From contig JARLIQ010000061.1 of assembly GCA_031291645.1 (NCBI GenBank), positions 1-64,000 of the forward strand: DNA of 64,000 bases, given 5' to 3'. This DNA comes from Caulobacteraceae bacterium (GTDB lineage: Bacteria > Pseudomonadota > Alphaproteobacteria > Caulobacterales > Caulobacteraceae). The notes beneath the pieces were generated by a model. The model did no database searches. It was given only the letters and a program-made list of their open reading frames with translations, and was not told the origin of the DNA. The position numbers and the translations under genes are program-made. This document shows positions 1-64,000 of this stretch, piece after piece (the first letter of the stretch is position 1; each line of letters starts with the position of its first letter).

Positions 1-163
1 AGATCAACCATGTCCCACGAAGGCTGTGAGCGATCCGCCTCTACATACCGAGCACCACCAGACATCCGTCCCTCCAGACCTACCCGAAGGGAATCACATC
101 GCCGCCAAATCGGGAATCCTTCACAGGCTCCTTCGCCGGGACGAGCGGGCGATGGAGGCGTCT

Positions 164-853
164 TCAGGCCCCGACGTCCAGCGAATAGCCGGCCGAGCGG
201 ACCGTGCGGATCGGGTCGTCCTCGACGTACTGGTTCAGCGCCTTGCGCAGGCGGCCGATATGCACGTCGACGGTGCGGGCCTCGACGTAGACGTCGGAGC
301 CCCAGACCGCGTCCAGCAGCTGCTCGCGGCTGAACACCCGTCCCGGATGCTGCATCAGATAGTCCAGCAGGCGGAATTCGGTCGGCCCGAGGTGGATCTC
401 GCGGTCGGCGCGGCGGACGCGGTGGGCGGCGCGGTCGACGGTGATGTCGCCGTGCTGCAGCCGGTCCTCGGCCAGGCCCGGGCGGATGCGGCGCAGCACC
501 GCGCGGATGCGGGCGGCCAGCTCGCTCATCGAGAAGGGCTTGACCACATAGTCGTCGGCCCCGGTGTCCAGGCCGCGGATCCGGTCGCTCTCCTCGCCGC
601 GGGCGGTGAGCATGATGATCGGCAGGTTGCGCGTCTCCGGCCGCGCCCGCAGCCGCCGGCAGACTTCGACGCCGGACACCTTGGGCAGCATCCAGTCGAG
701 CACCACCAGGTCGGGCGCCCGCTCGTCGACCAGCATCAGCGCCTCCTCGCCGTCGGCGGCGATGGTGACGCGGTAGCCTTCCTTGTCGAGATTGTACTGA
801 AGCAGCGCCGCCAGCGCGTCCTCGTCCTCGACCACGAGCACGTTGGGGATCAT
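164..853 (-). CDS. phoB: Phosphate regulon response regulator PhoB (receiver + winged-helix)
   Basis: 229 aa; N-term VLVVEDEDALAALLQYNL, DWMLP, KPFS receiver motifs, C-term OmpR/PhoB wHTH (SREQLLDAVWGSDVYVEARTVDVHIGRLRKAL); adjacent phoU/phoR. Confidence 0.95.
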   Translation of the reverse strand: MIPNVLVVEDEDALAALLQYNLDKEGYRVTIAADGEEALMLVDERAPDLVVLDWMLPKVSGVEVCRRLRARPETRNLPIIMLTARGEESDRIRGLDTGADDYVVKPFSMSELAARIRAVLRRIRPGLAEDRLQHGDITVDRAAHRVRRADREIHLGPTEFRLLDYLMQHPGRVFSREQLLDAVWGSDVYVEARTVDVHIGRLRKALNQYVEDDPIRTVRSAGYSLDVGA

Positions 854-854
854 G

Positions 855-1580
855 TCAGCCTTCTTCCTTCAAGGTGTCTGAGCGCCGTTGCAGCGAGTCC
901 CATTTGGGCCGCTCGCCGCTCATGACGTCTCCGGTGATCTCGAAATGGATGATCTCGGCGATGTTGGTCGCGTGGTCGCCGATCCGCTCCAGGTTCTTGG
1001 CGATGAACAGCAGGTGCGCGCCGGGCGCGATGGTCCGCGGATCGCCCATCATGTAGGTCAGAAGCTCGCGGAACAGGCTGTTGTAGTGTTCGTCGACCTC
1101 CTCGTCGCGCACCCAAACGCCGGTCGCCTTGTCCAGCTCGCCGGCGGTGTAGGCGTCCAGCACCTCCTTCAGCCGGCCCGCGACCAGCCGCCCCATCCGT
1201 TCGATGGAACGCGTCAGCGGCGTCAGCGGCTCGCTCTCGCTGAGCACCAGCGAACGCTTGGCGATGTTGCGCGCCAGGTCGCCGCAGCGCTCGAGGTTCA
1301 TGGCGATCTTCAGCGCCGCCACCGAGCGGCGGAGCGCGCGGCCGGTGGGCTGGCGGGTGGCGATCAGGTCGATGGCGCGCCGTTCGATGTCGGCCTGCAG
1401 GGCGTCCAGCTTGACGTCGCGGGCAACCACGGCCTGGGCGAGGGGGACATCGCGCCGGGTGACCGCGTCGACGCAGTCGGCGATCTGCGCTTCGGCCAGT
1501 CCGCCAAGGCGCGCAACCTCCGCCACCAGCGACTCGACCAGGTCGCCACTCGACTTCACCCAGGGCTCGTTCATCGACAT
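855..1580 (-). CDS. phoU: Phosphate transport system regulator PhoU
   Basis: Two PhoU helical repeats (MNLERCGDLARNIAKRS ... KNLERIGDHATNIAEIIHF); start taken at MSMNEPW within the longer ORF 855..1610. Confidence 0.93.
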   Translation of the reverse strand: MSMNEPWVKSSGDLVESLVAEVARLGGLAEAQIADCVDAVTRRDVPLAQAVVARDVKLDALQADIERRAIDLIATRQPTGRALRRSVAALKIAMNLERCGDLARNIAKRSLVLSESEPLTPLTRSIERMGRLVAGRLKEVLDAYTAGELDKATGVWVRDEEVDEHYNSLFRELLTYMMGDPRTIAPGAHLLFIAKNLERIGDHATNIAEIIHFEITGDVMSGERPKWDSLQRRSDTLKEEG

Positions 1581-1657
1581 CCAAACAGTGAAAAGTAAGA
1601 CGCCGCCCACCCTGCGAAGCAGTTTGGATCAGGGTGACGCGGGATTGCTGTCGCTAT

Positions 1658-1686
1658 GCGACGATTGTGCGACAGTTTTGTTACAG
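1658..1686 (-). promoter_or_regulatory. Candidate Pho box upstream of phoU-phoB, overlapping the phoR stop codon
   Basis: Minus strand reads CTGTAAC-AAAA-CTGTCGC-ACAA-TCGTCGC: three 7-mers at 11-bp spacing, the architecture of PhoB sites. Confidence 0.6.
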
Positions 1687-2853
1687 CTGCGGGAGATAGG
1701 CCGTGAAGGTCGTGCCCTGTCCTTCGACGCTCTCGATCGCCAGGCCGCCGCGGTGGCGGTTGATGATGTGCTTGACGATCGCCAGGCCCAGGCCGGTGCC
1801 CAGCCGCTCGCCGCTCTTCTGGCCTTCGACGCGGTAGAACCGCTCGGACAGCCGCGGCAGGTGCTCGCGCGCGATGCCCGGGCCGTGGTCGGTCACCTTC
1901 AGGGCCACGAACCGCTCGCCGCCGACCAGGTCCGGCGACAGCAGCGACAGGCGCGCCGCGCCCGGCCGGCTCACGGCGATGGCGGCTTCAGCGGTCAGGC
2001 CGGCCTTGACCTCGATCTCGACCACCCCGCCGGCCGGCGAGTACTTGGCCGCGTTGTCGATCAGGTTCTGAGCCACCTGAAGGATCTGGTCGCGGTCGCC
2101 GGTGATGGTGGCCACCCCGCGCTCGACCAGCTTGGGCGACAGCTTGACGCCCCGCTCGGCCGCCAGCGGCGCCAGGGCGTCGATCACGTCGAGCACCACC
2201 AGCACCACGTCGAGCCGGCCCTCTGGGGCGATGTGCTCGTTCAGCTCGATACGGCTCAGCGACATCAGGTCGTCGATCAGCCGCGCCATCCGCGCCGCCT
2301 GGGCCGCCATCACGCCCAGGAACCGCTCCCGGGCGACCGCGTCGTCGCGCGCATGGCCGCGCAGGGTCTCGATGAAGCCGGTCAGCGAGGCCAGGGGGGT
2401 GCGCAGCTCATGGCTGGCGTTGGCCAGGAAGTCGGCCCGCATCCGCTCGTTGCGGCGCGAGTCGGTCTCGTCGCGCAGCACCACCAGCGCCAGGCGCGCG
2501 CCGTCGGGCGCGGTTTCCAGCGGCCGGGTCAGGACGCGCCAGAACCGGTCCTGGGCCCCGCCCGTCTCCCAGGCGGCCTCGCCGTTCGCGCCGCCGAACA
2601 GGCTTTCGTCCACCGCCTCCAGCACCCGGGGGTGGCGGATGGCGGAAACCAGCGGGCCGCCCTGAGCCTGGATCCGCAGCAGCTCGCGGGCCGCGGCGTT
2701 GGCGAACACCAGCCGCCGGCCGGCGGAATCGTCCGGGTCCTGAGCAGCGACCACCAGGACGGGGTCGGGCAGGCTCTCGACCATCTCGGCGAAGGCCGGG
2801 CGTTCGCGTTCGGCCATCAAAGCCTCCGCGGATGACAGGGTTGACGCAGCCAT
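1681..2853 (-). CDS. phoR: Phosphate regulon sensor histidine kinase PhoR
   Basis: PAS-like N-term, HATPase/HisKA (ANASHELRTPLASLTGFIETL; DNAAKYSP; GTGLGLAIVKHI); start at MAASTLSSAEAL inside ORF 1681..3009. Confidence 0.9.
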   Translation of the reverse strand: MAASTLSSAEALMAERERPAFAEMVESLPDPVLVVAAQDPDDSAGRRLVFANAAARELLRIQAQGGPLVSAIRHPRVLEAVDESLFGGANGEAAWETGGAQDRFWRVLTRPLETAPDGARLALVVLRDETDSRRNERMRADFLANASHELRTPLASLTGFIETLRGHARDDAVARERFLGVMAAQAARMARLIDDLMSLSRIELNEHIAPEGRLDVVLVVLDVIDALAPLAAERGVKLSPKLVERGVATITGDRDQILQVAQNLIDNAAKYSPAGGVVEIEVKAGLTAEAAIAVSRPGAARLSLLSPDLVGGERFVALKVTDHGPGIAREHLPRLSERFYRVEGQKSGERLGTGLGLAIVKHIINRHRGGLAIESVEGQGTTFTAYLPQL

Positions 2854-3020
2854 GATCCTCGCTTCCGCGCGACACTTACGCCCATGTCTCGGACCTGGCA
2901 AAGGTAGGGCGCCGGCGGACGCAAGCGCAAATGCGCGGTGTTCGGAACTGATGGTTTCCTCGCCCGCTGTCTGCTTCGGCGCCCGCAACGGGTCGGGCGC
3001 GCCTGGCAAAGAGGCCTTCC

Positions 3021-3305
3021 ATGCCCACGCACTGGGCCAGCGCCGTCGGCGCCGCGGCCGCGGTCTGCTCGATGTCGAGCTTCCTGCCGCAGATCGCCAA
3101 GATCGTCCGCGAGCGGGACGCGACGGCGGTCTCGCTGCGGATGTACCTGGTCACCGTAGCCGGCTTCAGCGCCTGGGTCGTCTATGGCCTGATGATCGGC
3201 AGCTGGCCGGTGGCGGCGTCCAACGCCGTCTGCCTGGTGCTGTCCGGCCTGATCCTGGCCTTGAAGTGGCGGCTGTCGGCCGCCGAGGCTGGCAGAGCCC
3301 GCTAG
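3021..3305 (+). CDS. SemiSWEET-type PQ-loop transporter
   Basis: 94 aa, three TM helices, SSFLPQIAKIVRERDATAVSLRMYLVTVAGFSAWVVYG PQ-loop signature. Confidence 0.85.
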   Translation: MPTHWASAVGAAAAVCSMSSFLPQIAKIVRERDATAVSLRMYLVTVAGFSAWVVYGLMIGSWPVAASNAVCLVLSGLILALKWRLSAAEAGRAR

Positions 3306-4729
3306 GGGCGGGCCGGCGGCGCGTGGGCCAGCCTGAGCAGGTTGGCCGCGCCCGGCGAGCCGAAGGGCGTGCCGGCCAGGATCAGGATGCGCCCGTTCGG
3401 CGGCGCCAGGCCGAGCTCGGCCACGACGCTCGCCGCGCCCTTGGTCAGATGGTCAAGGCCCTTGGGCTTTTCGGCCAGCCGCGGCTCCAGCCCCCAGACC
3501 AGGCCCAGCTTGCGCGCCACGCCGATGTGCGGCGTCAGCGCCACGACCGGCTGCAGCGGCCGCTCGCGCGCCAGCCGCTGGGCGGTCATGCCGGTGGTGG
3601 TGAAGGCCACCAGACAGGCCGTCGAACCGGATTCCGCCGCCCGCCGCGCCGCCGCCACCAGGGCGTCGGCGTCCCCGTCGTCCAGCCCGCCGTGGGCGGC
3701 GCCCATCAGCTCGGGCCAGCTCGGGTCGCGCTCCACCCGTTCGATGATACGGTTCATCATGGCGACGGATTCGACGGGGAAGGCACCGGCGGCGCTCTCG
3801 GCCGAGAGCATCAGGGCGTCGGCGCCCTCGTAGACCGCATTGGCGACGTCCGAGGCCTCGGCCCGGGTCGGGGTCGGGGCGGTGATCATCGATTCCAGCA
3901 TCTGGGTGGCGACGATGACCGGGATGCCCCGCTGGCGCGCGGCGCGGATGATGGCCTTCTGCGCCACCGGCACCTCTTCCGGCTCGAGCTCGACCCCCAG
4001 GTCGCCGCGCGCGACCATCACCCCGTCGCACTGGTCCAGCACCGAGCCCAGGTCGCGCAGGGCGGCGGGCTTTTCGATCTTGGCCAGCACCGCGGCGCGT
4101 CCGGCCACCAGCCGGCGCAGCTCGGCCATGTCGGCGGCGCGCTGCACGAACGACAGCGCCACCCAGTCGACGCCGATACGCAAGGCGAAGGCCAGGTCCT
4201 CACGGTCTTTGGGCGTGAGCGGCGAGAGCGGGATCACCGCGCCGGGCAGGGATACGCCCTTGTGGTCGGCCAGCCGGCCGCCCTGGACCGCCTCGGCGTC
4301 GGCGAAATCGGGGCCGCACCGCAGCACCCTCAGCCGCACCTTGCCGTCGTCCAGCAGCAGTACCGAGCCCGGCCGCAGGGCCGCGAACAGTTCCGGGTGC
4401 GGAAGGTTCACCCGGCTGGCGTCGCCGGCCTGGGGCTCCAGGTCGAGGCGCAGGGTCTGGCCGGTCGCGACCTGCGCCGCGCCGTCCTCGAAGACGCCGA
4501 TGCGGAACTTCGGCCCCTGCAGGTCGCCCAGGACCGCCAGCGGCCGCGCGATCTCGGCCTCCGCCGCGCGCACCGCGGCCAGGGCGGCGGCGTGGTGGTC
4601 GTGCTCCCCGTGGCTGAAGTTCAGGCGGAAGACGTCGGCGCCGGCGCGGGCCAGTTCCAGCACCTTGTCCGGCGCGCGGCTGGCGGGCCCGAGGGTGGCG
4701 ACGATGCGGGCGCGGCGCGTGCGGATCAT
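3302..4729 (-). CDS. pyk: Pyruvate kinase
   Basis: MIRTRRARIVATLGPASRAPD..., VMVARGDLGVELEPEEVPVAQK, VIVATQMLESM; start at 4729 (ATGA overlap with glk stop) rather than the longer ORF. Confidence 0.95.
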   Translation of the reverse strand: MIRTRRARIVATLGPASRAPDKVLELARAGADVFRLNFSHGEHDHHAAALAAVRAAEAEIARPLAVLGDLQGPKFRIGVFEDGAAQVATGQTLRLDLEPQAGDASRVNLPHPELFAALRPGSVLLLDDGKVRLRVLRCGPDFADAEAVQGGRLADHKGVSLPGAVIPLSPLTPKDREDLAFALRIGVDWVALSFVQRAADMAELRRLVAGRAAVLAKIEKPAALRDLGSVLDQCDGVMVARGDLGVELEPEEVPVAQKAIIRAARQRGIPVIVATQMLESMITAPTPTRAEASDVANAVYEGADALMLSAESAAGAFPVESVAMMNRIIERVERDPSWPELMGAAHGGLDDGDADALVAAARRAAESGSTACLVAFTTTGMTAQRLARERPLQPVVALTPHIGVARKLGLVWGLEPRLAEKPKGLDHLTKGAASVVAELGLAPPNGRILILAGTPFGSPGAANLLRLAHAPPARP

Positions 4730-5709
4730 ACCAAGGCCTCCAGGGCCGTAAGCTGGCTCGCCGAGCCGAGCAGCGCCGCGTGCGGCGCGGTCACCACGAA
4801 GGTGGGGATCGGCTTCAGGTAGTCGCTCATCCGCCCCTTGGCCTCGAACCGTCGGCGAAAGTCGCTGGCCTCCAGCACGTCGAAGATGCCCGGGGCGATG
4901 CCGCCGGCGATATAGACCCCGCGCCGGGCCCCCAGCGCCAGGGCGAAGTCGCCGGCCACCGAGCCCAGCATGGCGCAGAACCGGTCGAGCGCGGCCCTGG
5001 CCAGGGGCTCGCCCGCCAGGCCCTGGCGGGTCACCTCGTCGGGCCGCCCGCAGACCGCCGCCTCGCCGCGGATGTCGGCCAGGGCCTGGTACAGGTTGAG
5101 CAGGCCGGGGCCGGAGATCAGCCGCTCGACGGACACGCGACCGAAGCGAACCATCAGCCTTCGGACGATTTCCAGCTCGACCTCGTCGCCGGGGGCGAAG
5201 CCCGTGTGCCCGCCCTCGCCCGAGAGGATGGCGCGGCTTTCGCCGTCGTCCACCTGGGCGCCCGAGCCGAAGCCGGTGCCCGGGCCCAGGATGGCGGCGG
5301 TGGCGCGCGCCAGCGGCTCGCCGGGCGGGCCGATGCGCCGGAGGTCGCCGGCGGTCAGGTGGTCGATCGCCAGGGCCTGGGCGGTGAAGTCGTTGATCAG
5401 CCGCACCGCAGCCAGGCCGCAGTCCCGCGCCAGGTCGCACTCGGAAAAGCGCCAGGCGGTGTTGTTGGTGAACTCCACCGCACCGTGTTCGATCGGACCG
5501 GCGGCGGCGATGACGGCCAAGCGCGGCCGCTCGCGCGCGCCGAGCCCGTCCAGGAAGGCGCGGACCGCGTCGGCGCCCGACGGATAGTCCGCCGCGCGCA
5601 GGCTCACGGGATTTTCCAGGCGAACGACGCCGTCGCTCAGCTGGGCGAGGGCGAAGCGGGCGTTGGTGCCGCCGACGTCGCCGACCAGGCCGATCAGGGT
5701 GCGGGCCAT
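4726..5709 (-). CDS. glk: Glucokinase
   Basis: LVGDVGGTNARFAL phosphate-binding motif, GPGTGFGSG, ILSGEGGHTGFAP. Confidence 0.93.
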   Translation of the reverse strand: MARTLIGLVGDVGGTNARFALAQLSDGVVRLENPVSLRAADYPSGADAVRAFLDGLGARERPRLAVIAAAGPIEHGAVEFTNNTAWRFSECDLARDCGLAAVRLINDFTAQALAIDHLTAGDLRRIGPPGEPLARATAAILGPGTGFGSGAQVDDGESRAILSGEGGHTGFAPGDEVELEIVRRLMVRFGRVSVERLISGPGLLNLYQALADIRGEAAVCGRPDEVTRQGLAGEPLARAALDRFCAMLGSVAGDFALALGARRGVYIAGGIAPGIFDVLEASDFRRRFEAKGRMSDYLKPIPTFVVTAPHAALLGSASQLTALEALV

Positions 5710-5712
5710 GGA

Positions 5713-7515
5713 CTAGAACAGCACCGACGCGCCGGTTTCCGCCGCGCCCACGGTCCGGCGCATGTGGCCGAACAGCTCCCGCCCGAAGCCGAAGCCGGCG
5801 GGCCGCGCCGTGGCGGGCTGGCGGGCGCGCAGCACGGCGGGGTCGACCTTGGCCTCCAGCACCCCGGCCTCGGCGTCGAGCCGCAGGATGTCGCCGTCGC
5901 GCAGATAGGCCAGCGGGCCGCCCTCGATCGCCTCCGGCGTCACGTGCAGGGCCGCGGGCGTCTTGCCCGAGGCGCCCGACATCCGCCCGTCGGTGACCAG
6001 GGCCACCTTCTGGCCGCGGTCGAGCAGCAGGCCCAGCGTCGGGCTGAGGTTGTGCAGTTCAGGCATGCCGTTGGCCTTGGGCCCCTGGAAACGGACCACG
6101 GCGATGAAGTCGCCGCCCAGCTCGCCGGCGCGGAAGGCCGCCAGCAGGTCGTCCTGGTCGTCGAACACCTTGGCGGGCGCCTCGACGACGCGGTGCTCGG
6201 GCCTGACCGCCGAGGTCTTGATCACCGCCCGGCCGAGGTTGCCGGTCAGGAGCCGGATACCGCCCTCGGCGTCGAACGGGTCGTCCACGGGCCGCAGCAT
6301 CGCCGGGTCGAGCGACTGCGCGCGGCCCTCGCGCCAGACCAGGTCGCCCATGTCCAGGAACGGCTCGCGCTGGTAGCGGCGCAGCCCCGGCCCGGCCACC
6401 GTCAGGACGTCTTCATGCGCCAGGCCCGCGTCCAGCAGCTGACGCACCACGAAGGCCATGCCGCCGGCGGCGTGGAAGTGGTTCACGTCGCCCGAGCCGT
6501 TCGGATAGACCCTGGCCAGCAGCGGCGTCACGGCGGAGAGGTCGCCGAAGTCGTCCCAGGTGATCTCGATCCCCGCCGCCATGGCCATGGCGACCAGGTG
6601 CAGGGTGTGGTTGGTCGACCCGCCGGTGGCCAGGAGCCCGACGATGCCGTTGACCACCGCCTTCTCGCTGACCACCCGGGCCATCGGGGCGTAGTCCTGC
6701 TTGCGCCCGCCGATCTCGATCACCCGGCGCGCGGCCGCCTCGGTCAGGGCGCCGCGCAGCACCGTGCCCGGATTGATGAAGGCCGCGCCGGGCAGGTGCA
6801 GGCCCATCATCTCCATCAGCATCTGGTTGGAGTTGGCCGTGCCGTAGAAGGTGCAGGTGCCCGGCCCGTGGTAAGCGGCCATCTCCGAGGCCAGCAGTTC
6901 CTCGCGCGTGGCCTTGCCCTCGGCGAAACGCCCGCGGACCTTGGCCTTCTCGGCGTTGGACAGGCCGCTGGTCATCGGGCCGGCCGGCACGAAGATGGTC
7001 GGCAGGTGGCCGAAGGCGAGCGCGCCGATGACCAGGCCCGGCACGATCTTGTCGCACACCCCCAGGCACAGGGCGCCGTCGAAGGCGTCGTGGGTCAGGG
7101 CGACGGCGGTGGCCATGGCGATCACGTCGCGCGAGAACAGCGACAGCTCCATGCCCGGCTGGCCTTGCGTCACCCCATCGCACATGGCCGGAACCCCGCC
7201 GGCGAACTGGGCGGTGGCGCCCGCCTCGCGCGCGGCCGCCTTGATCAGGGCGGGATAGGTCTCCAGCGGCTGGTGGGCCGAGAGCATGTCGTTGTAGGCC
7301 GAGACGATGGCGATGTTCGGCGCGGCCGGATCCATGATCCTGAGCTTGTCGGCCGCCGGGGCGGCGGCGAAGGCGTGGGCGAAGTTGGCGCAGGACAGCT
7401 TGGCCCGGCCCGGCGCGGCCTGATGCGCGGCGTCCATCCGCTCCAGGTAGTCGGCCCGGCGATCCCGGCTTCGCGCCTCGATCCGCGCGGTGACATCGGC
7501 GACAACCGGATGCAT
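5713..7515 (-). CDS. edd: Phosphogluconate dehydratase (Entner-Doudoroff)
   Basis: IlvD/Edd family: [65 protein letters not shown]; start MHPVVADV at 7515. Confidence 0.95.
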
Positions 7516-7621
7516 GCTGGGGCTCCCATACGTCAACCTGGCGCCGTTCCTATCACAGGCGCTCGCCGCGGCCAGCGCCAGCATGGTTTTGCGCACAACG
7601 ATCGGATGATATCGCGCCCTG

Positions 7622-8041
7622 ATGGCCCAGTTCGCTGAAATCCTGCGGGTCCAGACGCACGGCCAGGGCCTGGTGGAGATCACGCGCGAGGTCGTGGACT
7701 GGACCACGGCCAGGGACGCCGAGGTCGGCCTCCTGACCGTCTTCTGCCGCCACACCTCGGCCTCGCTGCTGATCCAGGAGAATGCCGCGAGCGCGGTGCG
7801 CGCGGACCTGGAGGCCTTCTTCGAGCGGATCGCTCCCGAGCAACCCGGCCGCTACCTGCACGACGACGAGGGGCCCGACGACATGCCCGCGCACATCCGC
7901 GCCGCCCTGACCGGGGTCAGCCTGACCATACCGGTGATCGGCGGACGGCCCGCGCTGGGGACCTGGCAGGGGATCTACCTTTTCGAGCACCGCCGCCGGC
8001 CGCACCGACGCGAGATCGCCCTGCACCTCGGCGGCGAATAG
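7622..8041 (+). CDS. YjbQ/UPF0047 family protein (secondary thiamine-phosphate synthase family)
   Basis: 139 aa; [50 protein letters not shown]. Confidence 0.9.
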
Positions 8042-8222
8042 CGGGGGGCGGCGAATAGCGGGCGCGCCCGCCCCGCGGGCGACCGAAACGGGGCAGGTTC
8101 GCCGATGGACGCCGCGGCATTGGGCGTTCCGGCGAGCACAACCTTAGAGATCAGAAAAACCTCTGGTTGCCGGACCAGCCCTCGTCGTAGGTTGAGGATC
8201 CGGCCGCGGGGGGACGCTGTTC

Positions 8223-8603
8223 ATGTGCGCAGGACGACGCGTCCTGATCGTCGACGACGAAGTGCTGATCGCCATGTTGCTCGCCGACATGCTGGAGGAG
8301 CTGGGCTGCACGGTCGTGGGGCCCGCCCATGACCTCGAGACGGCGGCGACCATGGCGAAGGCCGGCGACTTCGACTGGGCTGTGCTCGATCTGAATCTTG
8401 ACGGCGCGCCTGCCTTCCCGATCGCCGCCATTCTCCGGGAACGGACGATCCCCTTCGTCTTCGCCAGCGGCTATGGCGTCGCCGAGCCCGGTTCGGGGTT
8501 CGAGGCGGCGCCGGTGATCCAAAAGCCGTTCGACGTCGGCGAACTGGCCACGGCGCTGCGCCGGCTTGGCGAGGCCGCCGGCCACGGCTCGTCACCAGTC
8601 TGA
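8223..8603 (+). CDS. Single-domain response regulator receiver
   Basis: VLIVDDEVLIAMLLADMLEELG, AVLDLNLDG, PFVFASGYG, IQKPFD; no output domain. Confidence 0.88.
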   Translation: MCAGRRVLIVDDEVLIAMLLADMLEELGCTVVGPAHDLETAATMAKAGDFDWAVLDLNLDGAPAFPIAAILRERTIPFVFASGYGVAEPGSGFEAAPVIQKPFDVGELATALRRLGEAAGHGSSPV

Positions 8604-9038
8604 ATCGTCCGCGTCTTCGTGGACCTGATGCATGGCGTTGCGGACCGCCTCATCCACGCAAGGCGGGTTGTCGGAGGTCGAGATCGGGTATTCGGCGTCC
8701 AGTTCGTCGCACGCCGAGCGCGCCGCACGCTCGATCCGGGTGCGCAGCACATGCGCACCCCATTCGGTGTCGGGGTCGATGTCGCTGTAGTCGACGACGC
8801 GGGAGGCCCGCACCAGTTCGATCGGCGCGCCGGTGGTGGCGGAGCGGCCGACATAGCGCGGGGCATAGACGGTCACGCCCGACATCTCGTCCGGATAGCC
8901 GCCCGACGGGCCGGCGTAGCCCTGGTCGTAGGCCTGCTGGGCCTGGGCCCAGATCGGCGCGGCCGACAGGGCCAGGCTGGCGGCCGCCGCCAAGCCCAGC
9001 CGACCGAGTTGAATTCGCGTGTTTCTGATCGTTACCAT
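8592..9038 (-). CDS. UrcA-family secreted protein
   Basis: 148 aa with signal peptide; VVDYSDIDPDTEWGAHVLRTRIERAARSACDEL, typical UrcA pattern. Confidence 0.75.
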   Translation of the reverse strand: MVTIRNTRIQLGRLGLAAAASLALSAAPIWAQAQQAYDQGYAGPSGGYPDEMSGVTVYAPRYVGRSATTGAPIELVRASRVVDYSDIDPDTEWGAHVLRTRIERAARSACDELDAEYPISTSDNPPCVDEAVRNAMHQVHEDADDSDW

Positions 9039-9135
9039 TTCAGATCTCCACGGCGTCCACCGCGCAGTCTCAAATAGAATTCATGACCGTGGCGGTGGAT
9101 CGCCGCTGTATTTTGACGCTTACCGACCCGCCATC

Positions 9136-9160
9136 AACGTTGCGCGGCGGACCGGGTTCC
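9136..9160 (-). promoter_or_regulatory. sigma-EcfG (GSR) promoter motif, exact
   Basis: Plus strand AACG-TTGCGCGGCGGACCGG-GTTCC = GGAAC-N16-CGTT on minus, upstream of 8592..9038. Confidence 0.7.
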
Positions 9161-9218
9161 GGCCGACCTCAAGACATTGGTCGAACATCATCGTACGACG
9201 CTGCGTCATCAGGTGGCG

Positions 9219-9243
9219 GCAACCTTAGTCTCATCGGGGCGTT
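9219..9243 (+). promoter_or_regulatory. sigma-EcfG-like promoter (one mismatch)
   Basis: GCAAC-CTTAGTCTCATCGGGG-CGTT, upstream of 9295..9756. Confidence 0.5.
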
Positions 9244-9294
9244 TGACCTTCGTCAGGTGCGCGCAACGCGCGCCGGCAAACGGAGTCCTCGATC

Positions 9295-9756
9295 ATGCGA
9301 GCCGCCCCCCTTTTCGCCGGTCTGGCCGCGCTGCTAGCCGCCTCGGCGACCGCGCCCCTCGCGTTCGGCCAGTCCTATGGCGACAGTCAAGGCTATGGTC
9401 AGCCGCCCGCCTACGACCAGGGCTACCAAGGCCAGGGTCAACAGGACCAGGCCTACCCGCAGAACGGCGACGACCGGGGCTATGCCGAGAGCCAGCGCGA
9501 GTACCAGCGCAGCCAGCAGCGGTACGCCAACGACTATTCCAACTACCAGGACCAGCGCAGCGACTACAACGCCCAGCGGCAGGCCTACGAACAGCGGCGG
9601 GCCGCTTATGAGCGCCAGCGCGCCGACTATGACGCCCAATACGGCGCGGGCGCCTTTGACGACTACTATCGCCGCCATCCCGGCGAATACGACACCCGCT
9701 TCGGCCCCGGCGCCTATGAGCGGGACTTCGGCCGGGCCGATCGCTACGACCGCTAG
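9295..9756 (+). CDS. Secreted low-complexity Tyr/Gln/Arg/Asp-rich protein
   Basis: Signal peptide then YQGQGQQDQAYPQNGDDRGY...YNAQRQAYEQRRAAYERQRADYDAQYGAG; ATG 51 nt downstream of the EcfG-like motif. Confidence 0.7.
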   Translation: MRAAPLFAGLAALLAASATAPLAFGQSYGDSQGYGQPPAYDQGYQGQGQQDQAYPQNGDDRGYAESQREYQRSQQRYANDYSNYQDQRSDYNAQRQAYEQRRAAYERQRADYDAQYGAGAFDDYYRRHPGEYDTRFGPGAYERDFGRADRYDR

Positions 9757-9811
9757 GCCGGTCGGCGCCGCGTCGCCATCCTCCCAGCCGTCGCCCTGGA
9801 GCAACCCGACT

Positions 9812-9997
9812 ATGAACGACATCCCCACGCCATCGACCGAGGCCCGGCCGATCGCGTCGCCGGCGCCCCACCTGAAGACCGACCAGCTGGCCGAAAAGGC
9901 CGAACGGTCGGAAAGCCGGCAGGAGGCCTTGCTGGACGAGGCGATCGAGGAGACCTTCCCCGCCAGCGACCCGGTCAGCGTCAAGCGCATCACCTGA
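9812..9997 (+). CDS. Small hypothetical protein with ETFPASDPVS motif
   Basis: MNDIPTPSTEARPIASPAPHLKTDQLAEKAERSESRQEALLDEAIEETFPASDPVSVKRIT; start chosen within ORF 9377..9997. Confidence 0.65.
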   Translation: MNDIPTPSTEARPIASPAPHLKTDQLAEKAERSESRQEALLDEAIEETFPASDPVSVKRIT

Positions 9998-10032
9998 TCG
10001 CGCCACCGGGGGCGGGCCGAAGGAGCGGCGCA

Positions 10033-10653
10033 TTGGCCAGGGACAGCCTTGCGGCCTACAGGGCCAAACGCGACTTCAACGTGACCGGCGAGCCGAGGGG
10101 CGAGCCCGCGACGCCGGCGTCCGGGCGTGCGCGCTTCGTCATCCAGAAGCACGCCGCAACCCGCCTGCACTACGACCTGCGGCTGGAGCACAAGGATGTG
10201 TTCCTGTCCTGGGCCGTCACCCGCGGCCCCTCGCGCGATCCGCACGACAAACGCCTGGCGGTGCAGGTCGAGGACCACCCGCTCGACTACGGCGACTTCG
10301 AAGGAACCATCCCCAAGGGCCAGTACGGCGGCGGAACGGTCATGCTGTGGGACCGCGGCTGGTGGGCGCCCGAGCCCGGCTTCGACGTGGATGCGGGGCT
10401 TGAGAAGGGCGAGTTGAAGGTCGTCTTCGCCGGCGAGCGGATGCGGGGCGGCTGGGCCCTGGTGCGGCTCAAGCACGACCGCGAGCACGGCAGGCGGGTC
10501 AACTGGCTGCTGATCAAGCATCGGGACGAATTCGTCCACGAACCTGACCCCGACTTCCTGGAGCAGACGGCGACGTCGGTGACCTCGGGCCGGACCATGG
10601 AGGAGATCGCCGCCGGGGCGCCCCTGGAACCGACCCGCACCCGTCGAGTTTAA
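10033..10653 (+). CDS. Stand-alone LigD-type 3'-phosphoesterase domain protein
   Basis: RFVIQKHAATRLHYDLRLEHKDVFLSWAVTRGPSRDPHDKRLAVQVEDHPLDYGDFEGTIPKGQYGGGTVMLWDRG. Confidence 0.9.
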   Translation: MARDSLAAYRAKRDFNVTGEPRGEPATPASGRARFVIQKHAATRLHYDLRLEHKDVFLSWAVTRGPSRDPHDKRLAVQVEDHPLDYGDFEGTIPKGQYGGGTVMLWDRGWWAPEPGFDVDAGLEKGELKVVFAGERMRGGWALVRLKHDREHGRRVNWLLIKHRDEFVHEPDPDFLEQTATSVTSGRTMEEIAAGAPLEPTRTRRV

Positions 10654-10701
10654 TGAGCCATAGGGCGCCGCCCGAACCGCGGCGTCTCAATAACGCCCTT
10701 A

Positions 10702-11103
10702 ATGCAGAAGAGGCTCATGGTCGAAAACCGCGCCCGTCGTGTTCTGATCGCCGATGACGAGACCCTGATCACCATGCTGATCCAGGACATGCTGTCCGAT
10801 CTGGGCTTCGAGACCGTCGGACCGGCCCATCAGTTGACCGAGGCCCTGAGCCTGGCCGAAGAGAGCGCGTTCGACTGCGCGATCCTGGACCTCAACATGA
10901 ACGGGCGGTCGACGACGCCGGTCGCCGAGATCCTGCTCGCGCGCGGCGTCCCGTTCGCCTTCGCCAGCGGCTACGCCGTCTCCGACCTCGGGCCAGCGTT
11001 CGAAGACGTCCCGGTGTTGCAGAAGCCGTTCGACGCCACCGACCTCGCCGAAATCCTCGATCAGCTTCTCGGCTTCCGCGCGGATGCGGCGGCCGACAAC
11101 TGA
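10702..11103 (+). CDS. Single-domain response regulator receiver (paralog of 8223..8603)
   Basis: VLIADDETLITMLIQDMLSDLGFETVGPAHQL, AILDLNMNG, PFAFASGYA, LQKPFD. Confidence 0.88.
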   Translation: MQKRLMVENRARRVLIADDETLITMLIQDMLSDLGFETVGPAHQLTEALSLAEESAFDCAILDLNMNGRSTTPVAEILLARGVPFAFASGYAVSDLGPAFEDVPVLQKPFDATDLAEILDQLLGFRADAAADN

Positions 11104-11342
11104 CCGCGCAACCTGCAGGCGCAGCCGCAGGTCCTTTCGTTGCAACCACCCGCCCTGTTTGGTGGCCGGCCGCCGTCGCGTGGGCCGGTTCCGAGGCGCG
11201 TCTGGCCCCGAGCCACGATGACTTCGCCGTGAGCGGGGAACAAAAACGCCCGCCCGGCGGCTCTTGACTGAGGTTCACCGGTCAGGCGGGGGCGCCTGCG
11301 TCCCCCGGATCGGCCTTTTGCGCTTCGCCAAGGAGAGTTCCG

Positions 11343-12470
11343 ATGAAGATCGCCCAGATCGCACCCCTCTACGAGGCCGTCCCGCCACAGCTCTACGGCG
11401 GGACTGAACGGGTGGTGGCGCATCTGTGCGACGCGCTGGTCCTGTTGGGCCACGAGGTGACCCTGTTCGCCAGCGCCGAGGCTTGCACCCTGGCCGAGCT
11501 GGTCCCCGTGCGGGACCAGGCGATCCGGCTCGATGCCGCGCCGCTGAAGTCGGACCTGGCGGCGCACCTGTCGATGCTGGCCGAGGTCCGCCGGATGAGG
11601 GAGCGGTTCGATATCCTGCACTTTCACACCGACATGCTGCACTTTCCGCTGTTCGAGGACGTGGCCTGCCGGACGCTCACCACCCTGCACGGGCGGCTGG
11701 ACCTGAAGGACCTGCCCGAGGTCTATCGGCGCTGGTCCAAGTTCCCCCTGGTCTCGATCTCGGACAGCCAGCGCGCCAGCCTGCCTTTCGCCAACTGGGT
11801 CGGGACGGTCTACCACGGCATACCCCAGACGCTGCTCCCGCCGAGCACGCGCCCGCGCGGCTACCTGGCCTTCCTCGGTCGCATCTCGCCGGAGAAGCGG
11901 CCCGACCGCGCCATCGCGATCGCCAGGCAGCTGAACATGCCGCTGAGGATCGCGGCCAAGGTCGATCCCGCGGACACGGCCTATTTCCACGACCAGATCG
12001 AGCCCCTGCTGGACCACCCCCTGATCGAGTACGTCGGCGAGATCGGCGACGACCGGAAGGCCGAGTTCCTGGGCGGCGCCGAGGCCCTGCTCTTTCCGAT
12101 CGACTGGCCCGAGCCATTCGGCCTTGTGATGATCGAGGCCATGGCCTGCGGCACGCCCGTCGTGGCCTTTGGCTGCGGCTCGACGCCGGAGATCATCGAC
12201 CACGGGGTGACCGGCTTCATCGTCTCGGACGAGGCGGAGGCGGTGCTGGCGGTGGAGGCGGCGCGCGGCCTGGACCGGCGCGAGGTGCGACGCCGGTTCG
12301 ACCGGCGCTTCTCCGCCACCGCCATGGCCCGCGGCTATCTGGACATCTACGCCGACCGGCTCGCGCACGCGCCGTTCGCGCCGGACGTCGCGGCCGAGGC
12401 CGGCGGCGAGGACGAGCCTGATCCGGCGCGGCCCGCGGCGCCCCCTCCCGCGCTCGCCCGGATCGCGTAA
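11343..12470 (+). CDS. Glycosyltransferase family 4
   Basis: MKIAQIAPLYEAVPPQLYGGTERVV..., GRISPEKRPDRAIAIARQL, EPFGLVMIEAMACGTPVVAF. Confidence 0.9.
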   Translation: MKIAQIAPLYEAVPPQLYGGTERVVAHLCDALVLLGHEVTLFASAEACTLAELVPVRDQAIRLDAAPLKSDLAAHLSMLAEVRRMRERFDILHFHTDMLHFPLFEDVACRTLTTLHGRLDLKDLPEVYRRWSKFPLVSISDSQRASLPFANWVGTVYHGIPQTLLPPSTRPRGYLAFLGRISPEKRPDRAIAIARQLNMPLRIAAKVDPADTAYFHDQIEPLLDHPLIEYVGEIGDDRKAEFLGGAEALLFPIDWPEPFGLVMIEAMACGTPVVAFGCGSTPEIIDHGVTGFIVSDEAEAVLAVEAARGLDRREVRRRFDRRFSATAMARGYLDIYADRLAHAPFAPDVAAEAGGEDEPDPARPAAPPPALARIA

Positions 12471-12482
12471 GCTCCCGGTCCC

Positions 12483-14621
12483 ATGGACGATCTCGCGGAA
12501 ACCTCCGCCCTGGTCGAGGAAGGCGCGGCCGTCGCCGAGCTCTTTTCGCTGAAGGACGGCGACGCCTTCCTGGTGGCCGACCATCAGGGGGACATCAGCG
12601 GCGGCGCGGACGGCCTGTTCGACTGCGACACCCGCATCCTGTCGCGCTTCGTCTTCCTGGTCGGCGACAGGCGGCCCGCGCCCCTGTCGTACGGGCTGTC
12701 GAAGGACAACGCCGTCTTCACCCTGCACGGGGCCAACCGCCGCCTGCCGCCGGTGGGAGGACGTGCGGCGCCCCGGGGGGTGATTCACATCGAGCGCAAG
12801 CGGGTGCTGTGGGCCGAGCGGCTGTACGAGCGGGTGCGCTGCGCCAACTTCGGCCTGGACGAGGTGATGCTGCCCCTGGCGTTCGAGTACGCGGCCGATT
12901 TCCTCGACATGTTCGAGGTGCGCGGCATGAAGCGCACCGCGCGCGGGCGGCTCGACGACACCGCGATTTCGGGCCGGCAGGTGATGTTCGGCTACGAGGG
13001 GCTCGACGGCGTGCGGCGGGCCAGCGCCGTGGCCTTCTCCGAGCCGCCCTGGCGCATGAGCCACCGGCGGTCGGAGTTCATGTTCACCCTGGAGCCGGGC
13101 CAGCACGTCGAGCTCTATATCGAGGCGGGTCCACAGCCGCTCGATCCGCCCACTGCCGAACGGTTCGACGAGGCCCTGGCGGGCGCGCTGCAGGCGGTGG
13201 GCGAGCGCGAGTGGCGCGGGGCCAGGCTCGGCTGCTCCGACCGCGCCTTCACCCGCTGGCTGCAGCAGTCGCGCGCCGACGTCGCCCTGCTGACCACCGA
13301 CCTGCCGACGGGCCCCTACCCCTACGCCGGCATCCCCTGGTTCTCGACCCCGTTCGGGCGGGACGGCATCCTGACCAGCTGGCAGATGCTGTGGCTGGAC
13401 CCGTCGCTGGCGCGCGGGGTGCTGCGCTACCTCGCCAGCCGCCAGGCCGGCGAGGTCTCGGCCTTCCGCGACAGCCAGCCCGGCAAGATCATGCACGAGA
13501 CCCGGCGCGGCGAGATGGCGGCGATGAACGAGATCCCGTTCGGCCTCTATTACGGCGGCGTCGACACCACGCCGCTGTTCGTGGCCCTGGCCGGGGCCTA
13601 CCTGCGCCGCACCGACGACGCCGCCCTGATGGCCGAGCTGTGGCCCGCGCTGAACGCCGCCGTCGGCTGGATCGAGCGCTATGGCGATTCCAACGGCGAC
13701 GGGCTGGTCGACTACCAGCGCGGGGCCGAGACGGGGCTGGCCAACCAGGGCTGGAAGGACAGCGAGGACTCGGTGTTCCACGCGGACGGCCGTATTGCGG
13801 GCGGTCCGATCGCCCTGGTCGAGGTGCAGGCCTACGCCTACGCCGCCTTCCAGGCCATGGCCGGGATCGCCGGGCGGCTGGGCGAGGCCGGCGCGGCGGA
13901 CTGGGCGGACAAGGCCGAGGCCATGCGCGAGCGGGTGGAGCGCCGCTTCTGGATGGAGGAGTCCGGCTTCTACGGCATCGCCATCGACGGCGATGGCCGG
14001 CTCTGCACGCCGGCGACGTCGAACGCGGGCCATCTGCTGTTCATGGGCCTGGCCGAGCCCGGCCGGGCGGTGCAGGTCACCCGGCGGCTGCTGTCGCCCG
14101 CCTTCGACAGCGGCTGGGGCGTGCGCACCCTCGCGGACGGCGCCGCGCGGTTCAACCCTATAAGTTACCACAACGGCTCGGTCTGGCCGCACGACACCAG
14201 CCTGTGCGTCGCGGGCATGGCCCGCTATGGCGAGCGCGCCGGGGTGGTCAAGCTGGTCGACGACGTCTTCCAGGCCGCCCAGGCGTTCGACATGCGCATG
14301 CCCGAACTGTTCTGCGGCTTCCCACGCCAGGCCGGCGAGCCGCCGATCGCCTATCCGGTGGCTTGCATGCCGCAGGCCTGGGCGGCCGGCTCGGTGTTCC
14401 TGCTGCTGCAGGCCTGCCTGGGCCTGACCGTCGACGCCGCCCGGCGCGAGGTGCGGCTGGTGCGTCCGGTCCTGCCGACCGGCGTCGACGCCCTGGCGAT
14501 CGACGACCTGGAGGTCGCGGGCGCCAGGATCGGCCTGCGGCTGCGGCGCTCCGACGGCGCGGTGGCGGTCAATCCTGCGCCGGGGTCCGATCCCTCGATC
14601 GCCCTGGTGATCGAGGGGTGA
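12483..14621 (+). CDS. Amylo-alpha-1,6-glucosidase / glycogen debranching-like protein
   Basis: N-term GDE domain (LFSLKDGDAFLVADHQGDISGGADGLFDCDTRILSRF), C-term (alpha/alpha)6 (PWFSTPFGRDGILTSWQ, NPISYHNGSVWPHDTSL). Confidence 0.88.
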   Translation: MDDLAETSALVEEGAAVAELFSLKDGDAFLVADHQGDISGGADGLFDCDTRILSRFVFLVGDRRPAPLSYGLSKDNAVFTLHGANRRLPPVGGRAAPRGVIHIERKRVLWAERLYERVRCANFGLDEVMLPLAFEYAADFLDMFEVRGMKRTARGRLDDTAISGRQVMFGYEGLDGVRRASAVAFSEPPWRMSHRRSEFMFTLEPGQHVELYIEAGPQPLDPPTAERFDEALAGALQAVGEREWRGARLGCSDRAFTRWLQQSRADVALLTTDLPTGPYPYAGIPWFSTPFGRDGILTSWQMLWLDPSLARGVLRYLASRQAGEVSAFRDSQPGKIMHETRRGEMAAMNEIPFGLYYGGVDTTPLFVALAGAYLRRTDDAALMAELWPALNAAVGWIERYGDSNGDGLVDYQRGAETGLANQGWKDSEDSVFHADGRIAGGPIALVEVQAYAYAAFQAMAGIAGRLGEAGAADWADKAEAMRERVERRFWMEESGFYGIAIDGDGRLCTPATSNAGHLLFMGLAEPGRAVQVTRRLLSPAFDSGWGVRTLADGAARFNPISYHNGSVWPHDTSLCVAGMARYGERAGVVKLVDDVFQAAQAFDMRMPELFCGFPRQAGEPPIAYPVACMPQAWAAGSVFLLLQACLGLTVDAARREVRLVRPVLPTGVDALAIDDLEVAGARIGLRLRRSDGAVAVNPAPGSDPSIALVIEG

Positions 14622-15382
14622 GCGCCGCCGGGCCAGGGCGGCTGCCCCCGCCGCCCCTGCTCGCGCCGCCGCGGCACGCCCTGTTCGCCGACCTCGACGG
14701 AACCCTGGCGCCGATCCGCCCGCGCCCCGGGGACGTGAGGCCCGACGCCGAGCGCGCGCGGGTGCTGGACGCACTGTCCGGGGCGTTGGACGGCGCGGTG
14801 GCGGTGATCACCGGCCGGGCGCTGGAGGACGCCGACCGCATCCTGGAAGGCCGTATCGCCGCCATCGCCGCCGTTCACGGCCTGCGCCGCCGCAATGCCG
14901 CCGGGATCGTGCTCGAAGCCGCCGCCGTTCCCCCGCCTGCGAGCGTGCGCGAGGCGATCGCGGCCTTCCTCGCCGCCCATCCGGCGCTCGCCGCCGAGGA
15001 CAAGGGCCTGGCCATCGCCCTGCACTATCGCGCCCAGCCCTCGGCCGCCGGCGCCTGCCGCACCCTCGCCCGGCGGCTGGCCGCCGAGCATGGACTGGGC
15101 GTCCAGGACGGCGACATGGTCGTCGAACTGCGCGCTGCTGGCCCGACCAAGGGCGAAGCCGTCGAGGCCTTCATGGCCGAGCCGCCGTTCGCCGGGCGCA
15201 CGCCCGTCTTCATCGGCGACGACCTGACCGACGAGCACGGCTTCGCCGGCGCCGAGCGGCTGGGCGGCCACGGGGTGATCGTGGGGCCGAGGCGGCCGAC
15301 CCGCGCGCGGTTCGCCCTGGACGACGTGGGCGCCGCCCTGGCCTGGCTGGCGGCCAGCGCGGGCCTCGGCCCGCAACCCTGA
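14618..15382 (+). CDS. otsB: Trehalose-6-phosphate phosphatase
   Basis: GTG start overlapping the previous stop; LFADLDGTLAPIRPRPGDV, VITGRAL, PVFIGDDLTDEHGF. Confidence 0.92.
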   Translation: MSAAGPGRLPPPPLLAPPRHALFADLDGTLAPIRPRPGDVRPDAERARVLDALSGALDGAVAVITGRALEDADRILEGRIAAIAAVHGLRRRNAAGIVLEAAAVPPPASVREAIAAFLAAHPALAAEDKGLAIALHYRAQPSAAGACRTLARRLAAEHGLGVQDGDMVVELRAAGPTKGEAVEAFMAEPPFAGRTPVFIGDDLTDEHGFAGAERLGGHGVIVGPRRPTRARFALDDVGAALAWLAASAGLGPQP

Positions 15383-15471
15383 GCATTCATCGACGCGCTT
15401 TTTCGGGAACCAGCCCACAGCCCAACCGCTTGTGAACACGCGATCTGGGCCGTTCCGCCCAGGCCTGCGGA

Positions 15472-16869
15472 GTGGCCGCCATCAGCCGCCTCATCGTCGT
15501 CTCCAACCGGGTCAGTCCCCCGGAGCACCGAAAATCAGGCGCGGCCGGCGGCCTGGCGGTCGCGGTCGCCGCGGCGCTTCGCCAGTATTCCGGCTTCTGG
15601 TTCGGCTGGAGCGGCCAGACCATCGAGACCTTCACCGGCGAGTTGCACACCCGGCGGGTCAACGACGTCGAGGTGGTCACCCTCGACCTCGAGGACGCGG
15701 ACTATCAGGAATATTACAACGGCTACGCCAACGGCACGCTCTGGCCGCTGTTCCACTACCGGATCGACCTAACCGCCTACGAGCGTTCGTTCGGCGAGGG
15801 CTACGAGCGGGTGAACCGGCGCTTCGCCGCGGCTCTCGCCCCGCTGGTGCAGCCAGGCGACCTGATCTGGGTGCACGACTACCACCTGATCCCCCTCGGC
15901 CGGGCGCTGCGCGAGCTGGGGGTGACCAATCCGATCGGCTTCTTCCTGCACATCCCCTGGCCGGCCCCGCAGCTCTTGACCACCCTGCCGCGGCATCGCC
16001 AGCTGGTGGAAGCGCTGTTCTCCTACGACCTCTTGGGCCTGCAGACCGACGAATGGCTGTCGGCGTTCGAGGCCTATGTGCTGGGCGAGGCGGGCGGCAG
16101 CCGGGAGGCGGACGGGCGGCTGCGCGCCTTCGGCCGCTCGGTCCGCGCCCAGGCCTTCCCGATCGGGCTCGACTTCGGCGACTTCCAGAAATTCGCCCGA
16201 AGCCGCACCGCCGACCGCGCCTACGACCGGATGGCCGCCCACAGCGCCTTCCGCGCCATGATCATCGGCGTGGAGCGGCTGGACTATTCCAAGGGCCTGG
16301 AGGAGCGGCTGGCCGGGTTCGAGAAGTTCCTGGAAGACAACCCCGACATGGTCCGCAAGGTGCTCTACCTGCAGATCGCGCCGACCTCGCGCGAGGAGGT
16401 GGAAGCCTACCAGGACCTGCGCGCGCGGATCTGGGCCCTGGCGGGGCGGATCAACGCGGCCTGGGCCGACATGGACTGGGCGCCGATCCAGTACGTCAAC
16501 CGGACCTATTCCCGGGTCGAGCTGGCCGGGGTCTATCGCGCCGCCCGCGTCGGGCTGGTCACGCCGCTGCGCGACGGGATGAACCTGGTGGCCAAGGAGT
16601 ACGTCGCCGCCCAGGACCCGTCGGACCCGGGCGTGCTGGTGCTGTCGCGCTTCGCGGGGGCGGCGCGCCAGATGCACGAGGCGTTGATCGTCAACCCGTT
16701 CAGCCGCGAGGAGCTGGCCGATGCGCTGAAGCGCGCCCTGGCCATGGAGCGGGCCGAGCGGACGCGGCGCTGGGAGGCGCTGATGGACGGGCTGAGCCGA
16801 ACCGACGTCCACGCCTGGCGCGACGACTTCGTCGCGGCGCTGAAGGCCGCCCGCGACGGGCCCGCCTAG
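15472..16869 (+). CDS. otsA: Trehalose-6-phosphate synthase
   Basis: RLIVVSNRVSPPEHRKSGAAGGLAVAV, WVHDYHLIPL, ERLDYSKGLEERL, LRDGMNLVAKEYVAAQ; GTG start. Confidence 0.95.
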   Translation: MAAISRLIVVSNRVSPPEHRKSGAAGGLAVAVAAALRQYSGFWFGWSGQTIETFTGELHTRRVNDVEVVTLDLEDADYQEYYNGYANGTLWPLFHYRIDLTAYERSFGEGYERVNRRFAAALAPLVQPGDLIWVHDYHLIPLGRALRELGVTNPIGFFLHIPWPAPQLLTTLPRHRQLVEALFSYDLLGLQTDEWLSAFEAYVLGEAGGSREADGRLRAFGRSVRAQAFPIGLDFGDFQKFARSRTADRAYDRMAAHSAFRAMIIGVERLDYSKGLEERLAGFEKFLEDNPDMVRKVLYLQIAPTSREEVEAYQDLRARIWALAGRINAAWADMDWAPIQYVNRTYSRVELAGVYRAARVGLVTPLRDGMNLVAKEYVAAQDPSDPGVLVLSRFAGAARQMHEALIVNPFSREELADALKRALAMERAERTRRWEALMDGLSRTDVHAWRDDFVAALKAARDGPA

Positions 16870-16941
16870 AGCCAGTTCGGATCAAGCGGGATCGCCTGAC
16901 GCGATAAAACGGGCTCCAATTCAAAGTATCAGAGCGTGACG
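16867..16941 (+). repeat. Putative alphaproteobacterial intergenic palindromic repeat (REP/RIME-like)
   Basis: tagagccagttcggatcaagcgggatcgcctgacgcgataaaacgggctccaattcaaagtatcagagcgtga: GAGCC...GGCTC ends and 'aattcaaa...agagcgtga' tail resemble dispersed intergenic repeats of the class; only one copy noticed here. Confidence 0.4.
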
Positions 16942-17207
16942 GACGCTGAGACCACCTCGTCGTCCTCCCGGCCCTCCCAGACCGAGGCCGAGGGCGCGCT
17001 GGCGACCGCGGCGGTCATCGCGCTGTCCGCGGCCGACGCCCGACCGCCCGGCGTGGACGAGCTGTGCTCATCCGGCGGCAGGGCTCCGATCACCGGGTGG
17101 GTGAAGCGGATGCGGTTGATCTGGCCGGGCGCAGCCTCGAAACGCGTCTCCCCGGCGACGCGCTGGCCGTGATCGATGGCCGGTTGGGATGGCTTGGTCG
17201 TGTCCAT
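16929..17207 (-). CDS. Hypothetical protein
   Basis: 92 aa MDTTKPSQPAIDHGQRVAGETRFEAAPGQINRIRFTHPVIGALPPDEHS...; GGACC-N16-CGTT (17253-17233, minus) upstream. Confidence 0.55.
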   Translation of the reverse strand: MDTTKPSQPAIDHGQRVAGETRFEAAPGQINRIRFTHPVIGALPPDEHSSSTPGGRASAADSAMTAAVASAPSASVWEGREDDEVVSASVTL

Positions 17208-17342
17208 GAGCGGGCTCCTCGTCCGAGGGAACAACGCGCCGGACCGTCCGAAGGTCCTCGGGCCGTCCTGCGCGCCGGCGCGGATCGCTCGGCCGTCTCG
17301 GGCGTTACCCAAGTCGATCGACGGCAAACGGGAGACACGGAC

Positions 17343-17930
17343 ATGGACGACGCCCCTCAGCGCGGCGCGGCGAAGGCCGAGCCGTTCCTCAGCGACATCA
17401 AGACCCTGCGCCAGCGCGCGCGCCAGCACCTGGAGGACGGGGCCGTCACCCAGACCTACGGCGGCGACGTCAAGCGGACGATCGATATCCTGCAGACGGT
17501 GCTGGCGACGGAGCTGGTCTGCGTGCTGCGCTACACCGAACACGCCATCACCGCCTCCGGCATCTCGAGCCAGGCGGTGAGGGGCGAGTTCCGCCAGCAC
17601 GCCAAGGAAGAGCACGAGCACGCCCTGGCGGTGGCCGAGCGGATCAGCCAGCTGGGCGGGACGCCCAACTTCGACCCCGAGGGCTTGGCCGGCCGCTCGG
17701 CCTCCCAGTACGCCAAGGGCGAGAACCTGGTCGACATGATCCGGGAGAACCTGATCGCCGAGCGGATCGCGGTCGACCACTACCGCGAGCTGGTCCGCTA
17801 CTTCGCCGACCGCGACCCGGCCACCCGGGTGATGATCGAGGGGATCCTGGCGGTCGAGGAGGAGCACGCTGACGACATGCACGACCTTCTGGTCGCGCAC
17901 GAGGGCAAGCCGATGCTGCCGGACAACTGA
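17343..17930 (+). CDS. Ferritin-like/bacterioferritin-type (Dps-like) protein
   Basis: 195 aa; ELVCVLRYTEHAITASGIS, FRQHAKEEHEHALAVAERISQLGG, ILAVEEEHADDMHDLL; GGATC-N16-CGTT at 17282-17306 upstream. Confidence 0.85.
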   Translation: MDDAPQRGAAKAEPFLSDIKTLRQRARQHLEDGAVTQTYGGDVKRTIDILQTVLATELVCVLRYTEHAITASGISSQAVRGEFRQHAKEEHEHALAVAERISQLGGTPNFDPEGLAGRSASQYAKGENLVDMIRENLIAERIAVDHYRELVRYFADRDPATRVMIEGILAVEEEHADDMHDLLVAHEGKPMLPDN

Positions 17931-17942
17931 AGCGCCGGAGCT

Positions 17943-17967
17943 GGAACATCGCGAACCGGCGGACGTT
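17943..17967 (+). promoter_or_regulatory. sigma-EcfG promoter motif, exact
   Basis: GGAAC-ATCGCGAACCGGCGGA-CGTT, upstream of 18009..18329. Confidence 0.75.
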
Positions 17968-18008
17968 GAAACGGATCAGTGGAGCCAGGCGATCGGAGGA
18001 GGACGGCC

Positions 18009-18329
18009 ATGCCCCGCGGCGACAAGACCAAGTACACCGACAAGCAGGCGCGCAAGGCCGACCACATCGCGGAGGGCTACGAGCGCCGCGGCGTCTCGGA
18101 GACCGAAGCCGAACGCCGCGCCTGGGCCACGGTCAACAAGGACGACGGTGGCGGCAAGGAGCCGGGCGGCTCCGGCCACGGCCACAACACCGGGCATCCC
18201 GCCGCGCATAAGGGCGGCCGGATCGGCGCCGAGGCCTCGGCCCACCGTTCCGCCGCCGACCGCTCCGTCTCAGCCCGCAAGGCCGCCGCGACGCGCAAGC
18301 GCAACGCCGAACACCACGCCTCGCGCTGA
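18009..18329 (+). CDS. Small Gly/His/Lys-rich stress protein ('plasmid stabilization'/KGG-like family)
   Basis: MPRGDKTKYTDKQARKADHIAEGYERRGVSETEAERRAWATVNKDDGGGKEPGGSGHGH... Confidence 0.75.
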   Translation: MPRGDKTKYTDKQARKADHIAEGYERRGVSETEAERRAWATVNKDDGGGKEPGGSGHGHNTGHPAAHKGGRIGAEASAHRSAADRSVSARKAAATRKRNAEHHASR

Positions 18330-18345
18330 GCCGGGGAGCGGGGCG

Positions 18346-19614
18346 ATGCTGCGAAGGTTCCTCAAACGGGTGATCCGGCATGGGCGCCTGAGGGTGGTGA
18401 TGGACGGCCAGGCGCCGTTCGAGGTCGGCGAGCCGCCCTCGGGCGGGCGGCCGATCCTGACCTTGCGGATCAAGGGGCGGCTGACCCCGCTCAAGCTGCT
18501 GCTCAATCCGGACCTGGAGGCCGGCGAGGCCTATCAGGACGGGCGGCTGGTGGTCGAGAACGGGACGCTGCCTGAGCTGCTGGAGCTGGTCGGACGCAAC
18601 CTCTCCGAACGGCCGCTCTCGCGCCTCCAGCGGCTGGCGGCCCGGCTGTCCAGCGGCCGGACGGTCAATGGACGGCGCGCCGCGCGGCGCAACGCGGCCC
18701 ACCACTACGACCTCTCCGGGACGCTCTACCGGGCCTTCCTGGACCAGGACCTGCAGTACTCCTGCGCCTACTTCCGACGCGGGACCGAGTCCCTGGAGGA
18801 GGCCCAGCTGAACAAGAAGCGGCACATCGCCGCCAAGCTCGCCCTGGCCCCCGACCAGCACGTGCTGGACATCGGCTGCGGCTGGGGCGGCATGGCGCTG
18901 TTCCTGGCCGAGGCCGCGCCGGGCGTGCGGGTGACCGGCGTCACCCTGTCGCGCGAGCAGCTCGACGTCGCGCGCGAGCGGGCCGTTCGGGCGGGCCTCG
19001 CCGACCGGGTGCGCTTCGAGCTCTGCGACTATCGCGACCTGGGCGGCCGGTACGACCGGATCGTCTCGGTCGGCATGTTCGAGCATGTCGGCCCGACCCA
19101 CTACGAGGCCTTCTTCCAGGCCGTCCGCAACCGCCTGACCCCGACCGGCGTGGCCCTGGTCCACACCATCGGCCGGCGCGCGGGCGGCGGGGTCAACCCC
19201 TGGATCGCCAGGCACATCTTCCCCGGCGGCTACATCCCAAGCCTGGCCCAGATCGCCGAGGCGGTCTCGGCCACCCCGCTGTGGATCACCGACGTCGAGG
19301 TCCTGCGGCTGCACTACGCGCGCACGCTGGACCTCTGGCGCGAGCGGTTCATGAGCCGGCGCGAGGAACTCGCGCGGGTGTACGACGAGCCGTTCCTGCG
19401 CATGTGGGAATTCTACTTCGCCGCCTGCGCGATGAGCTTCCGCCACGGCGACCTGGCGGTCTTCCAGGTCCAGCTCGCCGCCGACGTCGACGCCCTGCCG
19501 ATCGCCCGGGACTACATGATGGCCGAGGAGCAACGCCTGGCGGCCGGCCGGCGGCGGACGCTCACGGTTGTCGGGGGCGTGGGCGCCCCGGCAGCGCCTG
19601 GATCAGGAAGCTGA
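18346..19614 (+). CDS. Cyclopropane-fatty-acyl-phospholipid synthase family SAM methyltransferase (copy 1)
   Basis: HHYDLSGTLYRAFLDQDLQYSCAYFRRGTESLEEAQLNKKRHIAAKL, VLDIGCGWGGMALFLAE, GMFEHVGPTHYEAFF. Confidence 0.9.
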   Translation: MLRRFLKRVIRHGRLRVVMDGQAPFEVGEPPSGGRPILTLRIKGRLTPLKLLLNPDLEAGEAYQDGRLVVENGTLPELLELVGRNLSERPLSRLQRLAARLSSGRTVNGRRAARRNAAHHYDLSGTLYRAFLDQDLQYSCAYFRRGTESLEEAQLNKKRHIAAKLALAPDQHVLDIGCGWGGMALFLAEAAPGVRVTGVTLSREQLDVARERAVRAGLADRVRFELCDYRDLGGRYDRIVSVGMFEHVGPTHYEAFFQAVRNRLTPTGVALVHTIGRRAGGGVNPWIARHIFPGGYIPSLAQIAEAVSATPLWITDVEVLRLHYARTLDLWRERFMSRREELARVYDEPFLRMWEFYFAACAMSFRHGDLAVFQVQLAADVDALPIARDYMMAEEQRLAAGRRRTLTVVGGVGAPAAPGSGS

Positions 19615-19744
19615 TCAGCAGCAGGGCGGCGAAGACCAGGAACAGAACCTTGGCCATCGCCGCGGCGATCCCGGCCAGAGCGAAGAAGCCGAGCGCGCCG
19701 GCGAGCACGGCGAAGGCTGCGAAACACAGGGTCCAGTAGAGCAT
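19562..19744 (-). CDS. DUF1328-type small membrane protein
   Basis: MLYWTLCFAAFAVLAGALGFFALAGIAAAMAKVLFLVFAALLLISFLIQALPGR; start moved to MLYW. Confidence 0.85.
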   Translation of the reverse strand: MLYWTLCFAAFAVLAGALGFFALAGIAAAMAKVLFLVFAALLLISFLIQALPGRPRPRQP

Positions 19745-19798
19745 CCGGCTCTCCTCTGCGCCGGACGGCTCCGGCAGGCCCCCGCGCCCGGGTGAACC

Positions 19799-19824
19799 AA
19801 CGCCGTCGCGGCCGGACGGGTTCC
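19799..19824 (-). promoter_or_regulatory. sigma-EcfG promoter motif, exact (N17)
   Basis: Plus strand AACG-CCGTCGCGGCCGGACGG-GTTCC upstream of the DUF1328 gene. Confidence 0.7.
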
Positions 19825-19849
19825 GCATCCTGGGACCTGCGCCCTCGCA

Positions 19850-20833
19850 TCATCCCGCGGGCGGCGCCTCGACGTGGCCGCCGAAGCCGAAGCGCATGGC
19901 CGAGAGCAGGCGTTCGCCGAAGGTGTGCTCCTCGCGCGAGCGGAAGCGGGCGAACAGCGAAGCCGCCAGGACGTCGGCCGGGACCGCCTCCTCGATCGCC
20001 GCTTCGATGGTCCAGCGGCTCTCGCCGCTGTCGGCCACCGATCCGGTGAAGCCCGCCAGGCCCGCGTCGTCCGCCAGGGCCTGGGCGATCAGGTCCAGCA
20101 GCCAGGAGGAGACGACGCTGCCGCGCCGCCAGACCTCGGCGATGTCGGTCAGGTTCAGCGCGAACCGCTCGCCCGGCGGCAGGACCTCGGCGCTCTTGTT
20201 CTTCAGGATGTCGAAACCCTCGGCATAGGCCTGCATCAGGCCGTACTCGATGCCGTTGTGGACCATCTTGACGAAGTGGCCGGCGCCGGGCGGGCCGGCG
20301 TGGATGTAGCCCAGCTCGGCGGTCTTGCCGGCGTCCGGCTTGCGGCGCGTGCGCGGGATGTCGCCGAGGCCGGGGGCGAGGGTCGCCAGGATCGGGTCGA
20401 TCAGGGCCAGCATCTCGGGCTCGCCGCCGACCATCATGCAATAGCCGCGATCAAGGCCCCACACCCCGCCGGAGGTGCCGACGTCGACGTAATTCAGCCC
20501 GCGGGCCTTGAGCGCCGCGGCGCGGCGGATGTCGTCCTTGTAGAAGCTGTTGCCGCCGTCGATCAGAAGATCGCCCGGCTCCATCCGCGCCGCCAAGGCC
20601 TCGATCGTCTCCTCGGTCGGCGCGCCGGCGGGCAGCATCACCCAGAAGATCCTGGGCGGCGAGAGCTGGGCGACCAGGTCGGCGAGGTCAGCGGCGCCCG
20701 ACGCGCCATGGCCGGCGACCGCCGCCACGGCCTCGGCGCTGCGGTCGTAGACCACGCACGAATGGCCGCCCCGCATCAGCCGGCGCGCGATGGCCCCGCC
20801 CATCCGGCCGAGGCCGATCACTCCAATCTGCAT
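19850..20833 (-). CDS. gnd: 6-phosphogluconate dehydrogenase (decarboxylating, short form)
   Basis: [96 protein letters not shown]. Confidence 0.93.
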
Positions 20834-20882
20834 CTTGGTCTCCCAGACTCCGCAGCGCGCGCAAGCCGCGCCCGGCGGCCGA

Positions 20883-23009
20883 TCATTCCGGCTTCGCCCG
20901 CGCCGCCGCAAGTCGGGCCCGGGCGGCCTCGCACACATGCCCGGCGGTGAAGCCGAAGCGCTGCATCAAGGGCCCGATCGGGGCGGAGGCGCCGAAGCCG
21001 TGCATGGCGATGACCTCGCCCTCGGGGCCGGCGTAGCGGTCCCAGCCCAGGGGGGCGGCCGCCTCGACGGCGACGCGGGCGATGACGGCGCTGGGCAGCA
21101 CCGTTTCGCGGTAGGCGGCGTCCTGCGCCTCGAACAGCTCGAACGAGGGCATGGAGACGACGCGGGCGCGCACGCCCTCGGCCGCCAGCGCCTGTTGGGC
21201 CGCGACGCACAGCGAGACCTCCGCCCCGCTCGCCATCAGGATCACCTCCGGCGCGCCGCCCGGCGCGTCGGCCAGCACATAGGCGCCGCGCGCTACGCCC
21301 GAAGCCGGCGCATAGCGCGTGCGGTCCAGCGTCGGCAGCGGCTGGCGCGAGAGCACCAGGCAGGCCGGCGCGTGCGGCCGCGACAGCACGGTGCGCCAGG
21401 CCTCGGCCGTCTCGTTGGCGTCGGCGGGGCGCAGGACGACGAGGCCGGGGATGGCGCGCAGGCCGGCCAGCTGCTCGATCGGCTGGTGGGTCGGCCCGTC
21501 CTGGCCCAGGCCGATGGAATCGTGGGTGAAGATGAAGACCACCGGCAGCTTCATCAGCGCCGCCAGCCGGATCGGCGGGCGCATGTAGTCGCTGAACACC
21601 AGGAAGGTGCCGGTGAAGGGGCGAAGGCGCGTGAGGGCGAGGCCGTTGCTGACGGCGCCCATGACGTGCTCGCGGACGCCATAGTGGAAATTCCGCCCGC
21701 CATAGAAGGCGGACTCGAAGTCGCCCGCGTCCGCCGCCTCCAGCCGGGTCTTGGTCGAGGGCGCGAGGTCGGCCGAGCCGCCCAGCAGCCAGGGGAACCG
21801 CGGGGCGATGGCGTTCAGCACCTTGCCCGAGGCCTCGCGGGTGGCCACGCCCTTTTCGTCCGACTCGAAGACGGGGATGTCCCGGTCCCAGCCCTCGGGC
21901 GCCTGGCCGGCCAGCATCTGGCGAAGGGCGCGGGCCTCGTCCGGATGGGCCGTCCCGTAGTCCGCGACCATCGCGTCCCAGGCCTGGCGCAGCGGACGGC
22001 CGCGCCCCCCGACGCCGGCCTGAAACCGCTCCGGCACGCCATCAGGGACCAGGAACCGGGCGTCCTCCGGCCAGCCGTAGGCGCGCTTGGTCAGCCGCAC
22101 CTCCGCCTCGCCCAGCGGATCGCTGTGGGCCTTGGCCGTGCCCTGCTCGTGCGGCGAGCCGTAGCCGATGACGCTGCGCACGATGATCAGGGTTGGCCGG
22201 TCGGCGCTCGCCTTGAACGCCTCGACGGCGCGGGCGAAGGCCTCGCGGTCGTTGGCGTCGTCCACCGTCCGGACCGCCCAGCCGTAGGCTTCGAACCGCC
22301 TGGCCACATCCTCGTCGAACGCCAGGTCCGCGGCGCCCTCGATGGTCACGCTGTTGCGGTCGTAGATCCAGCAGAGGTTGGACAGCTTCAGGTGGCCCGC
22401 GAGCGAGCCGGCCTCGCCGGAGACGCCCTCCATCAGGTCGCCGTCGCTGCAGATCGTGAACACGTCGTAGTCGAACAGCGGAAAGTCGGGCCGGTTGAAC
22501 CGCGCAGCCAGCCACCGCTCGGCGATGGCCAGGCCGACGCTGACGCCGACGCCCTGGCCGAGCGGGCCAGTGGTGGTCTCGACGCCGGTGGTCAGCCCGT
22601 ACTCCGGATGGCCGGCGCAGACGCTGTCCAACTGTCGGAACGACTTGATGTCGTCCAGGCTGATCGCCGGCTGGTCGGTCGGCCGCCCGTCCAGCCCCAG
22701 CCGGCGCACGCCCGCCAGGTGGATCAGGGCGTAGAGCAGCATCGAAGCGTGGCCGTTCGACAGCACGAACCGGTCGCGGTTCGGCCATTCGGGATGGTCC
22801 GGGTCATAGCGCAGGAAGCGCCGCCAGAGGGTGTAGGCGACCGGGGCCAGGCCCATGGGCGCGCCGGCGTGGCCGGACTTGGCCTCTTCGACCGCGTCGA
22901 TGGCCAGGGTGCGGATGGTGTTGACGGCGAGGTCGTCGAGGTCGGCGCCGGCGCCCCCGCGATCGTCGGGCGCCCGCGGCGCGAAAGCCGGACCGGTCTG
23001 GTGTGGCAT
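20883..23009 (-). CDS. tkt: Transketolase
   Basis: [81 protein letters not shown]. Confidence 0.95.
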
Positions 23010-23049
23010 CTGGCCCGTCAACTCCAGTCTCTGTCCGCCCGGTGGGGGC

Positions 23050-23074
23050 AACGGTCAGCGCAGACGGCGGTTCC
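23050..23074 (-). promoter_or_regulatory. sigma-EcfG promoter motif, exact, upstream of tkt-gnd
   Basis: Plus strand AACG-GTCAGCGCAGACGGCG-GTTCC. Confidence 0.7.
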
Positions 23075-23160
23075 GCGCCGCAGCCGATGTCGCCATGTTT
23101 CCCATCCCGGCGCCCGGCGCCAGCAGGGTCTTGGACCGGCCAGCGCGTCAGACCAGCGCG

Positions 23161-23370
23161 TCAGGCGACCGCGTCGGACGGTCCGACGGCGCGCCGAACG
23201 CTGAACAGCAGAGCGTCGTCGGACCAGACCTCGACGGCCACGTGGTTGGGCGAGTCCTCCAGGCGTTGGAGGGCGATCTCGCGCACCCGCCTTTCGTCGC
23301 GCGCGGTCGCGAAATCGAGCGTCGAGACCGAGTAGCGGGTGTCTTGGATATAGAGGCTGTAGGTACGCAT
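23161..23370 (-). CDS. Hypothetical small protein
   Basis: 69 aa MRTYSLYIQDTRYSVSTLDFATARDERRVREIALQRLEDSPNHVAVEVWSDDALLFSVRRAVG; coding-like composition. Confidence 0.65.
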   Translation of the reverse strand: MRTYSLYIQDTRYSVSTLDFATARDERRVREIALQRLEDSPNHVAVEVWSDDALLFSVRRAVGPSDAVA

Positions 23371-23609
23371 CGTCACATCCTTCGATACGACGGCCGCGGC
23401 GTCGCACCCCGGCAGGAGCGCAATCGCCGCCGCCCACCTTATGTCCTGAGATCGCCGTGTCCATACCCAAGTTGGGTGAGGCCAAGCCGGCGGACGCGGC
23501 CGGCCGGAGCGACGATCCACAGGCAATTCACCCACGCCGGTGAACCGGAGCCGCGCGGCGGAGCGATCCTGAGGCGCGGAAGCCTGGTCAAGGGCGTGGC
23601 GACCGCGGA

Positions 23610-23783
23610 TCAGCAGCACGGATGGCCCTCGCGCTGGTCGGCGCGGCGCAATATTTCGAGAAACTCCTCGGGAACCGGATCGTGCACGACGGGGTCCAGC
23701 ATCCCACGCAACCGCAAGGCGATGGCGTGCTGCGTGATCCGCGCGTCGCGCAGCTTGAGTTCCCAGTCCAGGGCCTTGTCCAT
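23610..23783 (-). CDS. NepR-like anti-sigma factor (57 aa, absent from the supplied ORF track)
   Basis: Reverse-strand translation MDKALDWELKLRDARITQHAIALRLRGMLDPVVHDPVPEEFLEILRRADQREGHPCC*; matches NepR core pattern (LR..yd.VV..PVP..FL.LL). Confidence 0.75.
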   Translation of the reverse strand: MDKALDWELKLRDARITQHAIALRLRGMLDPVVHDPVPEEFLEILRRADQREGHPCC

Positions 23784-23856
23784 AGTCCGCCCACCGACCG
23801 TCCCGCCGCCGCTCGCCGCCGGACCATCGTCCTCATTGAATTATCGCTGCCCAGGC

Positions 23857-23881
23857 AACGCCCTGGCGGCGCTCAGGTTCC
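23857..23881 (-). promoter_or_regulatory. sigma-EcfG promoter motif, exact, upstream of the NepR-like gene
   Basis: Plus strand AACG-CCCTGGCGGCGCTCAG-GTTCC. Confidence 0.75.
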
Positions 23882-23917
23882 GCCCGCCCCGGGCGACCGG
23901 GCGAGCCGGGCGCCCGT

Positions 23918-25030
23918 TCAGCGATCGAGCCGCCAGCCGCCCGGCACGCCGTCCGGCGACAGGACGAACTGTCCGACGCTGATCGACCGGCTGCGGAAGC
24001 CGCCGGCGCAGCAGCGCAGGTAGTAGTCCCACATCCGGCAGAACCGCTCGCCATAGCGGGCGGCCAGCCGTTCGCGGTGGGACTGGAAGTTGTCGTACCA
24101 GGCCATCAGGGTCAGGTCGTAGTCGGCGCCGAAGTTCTCGACGTCCTCGATCACGAACAGGCCTTCGACGGCGGCCCCGACCTGGCCGACCGTTGGCAGC
24201 ACCCCGTTGGGGAAGATGTACCTGTCGAGCCACGGATCGATGGTCGCCGAGCGCTCGTTGGTCCAGATGGTGTGCAGCACGAACAGGCCGCCCGGCCGCA
24301 GCGCCCGGCGCGCCGTCTGGAAATAGGTCCGATAGTTCTTCGAGCCGACGTGCTCGAACATGCCCATCGAGGCGATGTGGTCGACCTGGCCCTCGAACGC
24401 ACGGTAGTCCATCACCTGGAAATCCGCCGGCAGGCCGGCGTAGCGGCCGCGGGCGTAGAGCGCCTGGACCTGCGAGACGGTGATCCCGACGCCGCTTACG
24501 CCGTATTGCTTGGTCGCATAGCCGATGAAGGCGCCCCAGCCGCAACCGATGTCCAGCACCCGCTGGCCGGCCTCGAGCTTGAGCTTGCGGCAGATCAGGT
24601 CGAGCTTGGCCTCCTGGGCGTCGTCGAGGTTGCGCGCGTCGCGCCAGTAGCCGCAGCTGCCGGTCAGCCGCCGGTCGAAGGTGGCCTGGAAGACGTCGAC
24701 GTCGAGGTCGTAGTGCACCTGGGCGACCCGCCAGGCCCGCGCCCGGCTCTGGCGGTTGAGCAGCCAGGCCTGCAGCGCCATCCAGGCCTTGGCCGGCGGC
24801 GTGGAAAGGCCGGAGTCGAGATGGGCGTCGACCACCCGGTGGAAGAAGCCGTCCAGCTGCTCGCAATCCCACCAGCCGTCCATGTAGGCCTCGCCCAGGC
24901 CAAGCGATCCCTGGGCCAGAACACGGTCGAACAGCCGCCGGTCGTGGACCTGGATGTCCCAGGGCTTGGAGCCGTCGACGGCGATCCCGGCCTTCTCCAA
25001 CAGGCCGCGGATCAGGCTCTCGGCGCTCAT
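23918..25030 (-). CDS. Cyclopropane-fatty-acyl-phospholipid synthase family (copy 2)
   Basis: VHYDLDVDVFQATFDRRLTGSCGYWRDARNLDDAQEAKLDLICRKL, VLDIGCGWGAFIGYATKQYG, GMFEHVGSKNYRTYF; ATGA overlap with upstream GT2. Confidence 0.9.
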   Translation of the reverse strand: MSAESLIRGLLEKAGIAVDGSKPWDIQVHDRRLFDRVLAQGSLGLGEAYMDGWWDCEQLDGFFHRVVDAHLDSGLSTPPAKAWMALQAWLLNRQSRARAWRVAQVHYDLDVDVFQATFDRRLTGSCGYWRDARNLDDAQEAKLDLICRKLKLEAGQRVLDIGCGWGAFIGYATKQYGVSGVGITVSQVQALYARGRYAGLPADFQVMDYRAFEGQVDHIASMGMFEHVGSKNYRTYFQTARRALRPGGLFVLHTIWTNERSATIDPWLDRYIFPNGVLPTVGQVGAAVEGLFVIEDVENFGADYDLTLMAWYDNFQSHRERLAARYGERFCRMWDYYLRCCAGGFRSRSISVGQFVLSPDGVPGGWRLDR

Positions 25031-25854
25031 CGCCCGCGATCCGGCGGTCGCCAGCCCGATCGCGGGCCGGGCGGGACAAGACCGGTCTTGCGGGCCTTCG
25101 GCGACCAGGGCGGGGCGATGGCCGGCCAGATGGGCGCCCGCGTCCGCGGCCTTCGCCGTCCATGCGCGCGCGCCAGCCTGAGCAGGGCGATGTTCTGGCG
25201 GATCACGCCCGCCGGCGTGAGCACCCGCAGCGCGTCGCCCACCATGCGCAGGTCGTCGATCGCGCCCTGCCAGGCGCCGGCCTTCAGCCGCTTGGGCGTA
25301 TGCGAGACGCCGCGCCAGTCGACGATCGCCACCCTGAGGCGGCGGCGGATGATGCGCTCGTTCATGAACACCTCGCCGCTCCAGCGCGGCAGGTTGGCCA
25401 TCGATTCGGCCGCGTCCGACAGCAGCCGCCGGGGCACCACCCGCTCGCCCGACACGAAGTCCAGGCCCATCATCCGGTAGAGGCCGAGGCTGTTGCCGCG
25501 CAAGCTCAGGCTGACGTCGGCCGCGCCGGTCAGGACGGGCTCGGCCAGGGCCGCGATGTCGGCGGCGCACAGCCCGATCAGGTCGGCGTCCAGCAGCATC
25601 AGGTAATCCGAGCGCGCGGCCGCCACGCCCCGGGCCATCGCATAGGTCTTGCCGCGGTTGGAGGTGTAGGAGATCAGCGTCACGCCGCTGAAGGCCGCCA
25701 GGCGTTTGGCGGTCCCGTCGGTCGAGCCGTCGTCTACCACGATGATCTCATCAAGCAGTTGGTGACCGACGATGGCGGTCAGCACCTGGCCGATACGGTC
25801 GGCCTCGTTGTAGGCGCAGATGATACAGCTGATACGTCGCCTTGCCGGACTCAA
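25027..25854 (-). CDS. Glycosyltransferase family 2
   Basis: ISCIICAYNEADRIGQVLTAIVGHQLLDEIIVVDDGSTDGTAKRLAAF, LMLLDADL. Confidence 0.88.
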   Translation of the reverse strand: MSPARRRISCIICAYNEADRIGQVLTAIVGHQLLDEIIVVDDGSTDGTAKRLAAFSGVTLISYTSNRGKTYAMARGVAAARSDYLMLLDADLIGLCAADIAALAEPVLTGAADVSLSLRGNSLGLYRMMGLDFVSGERVVPRRLLSDAAESMANLPRWSGEVFMNERIIRRRLRVAIVDWRGVSHTPKRLKAGAWQGAIDDLRMVGDALRVLTPAGVIRQNIALLRLARAHGRRRPRTRAPIWPAIAPPWSPKARKTGLVPPGPRSGWRPPDRGR

Positions 25855-26197
25855 GGTTCGCTTCCCCGCACTTGCATGGCCGATGGAGGTCAGCCCCCTA
25901 TACGGGCTCGAAGGTTCCCCGCCATGTCAAGGCGCCGCCGAACGAGCGGGGCCGCCTTTTTCGCCGCCGCGGGCGCCGCGCCGGGCCCGCATGACGGAAC
26001 CGAGCACGATTTCCTCCAGCGTTTTCAATGGATCACTCGACGCCGCCTTAACCCATGCCAGCCCCGCCGGTTCCCGGGCGGGCCTGTCCGGGCCGACCCG
26101 AAGGCGGCGACCCGCGCAACCGCGGGCGGCGCCGGGCCGTTCAGGCTCTGCGCGGCCGTGGACAGAGGCCGCGACGCCAAACGCGGAGGAAGCGACC

Positions 26198-26452
26198 ATG
26201 GCGATCGAAGCACATGTGGACGACCAGGACCTCGCGGTCCACGCGGCCAACTATCACCGCTTCATGCTGGGCTTGAAATGGGTCGGGGTGTGCCTGGCGG
26301 CGCTGCTGCCGTCCCTGATCCTGTGGTTCGCCACGCCGGCGGGGTTCTTCTGGGCCCTGATCGTCGGGGTGGCCATCTTCGCGGTCGGGGCCTACGCCAT
26401 GACCCATGGCCTGGCGCATTCGAGCGAAAGCGACAATCCGCTGAGCCGCTAG
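26198..26452 (+). CDS. aa3-type cytochrome c oxidase subunit IV-like protein
   Basis: 84 aa; HAANYHRFMLGLKWVGVCLAALLPSLILWFA, single/double TM. Confidence 0.7.
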   Translation: MAIEAHVDDQDLAVHAANYHRFMLGLKWVGVCLAALLPSLILWFATPAGFFWALIVGVAIFAVGAYAMTHGLAHSSESDNPLSR

Positions 26453-26471
26453 AGACCTGATTGGGGGACGG

Positions 26472-27146
26472 ATGCCGAGACGGCCGAGCTTCCTGTTCGA
26501 TCTCGACGGGACCCTGGTGGACAGCGTCTACCAGCACGTCCTCGCCTGGCGCGAGGCGCTGGACCAGGAGGGCGTCGCCCTGTCGGTCTGGCGCATCCAC
26601 CGCAAGATCGGCATGAGCGGGGGCCTGTTCACCCACCAGCTGGCGCGCGAGATCGGCGCCGAGGTCGATCCGGCGCGGATGGAGCGCCTGGGCCGGCTGC
26701 ACGCGCAGGCCTATCGGCGGCTGGCCTCGACGGTGCGGCCGCTGCCGGGCGCCCGCGAGCTGTTGGCCGCCCTCTCCGGCGCGGGCGTGCCCTGGGCGAT
26801 CGCGACCAGCGGGCGGATGGAGACCGCCGGTCCGAACCTGCGCGCCCTGGGCGTCGATCCCGAGGCCAGCGTCGTGGTCACCCGCGACGACGTCAGCTAC
26901 GCCAAGCCCGACCCGGACCTGTTCCTGGCGGCGGCCGAGCGGCTGGGCGAGCCGATCGCCCAGGCGGTGGTGGTCGGCGACAGCATCTGGGACATGATCG
27001 CCGCGGCCCGCTGCCCCGCCCTCGGCGTCGGCCTGCTCTCGGGCGGCTACGGCCGCGACGAACTGGAGCGCAGCGGCGCCCTGCGGGTCTATGAGGACCC
27101 GAAGGACCTGCTCGACCACCTGGACGAGGTCGGCGGCCGGCGCTGA
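26472..27146 (+). CDS. HAD-superfamily hydrolase (phosphoglycolate phosphatase/beta-PGM-like)
   Basis: FLFDLDGTLVDSVYQHVLAWREAL, AIATSGRMETA, YAKPDPDLFLAAAERL, VGDSIWDM. Confidence 0.88.
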   Translation: MPRRPSFLFDLDGTLVDSVYQHVLAWREALDQEGVALSVWRIHRKIGMSGGLFTHQLAREIGAEVDPARMERLGRLHAQAYRRLASTVRPLPGARELLAALSGAGVPWAIATSGRMETAGPNLRALGVDPEASVVVTRDDVSYAKPDPDLFLAAAERLGEPIAQAVVVGDSIWDMIAAARCPALGVGLLSGGYGRDELERSGALRVYEDPKDLLDHLDEVGGRR

Positions 27147-27157
27147 GCCGCCCCCAG

Positions 27158-28543
27158 CTAGCCCATGGCCGCTTCGACCTCCTCGACGGACTTGGGGATT
27201 GGGGGGCCGAGGATGCGGGCGCCGGTCGCGGTGACCAGGACGTCGTCCTCGATGCGCACGCCGCCGAAGTCGGCGCAGGCGCGGAAGCGGTCGTAGTCGA
27301 TCAGGCGGGCGAAGCGGCCCTCCGCCGCCCAGCGTTCGATCTGTTGGGGGATGAAGTAGACGCCGGGCTCGACGGTGACAGTCATGCCCGCAGCCAGGGG
27401 CTTGGCCAGACGCAGGCTGGAGAGGCCGAACAGGGGGCTGCGGCCGACCTGGCCATCATAGCCCACCAGGTCCTCGCCGAAGCTCTCCATGTCGTGGACG
27501 TCCAGGCCGATCTGATGGCCGAGGCCGCACTGGAAGGCGATGGCGTAGGCGCCCGTCTCCACCACCTCGGCCGGATCGCCGCGGAAGAGGCCGAGCCCGG
27601 CCAGATGCTCGACCAGGACCCTGGCCGCCAGCCGGTGGACGTCCAGGTAGCGTACGCCGGGCGCGATCGCCGCGATGGCCGCGCGCTGGGCGCTCAGCAC
27701 GGCCTCGTAGACCGGTCGCTGGCGCTGGGTGAAGCGGCCGCCGATGGGCAGGGTGCGGGTGATGTCGCTGGCGTAGCCGAGGCCGCTGGAGACGCCGGAA
27801 TCGTTGACCACCAGGTCGCCGGCCTCCAGCCGCAGGTGGTGGTGCGGGTTGTGCAACACCTCGCCGCGCTTGGAGAAGATCGAGGCATAGGCGCACTGCC
27901 AGTCCAGCCGGCGCGCGACCGCCTCCATCTCGCCCACCACCTCCCGCTCGAAGACGCCGGGGCGGGCGACGGCCATGGCGGCGCGGTGCATCTCGCCCGC
28001 GACCGCGCAGGCGCGCTCCATCTCGGCGATCTCCTCCGGCCCCTTGATCTCGCGCAGGGCGAGGACCGCCCGGGCCAGGGCCTCGGACGCGCCCGCGCGG
28101 ACGGCGGCGGGGGGCCGGTCCAGGAGCTCGGCCAGCTGCAGCACCGCCTCCCCGCGATAGGGCGGGAGGTAATGGACGGGCCGGCCCTGGCGGCGCGCGG
28201 CGTCCAGCGCGGGCGCGAGGTCGGCCAGGGTGCGAGTCTTGTCGATCCGGGCCCGCGCCGCGCGCTCGGCCAGCGTGGACGTCGGCCCATGCCAGATGAC
28301 CGCGTCCAGGCCGATGTCGTCGCCGAACAGGACATCCTGGCCCGAGTCGAGGTCGACCAGGCCGACGAGGTCCGGCTCGATCAGGCCGAAGAGATAGCTG
28401 AAGCTGGAATCCTGGACGAACGGATAGGCGTTGGCCGCGAAGTTCATCGGCGAAGGCCGCGCGCCCGGCAGCAACACGAGGCCGCGGTCGAGGCGGCCCC
28501 GAAGCCGCGCCCGGCGATCGGCGTAGACTTGGGGATCGAACAT
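27158..28543 (-). CDS. Aminopeptidase P family (Xaa-Pro aminopeptidase)
   Basis: MFDPQVYADRRARLRGRL, VVNDSGVSSGLGYASDITRTLPIGGRFTQRQR, GLGHQIGLDVHD, TVEPGVYFIP. Confidence 0.92.
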   Translation of the reverse strand: MFDPQVYADRRARLRGRLDRGLVLLPGARPSPMNFAANAYPFVQDSSFSYLFGLIEPDLVGLVDLDSGQDVLFGDDIGLDAVIWHGPTSTLAERAARARIDKTRTLADLAPALDAARRQGRPVHYLPPYRGEAVLQLAELLDRPPAAVRAGASEALARAVLALREIKGPEEIAEMERACAVAGEMHRAAMAVARPGVFEREVVGEMEAVARRLDWQCAYASIFSKRGEVLHNPHHHLRLEAGDLVVNDSGVSSGLGYASDITRTLPIGGRFTQRQRPVYEAVLSAQRAAIAAIAPGVRYLDVHRLAARVLVEHLAGLGLFRGDPAEVVETGAYAIAFQCGLGHQIGLDVHDMESFGEDLVGYDGQVGRSPLFGLSSLRLAKPLAAGMTVTVEPGVYFIPQQIERWAAEGRFARLIDYDRFRACADFGGVRIEDDVLVTATGARILGPPIPKSVEEVEAAMG

Positions 28544-28631
28544 CACGGCCTTCGCTGGGAGCGCGCGCGGCGAACCGCGGTCGGGTGGGCCGGGCAGCCC
28601 GGCTGCGCGCCGGGCCGCCCGCACCGCAGAG

Positions 28632-30959
28632 CTAGTACTTGTAGCTGACGCTCACCCCCACGGTGCGCGGGGTGGTGATCGCCTCGCGCCGGGTGTCGGG
28701 CAGGTCGGCCGATATCGCCGCGGGCAGGCCGGTTTCGCCGATCACGTCGAACACGTTGTCGACGAACAGGGCCGCTTCCCAGGTCGAGCCGCTGTCGATC
28801 CCGACCTTCAGGTTGGTGATCGTATAGCCCTTGCGCAGGTAGAAGGGGCTGGACCGGTCGTACAGGGCGTGGGAGCTGCTGATATAGCCGACGTCGACCC
28901 GGCCGAAGGCCGAATAGTCGTCGCGCAGCGGCACGGTGTATTCGGCCGAGCCGGAGACGTTCCAGTGCGGCACGTCCAGCAGCGTATCGCCCTTTTGCGC
29001 GCCTGTGCCGGGGATACTGTTGGACAGGGTCGCGTCGGTGTAACCGAAGCCGCCGCTGAGGGTCAGGCGCCGGATCGGACGGAAGGTGGCTTCCAGCTCG
29101 GCGCCCTTGGACACCGCCTTGCCGAAGTTGGCGGTGATGTTGAAGCCGCAGCCCAGCACGATCTGCTGCTGCACCTGGCTCCAATCTATGTAGTAGAGCG
29201 AGCCGTTGACCGTCAACCGGCGGTCGAGCCAGCTAGTCTTGGCCCCGACCTCGTAGTTCCAGAGGGTGTCGGGGTTGTAGCGCACCAGTTCGGTGGCGCT
29301 GAGCCCCAGGGCGGCGAGGTCGGCGCCGCACACGTTCGCCGGCGCCGGATTGTTCGGCCCGCCCGGGCGATAACCCTTCGACGCCGTGGCGTAGACCATG
29401 TGGTCGGGGTCGATCTGCCAGTCGATGCTGAACTTCGGATTGACCCCGCGGTCGGTCGAGCTGTTCGTGACCGACGAGAAGCCGCCGTTAAAGACGCCGT
29501 CGCCCGACTGGTAGAAGCGCTGGTCCACCTCGAAGGCGCGGAAGCCGGCGCGGGCGGTCACGCCATGGCCGAGGGCCAGGGACGCCTCGCCGAAGATCGC
29601 GCTCTCCTGCAGCGTCGCCTTGCGCACCCCGTGATAGAACTGCTCGCCGCCGAACGGCGAGCCGAAGGCGGCGTCGTAGCCGGCCGGGTCGGGGATGGTC
29701 GAAGACAGCGGCGCGAACGTGCGGTGGTAATAGACGCCGCCGATGATCTGGAACGGCCCGCTGAAGCTCGAAGCCGCACGGATTTCCTGGGTGAACTCCT
29801 TGTTGAGGTACACGCCGGTCATCGCGTCCGGATAGACGTAGGTCTGGGGCGGGCTGAAGTAGTAGTAGAGGACCTTGCTGGCGTCCTCTCTCACCTTGAC
29901 CTCACGATCATAGTAGGACGTCGAGGAAACCAGTTCGAACAGCGGGAACTGCTTGTGGATCGCGACGTTGGCGATCATCGAGCGCTGGGTGCTGACCTCG
30001 GAGACGTCGCGGGTCTGGATCAGGTTGTTGCTGTTCAGGCTGCCCGGCGGCACGTCGATCTGGAACGGCGCGCCCAGGCGCATGTACTGGTACATCACCG
30101 ACGGGGTGATCGTGAGGGTCGGGTCCGGCTGGAAGCGCAGCTGCAGCCTGAAGCCCTCGGTGTTCTCGGTGTTGACGTTCTTCTTGACCGGGCTGCCCGG
30201 CTCGGCGGCCAGGATGTTGGTCGGGTCGATCCGGTACTGGTCGATGAAGCCGCCCTGGTAGCGGTAGTAGGCGCTGGCGCGCAGGGCCAGGACGTCCTTG
30301 ACCAGCGGGACGTTGATCAGGACGTTGCCCATGGCGTTGGGCGCGCCGCCGTCGGTCGCCGAGCCGGTGGCCTGAAGCTGCAGGCCGTAGCGGTCGAGCA
30401 CCGGCTGGTTGGTCACGTACTTGATCGTGCCGCCCATCGAGCTGGAGCCATAGAGATCGCCCTGCGGCCCGCGCAGCACCTCGATGCGGCTGATGTCGAA
30501 CACCGACGGGTCGATCAGCCCACGCAAGGCCAGCAGCGAGGCGTTGCTGTCGGCCGCGATGGGGGTGTCGTCCAGATAGTAACCCACCGTCCCGGCCGAT
30601 CCGGCCGTGGAGGAGATGCCGCGGATGATCAAGACGTTCTGGCCCGGACCGGCCGAAGTGACCGCCAGGGACGGCGCGATGCGGGCCACGTCCGACAGGG
30701 ACTGCACGCCCTGGCGCTCCAGCTCCGCGCCGCTGATGGCGGTGACGCTGATCGGCACGTGCTGGACGTTCTCCGACCGCTTCTGGGCGGTGACGATCAC
30801 CTCGTTGACCGCCGTGGCCCCCGGAGCCTCCGCGGCATGTGCCGCCGCGCCGAGCATCGTGGCCGCGCCGAGCGCGGTGGTGGCGAAAAGCGCACGCATG
30901 GCCGTGCTCGCGCGGCGGGCTTCGGCCCGCGCCGCGCCATTCCGATTGAACCCAGCCAT
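28632..30959 (-). CDS. TonB-dependent outer-membrane receptor
   Basis: NEVIVTAQKRSENVQHVPISVTAISGAELERQGVQSLSDVARIAPSL plug, IEVLRGPQGDLYGSSSMGGTIKYVTN, C-term TPRTVGVSVSYKY. Confidence 0.95.
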   Translation of the reverse strand: MAGFNRNGAARAEARRASTAMRALFATTALGAATMLGAAAHAAEAPGATAVNEVIVTAQKRSENVQHVPISVTAISGAELERQGVQSLSDVARIAPSLAVTSAGPGQNVLIIRGISSTAGSAGTVGYYLDDTPIAADSNASLLALRGLIDPSVFDISRIEVLRGPQGDLYGSSSMGGTIKYVTNQPVLDRYGLQLQATGSATDGGAPNAMGNVLINVPLVKDVLALRASAYYRYQGGFIDQYRIDPTNILAAEPGSPVKKNVNTENTEGFRLQLRFQPDPTLTITPSVMYQYMRLGAPFQIDVPPGSLNSNNLIQTRDVSEVSTQRSMIANVAIHKQFPLFELVSSTSYYDREVKVREDASKVLYYYFSPPQTYVYPDAMTGVYLNKEFTQEIRAASSFSGPFQIIGGVYYHRTFAPLSSTIPDPAGYDAAFGSPFGGEQFYHGVRKATLQESAIFGEASLALGHGVTARAGFRAFEVDQRFYQSGDGVFNGGFSSVTNSSTDRGVNPKFSIDWQIDPDHMVYATASKGYRPGGPNNPAPANVCGADLAALGLSATELVRYNPDTLWNYEVGAKTSWLDRRLTVNGSLYYIDWSQVQQQIVLGCGFNITANFGKAVSKGAELEATFRPIRRLTLSGGFGYTDATLSNSIPGTGAQKGDTLLDVPHWNVSGSAEYTVPLRDDYSAFGRVDVGYISSSHALYDRSSPFYLRKGYTITNLKVGIDSGSTWEAALFVDNVFDVIGETGLPAAISADLPDTRREAITTPRTVGVSVSYKY

Positions 30960-31018
30960 TCTGCACCCCTCATCGTCAGCGCCGCCCCTCGCAGCGTCTT
31001 CACCGTGAACTATTCACG

Positions 31019-31043
31019 ACAAAAATTTTTTGTATATCAAAAA
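31019..31043. promoter_or_regulatory. AT-rich overlapping palindromes (candidate operator)
   Basis: ACAAAAA-T-TTTTTGT (31019-31033, perfect) overlapping TTTTTG-TATAT-CAAAAA (31027-31043). Confidence 0.6.
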
Positions 31044-31071
31044 TATTAGATGGCTTTACGGGTTCCATCGA

Positions 31072-31596
31072 ATGCGTGTTAACTGCGCAACAGAGCGGGA
31101 GGACGCGGTGGCCATCTTTGCCGGACCATGGGGTAAGCGGTTGAAATTGTTTGGCCTGATCGCCCTGACCGTCGCCGCCGGCGGCCTATCCGTCGCGGGC
31201 GCCGCGGCGCGGCCGCAGCCCGGCGGCGACCGTGCGGCCGTCGCCCGGGTGCTGGAGGACAGCGCCGAGGCCTGGTCGGCCGGCGACCTCGACCGGTTCA
31301 TGGGCTGCTATGAGGACAGCGAGGCCACGAGCTACATAAAGGCCGACGGCGTGGTCCGCGGCTACCGCGCGATCCACGACATGTACGCCGCCCGCTTCAC
31401 CGGCGCGTCGGCCATGGGCAAGCTGTTGATGAACATCCTCGATTTCCGCCCGCTCGGCCCCCGTTACGCCCTGGTCACCGGGCGCTTCAGGCTGGAGCGG
31501 CCGCCCGCGGCGGGCGGCGAAGCCTCAGGGATCTTCACCCTGGTGTTCCACAAGTCGGCCGCCGGCTGGCGGATCGTGTCGGACCACACCTCCTGA
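31072..31596 (+). CDS. Secreted SnoaL/NTF2-like (DUF4440-type) protein
   Basis: ARVLEDSAEAWSAGDLDRFMGCYEDSEATSYIKADGVVRGYRAIHDMYAARF...GWRIVSDHTS; start uncertain. Confidence 0.75.
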   Translation: MRVNCATEREDAVAIFAGPWGKRLKLFGLIALTVAAGGLSVAGAAARPQPGGDRAAVARVLEDSAEAWSAGDLDRFMGCYEDSEATSYIKADGVVRGYRAIHDMYAARFTGASAMGKLLMNILDFRPLGPRYALVTGRFRLERPPAAGGEASGIFTLVFHKSAAGWRIVSDHTS

Positions 31597-32204
31597 TGGC
31601 CCAGCGCCACCCCTCGGCCGCCCTGCGCGAGATGATGGGCGAGACGGCGGCGCCGCCCAAGGCTTCGGGACTAACGGTCGGCTCGGCGATCCGCGACCGC
31701 CGCCGCCGGTTGGGCCTGACGCTCCAGGCCCTGGCCAAGTCGGCGGGCCTGTCCGCGCCCTTCCTGTCCCAACTCGAACGGGGCCTGGCTTCGCCCTCGC
31801 TGGTCTCGCTGACCGGGATCGCGACCGCGCTGGGCGTCGACATCAACTATTTCATCAGCGTGCCCAAGCCGCGCCACGTGGTGCGCCGCGGCGCCGCCCC
31901 GGAGATCATCGAGACCGGCATCCCGGTCGAGTACCACCGGCTGAGCGGCAAGCACGAGGAGCGCAAGATGGAGGCGCTGCTGATAATCGTGCCGGGCAAC
32001 CTGTCGGCCCCCGTCGCCCAGCGCGAGGGCGAAGGCTTCTGGTACGTGCTGGAGGGCGAGCTGCAGGTGACCATGGGCGGCGAATCCTTCGTGCTCGGCC
32101 CGACCGACAGCGCCCATTTCGACCAGCGCCACCCCTACACCATCGCCAACCCCGGCCCGACGCCCGCCCGGATCCTGTGGGTCGGCACGCCGGCCCTGTT
32201 TTGA
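31596..32204 (+). CDS. XRE-family regulator with C-terminal cupin
   Basis: GSAIRDRRRRLGLTLQALAKSAGLSAPFLSQLERGLASPSLVSLTGIATAL; cupin GEGFWYVLEGELQVTMGGESFVLGPTDSAHFD. Confidence 0.92.
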   Translation: MAQRHPSAALREMMGETAAPPKASGLTVGSAIRDRRRRLGLTLQALAKSAGLSAPFLSQLERGLASPSLVSLTGIATALGVDINYFISVPKPRHVVRRGAAPEIIETGIPVEYHRLSGKHEERKMEALLIIVPGNLSAPVAQREGEGFWYVLEGELQVTMGGESFVLGPTDSAHFDQRHPYTIANPGPTPARILWVGTPALF

Positions 32205-32218
32205 GCGGCGCGGCGGCC

Positions 32219-32764
32219 ATGCCGCCCGTGCGGTCCGCGCCCGTCCTCCGCACGGAACGGCTGGTGCTGGAGGCGCACCGGACGGACGACCTCGCGGACT
32301 GCACGGCCATGTGGTCCGACCCCCAGGTGGTCCGCTACGTCGGCGGAACGCCCGCGGGCGCCGAGGAGGTCTGGGCCCGGATGCTGCGCTACGCCGGCCT
32401 CTGGGCGGTGCTGGGGTACGGCTTCTGGGCGGTGCGCGAGAAGGACACCGGTCGCTTCGTCGGCGAGGTTGGCCTGGCCGATTTCCGGCGCGACCTGACC
32501 CCGCCGCTCGGCCCGGTTCCCGAGGTCGGCTGGGCGCTCGCCCCCTGGGCGCACGGCCAGGGCTTGGCGACCGAGGCGGTGCGGGCGGCCCTCGGCTGGG
32601 GCGATGAGGCGCTCGAGGCGCCAGCCACCGCCTGCCTGATCGACCCGCACAACGCCGCCTCGATCCGGGTGGCGGAGAAATGCGGCTTCAGGCTGCGGAC
32701 CGAAGCCCTCTACCGGGGCCACGCGACCCTGGTGTTCGGCCGCATGCCCTCGCGGGGCGATTGA
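32219..32764 (+). CDS. GNAT-family N-acetyltransferase (RimJ/RimL type)
   Basis: LRTERLVLEAHRTDDLADCTAMWSDPQVVRYVGG, GEVGLADFRRDL, NAASIRVAEKCGFRL. Confidence 0.88.
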   Translation: MPPVRSAPVLRTERLVLEAHRTDDLADCTAMWSDPQVVRYVGGTPAGAEEVWARMLRYAGLWAVLGYGFWAVREKDTGRFVGEVGLADFRRDLTPPLGPVPEVGWALAPWAHGQGLATEAVRAALGWGDEALEAPATACLIDPHNAASIRVAEKCGFRLRTEALYRGHATLVFGRMPSRGD

Positions 32765-32840
32765 AGCCGTGCGTTTGATCCGGCGCAAGGCCGGGCGCGG
32801 CGGCGGCGGGCAAGCTCGCCGCTCAACACGAACGGAGGAT

Positions 32841-33080
32841 ATGTCCATGATGAGATTTGCAGCCGTGCTGCTGGCCGCAGGCGCGCTCGCCGCCGCCAGT
32901 CCGGCGCTTGCCCAGCCCGGGCCCGGCGGTCCCGACCACCAGGCCCCGCCCCCGCAGGACGGGCCGCGCGGCGGGCCGCAACATCAGGGCGACGGATACC
33001 GCGGCCCGCACCGGGACCGTCACCACCATCGGCGCGTCTGCTATTGGCGCCACCACCACCGGGTCTGCTACTGGCGTTGA
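32841..33080 (+). CDS. Small secreted His-rich protein with duplicated RVCYWR
   Basis: Signal peptide; C-term DRHHHRRVCYWRHHHRVCYWR*. Confidence 0.65.
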   Translation: MSMMRFAAVLLAAGALAAASPALAQPGPGGPDHQAPPPQDGPRGGPQHQGDGYRGPHRDRHHHRRVCYWRHHHRVCYWR

Positions 33081-33152
33081 GTTCGAGCCGCGGCGGCGGG
33101 CGACCGCCGCCGCGCCCCGACTTCCAACCTCCAGCCCCAGGCCCGCGGGCGG

Positions 33153-33464
33153 TCAACGGCAGACCCGCACGGGCTGATACACGTACTCGCCATACCAGGT
33201 GTAGTGGCCGCGGCTCTCGACGTAGCAGCGCGGGGCGTAGCTCCAGCCATAGCCGTACCCGTAGGCCGGCGCGCCCCAGCCGCCGCGCTCGCGCGCCTCG
33301 TGCTCGCGCCACTCATGCTCGCGCCAGCCGTCCCCGCCGCCCCGCCAGCCGTCGTGATAGCCGCCATGATCGCCGCCGCCCCAATAGGGGTCGGCGAAGG
33401 CGGCCGCGGGCGCCGCGAGCGAGACCAGGGCCGCGCCGGCGATCAGTATCGATTTCATGCTCAT
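33153..33464 (-). CDS. Small secreted Gly/His/Tyr/Trp-rich protein
   Basis: MSMKSILIAGAALVSLAAPAAAFADPYWGGGDHGGYHDGWRGGGDGW...YQPVRVCR*. Confidence 0.65.
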   Translation of the reverse strand: MSMKSILIAGAALVSLAAPAAAFADPYWGGGDHGGYHDGWRGGGDGWREHEWREHEARERGGWGAPAYGYGYGWSYAPRCYVESRGHYTWYGEYVYQPVRVCR

Positions 33465-33574
33465 TGTTCGCTCCTTTCGGCCCGAAGAGCCGGTCGCCGC
33501 CGGTCATCCGACGACAGGAGCAAGCATGGCGCGGCGCAGCTGAACCCGACTGCGCCGCCCCGTTTATCGCCCGT

Positions 33575-34213
33575 TCAGCGGTGGTCCCAGCCGTGGCGGC
33601 GCTCGTAGCCGTACCAGTAGCGGTGATAGGGATAGGGCCGGTAGCCCCAGCGGCCGTCGCTCCAGATCCACGGCCGGTAGCCCGGCGGGGCGACGTAGAC
33701 GAAGCCACCGCCGAACATCGGCGGGCTGAACGGCGGGGCGCCGGAACGCACGACGTAGCCGGGCGGGCAGCCCGGGCTGGTCGAGCTGGCGCCGATCGCG
33801 CTGCCGGCGATGGCGCCGGCCATGCCGCCGACGACCGCGCCGGCCCCCCGGTCATGGCGGCCGGCGACGCTCGATCCCAGGATGGCGCCCAGCACCCCGC
33901 CGATGACGGCGCCGGCGGCGCGGTTGTTCTCCCGCTGGTCCACGCAGCTTTCCATCGCCCAGCGCTCGGCCGCCCGGGCGTAGCGCTCGTCCTCGGCGCG
34001 CGCCGCCGGCGAGGCGTCGTAGCGGCCGCTCCGGGCGTCGTAGCCCTCGGGCGGCGCCACATTGGTGTCCCCATAGGCGTAGCCCGGCGCATAGCCGGGC
34101 GGCTGGGCCGGATAGGGCTGGGCCTGAACGGGACCCGAGACCGTCGCCGCCGTCGCCAGCACCGCCACGGCCAATCCCGCCCCTCGCGCCATTGCTCGCA
34201 TCGCTGTCTCCAT
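33575..34213 (-). CDS. Glycine-zipper (2TM) domain secreted/outer-membrane protein
   Basis: AGAVIGGVLGAILGSSVAGRHDRGAGAVVGGMAGAIAGSAIGAS; start at METAMRAMARG. Confidence 0.8.
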   Translation of the reverse strand: METAMRAMARGAGLAVAVLATAATVSGPVQAQPYPAQPPGYAPGYAYGDTNVAPPEGYDARSGRYDASPAARAEDERYARAAERWAMESCVDQRENNRAAGAVIGGVLGAILGSSVAGRHDRGAGAVVGGMAGAIAGSAIGASSTSPGCPPGYVVRSGAPPFSPPMFGGGFVYVAPPGYRPWIWSDGRWGYRPYPYHRYWYGYERRHGWDHR

Positions 34214-34404
34214 CGAACCACGCGTCACGCGGCGAAGGCTGCGCGGCGTCCATGCGCCGGACCGTCGCGCGATCGGCCGAGGCGGGCCTTGCGGGAGATC
34301 AACGGCCGGACCGGCCACGTGTTGCGGAACCGGCGACTTCGCGGCCCGGCTCACGCTATCATCCTGGCGAGCCGGCGAAGTCCGGCGCTCAAGGGGAGGA
34401 ACGG

Positions 34405-35607
34405 ATGGACCTGGATCTGACGGCCGAGGAGGTCGGCTTCCGCGACGAGGTCCGCGCCTTCCTGGCGGCGTCGCTGACGCCCGAGCTGCGCCGGGCCGGG
34501 CGGCGCGCGACGAGCGTCTTCATGGACCGGGACTACAGCCTCGCCTGGCAGCGGATCCTGAACGTCCGCGGCTGGGCGGCGCCGAGCTGGCCGGTGGAAT
34601 ACGGCGGCCCCGGCTGGAGCGAGATGCAGCGCTACATCTTCGCCGCCGAATGCGCCCGCGCCGGCGCGCCGAGCCTGGCGCCCATGGGCCTGAGGATGGT
34701 CGGGCCGGTGATCATGGGCTACGGGAGCGCCGAGCAGAAGGCGCACTACCTGCCGCGCATCCTGTCGGGCGAGGACTACTGGTGCCAGGGCTATTCCGAG
34801 CCGGGCGCCGGGTCCGACCTGGCCGCCCTGCAGCTCTCGGCGGTCCGGGACGGCGAGGACTATGTCCTGTCGGGTTCGAAGATCTGGACCACCCACGCCC
34901 ATTGGGCCAACCGCATGTTCTGCCTGGTGCGCACCGCGCGAGAGGGAAAGCCCCAGGCCGGGATCACCTTCCTGCTGCTGGACATGGCCAGCCCCGGCAT
35001 CACCGTGCGCCCGATCGTCACGCTGGCCGGCGACCACGAGGTCAACCAGGTGTTCTTCGACAACGTCCGGGCGCCCGCCTCCGGCCGGCTGGGCGCGGAG
35101 AACGGCGGCTGGACCGTCGCCAAATACCTGCTGGAGTTCGAGCGCGGCGGCGGCTCGTCGCCCGGGCTTCGGGTGGCGCTGGAGCGGCTGCGGCGCCTGG
35201 CCGGGGCGGAGGCGTCGGACGCCGGCGGCCGGCTGATCGAGGATGCGGACTTCAGCGCCAAGCTCGCCGCGGCGGGCGTCGCCCTGGACGCCATCGAGAC
35301 GACCGAGCACCGGGTCCTGGCCGCGCTCGCGTCGGGCCAGCCGCCGGGGCCAGCCTCCTCGATGCTGAAGACCCAGGGCACGGAGCTGATGCAGCGGCTG
35401 GACGAGATCGCGCTGGAGGGGCTGGGCGCCTATGCCGCCGTCGACCAGCCGCAGGCGCGCGCGCCGGGCGCCAACGTCCCGTTCGTCGGGCCCGAGCACG
35501 GGCTGGTGACCACCGCCCGCTACCTGAACGACCGGGCCGCCTCGATCTACGGCGGCTCGAACGAGATCCAGCGCGACATCATGGCCCGCCTGGTGCTGGG
35601 CCTGTGA
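34405..35607 (+). CDS. Acyl-CoA dehydrogenase family protein
   Basis: MDLDLTAEEVGFRDEVRAFL, WCQGYSEPGAGSDLAALQ, C-term ASIYGGSNEIQRDIMARLVLGL. Confidence 0.93.
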   Translation: MDLDLTAEEVGFRDEVRAFLAASLTPELRRAGRRATSVFMDRDYSLAWQRILNVRGWAAPSWPVEYGGPGWSEMQRYIFAAECARAGAPSLAPMGLRMVGPVIMGYGSAEQKAHYLPRILSGEDYWCQGYSEPGAGSDLAALQLSAVRDGEDYVLSGSKIWTTHAHWANRMFCLVRTAREGKPQAGITFLLLDMASPGITVRPIVTLAGDHEVNQVFFDNVRAPASGRLGAENGGWTVAKYLLEFERGGGSSPGLRVALERLRRLAGAEASDAGGRLIEDADFSAKLAAAGVALDAIETTEHRVLAALASGQPPGPASSMLKTQGTELMQRLDEIALEGLGAYAAVDQPQARAPGANVPFVGPEHGLVTTARYLNDRAASIYGGSNEIQRDIMARLVLGL

Positions 35608-36133
35608 CGGCGCCTGGCCGAACGGCCGGGCCGCCGGCCTCGCCCCGGCGCGCATAGCGCCGGGCCAGGGTCGCGCAGACGAACAGCTGCGCCTGGTGGA
35701 AGATCATCAGTGGCAGGACGATCAGCCCCACGGCGTGGCCGGGGAACAGGATGTTCGCCATCGGGATCCCGCCGGCCATGCTCTTCTTCGATCCGCAGAA
35801 GACGATGGCGATCTCGTCCTCCTTCGAGAACCCGAGCCGGCGGCTGGCGAAGGTGGTGGCGACGATCACCAGCCCAGGCATGGTCAGGTCCAGCGCCAGG
35901 ACGGCGGCGAGGTCGATGGGCGACAGCGCCTTCCAGACGCCCGCCGCCATGCCCGCGCTGAACGCGGCGTAGACGATCAGCAGGATCGATCCCCGGTCCA
36001 CGACCGCGGTGACCGCCGGATGGCGCAGCAGCCATCCGCCGATCCAGGGACGCACGGCCTGGCCCAGGGCGAAGGGCAGCACGATCTGCGCCGCGATGTC
36101 GGTCAGGGCCGAGGCGGAAAGCCCCCGCGCGCC
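35579..36133 (-). pseudogene. C-terminal half of an SBF-like (YfeH/bile-acid:Na+ symporter-type) transporter lacking its N-terminal half
   Basis: SALTDIAAQIVLPFALGQAVRPWIGGWLLRHPAVTAVVDRGSILLIVYAAFSAG...FCGSKKSMAGGIPMANILFPGHAVGLIVLPLMIFHQAQLFVCATLARRYA; sequence upstream of about 36130 no longer looks membrane-like. Confidence 0.65.
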
Positions 36134-36478
36134 GGAAACATCAACGAGACGATCACGGGCCTGCCCCCGCTTCCCGACCTCGAGTTCGTCGTCATCGGCC
36201 CAGGCGGGCGCCACCCCGCCGCGGAGGCGCTGACCACGGCGATCCCGAACTGGGCCGCGTTCGCCCGCACCACCGCGCCCCGGCCGCTCGCGGGCCTCGC
36301 CGGCGACGCGCTCGGGTGAACCCCGGCAGGGCATCGGCCCCGTCGGAGAGGCCCGGACACCAGCCCGGCCCATGCCGATCCGATCGCGAGGGATCGCCGG
36401 AGTCCGGCGTCCGCCCTTGGCCCCTGCGGCGCCGGGTCGATTGCGCGGCCGCCGGTGGCGGCGACGGCTTCAATGCGT

Positions 36479-36493
36479 GTAAGTTTTACTTAC
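36479..36493. promoter_or_regulatory. Candidate TetR operator (autoregulatory)
   Basis: Perfect inverted repeat GTAAGT-TTT-ACTTAC upstream of tetR 36617. Confidence 0.6.
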
Positions 36494-36616
36494 TATGGAC
36501 GGCGCCGCCCGAAGCGGCGGATGTGTTGCGCCGCGCACAACCAAGACGCTAGATTCGTCCGCGTCGCCCGCCGGCGGGACGGCCGAAAAGGTCGAAGGCC
36601 AGGAGATTTGTCGTCT

Positions 36617-37333
36617 ATGGATCAAGCCGCCCCAGCCGCGCGCCAGCCGCCGGTCCGCAAGCGCGACGCGGAGCGGACCAAGCGCCAGATCATGTCGGCG
36701 GCTTTGAAGGAGTTCTCGCAGCAGGGCTACTCCGGCGCGCGGATCGACAAGATCGCCCAGAGCGCCAAGTGCAACATCCGCATGCTGTACCACTACTTCG
36801 GCAACAAGAAGAACCTCTACGCCGCTGTGCTGGAGGCCGCCTACGGCGACATCCGCGGCCGGGAGGCCAAGCTGAAGATCGATGTCGAACGCCCGCTCGA
36901 GGGCCTTCTGGAACTGCTCCACTTCACCTTCCACTATTTCGAGAAGAACCCCTATTTCGAGGGACTGCTGCGCACCGAGAACATGATGCACGGCAAGTTC
37001 GTGCGCCGCCTGGCGCCGATCACCGAGTCGGGCTTCTCGCTGCGCCGGGTCATCGGCGAGCTGATCGAGAACGGGCAGAGGCAGGGCGTCTTCCGCGACG
37101 GCCTCGACCCGGTGCAGGTTTATGTGACGATCACCGCGTTGAGCCGCTTCCACCTGGCCAACGCCTTCTCGCTGTCGGCCCTGCTCGACACCGACATGAC
37201 GCGGCCCGAGTGGCGCAGCGCGCGCTGGACGCATTCGGTCGAGCTGCTGACGGCCTATCTGGCCGCCTCGAAAGACGGCGTCGCCGCAGCGCCGGCGCAG
37301 GCCCAACCGGCTGTCGCCGCGACCGCCGGCTGA
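36617..37333 (+). CDS. TetR-family transcriptional regulator
   Basis: RKRDAERTKRQIMSAALKEFSQQGYSGARIDKIAQSAKCNIRMLYHYFGNKKNLYAAVLE. Confidence 0.92.
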   Translation: MDQAAPAARQPPVRKRDAERTKRQIMSAALKEFSQQGYSGARIDKIAQSAKCNIRMLYHYFGNKKNLYAAVLEAAYGDIRGREAKLKIDVERPLEGLLELLHFTFHYFEKNPYFEGLLRTENMMHGKFVRRLAPITESGFSLRRVIGELIENGQRQGVFRDGLDPVQVYVTITALSRFHLANAFSLSALLDTDMTRPEWRSARWTHSVELLTAYLAASKDGVAAAPAQAQPAVAATAG

Positions 37334-37343
37334 CGACCCGCCC

Positions 37344-38303
37344 TCAGAACAGCAGGCCGCGCGGCAGGAGGCCGTGCACGCCCTTTTCGCCGTTGACGCT
37401 TTGGGTGATGCGGAAATCCACCGCCAGCGAGCAGAACTGGTAGGCTTGCTCGCGGGTCAGGTCGCTGCGGCTGACGATGAAGGCGATCATCTCGCGCAGC
37501 GCCTGCTCAAGCGCGAGGTCGAGGTCGGCGTTCAGCCCCATGGTGACGTAGTGGCTCGCGGTCTCGGCCCGCGGCCAGCGCAGAGCCGGCGCGTCCAGGC
37601 CGCCGCCCTTGTGCACGATCAGGGTGAAGTCGCCGGTCAGGCACATCTCGAGCGCGTTGACGCAGACCTCGCCATCGCCCTGCAGCCCATGGCCGTCGCC
37701 GGCCGAGAAGTTGGCGCCCGCAACCCAGACCGGCAGGAACAGGGTGCTGCCGGCGACCAGCTCGCGGTTGTCGATGTTGCCGCCGTGTTCGCGCGGCTCG
37801 CGGCTGGAGATGCGGCCATAGACCGCCGGCGGCGCGACGCCGATGGTGCCGAAGAAGGGCGAGAGCTTCAACTCGGGCCCCCAGGCGGGCTTGCAGGTCC
37901 CGCGCTGCCGGTCGACCGGGATGTGGCTGAGGTAGCGGACCGGAAAATCCTGCGGCAGGGTCCCGGCCAGCGGCCGGATGGCGCAGTAGCCCCAGTTGGC
38001 CGTGGGCTCGATCCGCTCGATCCGCACTTCCAGCATGTCGCCGGGCTCGGCCCCCTCGACCGCGACCGGGCCGGTCAGGATGTGCGGCCCGATCCGCTCC
38101 AGCCGCGCCGCGTGGATCGCTTGCAGGGCCTCGGGAATGTCGAAGCCCGACCCGGGCTCGGGCATGACCTCGACCCCGCCCGACATGCACTCCAGCGTCA
38201 CCGTGTCGCCGGAGCGGACCGTCAGCACCGGCTCGAAGGCGGCGTCGAACATCCCGAAACGCACCGTCTGGGGCGTCGCGGGCACGAAATGTCGTTCAGC
38301 CAT
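37344..38303 (-). CDS. Acetamidase/formamidase family protein
   Basis: VRSGDTVTLECMSGG, HILTGPVAVEGAEPGDMLEVRI, FSAGDGHGLQGDGEVCVNALE; FmdA/AmdA pattern. Confidence 0.9.
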   Translation of the reverse strand: MAERHFVPATPQTVRFGMFDAAFEPVLTVRSGDTVTLECMSGGVEVMPEPGSGFDIPEALQAIHAARLERIGPHILTGPVAVEGAEPGDMLEVRIERIEPTANWGYCAIRPLAGTLPQDFPVRYLSHIPVDRQRGTCKPAWGPELKLSPFFGTIGVAPPAVYGRISSREPREHGGNIDNRELVAGSTLFLPVWVAGANFSAGDGHGLQGDGEVCVNALEMCLTGDFTLIVHKGGGLDAPALRWPRAETASHYVTMGLNADLDLALEQALREMIAFIVSRSDLTREQAYQFCSLAVDFRITQSVNGEKGVHGLLPRGLLF

Positions 38304-38318
38304 GATCCTTCGGCGTCC

Positions 38319-39779
38319 TCAGGCGACGCGGCTGGCGAAACCGCCCGAGGGCGCGCCCCAGCCCGGCATCTTGCCGGGATTGAGCAGGCCGTAGGGGTCG
38401 ACCTCGACCTTCAGGGCGAACTGCGCCGGATCGGCCACCGCCCCGCCGCCGCTTTCCAGCACATAGGTGTGGGGATTGAACACCGGGCAGTCGTTCGACC
38501 AGTGATAGCGCATGATCTCCTCCAGGCGCGCCTCGGTGGTGAAGCGCACCAGCTGCAGGCCGAAGCATTTCACGACCCCGTCCACCCGCGCGAACTCCAG
38601 ATGCACGGGCACCTCGTCGCCGAACACCTCGGCCATGCGGGCGACCTTGTCCAGGTGGTCGGGCGCGTCGAACAGGATCTGCAGGTAGGTGATCGAGCGG
38701 TCGTGCTTGAGCGCCTGCAGGGTGGTGTGGTTCCAGCAGAACTCCCAGAGCGGCGCCGGCTCGAGCTTGTCCTCGTCGGGCCCGCGGCTAAAGACGATCT
38801 CGGCCCCGGCCTCGGCGACCATCTGGGCGAACGGCTCGACCGAGTTCTCGGCGATGATCGCCATGATCACCGGCTGGCCTTCGCGCATGTAGGGCAGGAA
38901 GTCGTCGAAGTAGCGCGCGCCGCCCCAGTCGATCGCGGCGAGCTCCTTCTTGATCACCCCGTCGGCGTGGGCGACGCGGTCGGCCAGGCGCGCGGCGGCC
39001 ATGATGTCCGGCGCGCTGACGACGAACTCGCTCCAGCGGATGGCCGGGGCCAGGGCCATCTCGACCTCGGTGATCAGGCCGGTCGTGCCGTAGGCGTGGA
39101 TGGCCTTGCAGACGTCCGGGCCCCGCAGCTCGATGAACCGCGGCTCGTCCTCGACGGTCAGCACCCGCAGCCCAAGCACGTTGCCGGCCTGGGGCAGGGT
39201 CCCGTAGTTGATCGCGCCGATGCCCGAGCTGCCGCCCGCGACGAAGCCGCCGATGGTGGCGGTCTTCCAGGTCGAGGGGTGGAAGCGCAGCTCCCAGCCG
39301 TGCGGCAGGATCTCTTCCTCGATCTCCAGCAGGCTCTTGCCGGCGCCGGCGCGCAGCACCCCGCCCTTCAGCCACTTCGTCGCATTCAGCGCCGTCAGGT
39401 CGACCACCACCCCGCCGTAGAGCGGCATGGCCTGGCCATAGTTGCCGGTGCCGGCCCCGCGGGGCGTCAGCGGCAGGCCGCGGCCCACGCAATAGCGCAC
39501 CAGTCGCACCAGTTCGTCCTCGTCCCTGGGGGTGACGACGATGTCGGCGGCCACGTCGGACAGCTGGTGCGACAAGACCGGCGAGAACCAGAAGAAGTCG
39601 CGGCTCTTGCGGCGGATGCTGGCCGCGCCGAGGTCGCAGGCCATGGGCGCCAGGTCCTGGGCGACCTGCTTCCAGTCGACGTCCGGCGTCGTGGCCCGCG
39701 CCGCGGGGGTGTGGGACAGCACGCCGAGCGGGGCGGCGCCGCCGGCGATGGCGAGGTTGCTGCTGGAGATACCGGGCAT
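38319..39779 (-). CDS. FAD-binding (PCMH/GlcD-type) oxidase
   Basis: VVTPRDEDELVRLVRYCVGRGLPLTPRGAGTGNYGQAMPLYGGVVVDLTALN, GGFVAGGSSGIGAINYGTL. Confidence 0.9.
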   Translation of the reverse strand: MPGISSSNLAIAGGAAPLGVLSHTPAARATTPDVDWKQVAQDLAPMACDLGAASIRRKSRDFFWFSPVLSHQLSDVAADIVVTPRDEDELVRLVRYCVGRGLPLTPRGAGTGNYGQAMPLYGGVVVDLTALNATKWLKGGVLRAGAGKSLLEIEEEILPHGWELRFHPSTWKTATIGGFVAGGSSGIGAINYGTLPQAGNVLGLRVLTVEDEPRFIELRGPDVCKAIHAYGTTGLITEVEMALAPAIRWSEFVVSAPDIMAAARLADRVAHADGVIKKELAAIDWGGARYFDDFLPYMREGQPVIMAIIAENSVEPFAQMVAEAGAEIVFSRGPDEDKLEPAPLWEFCWNHTTLQALKHDRSITYLQILFDAPDHLDKVARMAEVFGDEVPVHLEFARVDGVVKCFGLQLVRFTTEARLEEIMRYHWSNDCPVFNPHTYVLESGGGAVADPAQFALKVEVDPYGLLNPGKMPGWGAPSGGFASRVA

Positions 39780-39818
39780 GGGGGACTTCCTGTCGGCGAA
39801 GGGGCGTGGACGGGCGGC

Positions 39819-40085
39819 TCAGGCGGCCTGGCCGTAGGTCTTGCGGAACATTTCCTGGACATGCTCGCCGAAGGTGACGGTGGGCTGCGGCGGATAGTGC
39901 AGCAGCCGCACCGTGCAGGACGGCTCTTCCAGGGCGTCGGCGACATAGAAGAAGCCGGTCTCGCGCACGGCCTTGTGCATCCGCCAGGCCACGGCCTTGC
40001 GCTGCTCCAGGTCGGGCGAGAAACTGCCTGAAAGATCCACCACGGAGATCGTCTCGGGCGTCTCGGCCGGGTCGTAGATGATCAC
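39819..40085 (-). pseudogene. Internally collapsed isopenicillin-N-synthase-like 2OG-Fe(II) oxygenase remnant (88 aa)
   Basis: N-term TISVVDLSGSFSPDLEQRKAVAWRMHKAVRETGFFYVA joined to mid-part EEPSCTVRLLHYPPQP and C-term TVTFGEHVQEMFRKTYGQ; catalytic HxD...H core missing. Confidence 0.65.
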
Positions 40086-40318
40086 GCCGGGTCTCCGGTC
40101 GGTCCTCGAACGCGGCCAGCAGGCGGCCGCGCGCGGCGCCGGGTCAAGGCGATGCGGCCGCCCGCGAGGCTTCGCAGCCGGTTATGCCCGCCCGGCCGGC
40201 GCCTGCGTCAGATTGCGTTCAATTTTTGATCATCTCGATTGATGAAAGAATGCGAAATTCCATGTAACATATTATTTTATTTAGAATTTCTTCGACGTAC
40301 TGTCATATTTATGCTTGA

Positions 40319-40331
40319 AATTCTTACTTAC
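40319..40331 (-). promoter_or_regulatory. Candidate TetR operator copy 2
   Basis: AATTCTTACTTAC (reverse GTAAGTAAGAATT) upstream of 40399. Confidence 0.5.
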
Positions 40332-40398
40332 TACGATAAGCCGGAATCGTGAAGGGCGCGGCGGGAATCGCCTCGCCCGGCCGGAGACCCGACGCCCG

Positions 40399-42072
40399 AT
40401 GTTCGATGCAAGCCCCAAGCTGCCGGTCCGCCCGCCGACCACAGAGGTGATGCGGACGCGCAGCGGCCTGGCGCTCGCCGCGGACGTCTACCGGCCGGAG
40501 GGGCCTGGGCCCTACCCCGTGCTGATGCTCCGCCAGGCCTACGGGCGGCGGATCGCCTCGACGCTCTGCTACGCCCATCCCAGCTGGTACGCGGCCCAGG
40601 GCTATATCGTGGTGGTTCAGGACGTGCGCGGCCGCGGCGATTCAGAGGGCCGCTTCCGGCCGCTGGAGTACGAAGCCGAGGACGGCGCCGACGCCATCGC
40701 CTGGGCCGCCGGCCTGGACGGGTCGACCGGCGCGGTCGGCCTCTATGGCTTCTCCTACCAGGGGGTGAACCAACTGCTCGCCGCGGCCGAGGCCGGGCCC
40801 GCGCTGAAGGCGATCGCCCCGGCCATGATCGGCTGGGACATCCGCAACGACTGGGCCTACGAGAACGGCGCCTTCAACCTCGCGGGTAACCTGGGCTGGG
40901 CCATCCAGCTGGCGGCCGAGAACGCCCGGCTGGCCGGCGACCAGGCCGCCTTCTACGAGCTGCACGGCCTGGCCCGGCGCATGCCGTTCGAGGCGCCCAA
41001 TCCGGCGCGGCCGGCCTTCATGGAACGGCATCGACGGCTGTCGCACTACCATCAGTGGCTCGACGAGCCGGAGGACGGCCCCTACTGGCCGCGAATCTCG
41101 CCCAGCGCGCGGGCGCCGGCGCTGCTGGCCCGCGACCTGCCGATGCTGTTCATCGGCGGCTGGTTCGACAGCCACCTGCCGGGGACGCTCGCCGGCTACA
41201 GGGCGATGGCGCCGGGCGGCCGCGCGCGCCTGCGCGTCGGGCCCTGGACCCATTTCCCCTGGCATCGCAAGGTCGGCGCACTGGACTTCGGCCCGGCGGC
41301 GGTGACGGCGATGGACCAATGGCAGGTGCGCTGGTTCGACCACTGGCTGAAGGGCGCCGACAACGGGGTCGAGGCCGAGCCCGAGGTGTCGCTGTTCGAC
41401 ATGGGCGCGCGGTGCTGGCGCGACTATCCGGCCTGGCCGGACGCGCCGTTCGAGCTGCATCTCGATTCCGAAGGCCGGGCGGCGATCGACGAGACCGCCG
41501 GGCGGCTGGCGGCCGACGCGCCGCACGAGGCCGGCGTCGACTACCTGGTCCACGACCCCTGGCGGCCGGCGCCCAGCGTCGGCGGCGCGTCCGGCTCGCC
41601 GCCCGGGCCCGTGGACCGCAGCGCGGTCGACGCCCGGTCCGACGTGATGACCTTCACCACCGGGACCTGCGCCGCCGGCCTGACCCTGGCCGGTCCGGTG
41701 ATCGCCGAGTTGCGGCTGGTCAGCGACGCGGCGGCCTTCGACGTCTCCTGCACCCTTTCGCGGGTGACGACGGCGGGTCAGGTCTATCAGGTGGCCGAAG
41801 GCCACTGGTCGGGCCCGGCGCCGGCGGCGGACCAGCCGCTGCGCGTGCCGATGCGCGCGACCTGCGTGACGCTCGAACTCGGCGAGCGGCTGCGGCTGTC
41901 GATCGCCGCGGCGTCCTTTCCGGCCCACCCGGTCAATCCGGGCGACGGGCGGCGGCCCGAGGACGTCCCGCTGGACGAGGCGCGGGCGGTCACCCTGGGC
42001 GTGCGCACGGGCGGCGGCCTGGGCTCGCGCCTGATCCTCTCGGTCCCCGCCGCGACGAAGCCTGCGCCATGA
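40399..42072 (+). CDS. CocE/NonD family hydrolase
   Basis: VMRTRSGLALAADVYRPEGPGPYPVLMLRQAYGRR, VVQDVRGRGDSEGRFRPLEYEAEDGADAIAWAA, GLYGFSYQGVNQLLAA. Confidence 0.92.
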   Translation: MFDASPKLPVRPPTTEVMRTRSGLALAADVYRPEGPGPYPVLMLRQAYGRRIASTLCYAHPSWYAAQGYIVVVQDVRGRGDSEGRFRPLEYEAEDGADAIAWAAGLDGSTGAVGLYGFSYQGVNQLLAAAEAGPALKAIAPAMIGWDIRNDWAYENGAFNLAGNLGWAIQLAAENARLAGDQAAFYELHGLARRMPFEAPNPARPAFMERHRRLSHYHQWLDEPEDGPYWPRISPSARAPALLARDLPMLFIGGWFDSHLPGTLAGYRAMAPGGRARLRVGPWTHFPWHRKVGALDFGPAAVTAMDQWQVRWFDHWLKGADNGVEAEPEVSLFDMGARCWRDYPAWPDAPFELHLDSEGRAAIDETAGRLAADAPHEAGVDYLVHDPWRPAPSVGGASGSPPGPVDRSAVDARSDVMTFTTGTCAAGLTLAGPVIAELRLVSDAAAFDVSCTLSRVTTAGQVYQVAEGHWSGPAPAADQPLRVPMRATCVTLELGERLRLSIAAASFPAHPVNPGDGRRPEDVPLDEARAVTLGVRTGGGLGSRLILSVPAATKPAP

Positions 42073-42245
42073 CCCTGTCGCGGACCGACCTGACCGGCGA
42101 GGACGTCGCCAGGGTCGACGCAGACGTCAACGCCGGCGTGGCGTTCGCGGCCGAGCGCCTGGCCACCCTGCCGCGCGAGGTGTCGCGCTTTCCCCTGATC
42201 CAGCTCAGAGCCGGTCCCGCCGGGGCCGCGGAGTCCAGACCATGA
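42069..42245 (+). CDS. Small hypothetical protein between hydrolase and cupin genes
   Basis: 58 aa MTLSRTDLTGEDVARVDADVNAGVAFAAERLATLPREVSRFPLIQL...; ATGA overlaps on both sides. Confidence 0.5.
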   Translation: MTLSRTDLTGEDVARVDADVNAGVAFAAERLATLPREVSRFPLIQLRAGPAGAAESRP

Positions 42246-42685
42246 CCCTGCCGATCCGAACCGGCGCGCTCGAAGCCAAGGCGTTTCGCATCTCGCCCGC
42301 CGACACCAACTACTTCGCCCTGCTGTTCGACCCGGCCGACGGCATCGAGCAGGTCTGCGTGGTCGAGATCTTCTCGGTCGGCGGCAAGACCCCGCCGAAC
42401 ACCCACCAGGTCGCGCACGAGATCTTCTACGTGCTGCAGGGCGAGGGCGCGGCCACCTGCGCCGGACAGCGGGTGCCGCTCGCCAAGGGCCAGGCCCTGC
42501 TGGTGCCGCCCGGCGCCGAGCACGTGATCGAGAATACCGGGCCGGGCAAGCTCTACACCCTGACCATCATGTGCCCGAACGAGGGCTTCGCCGAACTGAT
42601 CCGCGCGGGCGCGCCGGTCGAGCTGGACGAGGAGGATCGGCGCGTGCTGACCACCGCCCTGCCCTCGGCCGCGCCCGGCGCCTGA
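42242..42685 (+). CDS. Cupin-domain protein
   Basis: VVEIFSVGGKTPPNTHQVAHEIFYVLQGEGAATCAGQRVPLAKGQALLVPPGAEHVIENTG. Confidence 0.9.
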   Translation: MTLPIRTGALEAKAFRISPADTNYFALLFDPADGIEQVCVVEIFSVGGKTPPNTHQVAHEIFYVLQGEGAATCAGQRVPLAKGQALLVPPGAEHVIENTGPGKLYTLTIMCPNEGFAELIRAGAPVELDEEDRRVLTTALPSAAPGA

Positions 42686-42706
42686 GGCCCTTGGGGAGAG
42701 GAACCG

Positions 42707-43468
42707 ATGATCCCGCTTGGAAGCTCCGCCCGGAACGCCTGGCGCGTTTCGGCCCTCGCCGCCGACCTGGTGCGGCGCCCGCCGCGGCCATTGCCGCTGA
42801 CCATCGTCGCCGAGCCGCAGCAGGTGACCTTCGACCTTGCCCGCACCGCGGTGGTGGTGATCGACATGCAGAACGATTTCTGCCACCCGGACGGCTGGCT
42901 CGCCTCGATCGGGGTGGACATCGCCCCGGCGCGCGCGCCCATCGCGCCGCTGTCACGGCTGCTGCCCCGCCTGCGCGAGAAGGGGATGCCGGTGATCTGG
43001 CTCAACTGGGGCAACCGGCCCGACCGGCTGAACCTGAGCCCCTCGCTGCTGCACGTCTACAAACCCACCGGCGAAGGCGTCGGCCTGGGCGATCCGCTGC
43101 CGTCCAATGGGGCGCACGTGCTGGAGGCGGGCAGCTGGGCGGCGGCGATCGCGCCGGAACTGGCGGTCGAGCCGGACGACATCCACGTCGCCAAGTACCG
43201 GATGTCCGGCTTCTGGGACACGCCGCTCGACAGCATCCTGCGCAACCTCGACATCACCACCGTGCTGTTCGCAGGGGTCAATCTGGACCAGTGCGTGCTC
43301 TGCACCCTGCAGGACGCCAACTTCCTCGGCTACGACTGCCTGCTGCTGTCCGACTGCGCGGCGACCACCTCGCCGGCCTACTGCGTCGACGCCAGCCTCT
43401 ACAACGTCAAGCAGTGCTTCGGCTTCGTGACCACGTCGGGCGACGTGCTTCAGGCGCTGTCGGCATGA
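42707..43468 (+). CDS. Isochorismatase-family cysteine hydrolase
   Basis: RTAVVVIDMQNDFCHPDGWLASIGVDI, VAKYRMSGFWDTPLDSILRNLDITTVLFAGVNLDQCVLCTLQDA. Confidence 0.92.
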   Translation: MIPLGSSARNAWRVSALAADLVRRPPRPLPLTIVAEPQQVTFDLARTAVVVIDMQNDFCHPDGWLASIGVDIAPARAPIAPLSRLLPRLREKGMPVIWLNWGNRPDRLNLSPSLLHVYKPTGEGVGLGDPLPSNGAHVLEAGSWAAAIAPELAVEPDDIHVAKYRMSGFWDTPLDSILRNLDITTVLFAGVNLDQCVLCTLQDANFLGYDCLLLSDCAATTSPAYCVDASLYNVKQCFGFVTTSGDVLQALSA

Positions 43469-43668
43469 TCGGCGACATCCCGCTCCTGGACGACGAGGCC
43501 CTGTGGGCCTACGCCGAGGCCGCCGCGGCCGCCGTGGGCCTGGACATCCCCGCCGAGCGCCGCCCGGGCGTCCTGGCCAACCTGAGGACCCTGCGCGAGC
43601 ACGCCGGCCTGGTCATGACCTTCCCGCTGGATGCGCAGACCCAGGTCGCGCCGGTGTTCAGGCCATGA
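43465..43668 (+). CDS. AtzG-like (DUF4089-type) small amidase subunit
   Basis: 67 aa; LDIPAERRPGVLANLRTLREHAGLVMTFPLDAQTQVAPVFRP; overlaps isochorismatase and amidase genes by 4 nt. Confidence 0.8.
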   Translation: MIGDIPLLDDEALWAYAEAAAAAVGLDIPAERRPGVLANLRTLREHAGLVMTFPLDAQTQVAPVFRP

Positions 43669-45059
43669 GCGCGGCGCCGGAGACCGACCTCCTCGTCCTG
43701 GCCGGCGAGGTGCGCGCGGGGCGCGTGCGGGCCGAGCAGGTGCTCGAGGGCGTGCTGGACGACATCGCCGCGCGCGACGGCGACTTCAACTGCTTCACCG
43801 CGGTGTTCGCCGAGGAGGCGCGCGCCCAGGCGCGGCGGGTGGACGCGGACGTGCGCGCCGGCCGGCCGGCGGGGCCCCTGGCCGGCGTGCCGTTCGGGGT
43901 GAAGAACCTGTTTGACGTGGCCGGGGCGGTCACCCTGGCGGGCTCCAAGATCCGCCGCCAGCAGCCGCCGGCCCAGGCCGACGCGACCCTGGTTCGCCGC
44001 CTCAAGGACAGCGGCGCCATCCTGGTCGGCGCGCTGAACATGGACGAGTTCGCCTACGGCTTCAGCACCGAGAACGCCCACTACGGGGCGACGCGCAACC
44101 CGCACGATCCCGAGCGCATCGCCGGCGGATCGTCCGGCGGGTCGGCGGCGGCGGTGGCCGCGGGCCTGCTGCCGCTCACCCTCGGCTCGGACACCAACGG
44201 CTCGATCCGGGTGCCGGCGGCCATGTGCGGCGTCTACGGCATGAAGCCGACCTTCGGGCGGCTGTCGCGGGCCGGCGCCTTCCCCTTCGTCTCCAGCCTG
44301 GATCACGTGGGCCATTTCGCCCGCTCCGTGCGCGACCTGGCGGCCGCCTACGACCTGATGCAGGGCGAGGACGCCGCCGACCCGGCCTGCGCCGGCGCGC
44401 CGGAGGCGGCCGCCCTGCCCGGGCTGGACGAGCCGATCGAAGGCTTGAGGATCGGCGTGCTGGACGGCTGGTTCCTGGACGGGGCGAGCGACGAGGTGCT
44501 CGAAGGCCTCGAACAGGCCGCCTCGGGCCTCAAGGCCGTCCGCGGCGTGCGCCTGCCCGAGGTGGATCGGGCGCGGGCGGCGGCCTACTGCATCACCGCG
44601 GCGGAAGGCGCCAACCTGCACCTGCCGGACCTGGCGACGCGGCCGCACGACTTCGACGCGGCGACTCGCGACCGGCTGCTGGCCGGCGCCCTGATGCCGG
44701 CGGCGGTGGTGCTGCAGGCCCAGCGCTTCCGCACCTGGTTCCAGGTCCAGGTCGTGCGGATCTTCGAGGATTTCGACGTCCTGCTCGCGCCGACCACCGT
44801 CTGCACCGCGCCACGCATCGGCCAGGTGACCATGTCGTTCAAGGGCCGGGAGACGCCGATCCGGCCCAACCTGGGCGTCTACACCCAGCCGCTGAGCTTC
44901 ATCGGCCTGCCGGTCGTGGCCGCGCCGGTCAACCGTCCCGGCATGCCGGTGGGCGTGCAGATCGTCACCCGCCCCTGGGCCGAGGCCCTGGGCCTGCGGG
45001 TCGCCAACCATCTCGAACGCGCCGGCGTTCTCGCCGCCGCGCGCCTGGAGGCCGCATGA
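43665..45059 (+). CDS. AtzE-like amidase (amidase signature family)
   Basis: GVPFGVKNLFDVAGAVTLAGSKI, PHDPERIAGGSSGGSAAAVAAGLLPLTLGSDTNGSIRVPAAMCGVYGMKPTFG. Confidence 0.92.
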   Translation: MSAAPETDLLVLAGEVRAGRVRAEQVLEGVLDDIAARDGDFNCFTAVFAEEARAQARRVDADVRAGRPAGPLAGVPFGVKNLFDVAGAVTLAGSKIRRQQPPAQADATLVRRLKDSGAILVGALNMDEFAYGFSTENAHYGATRNPHDPERIAGGSSGGSAAAVAAGLLPLTLGSDTNGSIRVPAAMCGVYGMKPTFGRLSRAGAFPFVSSLDHVGHFARSVRDLAAAYDLMQGEDAADPACAGAPEAAALPGLDEPIEGLRIGVLDGWFLDGASDEVLEGLEQAASGLKAVRGVRLPEVDRARAAAYCITAAEGANLHLPDLATRPHDFDAATRDRLLAGALMPAAVVLQAQRFRTWFQVQVVRIFEDFDVLLAPTTVCTAPRIGQVTMSFKGRETPIRPNLGVYTQPLSFIGLPVVAAPVNRPGMPVGVQIVTRPWAEALGLRVANHLERAGVLAAARLEAA

Positions 45060-45439
45060 TCGTCAATTCGCCGGCCGTGCTGGCCGAGGTGGAGGCCGCG
45101 TTCGACCGCTACGAGCAGGCGCTGATGGAGAACGACCTGGAGACGCTCGACGCGCTGTTCTGGCGCTCGCCCCACACGGTCCGCTACGGCGTCGGCGAGA
45201 ACCTCTACGGGATCGACGAGATCGCCGCCTTCCGCAAGGCGCGGCCGGGCGGATCGCCGCCGCGGCGGCTGCTGCGCCGGATCATCACCTGCTTCGGCGA
45301 CGACGTCGCCACCGCCAACGTCGAGTTCCAGCGCGAGGGCGGCGGACGCATCGGCCGCCAGAGCCAGACCTGGGTGCGGACGGACGAGGGCTGGAGAGTC
45401 GTCTCGGCCCACGTCTCGCTGATGGCTGAAGGGCATTAG
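45056..45439 (+). CDS. AtzH-like (DUF3225) protein
   Basis: VLAEVEAAFDRYEQALMENDLETLDALFWRSPHTVRYGVGENLYGIDEIAAFRKARPGG...VSAHVSLMAEGH. Confidence 0.88.
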   Translation: MIVNSPAVLAEVEAAFDRYEQALMENDLETLDALFWRSPHTVRYGVGENLYGIDEIAAFRKARPGGSPPRRLLRRIITCFGDDVATANVEFQREGGGRIGRQSQTWVRTDEGWRVVSAHVSLMAEGH

Positions 45440-45531
45440 ACGGCCAGGATCGCCGCGGGATCGGGCAGTTCGCGCCCGGCGGCGCCCATACGCGACGCGC
45501 CAGCTTGCCGATCGAGCAGGCGCGCCATCAA

Positions 45532-45545
45532 GTAAGTAAAGAATT
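45532..45545 (+). promoter_or_regulatory. Candidate TetR operator copy 3
   Basis: GTAAGTAAAGAATT immediately upstream of the VOC gene GTG start at 45565. Confidence 0.5.
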
Positions 45546-45564
45546 ACCTTTTGGCAGGCCGTCG

Positions 45565-45951
45565 GTGGACACCCTTTCCTACGTCAACGTCTTCGTCCGC
45601 GACATCGAGGCCCTGCCCGACTTCTACGCCGCCGTCTTCGGCCTGGCGGAAGCCGTCGAGCAGCGCAGCGGGATTTTCCGCGCCCTGCTGACCGGAGCCA
45701 GCGCCATCGGCTTCAACGGCCCCGAGGCCTATGCGCTGCTCGGGCTGGAGCCGGCCGAGGCGGCGGCGGGCGTGCGGTTCGCCCTGACCTTCGACGTACC
45801 CGCCCCGGACGAGGTCGCCCCCCGCGCGGCCAGGGCCGTCGCCCTCGGCGCCCGGCTGGTCAAGGGCCCCTACCGGACCGCCTACGGCACGGTGCAGGCC
45901 GTGCTGACCGACCCCGAGGACAACGTCTTCCGCATCAACGCCGCGCGTTGA
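45565..45951 (+). CDS. Glyoxalase/VOC-superfamily protein
   Basis: VDTLSYVNVFVRDIEALPDFYAAVFGLAEAV...VLTDPEDNVFRINAAR; GTG start preferred because the ORF-track start at 45505 would put the operator-like site inside the gene. Confidence 0.8.
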   Translation: MDTLSYVNVFVRDIEALPDFYAAVFGLAEAVEQRSGIFRALLTGASAIGFNGPEAYALLGLEPAEAAAGVRFALTFDVPAPDEVAPRAARAVALGARLVKGPYRTAYGTVQAVLTDPEDNVFRINAAR

Positions 45952-45955
45952 GCAT

Positions 45956-46060
45956 GACTTCCACACTTCCCGCGACCAGTCTCGCCTTCGCCGGCGCCAC
46001 CACGCCGTTCATCGACATCTCGCCCTATTTCACCGCCGATCCGCAGGCCAAGGCGGCGGC
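45956..46060 (+). pseudogene. Truncated N-terminus of a 2OG-Fe(II) oxygenase (IPNS-like)
   Basis: MTSTLPATSLAFAGATTPFIDISPYFTADPQAKAA then abruptly unrelated sequence antisense to the DUF2817 gene. Confidence 0.55.
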
Positions 46061-47134
46061 GAGACCGGCGACGGCCTGTCTGCAGGCCAGAAGCGACTGG
46101 CCGGCCACCATGCCCTTCCAGTCGTCCGTGTCGCCGTAGAAGGCGTCTCGAATCGTCGCCTTGATCGATTTCGCCTGCGGCCCCAGGGGATCGCCCCATC
46201 GGTGCAGCCAGTTGTCGGCGCGCAGCGCATCGAGGACCTCGCCGCCGGGCCGCGTTCCGAATTCCAGGGCCATCGGCGTGGTCCGCGCGTGCGGCAGAAG
46301 GGCTATCGCTCCCGAGAGGCCGTCGCCCCGGATGACCGCGGACGATGAACTGCCGTCCGGCAATGAGGTGACCGCCGCGCCATACCATTCGGCGGCGCGC
46401 TTGAACTCGAGCGTCGAGCGGCTGGCCGGCGACATCCGCTCGCCGTGCCCCCAGGGGCCGATACCGGTGTGAAAATCGATGATGGCCACGTCGCGGGCGG
46501 CGCGAAGGTAGTGGCCGAGAATCTGTGTCTGCGTCCTGCGCGCCCAGGTTTCCCCGGCGCCGCCGAAGAAGATGCCGTCGTCCCTGGCGTACTGTCCGCC
46601 CGTCGCGGCGGCCACGAAGGCCGGGTAGCCCTCCTTGGCGGCATAGCCGGCCAGCAACGCCCCGCCCCGGCTGCGGGCCGCCTCGTCCCAGTCCCTGGGG
46701 CAGAGCGCGTCGTGGATATCGAGGTACCCCGCGTTGTCGGGAAGCGGTCCCTCGAAGTCGACCCAGTTGCGGTTGAGATCGACATTCTCTTCGGTGACCC
46801 GGCGAAGCCAGGCGAAGCCGTACGGATTGATCGCGTGGACGAGCAGGGCGGCGACCCCGTCCGGCAGCCGGCCCGCCTCCCCCCGCGCCATCCAGTCGAC
46901 CTGGGCGCCCGAGCCGCAGAAGCCTTCGACGCCGTGCGTGCCGGACAGCAGCACCAGCACCGACGGCGCGTCGGTGGGGCCGAACCAGGCGATGTCGGTG
47001 GAGATGTCGCCGCCATCGGGCCCCAGGTTCGGATTGGAGAGCCGCTCCAACGCCGCGCCCGCCTGCCGCGCCGCCGCGCAGAACTTCCCCCGCGCCTCCG
47101 GATAGTCGGCGCTGAAATGATCCGCTGGATTCAC
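46025..47134 (-). CDS. DUF2817 / M14-like carboxypeptidase family protein
   Basis: LLSGTHGVEGFCGSGAQVDWM, HAINPYGFAWLRRVTEENVDLNRNWVDF, IDFHTGIGPWGHGE. Confidence 0.9.
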   Translation of the reverse strand: MNPADHFSADYPEARGKFCAAARQAGAALERLSNPNLGPDGGDISTDIAWFGPTDAPSVLVLLSGTHGVEGFCGSGAQVDWMARGEAGRLPDGVAALLVHAINPYGFAWLRRVTEENVDLNRNWVDFEGPLPDNAGYLDIHDALCPRDWDEAARSRGGALLAGYAAKEGYPAFVAAATGGQYARDDGIFFGGAGETWARRTQTQILGHYLRAARDVAIIDFHTGIGPWGHGERMSPASRSTLEFKRAAEWYGAAVTSLPDGSSSSAVIRGDGLSGAIALLPHARTTPMALEFGTRPGGEVLDALRADNWLHRWGDPLGPQAKSIKATIRDAFYGDTDDWKGMVAGQSLLACRQAVAGLAAALACGSAVK

Positions 47135-49080
47135 CCACCTTCTCCTTCGATGCCCGTCGACGCAGCCAGGCTCGCAACATAGTCCGCCCCCTCGACGACC
47201 TCCACGCCGCTGGCCGCCAAGGCTTCGCCGACCGTTTCGCTGTCACCGCCCAGGAAACGCGCGAGGAAGGCTTCGGCGACAGCCATGAACGAGAGCCGGT
47301 TCGCAGCCCGTCCAAAGCCGTGCCCTTCGTCGGGATAGAGCAGGTAGGTGACCGGCTTGCCGCGGTCCACCATCGCCTTGACGATCTGGTCGGCCTCGGC
47401 GCGGGTCACACGGACATCGTTGGCGCCCTGGGCGATCAGCAGCGGCCGGACGATCTCGCCGGCGCGATGAAGCGGCGATCGCGCCCGCAGCAGGCTGCGC
47501 CCCGCCTGCGTGCGCGGGTCCCCGGTCCGTTGGGCGAAGGTCTCGAACAGCGCCGCCCAGTAGGGCGGGAAGCTGGCCAGCAAGGTTTCGAGATTGGACG
47601 GACCGACCAGATCGACGCCGCAGGCGAAGAGCTCCGGCGTGAAGGCCAGCCCGGTCAGGACAGCGTAGCCGCCATAGCTGCCGCCCATGATCGCCACCCG
47701 GTCGGACGCCGCGACGCCCTCCGCCACCGCCCAGGCGACGGCGTCGACAAGGTCGTCCTGCATGCGCCCGCCCCATTCCCCGTCGCCGGCGTTGACGAAG
47801 GCCTTGCCGAACCCCGTCGAGCCGCGGAAGTTGACGCTGAGGACCGCATAGCCGCGGTTGGCCCAGAACTGGTGCTCTGGATTGTAGCCGAAATGGTCTC
47901 GGGACCACGGGCCGCCATGGACCAGCAGGACCATAGGATGGGGTCCCGCACCGCGCCCCGGGGGCAGGGTGAGGTAGGAGACGAGATTCAGGCCGTCACG
48001 CGCCGGAATCACCACCGCCCGCATCGGCGCGAGCGCCCTGCCGGCGAGTGCGGGCCGGGCCGAGAACAGCTCGCTCAGCGCCTGGGCGTCGCGGTCAAAG
48101 AGGTGATAGCGGCCCGGCGCCGTGTCGCTCGAACTCTGCAGGACCCACAGGCGGTCGTCCGCCGAGCGGCTGGTGATCTGGAAATCGTCGAACGCCGCGG
48201 CCAGCCACTGATAGTCCGCAGCCGCGTCCGCGGCCAACACGGTCCAGGCCGGCCGAAGGTGATCCGTTCGACAGGCCTCGGGCCGGCGCGTCAGCGGGTT
48301 GATCTCGATGGCCAGAACATCGGTGTCCGGATGTTCGGCCAGGACCGTTCGCTGGCCCGTCGTCAGGTCGACGGCGACGGCGGCGGCCTTGTCGCGGTCC
48401 CGGCTGTCGAGGAAGAAGGCGACGTCGCCATCCGGGTCTCCGAAGGCCTGCGGCGAGGTCGTGATCACGTCCTCGCGGCCGATGTGGAACAGCTCGCGCC
48501 ATCCCGCCGGGGCCGGGACCAGAACGTCGCGCCCACCGTCCGGGGTGCTCCGCAAGGCCAGCCTCAGGCGCAGCTCGTCGTCGCACAGGAACTGGGCGAA
48601 CGATGAATTCTCGAACACCAGGCCGAGCGCGCCGCTGACGAAGTCCAGGTGGTGGACGTCGTGCCAGCGGCGATCACGGCGGTTGATCGCGACGAGCGCC
48701 TCGCCGGGCCGGCGCCGGCTGGTCGCGACCATGCGCGCCTGGACCTGATCGAAGGGGGTCAGGTCACGCGCTGCGCCGCCCTGGCGATCGACGACATAGA
48801 GGTGATGGTTCTCGTCGCCGCCAACGTCCTGAAGGAACCACAGCTGGCCGCCAGTCTCGACCCAGCCGTAGGTCAGCACGCCGCGGCCGCGGTCGGCGGT
48901 GACCGGCTGAGCGCGCGCCAGGTCGAGATCGGGCGCGACCCAGATGTTGAGCACGCCGTCGACCGGCGCGATGAAGGCGAGGCAGGCTCCGTCCGGGCTG
49001 ATCTTGGGGGAGAAGCGCTCGGGGTTGCCCAGCAGCAGGGCTCGGGGGATCAGCGGCGCGGGCGGGCTCATCGGAAACAT
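47131..49080 (-). CDS. S9 family (acylaminoacyl/prolyl oligopeptidase-type) peptidase
   Basis: VLLVHGGPWSRDHFGYNPEHQFWANRGYAVLSVNFRGSTGFGKAF, IMGGSYGGYAVLTGLAF, LLYPDEGHGFGRAANR. Confidence 0.93.
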   Translation of the reverse strand: MFPMSPPAPLIPRALLLGNPERFSPKISPDGACLAFIAPVDGVLNIWVAPDLDLARAQPVTADRGRGVLTYGWVETGGQLWFLQDVGGDENHHLYVVDRQGGAARDLTPFDQVQARMVATSRRRPGEALVAINRRDRRWHDVHHLDFVSGALGLVFENSSFAQFLCDDELRLRLALRSTPDGGRDVLVPAPAGWRELFHIGREDVITTSPQAFGDPDGDVAFFLDSRDRDKAAAVAVDLTTGQRTVLAEHPDTDVLAIEINPLTRRPEACRTDHLRPAWTVLAADAAADYQWLAAAFDDFQITSRSADDRLWVLQSSSDTAPGRYHLFDRDAQALSELFSARPALAGRALAPMRAVVIPARDGLNLVSYLTLPPGRGAGPHPMVLLVHGGPWSRDHFGYNPEHQFWANRGYAVLSVNFRGSTGFGKAFVNAGDGEWGGRMQDDLVDAVAWAVAEGVAASDRVAIMGGSYGGYAVLTGLAFTPELFACGVDLVGPSNLETLLASFPPYWAALFETFAQRTGDPRTQAGRSLLRARSPLHRAGEIVRPLLIAQGANDVRVTRAEADQIVKAMVDRGKPVTYLLYPDEGHGFGRAANRLSFMAVAEAFLARFLGGDSETVGEALAASGVEVVEGADYVASLAASTGIEGEGG

Positions 49081-49113
49081 CCTCGAAGGGCGCGGACGCG
49101 CGCCTGCCTGGCT

Positions 49114-50754
49114 CTACGGCCCGCACGACGCCGGCCCGACATCCGCCTTCGCCTGGAATTCCAGCCGCCAGGTCCGCAGGGTCGACAGCCAGAGCACCGG
49201 GCGGCCGTGAGCCTGACCAAGTTCGAGCAGGCTCCAACCGCCTGCGCCGTCCTTCTCCTCCTCGATCCGCCAACGGCCTTGACTGAGGGGCGAGACGCGG
49301 TATTCGACCCGACCGAACGGGGTCTGCACCGTCAGCCGCGCGCCGTCCTCGGCCACGTCGAGCACGGCTTCCGCCGGAAGGTCGTCCGCGCCGTAGCGGC
49401 CGGCGGGCGGCCAGGACGTCGCCGCCAGCGGCGTCAGGCGCTGGAAAGCCCGCGCCACCCCGCATTCGACGACCGTCAGGCCCGCGCCCGCGCCGCCGTC
49501 GACCTCCGGCAGGCGGAAGGCCATGTCGCCGAGCGCGCCAGCGAAGGCCAGCCCGTTCTCGCCCAAGGTCAGGGGCGCCTTGGCGGACCCGAAATCGACC
49601 ACCGCGCCGCCGGCTTCGCCGCTCAGGCTGAGAAACTGGCCCGTGCTGGCGTCCACATAGACGCCTTCATAGGGCGCAACGTCCGCCGCCGACGCCCGCA
49701 CCGGCGGCGGCTCGATGACCGGCCCCAGCAGGGCGTCGACAACCCGATGGGCCAGGTCGCGCAAACCGATGTCCGAGCGGTTGGCCAGGATGACCAGGTC
49801 GAGGTCGTGGTCGGGGACCGTCAGTAGCTCGCAGCGCGCGCCCAGCACCGCTCCCGCGTGGCCCAGCGTGTCGAGGCCCCGATGCCGACGCATGATCAGT
49901 CCCAGGCCGTAGTCGCTTAGCCCTTCGGCCCCGGGCGTCGAGGCCTCCAGAGGCGTGCGCGCCGACATCGCTCGCCAGAGGGCCGGCGAGCCCACCCTGG
50001 GGGCCGAAAGCTGGCCGGCCCAGTCCAGCAGGTCATCGACCGTCGAGATCAGTCCGCCCTCGCCCTCCAGCGGGATCGACAGGCAGCCGCGTCGCCATCC
50101 ATCGCCGGACGGAACATGCAGCCCGGCCATGCGGGGCCGCAGGTCCCCGTCCCGGCGCAGCAGCTCGGTGTCGTGCAGACCGCAAGGGATGAAGATGCGC
50201 TCGCGCAGCAGGTGATCGAACGGGGTCCCCGACACCCGCTCGGCCAGTCGCGAGAGCAGGACGTAGCCGCCATTGCTGTAGACGACCCTTGTCCCGGGGC
50301 GGAAGTTTCGGCTGGTCAGCCGGGTCATGAGGTCGAACGGCTCGCTGTCCGGCCAACGCGCGCTCATCCCGGTGGTCAGCGACCACAGGTCCATGTGGCA
50401 ACGCACGCCGGCGGTGTGGTTCATGAGCCGCCTGGCCGTGACCGGCTCGATCCCGGCCGACAGCTCCGGCAGCCAGCGTCGGACGTCGGCGTCGAGGTCG
50501 ACCGCGCCCGCCTCGGCCAGGAGCATCAGCGCCAGGCAGGTGAACGGCTTGGTGGTCGAACCGATCCGCACGCGCACGTCGGGGCGATTGACCAGGCCGG
50601 ACTCCAGGCTCTGGAGCCCATAGCCGCGCCGGAACGTCTCGCCCCCCAGGCGCACGCCCACCGTCACTCCCGGGGCGCCGGGCGTATCGTAGGGTGCGAA
50701 GATCGGCTCCAGGCGCCTGGCGAGATCGCCGGCGCAGGCCTCTGTCCGGCTCAT
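49114..50754 (-). CDS. S12 serine hydrolase (beta-lactamase/D-aminopeptidase-like) with C-terminal extension
   Basis: RIGSTTKPFTCLALMLLAEAGAVDLDADVRRWLPEL (SxxK), VYSNGGYVLLSRLAERVSG (YxN), GHAGAVLGARCELLTVP; about 200 aa C-terminal region. Confidence 0.88.
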   Translation of the reverse strand: MSRTEACAGDLARRLEPIFAPYDTPGAPGVTVGVRLGGETFRRGYGLQSLESGLVNRPDVRVRIGSTTKPFTCLALMLLAEAGAVDLDADVRRWLPELSAGIEPVTARRLMNHTAGVRCHMDLWSLTTGMSARWPDSEPFDLMTRLTSRNFRPGTRVVYSNGGYVLLSRLAERVSGTPFDHLLRERIFIPCGLHDTELLRRDGDLRPRMAGLHVPSGDGWRRGCLSIPLEGEGGLISTVDDLLDWAGQLSAPRVGSPALWRAMSARTPLEASTPGAEGLSDYGLGLIMRRHRGLDTLGHAGAVLGARCELLTVPDHDLDLVILANRSDIGLRDLAHRVVDALLGPVIEPPPVRASAADVAPYEGVYVDASTGQFLSLSGEAGGAVVDFGSAKAPLTLGENGLAFAGALGDMAFRLPEVDGGAGAGLTVVECGVARAFQRLTPLAATSWPPAGRYGADDLPAEAVLDVAEDGARLTVQTPFGRVEYRVSPLSQGRWRIEEEKDGAGGWSLLELGQAHGRPVLWLSTLRTWRLEFQAKADVGPASCGP

Positions 50755-51794
50755 CCGCGCCCTGCGCCGTCGCTGGCCGCGAATTCCTCGGCGTAGGCGA
50801 ACAGGGCGGGCATGCCGCCTGTATGCAGGAACACCACCTGGCCCACGTCCGCCAGCGCGCCGCGGCGGACCAGGCCGAGCAGCCCGGCCATGGCCTTGCC
50901 CGCATAGACCGGATCGAGAAGGATCCCTTCCGTGCGGGCGACGAGCGCGACCGCTTCGCGCATCTCCGCCGTCGGCGCGCCGTAGCCGTCGCCCAACCAG
51001 TCGTTGACCAGCCTGACCTCGGCCGGTTCCGGAGCCGGGCTGGCCAGCAGGCCGGCGGTGCGCGCCGCGAGCGCCAGGATTTCCGCCGTCATCGCCTCCG
51101 CGTCCTTGCGGTAGACGTTGACGCCCAGGACCTTGGGCCCGCCGCCCAAGCCCGCATGGGCCACGAGCAGGCCTGCCTGGGTGCCGCCGCTGGACGAGGC
51201 GTGAATGATCAGCGTTTCTTCGGCTCCGCCCCTCTCGTCGAGCTGGCCCGCCAGCTCCAGATAGCCTGCGACATAGCCCAGCGCCCCGCAGGCGCTCGAT
51301 CCGCCCGCCGGCGCGAAATAGGGACGTCGGCCCGCCGCGGTCAGCCGCTCCATCGTGCGATCGATGTGCGCGGTCATATCCGCCGAACGCGGCGCGAGCT
51401 CAACCTCGGCGCCCAGGATGTCGTCCAGCAGCAGGTTGCCGGAGGTCCGGTAGGCGGCGCCGGGGTAGTCCACCGCATCCCTCAGGACCAGGCAGGCGCC
51501 CAAGCCCGCAGCGGCGGCCGCGGCCGCGGTTTGCCGCGCGTGGTTGGACTGCAGCGCGCCGGTGGTGACCAGCACGTCGCAATCCTGGGCCAGGGCCTCG
51601 CCGACCAGGAATTCCAGCTTGCGGGCCTTGTTGCCGCCACCGGCCAGCCCGGTGCAATCGTCGCGCTTGATCAGCAACGGCGGGCAAGCGCAGCCTTCGG
51701 ACAGCAGGAGCGAGCGCAGGCGGGCCATCGGCGCGAGCGGCGTCGGCCGATGGGCCAAGGCGAACCGCGGTCGCCGGTCGAGTTGGTCGAGCAT
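50751..51794 (-). CDS. D-cysteine desulfhydrase / ACC-deaminase-like PLP enzyme
   Basis: LIKRDDCTGLAGGGNKARKLEFLVGEALAQDCDVLVTTGALQSNHARQTAAAAA, HASSSGGTQAGLLVAHAGL. Confidence 0.9.
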   Translation of the reverse strand: MLDQLDRRPRFALAHRPTPLAPMARLRSLLLSEGCACPPLLIKRDDCTGLAGGGNKARKLEFLVGEALAQDCDVLVTTGALQSNHARQTAAAAAAAGLGACLVLRDAVDYPGAAYRTSGNLLLDDILGAEVELAPRSADMTAHIDRTMERLTAAGRRPYFAPAGGSSACGALGYVAGYLELAGQLDERGGAEETLIIHASSSGGTQAGLLVAHAGLGGGPKVLGVNVYRKDAEAMTAEILALAARTAGLLASPAPEPAEVRLVNDWLGDGYGAPTAEMREAVALVARTEGILLDPVYAGKAMAGLLGLVRRGALADVGQVVFLHTGGMPALFAYAEEFAASDGAGRG

Positions 51795-51803
51795 GTATCC
51801 TCC

Positions 51804-52709
51804 TTAGTCGCAGCCCGGCGTCGAGCGGCAGCTGGCGGTGAAGTCTGCAATCTTCGCGGCCAGGCTCCTGGCGCAGTCCGGCGCGGTGAGAATCGAGCCG
51901 TGGGTGGCCTCATCGATCAGCTCCGCGCGGCCGGCGTCGGCGAGGCCGGCCCGGCGGCGGTGTTCCGCCAGCAGCCGCGCTTGCGTCCGGGCGTCCCGCC
52001 GCTGGCCGGCGCTGACCACCAGCAGCGGCAGCCTGCGCGGAAACGGATGCTGGGCGAGTTCACGGCGGATGCGGCCGATGCGCCGCAGCTCCCGGACGAA
52101 AGCCGCCAGATGCCGCGGGTCCTCCAGCGCCGCCTCGGCCTCCCGCCGCGCCGGCTCGGGCAGTTCCCGCACCAGGCCACGGAAGGGGCTGGGCGCGCGG
52201 CCTCGCCGAAGCCACGCCGCCGCCTGCACGCCCCGGACGAAGGCCGCCAAGGCCAGGCGGGCCGGGCCATCGCCGTTCGGGCGATCCGCGGTCGGATCGA
52301 CCAGCACCACCCCGGCCACCCGCCCCGGCTCGACGGCGGCGAAGTACTGGGCGTGGAGCGCGCCCAGGGAATGGCCGACCAGCACCCAGGGGCCGCCGCT
52401 CGCCGCCCGATCAAGCAGCGCCCCCAGGCGCGCGGCGGTGTGGGCGGCGTCGACCTCGCTCGGAACCCACCCGGCGCTGCGCCCCAGGCCCGCCCGGTCA
52501 TAGGCCAGGACCTCGGTCGTTTCCGCCAGAACCGGTTGCACATGCGCCCACCAGGCGCTGGTCGCCCCGCCGCCCGCTTCCAGCACCACGCCCGGCAAGC
52601 CGCGGCGGCGTCCCTGCCGACGGACGAAGAGCGCGCCCGAAGGGAGCTCGACCATCCCATCGATCTGCTGGTCGATCATCCGCAATCCACGCTCCGACGC
52701 CGCCGTCAT
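51804..52709 (-). CDS. Alpha/beta hydrolase
   Basis: GVVLEAGGGATSAWWAHVQPVLAETTEVLAYDRAGLGRSAG, WVLVGHSLGALHAQYFA. Confidence 0.9.
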   Translation of the reverse strand: MTAASERGLRMIDQQIDGMVELPSGALFVRRQGRRRGLPGVVLEAGGGATSAWWAHVQPVLAETTEVLAYDRAGLGRSAGWVPSEVDAAHTAARLGALLDRAASGGPWVLVGHSLGALHAQYFAAVEPGRVAGVVLVDPTADRPNGDGPARLALAAFVRGVQAAAWLRRGRAPSPFRGLVRELPEPARREAEAALEDPRHLAAFVRELRRIGRIRRELAQHPFPRRLPLLVVSAGQRRDARTQARLLAEHRRRAGLADAGRAELIDEATHGSILTAPDCARSLAAKIADFTASCRSTPGCD

Positions 52710-52750
52710 CCGGGACTACGTTCGCCGCGCCGGGCGCCCGACACCCCGGG

Positions 52751-53716
52751 TCAGCCCTGAGGGCGATCCAACAGGATCTGCTGGCCCTGGCGATGATCCT
52801 GGATGCCGTAGATCTGGCGCACGGCGAACAGAAAGCCGTCGATGTCGCCGGTACGGAAGACGCCGGAGAGCGAAAGGCCGGCAAGATCGGGCCGATCAAT
52901 GACGATCTTGGTCGCGCTGTAGCGGTTGATCTCCTCGACCGCCTCCGCAAGCGACACGTCGTCGAGATCAATCTCGCCCCGCCGCCAGGCCGACCGGCGA
53001 GCCACGGCGGCGGCGCGCACGATCTTCGGCGCGGCCAAGCGCGAGGCGAAATGCGCGTCGTCGCCGGCCGAGAGCCGCGCCTCGGTGGCGCTGGCCGTCG
53101 CCGCGCGCTCGATGCGGACATGGCCCTCGACGACGGCGACCTCGACCCCCTCCCCCTGTCGGCGGACGTCGAACTGAGTGCCGGTCACCACAACCCGGCG
53201 ACCATCCACCGCGACCACGAACGGCCTGGCCTGGTCGTGCGCCACCTTGAAGAACGCCTCGCCGCGTTCCAGCGCGACCTGGCGTTGGCGAGCGCCGAGC
53301 CGGACCCGGATTCGGGTGTCGGTGTTCAGCCAGATCGTCGAACCGTCCGCCAACTGCGCCGTCTGGCGCCCGCCGACAGGGGTCTCGTAAACGCGCCCGC
53401 CGAACAGATTTGTCGCGACGAGCAGCAACCCCACCGCCAAGGCCGCGCCGATCGGCAGGGCCGGCCACAAGGCGCGCGGCGGCCGAGACCGCCCGACCGC
53501 CAGCTCCGCGCGCATGGCCGGGCTCTCCGCCAGCCGCGGCGCCAGGGCCCAGATGGCCTTCGCGTGATCGAATTCGGCGCGCCGTCCGGGCCGCGCCGAC
53601 AACCAGACGTCGAGGGCCGCCCGGTCTCGGGCGCTCAGCTGGCCGGCGTTCAGCCGCACGACCCATTGCGCCGCCGTTCGCGGCGTCCGAGGGGAAAGAC
53701 CTAGCTTCCAACTCAT
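52751..53716 (-). CDS. FecR-family sigma-factor regulator
   Basis: TAAQWVVRLNAGQLSARDRAALDVWLSARPGRRAEFDHAKAIW; DGSTIWLNTDTRIRVRLGARQRQVALERGEAFFKVAHDQARPFVV; C-term STN-like. Confidence 0.9.
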   Translation of the reverse strand: MSWKLGLSPRTPRTAAQWVVRLNAGQLSARDRAALDVWLSARPGRRAEFDHAKAIWALAPRLAESPAMRAELAVGRSRPPRALWPALPIGAALAVGLLLVATNLFGGRVYETPVGGRQTAQLADGSTIWLNTDTRIRVRLGARQRQVALERGEAFFKVAHDQARPFVVAVDGRRVVVTGTQFDVRRQGEGVEVAVVEGHVRIERAATASATEARLSAGDDAHFASRLAAPKIVRAAAVARRSAWRRGEIDLDDVSLAEAVEEINRYSATKIVIDRPDLAGLSLSGVFRTGDIDGFLFAVRQIYGIQDHRQGQQILLDRPQG

Positions 53717-54288
53717 GGCCGCCTCCTCGGAAACGGCTGGATGCGGCTGGCGCAATGACTGAGCGCACGGGCCATCTCGCGCTCGACGGTCCGCGTCGTG
53801 ACGCCCAGGCGCTCGGCGATCTGAGCGTAACTCAGGTTCTCCACGTGATGCAGAAGGAACACCGTTCGGGTCGAGGGGCGCAGATCGCCCAGCGCCGCCT
53901 CGAGTAGTCGCATGGTCTGGCGCCAGTGGACCTCGGTCTCGGCGTCCGGCCGATCGTCTTCCATCCGCTGTTCGTCCAGCGCCTCGTGGCTGGCTTGGTG
54001 GCGGGCGACGTCCTGACGATGGCGGTCGCGCGCCACATTGAGCGCGGTTCGATAGAGGTAGCCGACCGGCTCGCCTTCGAGCACGCCGCGCTGCTCTTGG
54101 CGCCAGACCTTGAGGAAGGTCTCTTGGACGCACTCCTCGACGTCGTGCTCGTTGCGCAAGCGCCGACTCAGGAAGCGCCCCAGGTCCCGGGCGTGTTTGA
54201 CGAACCAGGCATCTATCATCGACGGCTTTTGTTCCGGCCCCCCGTCATCAGACAGGCCTGGCGCGCCGACGGTCAAGTCCGCGGCCAT
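53713..54288 (-). CDS. ECF (FecI-like) RNA polymerase sigma factor
   Basis: WFVKHARDLGRFLSRRLRNEHDVEECVQETFLKVWRQ; FLLHHVENLSYAQIAERLGVTTRTVEREMARAL. Confidence 0.92.
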   Translation of the reverse strand: MAADLTVGAPGLSDDGGPEQKPSMIDAWFVKHARDLGRFLSRRLRNEHDVEECVQETFLKVWRQEQRGVLEGEPVGYLYRTALNVARDRHRQDVARHQASHEALDEQRMEDDRPDAETEVHWRQTMRLLEAALGDLRPSTRTVFLLHHVENLSYAQIAERLGVTTRTVEREMARALSHCASRIQPFPRRRP

Positions 54289-54289
54289 C

Positions 54290-55615
54290 TCAGCCCTGCG
54301 CTCCGGCCGCCGCCGGCCTGGCCGTCGAGCGCCCCACCCCGATCAACGCGGTCGCGCCGAGCAGGCCGAGGACGAATGGCAAGACCGTGTAGCCCAGCCT
54401 CAATCCCCATAGGACCTGCGACGGCTGCGCCGGCGCCCCCGGAACGAGGTGGATGACCTCCAGCACGCCCCCGGCCAGCAGCGTCCCCAAAGACTGGCCG
54501 AGCTTCTGGCCCGAGACGAAAATGCCCAGATAGAAGCCCAGCGGGACCACCACCCCGCCCGGCAGCACCGCCTTGGCGACGTCCATGGTCATCGACTGCA
54601 GCACCACCGCCAAGCCGCCGACCCCGAGCCCGAAGCCGGCCACGGCCAGCCAAGTGGCCCAGATCGGGCCGAACGAGGCGGCGAAGATCAACGGGTAGGA
54701 ACAGAGCATCACCCCATTGCCCAGCCGGAGCACCGCGACCTCGCCGAACCGGCGCACGAGCATCGCCGCCAGCGGCATGGCCGCCACCGTGCTCACCAGC
54801 ACCAGGGAGGCCAGAACGGCCAGGCCCGGCGGCCCACCATGAAGGATGTAGCGATTGATGTAGGGAACGAAGGCGCCGATCAGGCCGGCCGAGACGCCGA
54901 AGCTGACCAGGAACAGGACCAGCCGGTAGAAGGTCCGGTTGTGGAAGGTGACCTTCAGATACTGAGCCCAGGCGAGGTTCCGGCTCTGCGCGCGCGTCTG
55001 TCTCGTCGGGTAGCGCCGGACCGCCAGGACAAAGACGGCGAACATGGCCCCGCTGGCCAGGGCGATGGTCGCGGCCATGCGCGAATAGCCGGTCCGGCCC
55101 CCGCCCGTCCAGGACACGAGAAGCGGCGTCAAGGCCGTCGCCCCCAGCGTAACCAGGGCGGCGACGACGCCCGAGAAGGCCAACAGCGACGACCGCCCCG
55201 CGGGGGCCTCGACCATGTCGTCGACCAGGGCGAGGGTCGAGACGGCGACGGCGGTGTGGGCGACCGACGACAGGATCATCGCTCCTACCGCCAGCCCCAG
55301 CACCAGCCACGCGCTGGCCAGCGGCGGCAGCGAGAACAGCAGATAGACCGCCGCGCAATAGGCGGCCGCCGCCCCGGCGATGATCGGGCTGCGCCGCCCC
55401 ACCCGATGCGCAGCCTGGTCGACGAGGCCGCCCATGGCTGGATCGACGACGACATCCCAGACCTTGGGCAGGGCGACGACAAGGCCGGCCAGCGCCGGCC
55501 GCACCCCCAGGGTCTCGGTCAGATAGAACAACAGCAGCAGGCTGATCGGCGCGGCCCCGACACCGAGGCCGGCCGATCCCAGCGAAAAGCCGAGCTTGCG
55601 CCAGACGCCGAACAT
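54290..55615 (-). CDS. MFS transporter, GPH (glycoside-pentoside-hexuronide) type
   Basis: About 12 TM; LLFYLTETLGVRPALAGLVVALPKVWDVVVDPAMGGLVDQAAHRVGRRSPII. Confidence 0.85.
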   Translation of the reverse strand: MFGVWRKLGFSLGSAGLGVGAAPISLLLLFYLTETLGVRPALAGLVVALPKVWDVVVDPAMGGLVDQAAHRVGRRSPIIAGAAAAYCAAVYLLFSLPPLASAWLVLGLAVGAMILSSVAHTAVAVSTLALVDDMVEAPAGRSSLLAFSGVVAALVTLGATALTPLLVSWTGGGRTGYSRMAATIALASGAMFAVFVLAVRRYPTRQTRAQSRNLAWAQYLKVTFHNRTFYRLVLFLVSFGVSAGLIGAFVPYINRYILHGGPPGLAVLASLVLVSTVAAMPLAAMLVRRFGEVAVLRLGNGVMLCSYPLIFAASFGPIWATWLAVAGFGLGVGGLAVVLQSMTMDVAKAVLPGGVVVPLGFYLGIFVSGQKLGQSLGTLLAGGVLEVIHLVPGAPAQPSQVLWGLRLGYTVLPFVLGLLGATALIGVGRSTARPAAAGAQG

Positions 55616-55648
55616 GCGCGCGGACGCCGAAGATACGGGGCGCCCGAT

Positions 55649-58189
55649 CTAGAAGCCCCTCGTCACGCGCGCCCCGACCGTCCGCGGCGTAATCACCGTG
55701 CCGCGCGCGGCCAGGCCTGAGGGCACAAGGCTGGTGTCGACGCTGAGCAGACCACGCTCGCCCAGGACGTTGTCGGCATAGAGCCCGAGGGTCCAGTCGC
55801 GGTCGGCCAGGCTGGCGCGCAGATCGAGCGTGTCATAGGCGGGCATCACGAGGTTGGGCTGTTTGACGCTGGCGCTGAAGCTGCTGTTGCGCTGGCCCAC
55901 GTACCGGAAGGTGGCCCCCATGCTTGCGGTCCAACGCCCGAACACCGGCATGCCGTAGTCGGCGAGCAAGGCGAAGCTGGCGCGCGGCACGGTCGGCAAC
56001 TGGTCGCCAGCCCGGCCGCCGACGCTGGCCGCGGCCTCGTCGAGCCGGGCGCGGGTATAGACGCCGTTGGCCCCAAGGGTGAGTCCGCGGATCGGCCGAT
56101 AGGTCAGGTCGAGCTCGACGCCGCGACTGGAGGCCTTGCCGCCATTGACCAGATAGCTGAACCCCGAGGTCGTGGCGCTGAGCTGGATATGGGTCCAGTC
56201 AACGTAGAAGACGGAAGCGTCGAGGAGCAGTCGACGGTCCAGCCACTGGGTCTTCAGGCCGGCCTCGTAGTTCCACAGGTGGTCCGAGCCGTAGCTGGAC
56301 GGGATGGTCGGCGCGGCGGGGGGCACGCCGTTGGGCCCGCCGGGGCGGTAGCCGCTGGATACGACGGCGTAGGCGTTGACGGCCTCGTTCACGCGCCAGC
56401 GCGGACCGAAATAGTAGGTTCCGACGTCCTCCGACGACGCACTGGCCAGCCGGGTGACGGCGGTCGGCGCGGAGGGGTTGTTGAAGAAGCCGGTCGCCGC
56501 CTGTTGAGCCGTTTGCCGGTTGTGGCTGAAGCGGGCGCCGAGGGCCAGGTTGAAGGACTCGGTCAGGTCGTAGCTGGCGTTGACGAAGGCCGCATACTCC
56601 TTGAAGGCGGATGGGACCTTGAGGCTGTAGGCCTGGGCGACCAGGGGCGCGACGGTCGAGCCGGTCGCGGAATAGACGTGATAGGCTTGGCTCGAGTCCG
56701 TGGTCTCACGGGTGAAATAGAGGCCGGTCAGCCACTTGAACCGCCGCCCGTCCGGCGACACGAGCCGAAGCTCCTGGGTGAACTTGCGATCCGCGATGCT
56801 GGTGGGGGCGACGACCCGGGCCGCCGCCGAGCTCAACGGATAGCCCATGACCGAGCTGTAGTAGGCCGCCGTCGCACCCAAGAGGGCGGTCTCGTCGCTG
56901 TATGAGCGGATGTTGATCTCGGCATAGCTGGTCGAGGACACCAGAGACGCCCACCCCACCTGCCAGTCGACCGTCAGGTTGTTGACGTCATAGTTCTCGT
57001 TGGTGCTCTCCCGGAGCGCACGCTTCTGCGTCAGCTCGCCATAGGCCGGGCGCCGGGTGGCGAACACCAGGTCCTCGATCGGCGTGCCATCGACGTGGTT
57101 GGTCTGATAGAGGCTCGACAGCCGCACCGACAACCGGTCGCTGGGACGCCAGAGAAGCGACACCCGCCCGCCACTCTGGTTCGAGCTGTTCTCCCGCCGC
57201 ACGCCGTCCCCAAGGTCGTTGATGAATCCCTGGTCCTGGCGGGTATTGGCGCTCAGGCGCAAGGCCGCGTCTTCCGAGAGCGGAAGGTTGACCATGGCGC
57301 GAACGCCATAGCTGCCGAATCGTCCGTCTACGGCGCTCGTATCGGCGGACAGGCGCGCGCCGAAGGCCGAGGGGTTCGGGGCGACCGTCACATACTTCAG
57401 CAGCCCGCCCATGGAGGCCGCCCCATAGAGGGTCCCTTGCGGCCCGCGCAACACCTCGATCCGCTGGATGTCGAACGGATCGATGTCCGGCACGACCGTC
57501 GTACCGCTTGCGGTGCGGGCGGCGGGGGTGAAGGGGGTGTCGTCGACATAGGTCGCCACGGTCGCGCTCGACTGCTGAACGCCCGTAGTGATTCCGCGCA
57601 ATGTGAGCTGGCCGAGACCGGGGGTGCTGGTCACGAAGCTCAGCCCCGGCGCATAGGCTGCGAACTCCGCGATGCTCCTGGCCCCGCGACCTTCCAGGTC
57701 GCCGCCGGACAAGGCGGTGAGCGAGCCGGCCACGTCCCGCGCGGCCTGTTCGCGCTTCTGGGCGGTGACGACCACCTCGGCCAACTGCGCCGGCTGTTTC
57801 GGATCGTCTCCCGCGGCGGAAACCGGCGCGGCCGATTGATCCTTCGGCGAGATGACGATCGCCCCGTCGCCACCGACGCGGAACGTCAAGGGCGTGTTCT
57901 TGAGCAAGACCGCCAGCGCCTCGGTCACGGTAAAGGCGCCGGACAGGCCGTTTGTCCTGACGCCCTTCACCTGGTCGGGCGAATAGATGATCCGGCTGTC
58001 GGTTCGCGCCTGAATTCCGCGCAGCGCCGCCGCCAGGCTTTCGGCGGGCAGGTTCAGCACCAACGGGCGACTGGATTGAGCCTGCGCCAAGGGCGCCTGG
58101 GCGAGGCTCAGAGCCATCAGCGCCAGCGCGATGTGACCTCGCGCCATCCTCGGCGGCTGTCGCCGCCGCCCTGCTTCGTCTTGATTCAT
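55649..58189 (-). CDS. TonB-dependent receptor with N-terminal STN signalling domain
   Basis: LVLNLPAESLAAALRGIQARTDSRIIYSPDQVKGVRTNGLSGAFTVTEALAVLLKNTPL; IEVLRGPQGTLYGAASMGGLLKYVT; TPRTVGARVTRGF. Confidence 0.94.
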   Translation of the reverse strand: MNQDEAGRRRQPPRMARGHIALALMALSLAQAPLAQAQSSRPLVLNLPAESLAAALRGIQARTDSRIIYSPDQVKGVRTNGLSGAFTVTEALAVLLKNTPLTFRVGGDGAIVISPKDQSAAPVSAAGDDPKQPAQLAEVVVTAQKREQAARDVAGSLTALSGGDLEGRGARSIAEFAAYAPGLSFVTSTPGLGQLTLRGITTGVQQSSATVATYVDDTPFTPAARTASGTTVVPDIDPFDIQRIEVLRGPQGTLYGAASMGGLLKYVTVAPNPSAFGARLSADTSAVDGRFGSYGVRAMVNLPLSEDAALRLSANTRQDQGFINDLGDGVRRENSSNQSGGRVSLLWRPSDRLSVRLSSLYQTNHVDGTPIEDLVFATRRPAYGELTQKRALRESTNENYDVNNLTVDWQVGWASLVSSTSYAEINIRSYSDETALLGATAAYYSSVMGYPLSSAAARVVAPTSIADRKFTQELRLVSPDGRRFKWLTGLYFTRETTDSSQAYHVYSATGSTVAPLVAQAYSLKVPSAFKEYAAFVNASYDLTESFNLALGARFSHNRQTAQQAATGFFNNPSAPTAVTRLASASSEDVGTYYFGPRWRVNEAVNAYAVVSSGYRPGGPNGVPPAAPTIPSSYGSDHLWNYEAGLKTQWLDRRLLLDASVFYVDWTHIQLSATTSGFSYLVNGGKASSRGVELDLTYRPIRGLTLGANGVYTRARLDEAAASVGGRAGDQLPTVPRASFALLADYGMPVFGRWTASMGATFRYVGQRNSSFSASVKQPNLVMPAYDTLDLRASLADRDWTLGLYADNVLGERGLLSVDTSLVPSGLAARGTVITPRTVGARVTRGF

Positions 58190-58449
58190 GATAGCCCCCC
58201 ACTGGCTTGCCCCGGGGCCCGCCGCCGCCGCGCAGCGCCGCGGAGAACAAGCCCACCCAAGCCTCTACGGACGGCGCGGGCGGCCCCCGACAGCTGTGCT
58301 GCAGTTTTGCGACAGGGCCCGCCGCAAGGGGCGCGTCGGGCGGCGTTGGTAGTCGGTCTGGATGGCGATCCCGGCCGTGCGGTAGACCTCCGTGGGCTTC
58401 GAAAGCGGCGGACTGACCCGTTCGCCGGTTACTGGCCCGACCGGCGCCA

Positions 58450-60555
58450 TCAACCGGTCGTTCGCGCTTGGCCGGAGGGGGTGACCGGCAGTCGCAGCGC
58501 GCGCATGGCTTCCCAGCGCGTGTATTGATCCGCTTTCAGGGGATCTGGGTCGACGTAGCCCTGAAGCCAGAAGCGGAACCAGTCGAGGTTTCGCTCATAG
58601 GCGGCAAGCTTGTGCCTTGGCTGGAATTTCACATGCGGTTCGTTAGGGAAGACGAACATTTCCGCGGGCGTCGCCGAGTTGGCCAACGGTGCGAAATAGT
58701 CCGACGCCTCAAGATACTCCTGCTCGGGCATTTGCAGCAGCAAAGGCGCGTGGATCCTGTCCAGATTGAACGCAGGCGAAAGCAGCCGCCACCGCTCGGG
58801 CGTCTCCTCGGGCGAGCCCAGTCCCCATGTACGTTTCAGATTCTTCCGGAAACCCGGGCCTTGCAGGCTATGGAAGCGAAAGTAGGTCGGCGTCACCGAG
58901 GGAGACGTCATCGACGCCGCTGAGAGCAGGTCGGTCTTCATCGCCACCCACATCACCACCTCGCTGCCAAAGCTCAGTCCCCCCATGCCAACGCGATGGG
59001 GATCGATGATCCCCCGGCGACCAAGCTCGGCGACGATAGCCTCCACGCCCGACATCGCGGCTTCATACCGCGACAGCTGATCGGGGTTGAGGCGATCGGT
59101 CGGCGGCTCATTGATGCAAAGTGCGGCGATGCCAGCGCCAGCCAGGCTGGCCAACGGCCACTCATCCCCGACACCGCCTCGGAGATAGCCGGCACATCCG
59201 TAGTAGGTGACGAACAGCGGCGCCGCCTGCCCCGGCCTGGTCGACGCGGGCGGAAAAAGTTGGCCGGTGAAAGTCCTCCCCTTGGCGTCCGTCCAGCTCA
59301 AGAATTCCGCACGCGGCCCGACCGCCTGCGCCAGATCCTGATTAGGGTCGTCAAGCACCCGCCGCTCACCCGTCGCCAGATCGATCCGTTCGAGGCGCGG
59401 GGGTGTATCGGCGGACGCAGTGACGCAGACGGCGGCAAGGGCGCCGACCGAGCATGACTCGCCGAGGCTTGAACCGTGGCCGCCGCTTATCAGGCCATCC
59501 GCTTGCGCGATCGGCCTTACCGTGTCGCTGGCTAGGTCCCAGAGAAGGAGCGATTGGGCGCGCCCGCGGCCAGGGTCGGATGTGGTGAAGACGACCTGAT
59601 CTCGGCCAGGTCGCCACGCGATCGCGGTGATGGTGACGTTCTGGCAGGCTGGGGCGGCGCATTCGACAAAGCTCGGGGTTTCGGTGCTTGTCGTGACGCG
59701 CAGCCGCATGTGGTCGCCCTCAAGCACCAGGTACGCGATCTTGCCGCTGCTCGCCGATCGCACGCGCACGTTGAGCCCATCCAGGTCCGTCGGCGCGGCC
59801 TTCATGTCCAGGACCGGCATGACGGCGCCAAAGGCGGACATATCCGCAGGCGTGGCGTCGCGGACCGCAAGGTTGGACAGGTCAACAATGTGCTGGCGCG
59901 CCGGCCCGTCGGCAAGCAACCCGCCGCGCCCAGACCAGTCCCCGGTGAACCTGATACTCGCCAACCGGCCGTTCAGATAGGCCGAGTGATAGAGGCCTTG
60001 GCCCAGCGGGATCGTATGGTCGATACGAATGCCCCGATCATATTCGTCCTGCTCAGCCCGCTCGATGTCCGCCCGCGAGGCGCCGACGCTGTAGATCAGC
60101 CTCGCACCGTCCGGGCTGAGACTGAACCAGTCAACGTCAGATGGATCATGGGTGACCTGTTCGGTGCGCGAGCCGTCCGCCGCCGCCCGCCAAATCTGCA
60201 CCTGGCCGCCGAGCAGCGCCCGGTAGTAGATCCACTGCGAGCTGGCCGACCACTGTGGCGGCTCGCTGATCGAGCCGCCGTAGTCGAGCCGAAGCGGATC
60301 TCCGCCATCGGCGATCTTGCGCACCGGCGTCGAGCCATCCACGGCCGCGACATACCAGGTCACGCTGTAGGTGTTTCGCTCGACCGAGGCCTGCTCCTGC
60401 TGGAAGGCGACACGGCGACCGTCAGGAGACATCGCGACGCTCGATAGGTCGGCCAATTCCAGCAACATCTTCGGCGACGGCGCGGCGTGGCCGCTCGCGC
60501 CGGCGGCAGAAAGGCAGGCGGCGAAGGCCACTGAGCAAACGGACAATCTGCGCAT
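58450..60555 (-). CDS. Atxe2-like lasso-peptide isopeptidase (S9 prolyl-oligopeptidase fold)
   Basis: Signal peptide; YYGCAGYLRGGVGDEWPLASLAGAGIAALCINEPP, GMGGLSFGSEVVMWVAMKTDLLSAASMTSPSVTPTYFRFHSL, WGLGSPEETPERWRLLSPAFNLDRIHAPLLLQMPEQEY, FPNEPHVKFQPRHKLAAYERNLDWFRFWLQG; recalled pattern of the Atxe2 family. Confidence 0.75.
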   Translation of the reverse strand: MRRLSVCSVAFAACLSAAGASGHAAPSPKMLLELADLSSVAMSPDGRRVAFQQEQASVERNTYSVTWYVAAVDGSTPVRKIADGGDPLRLDYGGSISEPPQWSASSQWIYYRALLGGQVQIWRAAADGSRTEQVTHDPSDVDWFSLSPDGARLIYSVGASRADIERAEQDEYDRGIRIDHTIPLGQGLYHSAYLNGRLASIRFTGDWSGRGGLLADGPARQHIVDLSNLAVRDATPADMSAFGAVMPVLDMKAAPTDLDGLNVRVRSASSGKIAYLVLEGDHMRLRVTTSTETPSFVECAAPACQNVTITAIAWRPGRDQVVFTTSDPGRGRAQSLLLWDLASDTVRPIAQADGLISGGHGSSLGESCSVGALAAVCVTASADTPPRLERIDLATGERRVLDDPNQDLAQAVGPRAEFLSWTDAKGRTFTGQLFPPASTRPGQAAPLFVTYYGCAGYLRGGVGDEWPLASLAGAGIAALCINEPPTDRLNPDQLSRYEAAMSGVEAIVAELGRRGIIDPHRVGMGGLSFGSEVVMWVAMKTDLLSAASMTSPSVTPTYFRFHSLQGPGFRKNLKRTWGLGSPEETPERWRLLSPAFNLDRIHAPLLLQMPEQEYLEASDYFAPLANSATPAEMFVFPNEPHVKFQPRHKLAAYERNLDWFRFWLQGYVDPDPLKADQYTRWEAMRALRLPVTPSGQARTTG

Positions 60556-60661
60556 CGATCGACTCCTCTGACGCCGCCGACCAGCCGGGCCGAGCGCCAG
60601 TCTGAAAGGGCTGGATCTGGTCAAAGGGGACACCCGCGCCACGAAGAAGGTCGCGCTTGGA

Positions 60662-63235
60662 CTAGAGCCGCTTGCGGACGGTCAGGGCGATGAACCGCCC
60701 CACGGGCGAGGTATTGGTGCTGTCGAAATAGACCCCGGGCGTGCCAATCGCCGCGCCGCGAGCGTAGGGCGGAGCGGCGTCAAGCAGGTTGGTGATCGCC
60801 AGCGACACCTCAAGACCAGACAGCGGACCGCTTCTCGCCTGCGCGCTATAAGCAAGATTCAGATCCAACGTGGTCCAGGAGGCGACAGGCTTGTTCGGCA
60901 ATACTGCATTGTCGGTTTCGCCGGGAATGTAGTTGATGACGCCGGTCGCGGTCAGGCCAGCGACGACCCAGGACGCCCCCGTCCGCAGTCGGAAGCTCGG
61001 TGGATTGAATATTGTGCCAGTGAGCGTGACGCTTGGCGCGCCCGGAAGCGTCTGCTGAGCGATCTTCAGCCAGGTGGCGTTGGCGAAGAGATTGACTGCG
61101 CCATGCGGAAGGGCGATCGAATCTTTGGCCGACAAGTCCACGCCATGAATGGTCTGGGCTGTGGCGTTTGTATAATGGTCCTCGACGATCGAGATCGGTT
61201 GTGACGGATCGTAGGCGCCACCTGTTTCGTTGAAGAACGTTTGAGCGGCGGCATTGGCGGCGTTCACCTGAGCGGCCGACGCATTCCTGATAATAAAGGG
61301 ATCAAATATCGGATTTGAAAGCGCCTCTCCAGCATCCGATATTGGATATACGATCCTATCCCTGTAATTTACATTAAAATAGGTCACCGATAGGTCGAAT
61401 GAGCGCCGAATTGGAGGCGAATAATCCAAACCGATCGTCCACGATTTCGCCCGCTCCGGCTTCAAATTGGCGTTGCCGCCGTAATCAACCAAGGCGTAGC
61501 CGGGGCCGCTCGCGCCCAAGATGGAGGCCAGATAAAGGAAGGTGTTGCGCGGCTGAGATAGTTGATAAAATGTCGGCGCCTTGAATGACGAGCCCCACGT
61601 GCTGCGGATCGTCAGTCCGGTGAACGGCTCATATCTCAATCCGACCTTGGGATTAGCACTACTACCCACGTCACTATAAGATTCGACTCGGGCCGAAACG
61701 CTTAGATCGAGTCTCTTCAGGCCCGCACGCGTCGCGGACGGCGCAACCAGCGGCGCGAACAGTTCTCCATAGAAATATTTAATACTGCGAGAGGCCGATT
61801 GATTTTGAGACGGTTGACTGCTGCGGCCAAGAAAGAAACTTTCTGATCTGTAGCCCCCGCCAATCGCGGCTCTGATGGCGCCGCTTGGAGCGTTGAAGAG
61901 AGCGCCACTTGCATTCAAGTCAACAGACTGCACGGAATTGTCGAATGTATCCGTGTATGAAAACCCGCTAAAGGCTCCCTCTGAAAGATCGTGACTCTTG
62001 GATAGGGACCCGTCGATGGACGCCGTCCACCCTGCCGGAAGCGTGAAGATCAAACTTGGGTCGAACTGATAGCTCCAGGTCGGCACGCGCTGCGAATAGA
62101 TCGTACCACCAATAGAAAGCTGGTCTGCAGACTGAGCTTGGTGGTTAGCGTACAGACCATCGACGCGAACAGACACCCAATTGTTGATCGCCTGTTCGGC
62201 ATCGACGAAGACGGACTCGCGGGCGGCCCGCCACAGCAGCGAGTTCACGAGCGGAGGGTTCGAGGTGAAGTCTCGCTGGGATGCGAGGATCGCGTCCTGG
62301 TGAAAATACTCAATGCTCGCCAGGGCATGACCGGTATTCCAAGCCTTACCGGCCAGGACACTGTAATCCTGCTCGAAGCCGCCACCGCGCGTAGCCCCGC
62401 CAGCCGTCGCGCTGAGCTCGGCGCCGTCGTAGTTCTTGCGCAATACGAAATTGACGACGCCGGCAACCGCGTCTGAGCCGTAGAGCGCCGAAGCGCCGTC
62501 GGTGACGACATCGACGTGGTCAACCGCCGCCAGCGGGATGCCGGAAATATCCGGCGCCTGAACGTTGCCATCGGCCGCGAGCCGGTGGCCGTTGAGCAGC
62601 GTGAGGGTGGCGTCGGCGCCGAGCCCGTGCAGATCGACCGTCGTGGCGTTGGTCACATTCTCGCCGCCAAACCCGGCCGTGCCCGTGCTTTGTACGGTCG
62701 GGTTCTGGCCGCCGCCAAAGACCGCCGGCAGGCTGTGGACAAGATCGCCGACCTGCGAGTAGCCCGACACGTCGATGTCAGCTCTCGTCACGACCTGGAC
62801 CGGGGCGGTGGGCGGTACGCCACGAATGTGGCTCCCGGTCACGACGACTTCGGTTACGGCGGTGGTCGCGCCAGCGTCATTCGGACCGCCGGGCCTTTGG
62901 CCGTTTGGGATCGCCCTTAGGGTGACGGTCCGTCCGTCGTCGGAGGCGACGGTCAGACCCGCTGCGGCCGCCAGTTTGCGCAAGACAGCCTCGTCGTTCT
63001 GGTCGCCGACAATCGCCGGGGTCTGGTGACCGTTCGCAGCGTCATAGGAGAACAGAACCTGCTTTCCGGACTGTTTGGCGAAGGCCTGCAGCGCCGTGAC
63101 CGCGTCCTGGGCGGGGATATCATAGCTATGGGTCTGGGCCGCGGCCGAACCCGCGATGATCAGGGACGCGGCCGAACCCAGGAGAATGGTCTTGGCCCTA
63201 AGCCCGCGCGCATGCGCTTGAGAAATCGTCATCAC
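60662..63235 (-). CDS. TonB-dependent receptor with N-terminal STN domain
   Basis: THSYDIPAQDAVTALQAFAKQSGKQVLFSYDAANGHQTPAIVGDQNDEAVLRKLAAAAGL; TEVVVTGSHIRGVPPTAPVQVVTRADI; DHVDVVTDGASALYGSDAVAGVVNFVLRKNYDGAEL. Confidence 0.94.
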   Translation of the reverse strand: MMTISQAHARGLRAKTILLGSAASLIIAGSAAAQTHSYDIPAQDAVTALQAFAKQSGKQVLFSYDAANGHQTPAIVGDQNDEAVLRKLAAAAGLTVASDDGRTVTLRAIPNGQRPGGPNDAGATTAVTEVVVTGSHIRGVPPTAPVQVVTRADIDVSGYSQVGDLVHSLPAVFGGGQNPTVQSTGTAGFGGENVTNATTVDLHGLGADATLTLLNGHRLAADGNVQAPDISGIPLAAVDHVDVVTDGASALYGSDAVAGVVNFVLRKNYDGAELSATAGGATRGGGFEQDYSVLAGKAWNTGHALASIEYFHQDAILASQRDFTSNPPLVNSLLWRAARESVFVDAEQAINNWVSVRVDGLYANHQAQSADQLSIGGTIYSQRVPTWSYQFDPSLIFTLPAGWTASIDGSLSKSHDLSEGAFSGFSYTDTFDNSVQSVDLNASGALFNAPSGAIRAAIGGGYRSESFFLGRSSQPSQNQSASRSIKYFYGELFAPLVAPSATRAGLKRLDLSVSARVESYSDVGSSANPKVGLRYEPFTGLTIRSTWGSSFKAPTFYQLSQPRNTFLYLASILGASGPGYALVDYGGNANLKPERAKSWTIGLDYSPPIRRSFDLSVTYFNVNYRDRIVYPISDAGEALSNPIFDPFIIRNASAAQVNAANAAAQTFFNETGGAYDPSQPISIVEDHYTNATAQTIHGVDLSAKDSIALPHGAVNLFANATWLKIAQQTLPGAPSVTLTGTIFNPPSFRLRTGASWVVAGLTATGVINYIPGETDNAVLPNKPVASWTTLDLNLAYSAQARSGPLSGLEVSLAITNLLDAAPPYARGAAIGTPGVYFDSTNTSPVGRFIALTVRKRL

Positions 63236-63466
63236 CGTGGTTCCCCCTCCACCGGAGTGACCGCCCAGCCCCCTCGGTAAGGCGTGTCTTAGGACCTGAC
63301 GCGCGGAGAACCGCGGCCTGCTAACGGCGAAGCGACATTTTTACGACGTTGCATGAAATGGCCGCCCAAAGCGCATGAGCCGGGCTGCGCGAGGTCACCC
63401 AGGCTGGAGCGCCTCTTCGATTGGAGTATCCGCTCAGACTGACGCCTGTCGCGCTCTTGCCGCACC

Positions 63467-63489
63467 CGTCCTCGAGCCCTTCGAGGACG
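63467..63489. terminator. Perfect 9-bp hairpin just downstream of fecR
   Basis: CGTCCTCGA-GCCCT-TCGAGGACG; no T-tract, so an attenuator/processing site is equally possible. Confidence 0.4.
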
Positions 63490-63492
63490 TTG

Positions 63493-64000
63493 TCAGTTCG
63501 CCCGCGAGAGATAGATCGAGCCGTCGACGGCGGTCTCGGCCTTGATCGGGAAGGCTCCGCTCAGCGCATGAACGAAGCCGGGCAAGTCGCTGGACTGGAA
63601 GTAGCCGGCGACCCGAAGCGTCGAGATGGAGTCGTCGGTGATTACAAGGTGATGGGTGTTGTAGCGATTGAACTCAGCGACAGCCTCAGCCAGGGACTGG
63701 CCATTGAACGCCACGGCGCCCTGCCTCCAGGCCAGGGACCGGTCGATCTCGGCGCCGGACACATCGTGCACGCTGCCGCCCCCGGGGCCGTAGTAGGCCT
63801 CAGCGCCGGACCGTAGAGCCCTGCTGGTCGGCGCCAGATCTGGCGCGGCGACCGCCACGCTACCGTCCTTGACCACCACCTGGGCTGCGCCGTCGTCGCG
63901 CAGGCGCACGTCGAGTTGGGAGGCGCCGGCCTGGAGCCGGGTCTGGCTGGCCAGGACCACGAAGGGCCGAGCGTCCCGGGCGACATCGAACAGAACCTCG
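63493..64000 (-). CDS. FecR-family regulator (N-terminus outside window)
   Basis: EVLFDVARDARPFVVLASQTRLQAGASQLDVRL...VKDGSVAV; STN-like tail QSLAEAVAEFNRYNTHHLVITDDSISTLRVAGYFQSSDLPGFVHAL. Confidence 0.85.
   Translation of the reverse strand, partial: EVLFDVARDARPFVVLASQTRLQAGASQLDVRLRDDGAAQVVVKDGSVAVAAPDLAPTSRALRSGAEAYYGPGGGSVHDVSGAEIDRSLAWRQGAVAFNGQSLAEAVAEFNRYNTHHLVITDDSISTLRVAGYFQSSDLPGFVHALSGAFPIKAETAVDGSIYLSRAN

Follow-up and report, generated by a model that had tools for sequence, protein, structure and literature searches.

A probable satellite cluster of EcfG-type stress-regulon genes, including a second NepR, in a Phenylobacterium-like member of the Caulobacteraceae

The interval 9136-23881 of the DNA analysed here (the window, a stretch of 64,000 nucleotides) carries a series of short sequences of the form GGAAC-N16/17-CGTT, and the question it raises is whether these are EcfG-type promoters of general stress response (GSR) genes, or merely chance matches in a GC-rich genome with stress-like gene names read into them. 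The host is a Phenylobacterium-like member of the Caulobacteraceae with a genome of 4.40 Mb in 148 contigs; our literature searches found no GSR study for its lineage within that family. The evidence set out below makes it very probable that the interval is a genuine cluster of stress-regulon genes, though a fairly ordinary one. The features concerned are these:

8592..9038 (-): UrcA family protein, 148 aa (TIGR04433, 48 bits, cutoff 25)
9136..9160 (-): EcfG-type promoter, exact, N16, 122 nt before the urcA-like ATG at 9038
9219..9243 (+): one-mismatch site GCAAC-N16-CGTT, 76 nt before a gene at 9295
10626..10650 (+): one-mismatch candidate GGAAC-N16-AGTT, 5' of a single-domain response regulator gene at a distance of 76 nt
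15406..15430 (+): one-mismatch match GGAAC-N16-CGCT before otsA, unsupported
17282..17306 (+): GGATC-N16-CGTT, a variant of the EcfG-type site, ~60 nt 5' of the gene for the ferritin-like protein
17343..17930 (+): ferritin-like / Dps-like protein (PF00210, E 1.7e-23)
17943..17967 (+): EcfG-type promoter, exact, N16, 5' of the KGG-like gene
18009..18329 (+): KGG-like small basic protein, 106 aa, start corrected to 18009
18346..19614 (+): cyclopropane-fatty-acid synthase-like protein, cfa1 (PF02353, E 1.4e-88)
19562..19744 (-): DUF1328 small membrane protein, 60 aa, start corrected to 19744
19799..19824 (-): EcfG-type promoter, exact, N17, 5' of the DUF1328 gene
19850..20833 (-): 6-phosphogluconate dehydrogenase-like protein, gnd (PF03446, PF00393)
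20883..23009 (-): second transketolase, tkt, start corrected to 23009 (TIGR00232, 797 bits)
23050..23074 (-): EcfG-type promoter, exact, N16, 5' of tkt-gnd
23610..23783 (-): second NepR anti-sigma factor, nepR2, 57 aa, an orphan, start corrected to 23783
23857..23881 (-): EcfG-type promoter, exact, N16, 5' of nepR2, in the 134-nt gap after cfa2

The motif and its background

Seven exact sites are present in the window. The five listed above lie in gaps 5' of genes, on the same strand as the downstream gene and 65-122 nt before the corrected starts; all five had been located, with the same strands, by a sequence-only reading of this DNA. The two additional sites, at 15730-15754(-) and 29945-29969(+), are antisense and fall within otsA and a TonB-receptor gene, respectively. 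That reading had also estimated about one exact site per 64 kb by chance, a fair figure given that shuffled sequences yield a mean of 0.67 for the window (sd 0.78, maximum 3). Between 8 and 26 kb there are five exact sites with N16 and one with N17, as against two when the 13 remaining spacer lengths in the range 10-24 are pooled. Similarly, 20 gene-upstream windows, each of 250 nt, together contain five exact and five one-mismatch sites at N16/17, while the 13 other spacers give only six sites in all at one mismatch or less (Poisson P ~0.003 for the one-mismatch N16/17 sites alone).

That GGAAC-N16/17-CGTT is the EcfG motif in this organism follows from the sites at GSR genes of the same genome, from the nepR/phyR gaps of the family and from spacer counts in Phenylobacterium-like loci. 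The core locus of the host, with phyR, nepR, ecfG and a HisKA_2 kinase gene, is on contig C32, where the nepR/phyR gap holds divergent exact sites serving phyR and nepR-ecfG. Beside it lies the gene for the gsrN sRNA (Rfam RF01529; L033:5579-5683(+)), which starts 11 nt after the CGTT of an exact site, and an entericidin gene of the same genome also has an exact site upstream. Both divergent sites are found in 29/31 nepR/phyR gaps of the family, and when these 31 gaps were scanned for spacers of 12-21, 63/63 exact sites proved to be N16 or N17. In six Phenylobacterium-like loci (L097-L102) the count is 45 exact sites for N16/17 and seven for thirteen other spacers. Promoters of sigma-T in Caulobacter have likewise been defined by strict GGAAC and CGTT boxes (PMC5869019). 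An extended rule taken from the nepR/phyR gaps, GGAAC[CT]...[AG]CGTT, was dropped as a filter because the Phenylobacterium-like DUF1328 sites have G or A after GGAAC.

The same genome encodes a second EcfG-type sigma factor (L263:1387-2025(+), contig C102), 44% identical to the first and with an exact site of its own. The promoters of the interval might thus be real and yet be served mainly by this sigma factor, or by a different ECF sigma whose -35 box is similar, the cluster then forming a sub-regulon. There is a precedent in C. crescentus, where part of the SigT regulon is under SigU control (PMC8103513). However, phyR, nepR-ecfG and gsrN carry the very motif found in the interval and nothing distinguishes the cluster sites, so we consider such a division of labor improbable.

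A motif of nine fixed bases is of limited specificity, and the genome-wide test (pattern searches with 3-kb flanks) makes this plain: there are 54 exact sites in the 4.40 Mb, against 43 for the reversed pattern. Most of the 54 (about 32) are therefore probably chance matches, and any single exact site could be one. By an automatic rule (outside predicted genes, with a same-strand gene start within 250 nt, the genes being predicted by a crude third-position G+C method), 16/54 motif sites qualify and 0/30 of the reversed control (Fisher P 4e-4). A check by hand added six sites that the gene predictor had missed (phyR, nepR-ecfG, entericidin, gsrN, DUF1328 and nepR2), for a total of ~22, five of them in the 14.7-kb interval; as this check covered motif sites only, the comparison with the control is confined to the automatic counts.

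With sites scattered uniformly in simulation, a 14.7-kb stretch holds five of the 54 with P 0.0016, six of 54 with P 6e-5 and five of 20 promoter-like sites with P about 1e-5. The five or six exact sites thus form a significant cluster, with a simulated P of 1e-5 to 2e-3 depending on the definition used. Equal motif density elsewhere in the genome had been named beforehand as the result that would refute a stress-response reading; in fact, site density in the cluster exceeds that of the genome at large, and promoter positions are taken by copies of the motif but not by those of its reversed control. A pure chance origin draws on the modest excess of 54 over 43 and on the many exact sites that lie inside genes or have no gene behind them. 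Against this stand the controls with other spacers and with the reversed motif, the promoter positions of the sites, their clustering and their conservation among orthologues described below, and we judge such an origin very improbable indeed.

Genes behind the sites

At the left end of the cluster, the search for urcA orthologues returned too few of them for a count of site conservation. The one-mismatch site at 9219..9243 is plausibly a second promoter, divergent from that of urcA, its GCAAC box being found among the putative EcfG sites of S. melonis (PMC6599016), and the site at 10626..10650 is also plausibly of the EcfG type. Single-domain response regulator genes, at 8223-8603(+) and 10702-11103(+), flank the urcA region; the Caulobacter GSR employs such a regulator, MrrA (PMC5964349). 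The gene at 10033-10653(+) encodes the 3'-phosphoesterase domain of DNA ligase D as a stand-alone protein and lies close to a set of glucan/trehalose genes (gt1, gde, otsB, otsA); ligD-domain and otsBA genes are likewise neighbours in three further family genomes. The match before otsA itself was rejected as a conserved promoter, because the look-alikes in relatives sit in a reading frame (NYPQTYS) and vary at its wobble positions only; it is probably coding sequence of the gene upstream of otsA. Another one-mismatch site, 17257-17233(-), has no gene behind it. Within the stretch no supported EcfG-type site was found for otsA, gde, gt1 or cfa2, which counts against reading it as an EcfG cluster. 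The list of one-mismatch sites in the sequence-only reading has consequently been pruned: 17282(+) stands as a conserved variant and 9219(+) and 10626(+) as plausible sites, but 15406(+) and 17257-17233(-) are unsupported.

The GGATC variant with N16/17 also occurs 5' of 5/12 ferritin orthologues, and the ferritin gene is probably served by it. The next promoter, before the KGG-like gene, probably serves cfa1 as well. A Pfam search of the KGG-like protein gave no match. Orthologues were detected in 10 of 99 other genomes searched, and most of these ten have a one-mismatch N16/17 site near the start, mainly with GGTT at -10; GGTT is also among the putative EcfG sites of S. melonis (PMC6599016). 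The DUF1328 assignment falls below cutoff both for PF07043 (E 6e-5) and for the PRK13682 family matches (4.5e-15 at best). Copies of this gene in the six Phenylobacterium-like loci have an exact site 5' in 8/8 cases.

The start of tkt was moved to the ATG at 23009 because the listed TTG at 23051 falls at the -10 box. This is a second transketolase gene, another tkt being present on contig C132, and gnd, which is also near tkt in three congeners, is probably co-transcribed with it. An exact site precedes 3/8 orthologues of the second transketolase versus 0/21 housekeeping tkt genes; the 5/8 orthologues without an exact site count against the EcfG-cluster reading. Between nepR2 and tkt there is a 69-aa ORF (23161-23370(-)) with no family match and a 34% relative in locus L091.

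An orphan second NepR

The protein encoded at the right end of the cluster scores 34.4 bits against PF18557, above the Pfam cutoff of 25.7, and matches the C. crescentus-type NepR chain 3T0Y_B (E 8e-10); we rely only on the region aligned with that chain. Over the alignment it is 46% identical to the canonical NepR of the same genome. Against the NCBIfam equivalog NF051865 it obtains 64.2 bits, below the curated cutoff of 100 bits, and for this reason we treat it as a paralogue, NepR2, and do not file it as a canonical NepR.

Besides the host, 17 of the 149 family genomes have a second Pfam NepR match (E 0.001 or better), which exceeds the curated cutoff in 13 of them; among the proteins inspected, those of L088 and L091 are long and probably not NepR. 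Most of the remainder lack the FLxILRRAD end, and most second NepRs of the family are divergent, with no EcfG site upstream. The exception is genome G008 (locus L077): its second NepR ends in LLRRAD, an exact EcfG site lies 147 nt 5' of the gene, and an ECF sigma gene follows directly; no ECF sigma gene directly follows the orphan copy of the host. In four congeners no second NepR was found. Six genomes matched by the NepR2 protein were rejected as sources of orthologues, the matches being canonical nepR loci beside phyR, and nepR2 has no clear orthologue set among the family genomes searched, although its promoter site is exact and well placed.

With only 57 aa, an orphan position and, in an alignment by eye, Leu in place of the canonical aromatic residue, at a position that seems to be one reported to matter for NepR function, NepR2 might be a degenerate or otherwise inactive small protein that applies no brake, the rest of the cluster being plain stress genes. 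The NepR paralogue META1p2700 of Methylobacterium, which showed no PhyR binding (PMC4814048), would be a parallel. Nevertheless, most of the NepR core is kept, including FLEILRRAD, the Pfam cutoff is passed and an exact EcfG-type site stands 98 nt upstream. We consider an inactive NepR2 somewhat unlikely, and it would in any case be compatible with the satellite-cluster reading that we prefer.

A satellite of the EcfG regulon

We regard it as highly likely that the interval forms a satellite of the EcfG general-stress regulon, and we infer its EcfG dependence, as we do the operon extents and the action of NepR2. The partner switching that governs the GSR is established (PMC8103513). In the host, PhyR and NepR are both supplied from contig C32, where the core locus lies; stress would lead PhyR to capture NepR, and EcfG would be freed. 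RNA polymerase carrying EcfG would then start at the GGAAC-N16/17-CGTT sites to give at least five transcripts (urcA, KGG-cfa1, DUF1328, tkt-gnd and nepR2), and the ferritin gene would probably join through its GGATC variant. The predicted products fit protection of envelope and lipids, iron handling and pentose-phosphate metabolism. NepR2, made only once EcfG is active, would probably bind EcfG and/or PhyR and so damp the response. In S. melonis, an EcfG-regulated NepR paralogue has been shown to act in negative feedback, with its authors favouring PhyR antagonism (PMC6599016), and negative feedback has been suggested for META2p0735 of Methylobacterium (PMC4814048). The more specific proposal, that EcfG induces from this cluster an orphan anti-sigma factor which can bind EcfG itself, and that the duplicated tkt-gnd pair gives the pentose phosphate pathway a branch dedicated to stress, we offer only tentatively and would not favor at present.

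That the sites mark GSR genes, as originally proposed, is supported by the presence of EcfG, PhyR, NepR and the HisKA_2 kinase, by known GSR targets with the same motif and by several conserved sites. The accompanying description of an "island" is acceptable for a cluster of regulon genes, but not for a mobile or regulatory-core island, since the core locus (phyR divergent from nepR-ecfG) is absent from the interval and lies on another contig, and since relatives keep these genes elsewhere.

The system resembles the Caulobacteraceae EcfG (sigma-T / ECF15) regulon in its -35 and -10 boxes, its spacers and its core genes (phyR, nepR-ecfG, the HisKA_2 kinase, gsrN, entericidin). EcfG-type promoters also precede the genes of second NepR-type proteins in S. 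melonis Fr1 (NepR2; PMC6599016), M. extorquens (META2p0735; PMC4814048) and locus L077. The S. melonis gene numbers of nepR2 (#1448) and ecfG (#1447) are consecutive, whereas the host gene is away from any ecfG and beside tkt and cfa genes. This kind of cluster is already known, and the host cluster with its NepR2 is an added case.

For the Caulobacteraceae lineage of the host, these results provide a motif-based, control-tested, partial map of the regulon. They also illustrate the limits of a nine-base motif, most of whose exact matches in the genome are chance-like, with position, spacer and orthologue checks singling out the sites likely to be real. To a family whose other NepR-like paralogues are mostly divergent, they add a second NepR. 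Furthermore, GSR targets cluster physically: in the Phenylobacterium-like loci examined (L097-L102), the core phyR-nepR-ecfG sits inside a denser cluster of 5-10 exact sites per 20 kb, while in the host the dense target set is on a contig away from the core. If the orphan NepR2 does bind EcfG, one burst of transcription would make both the protective proteins and the brake.
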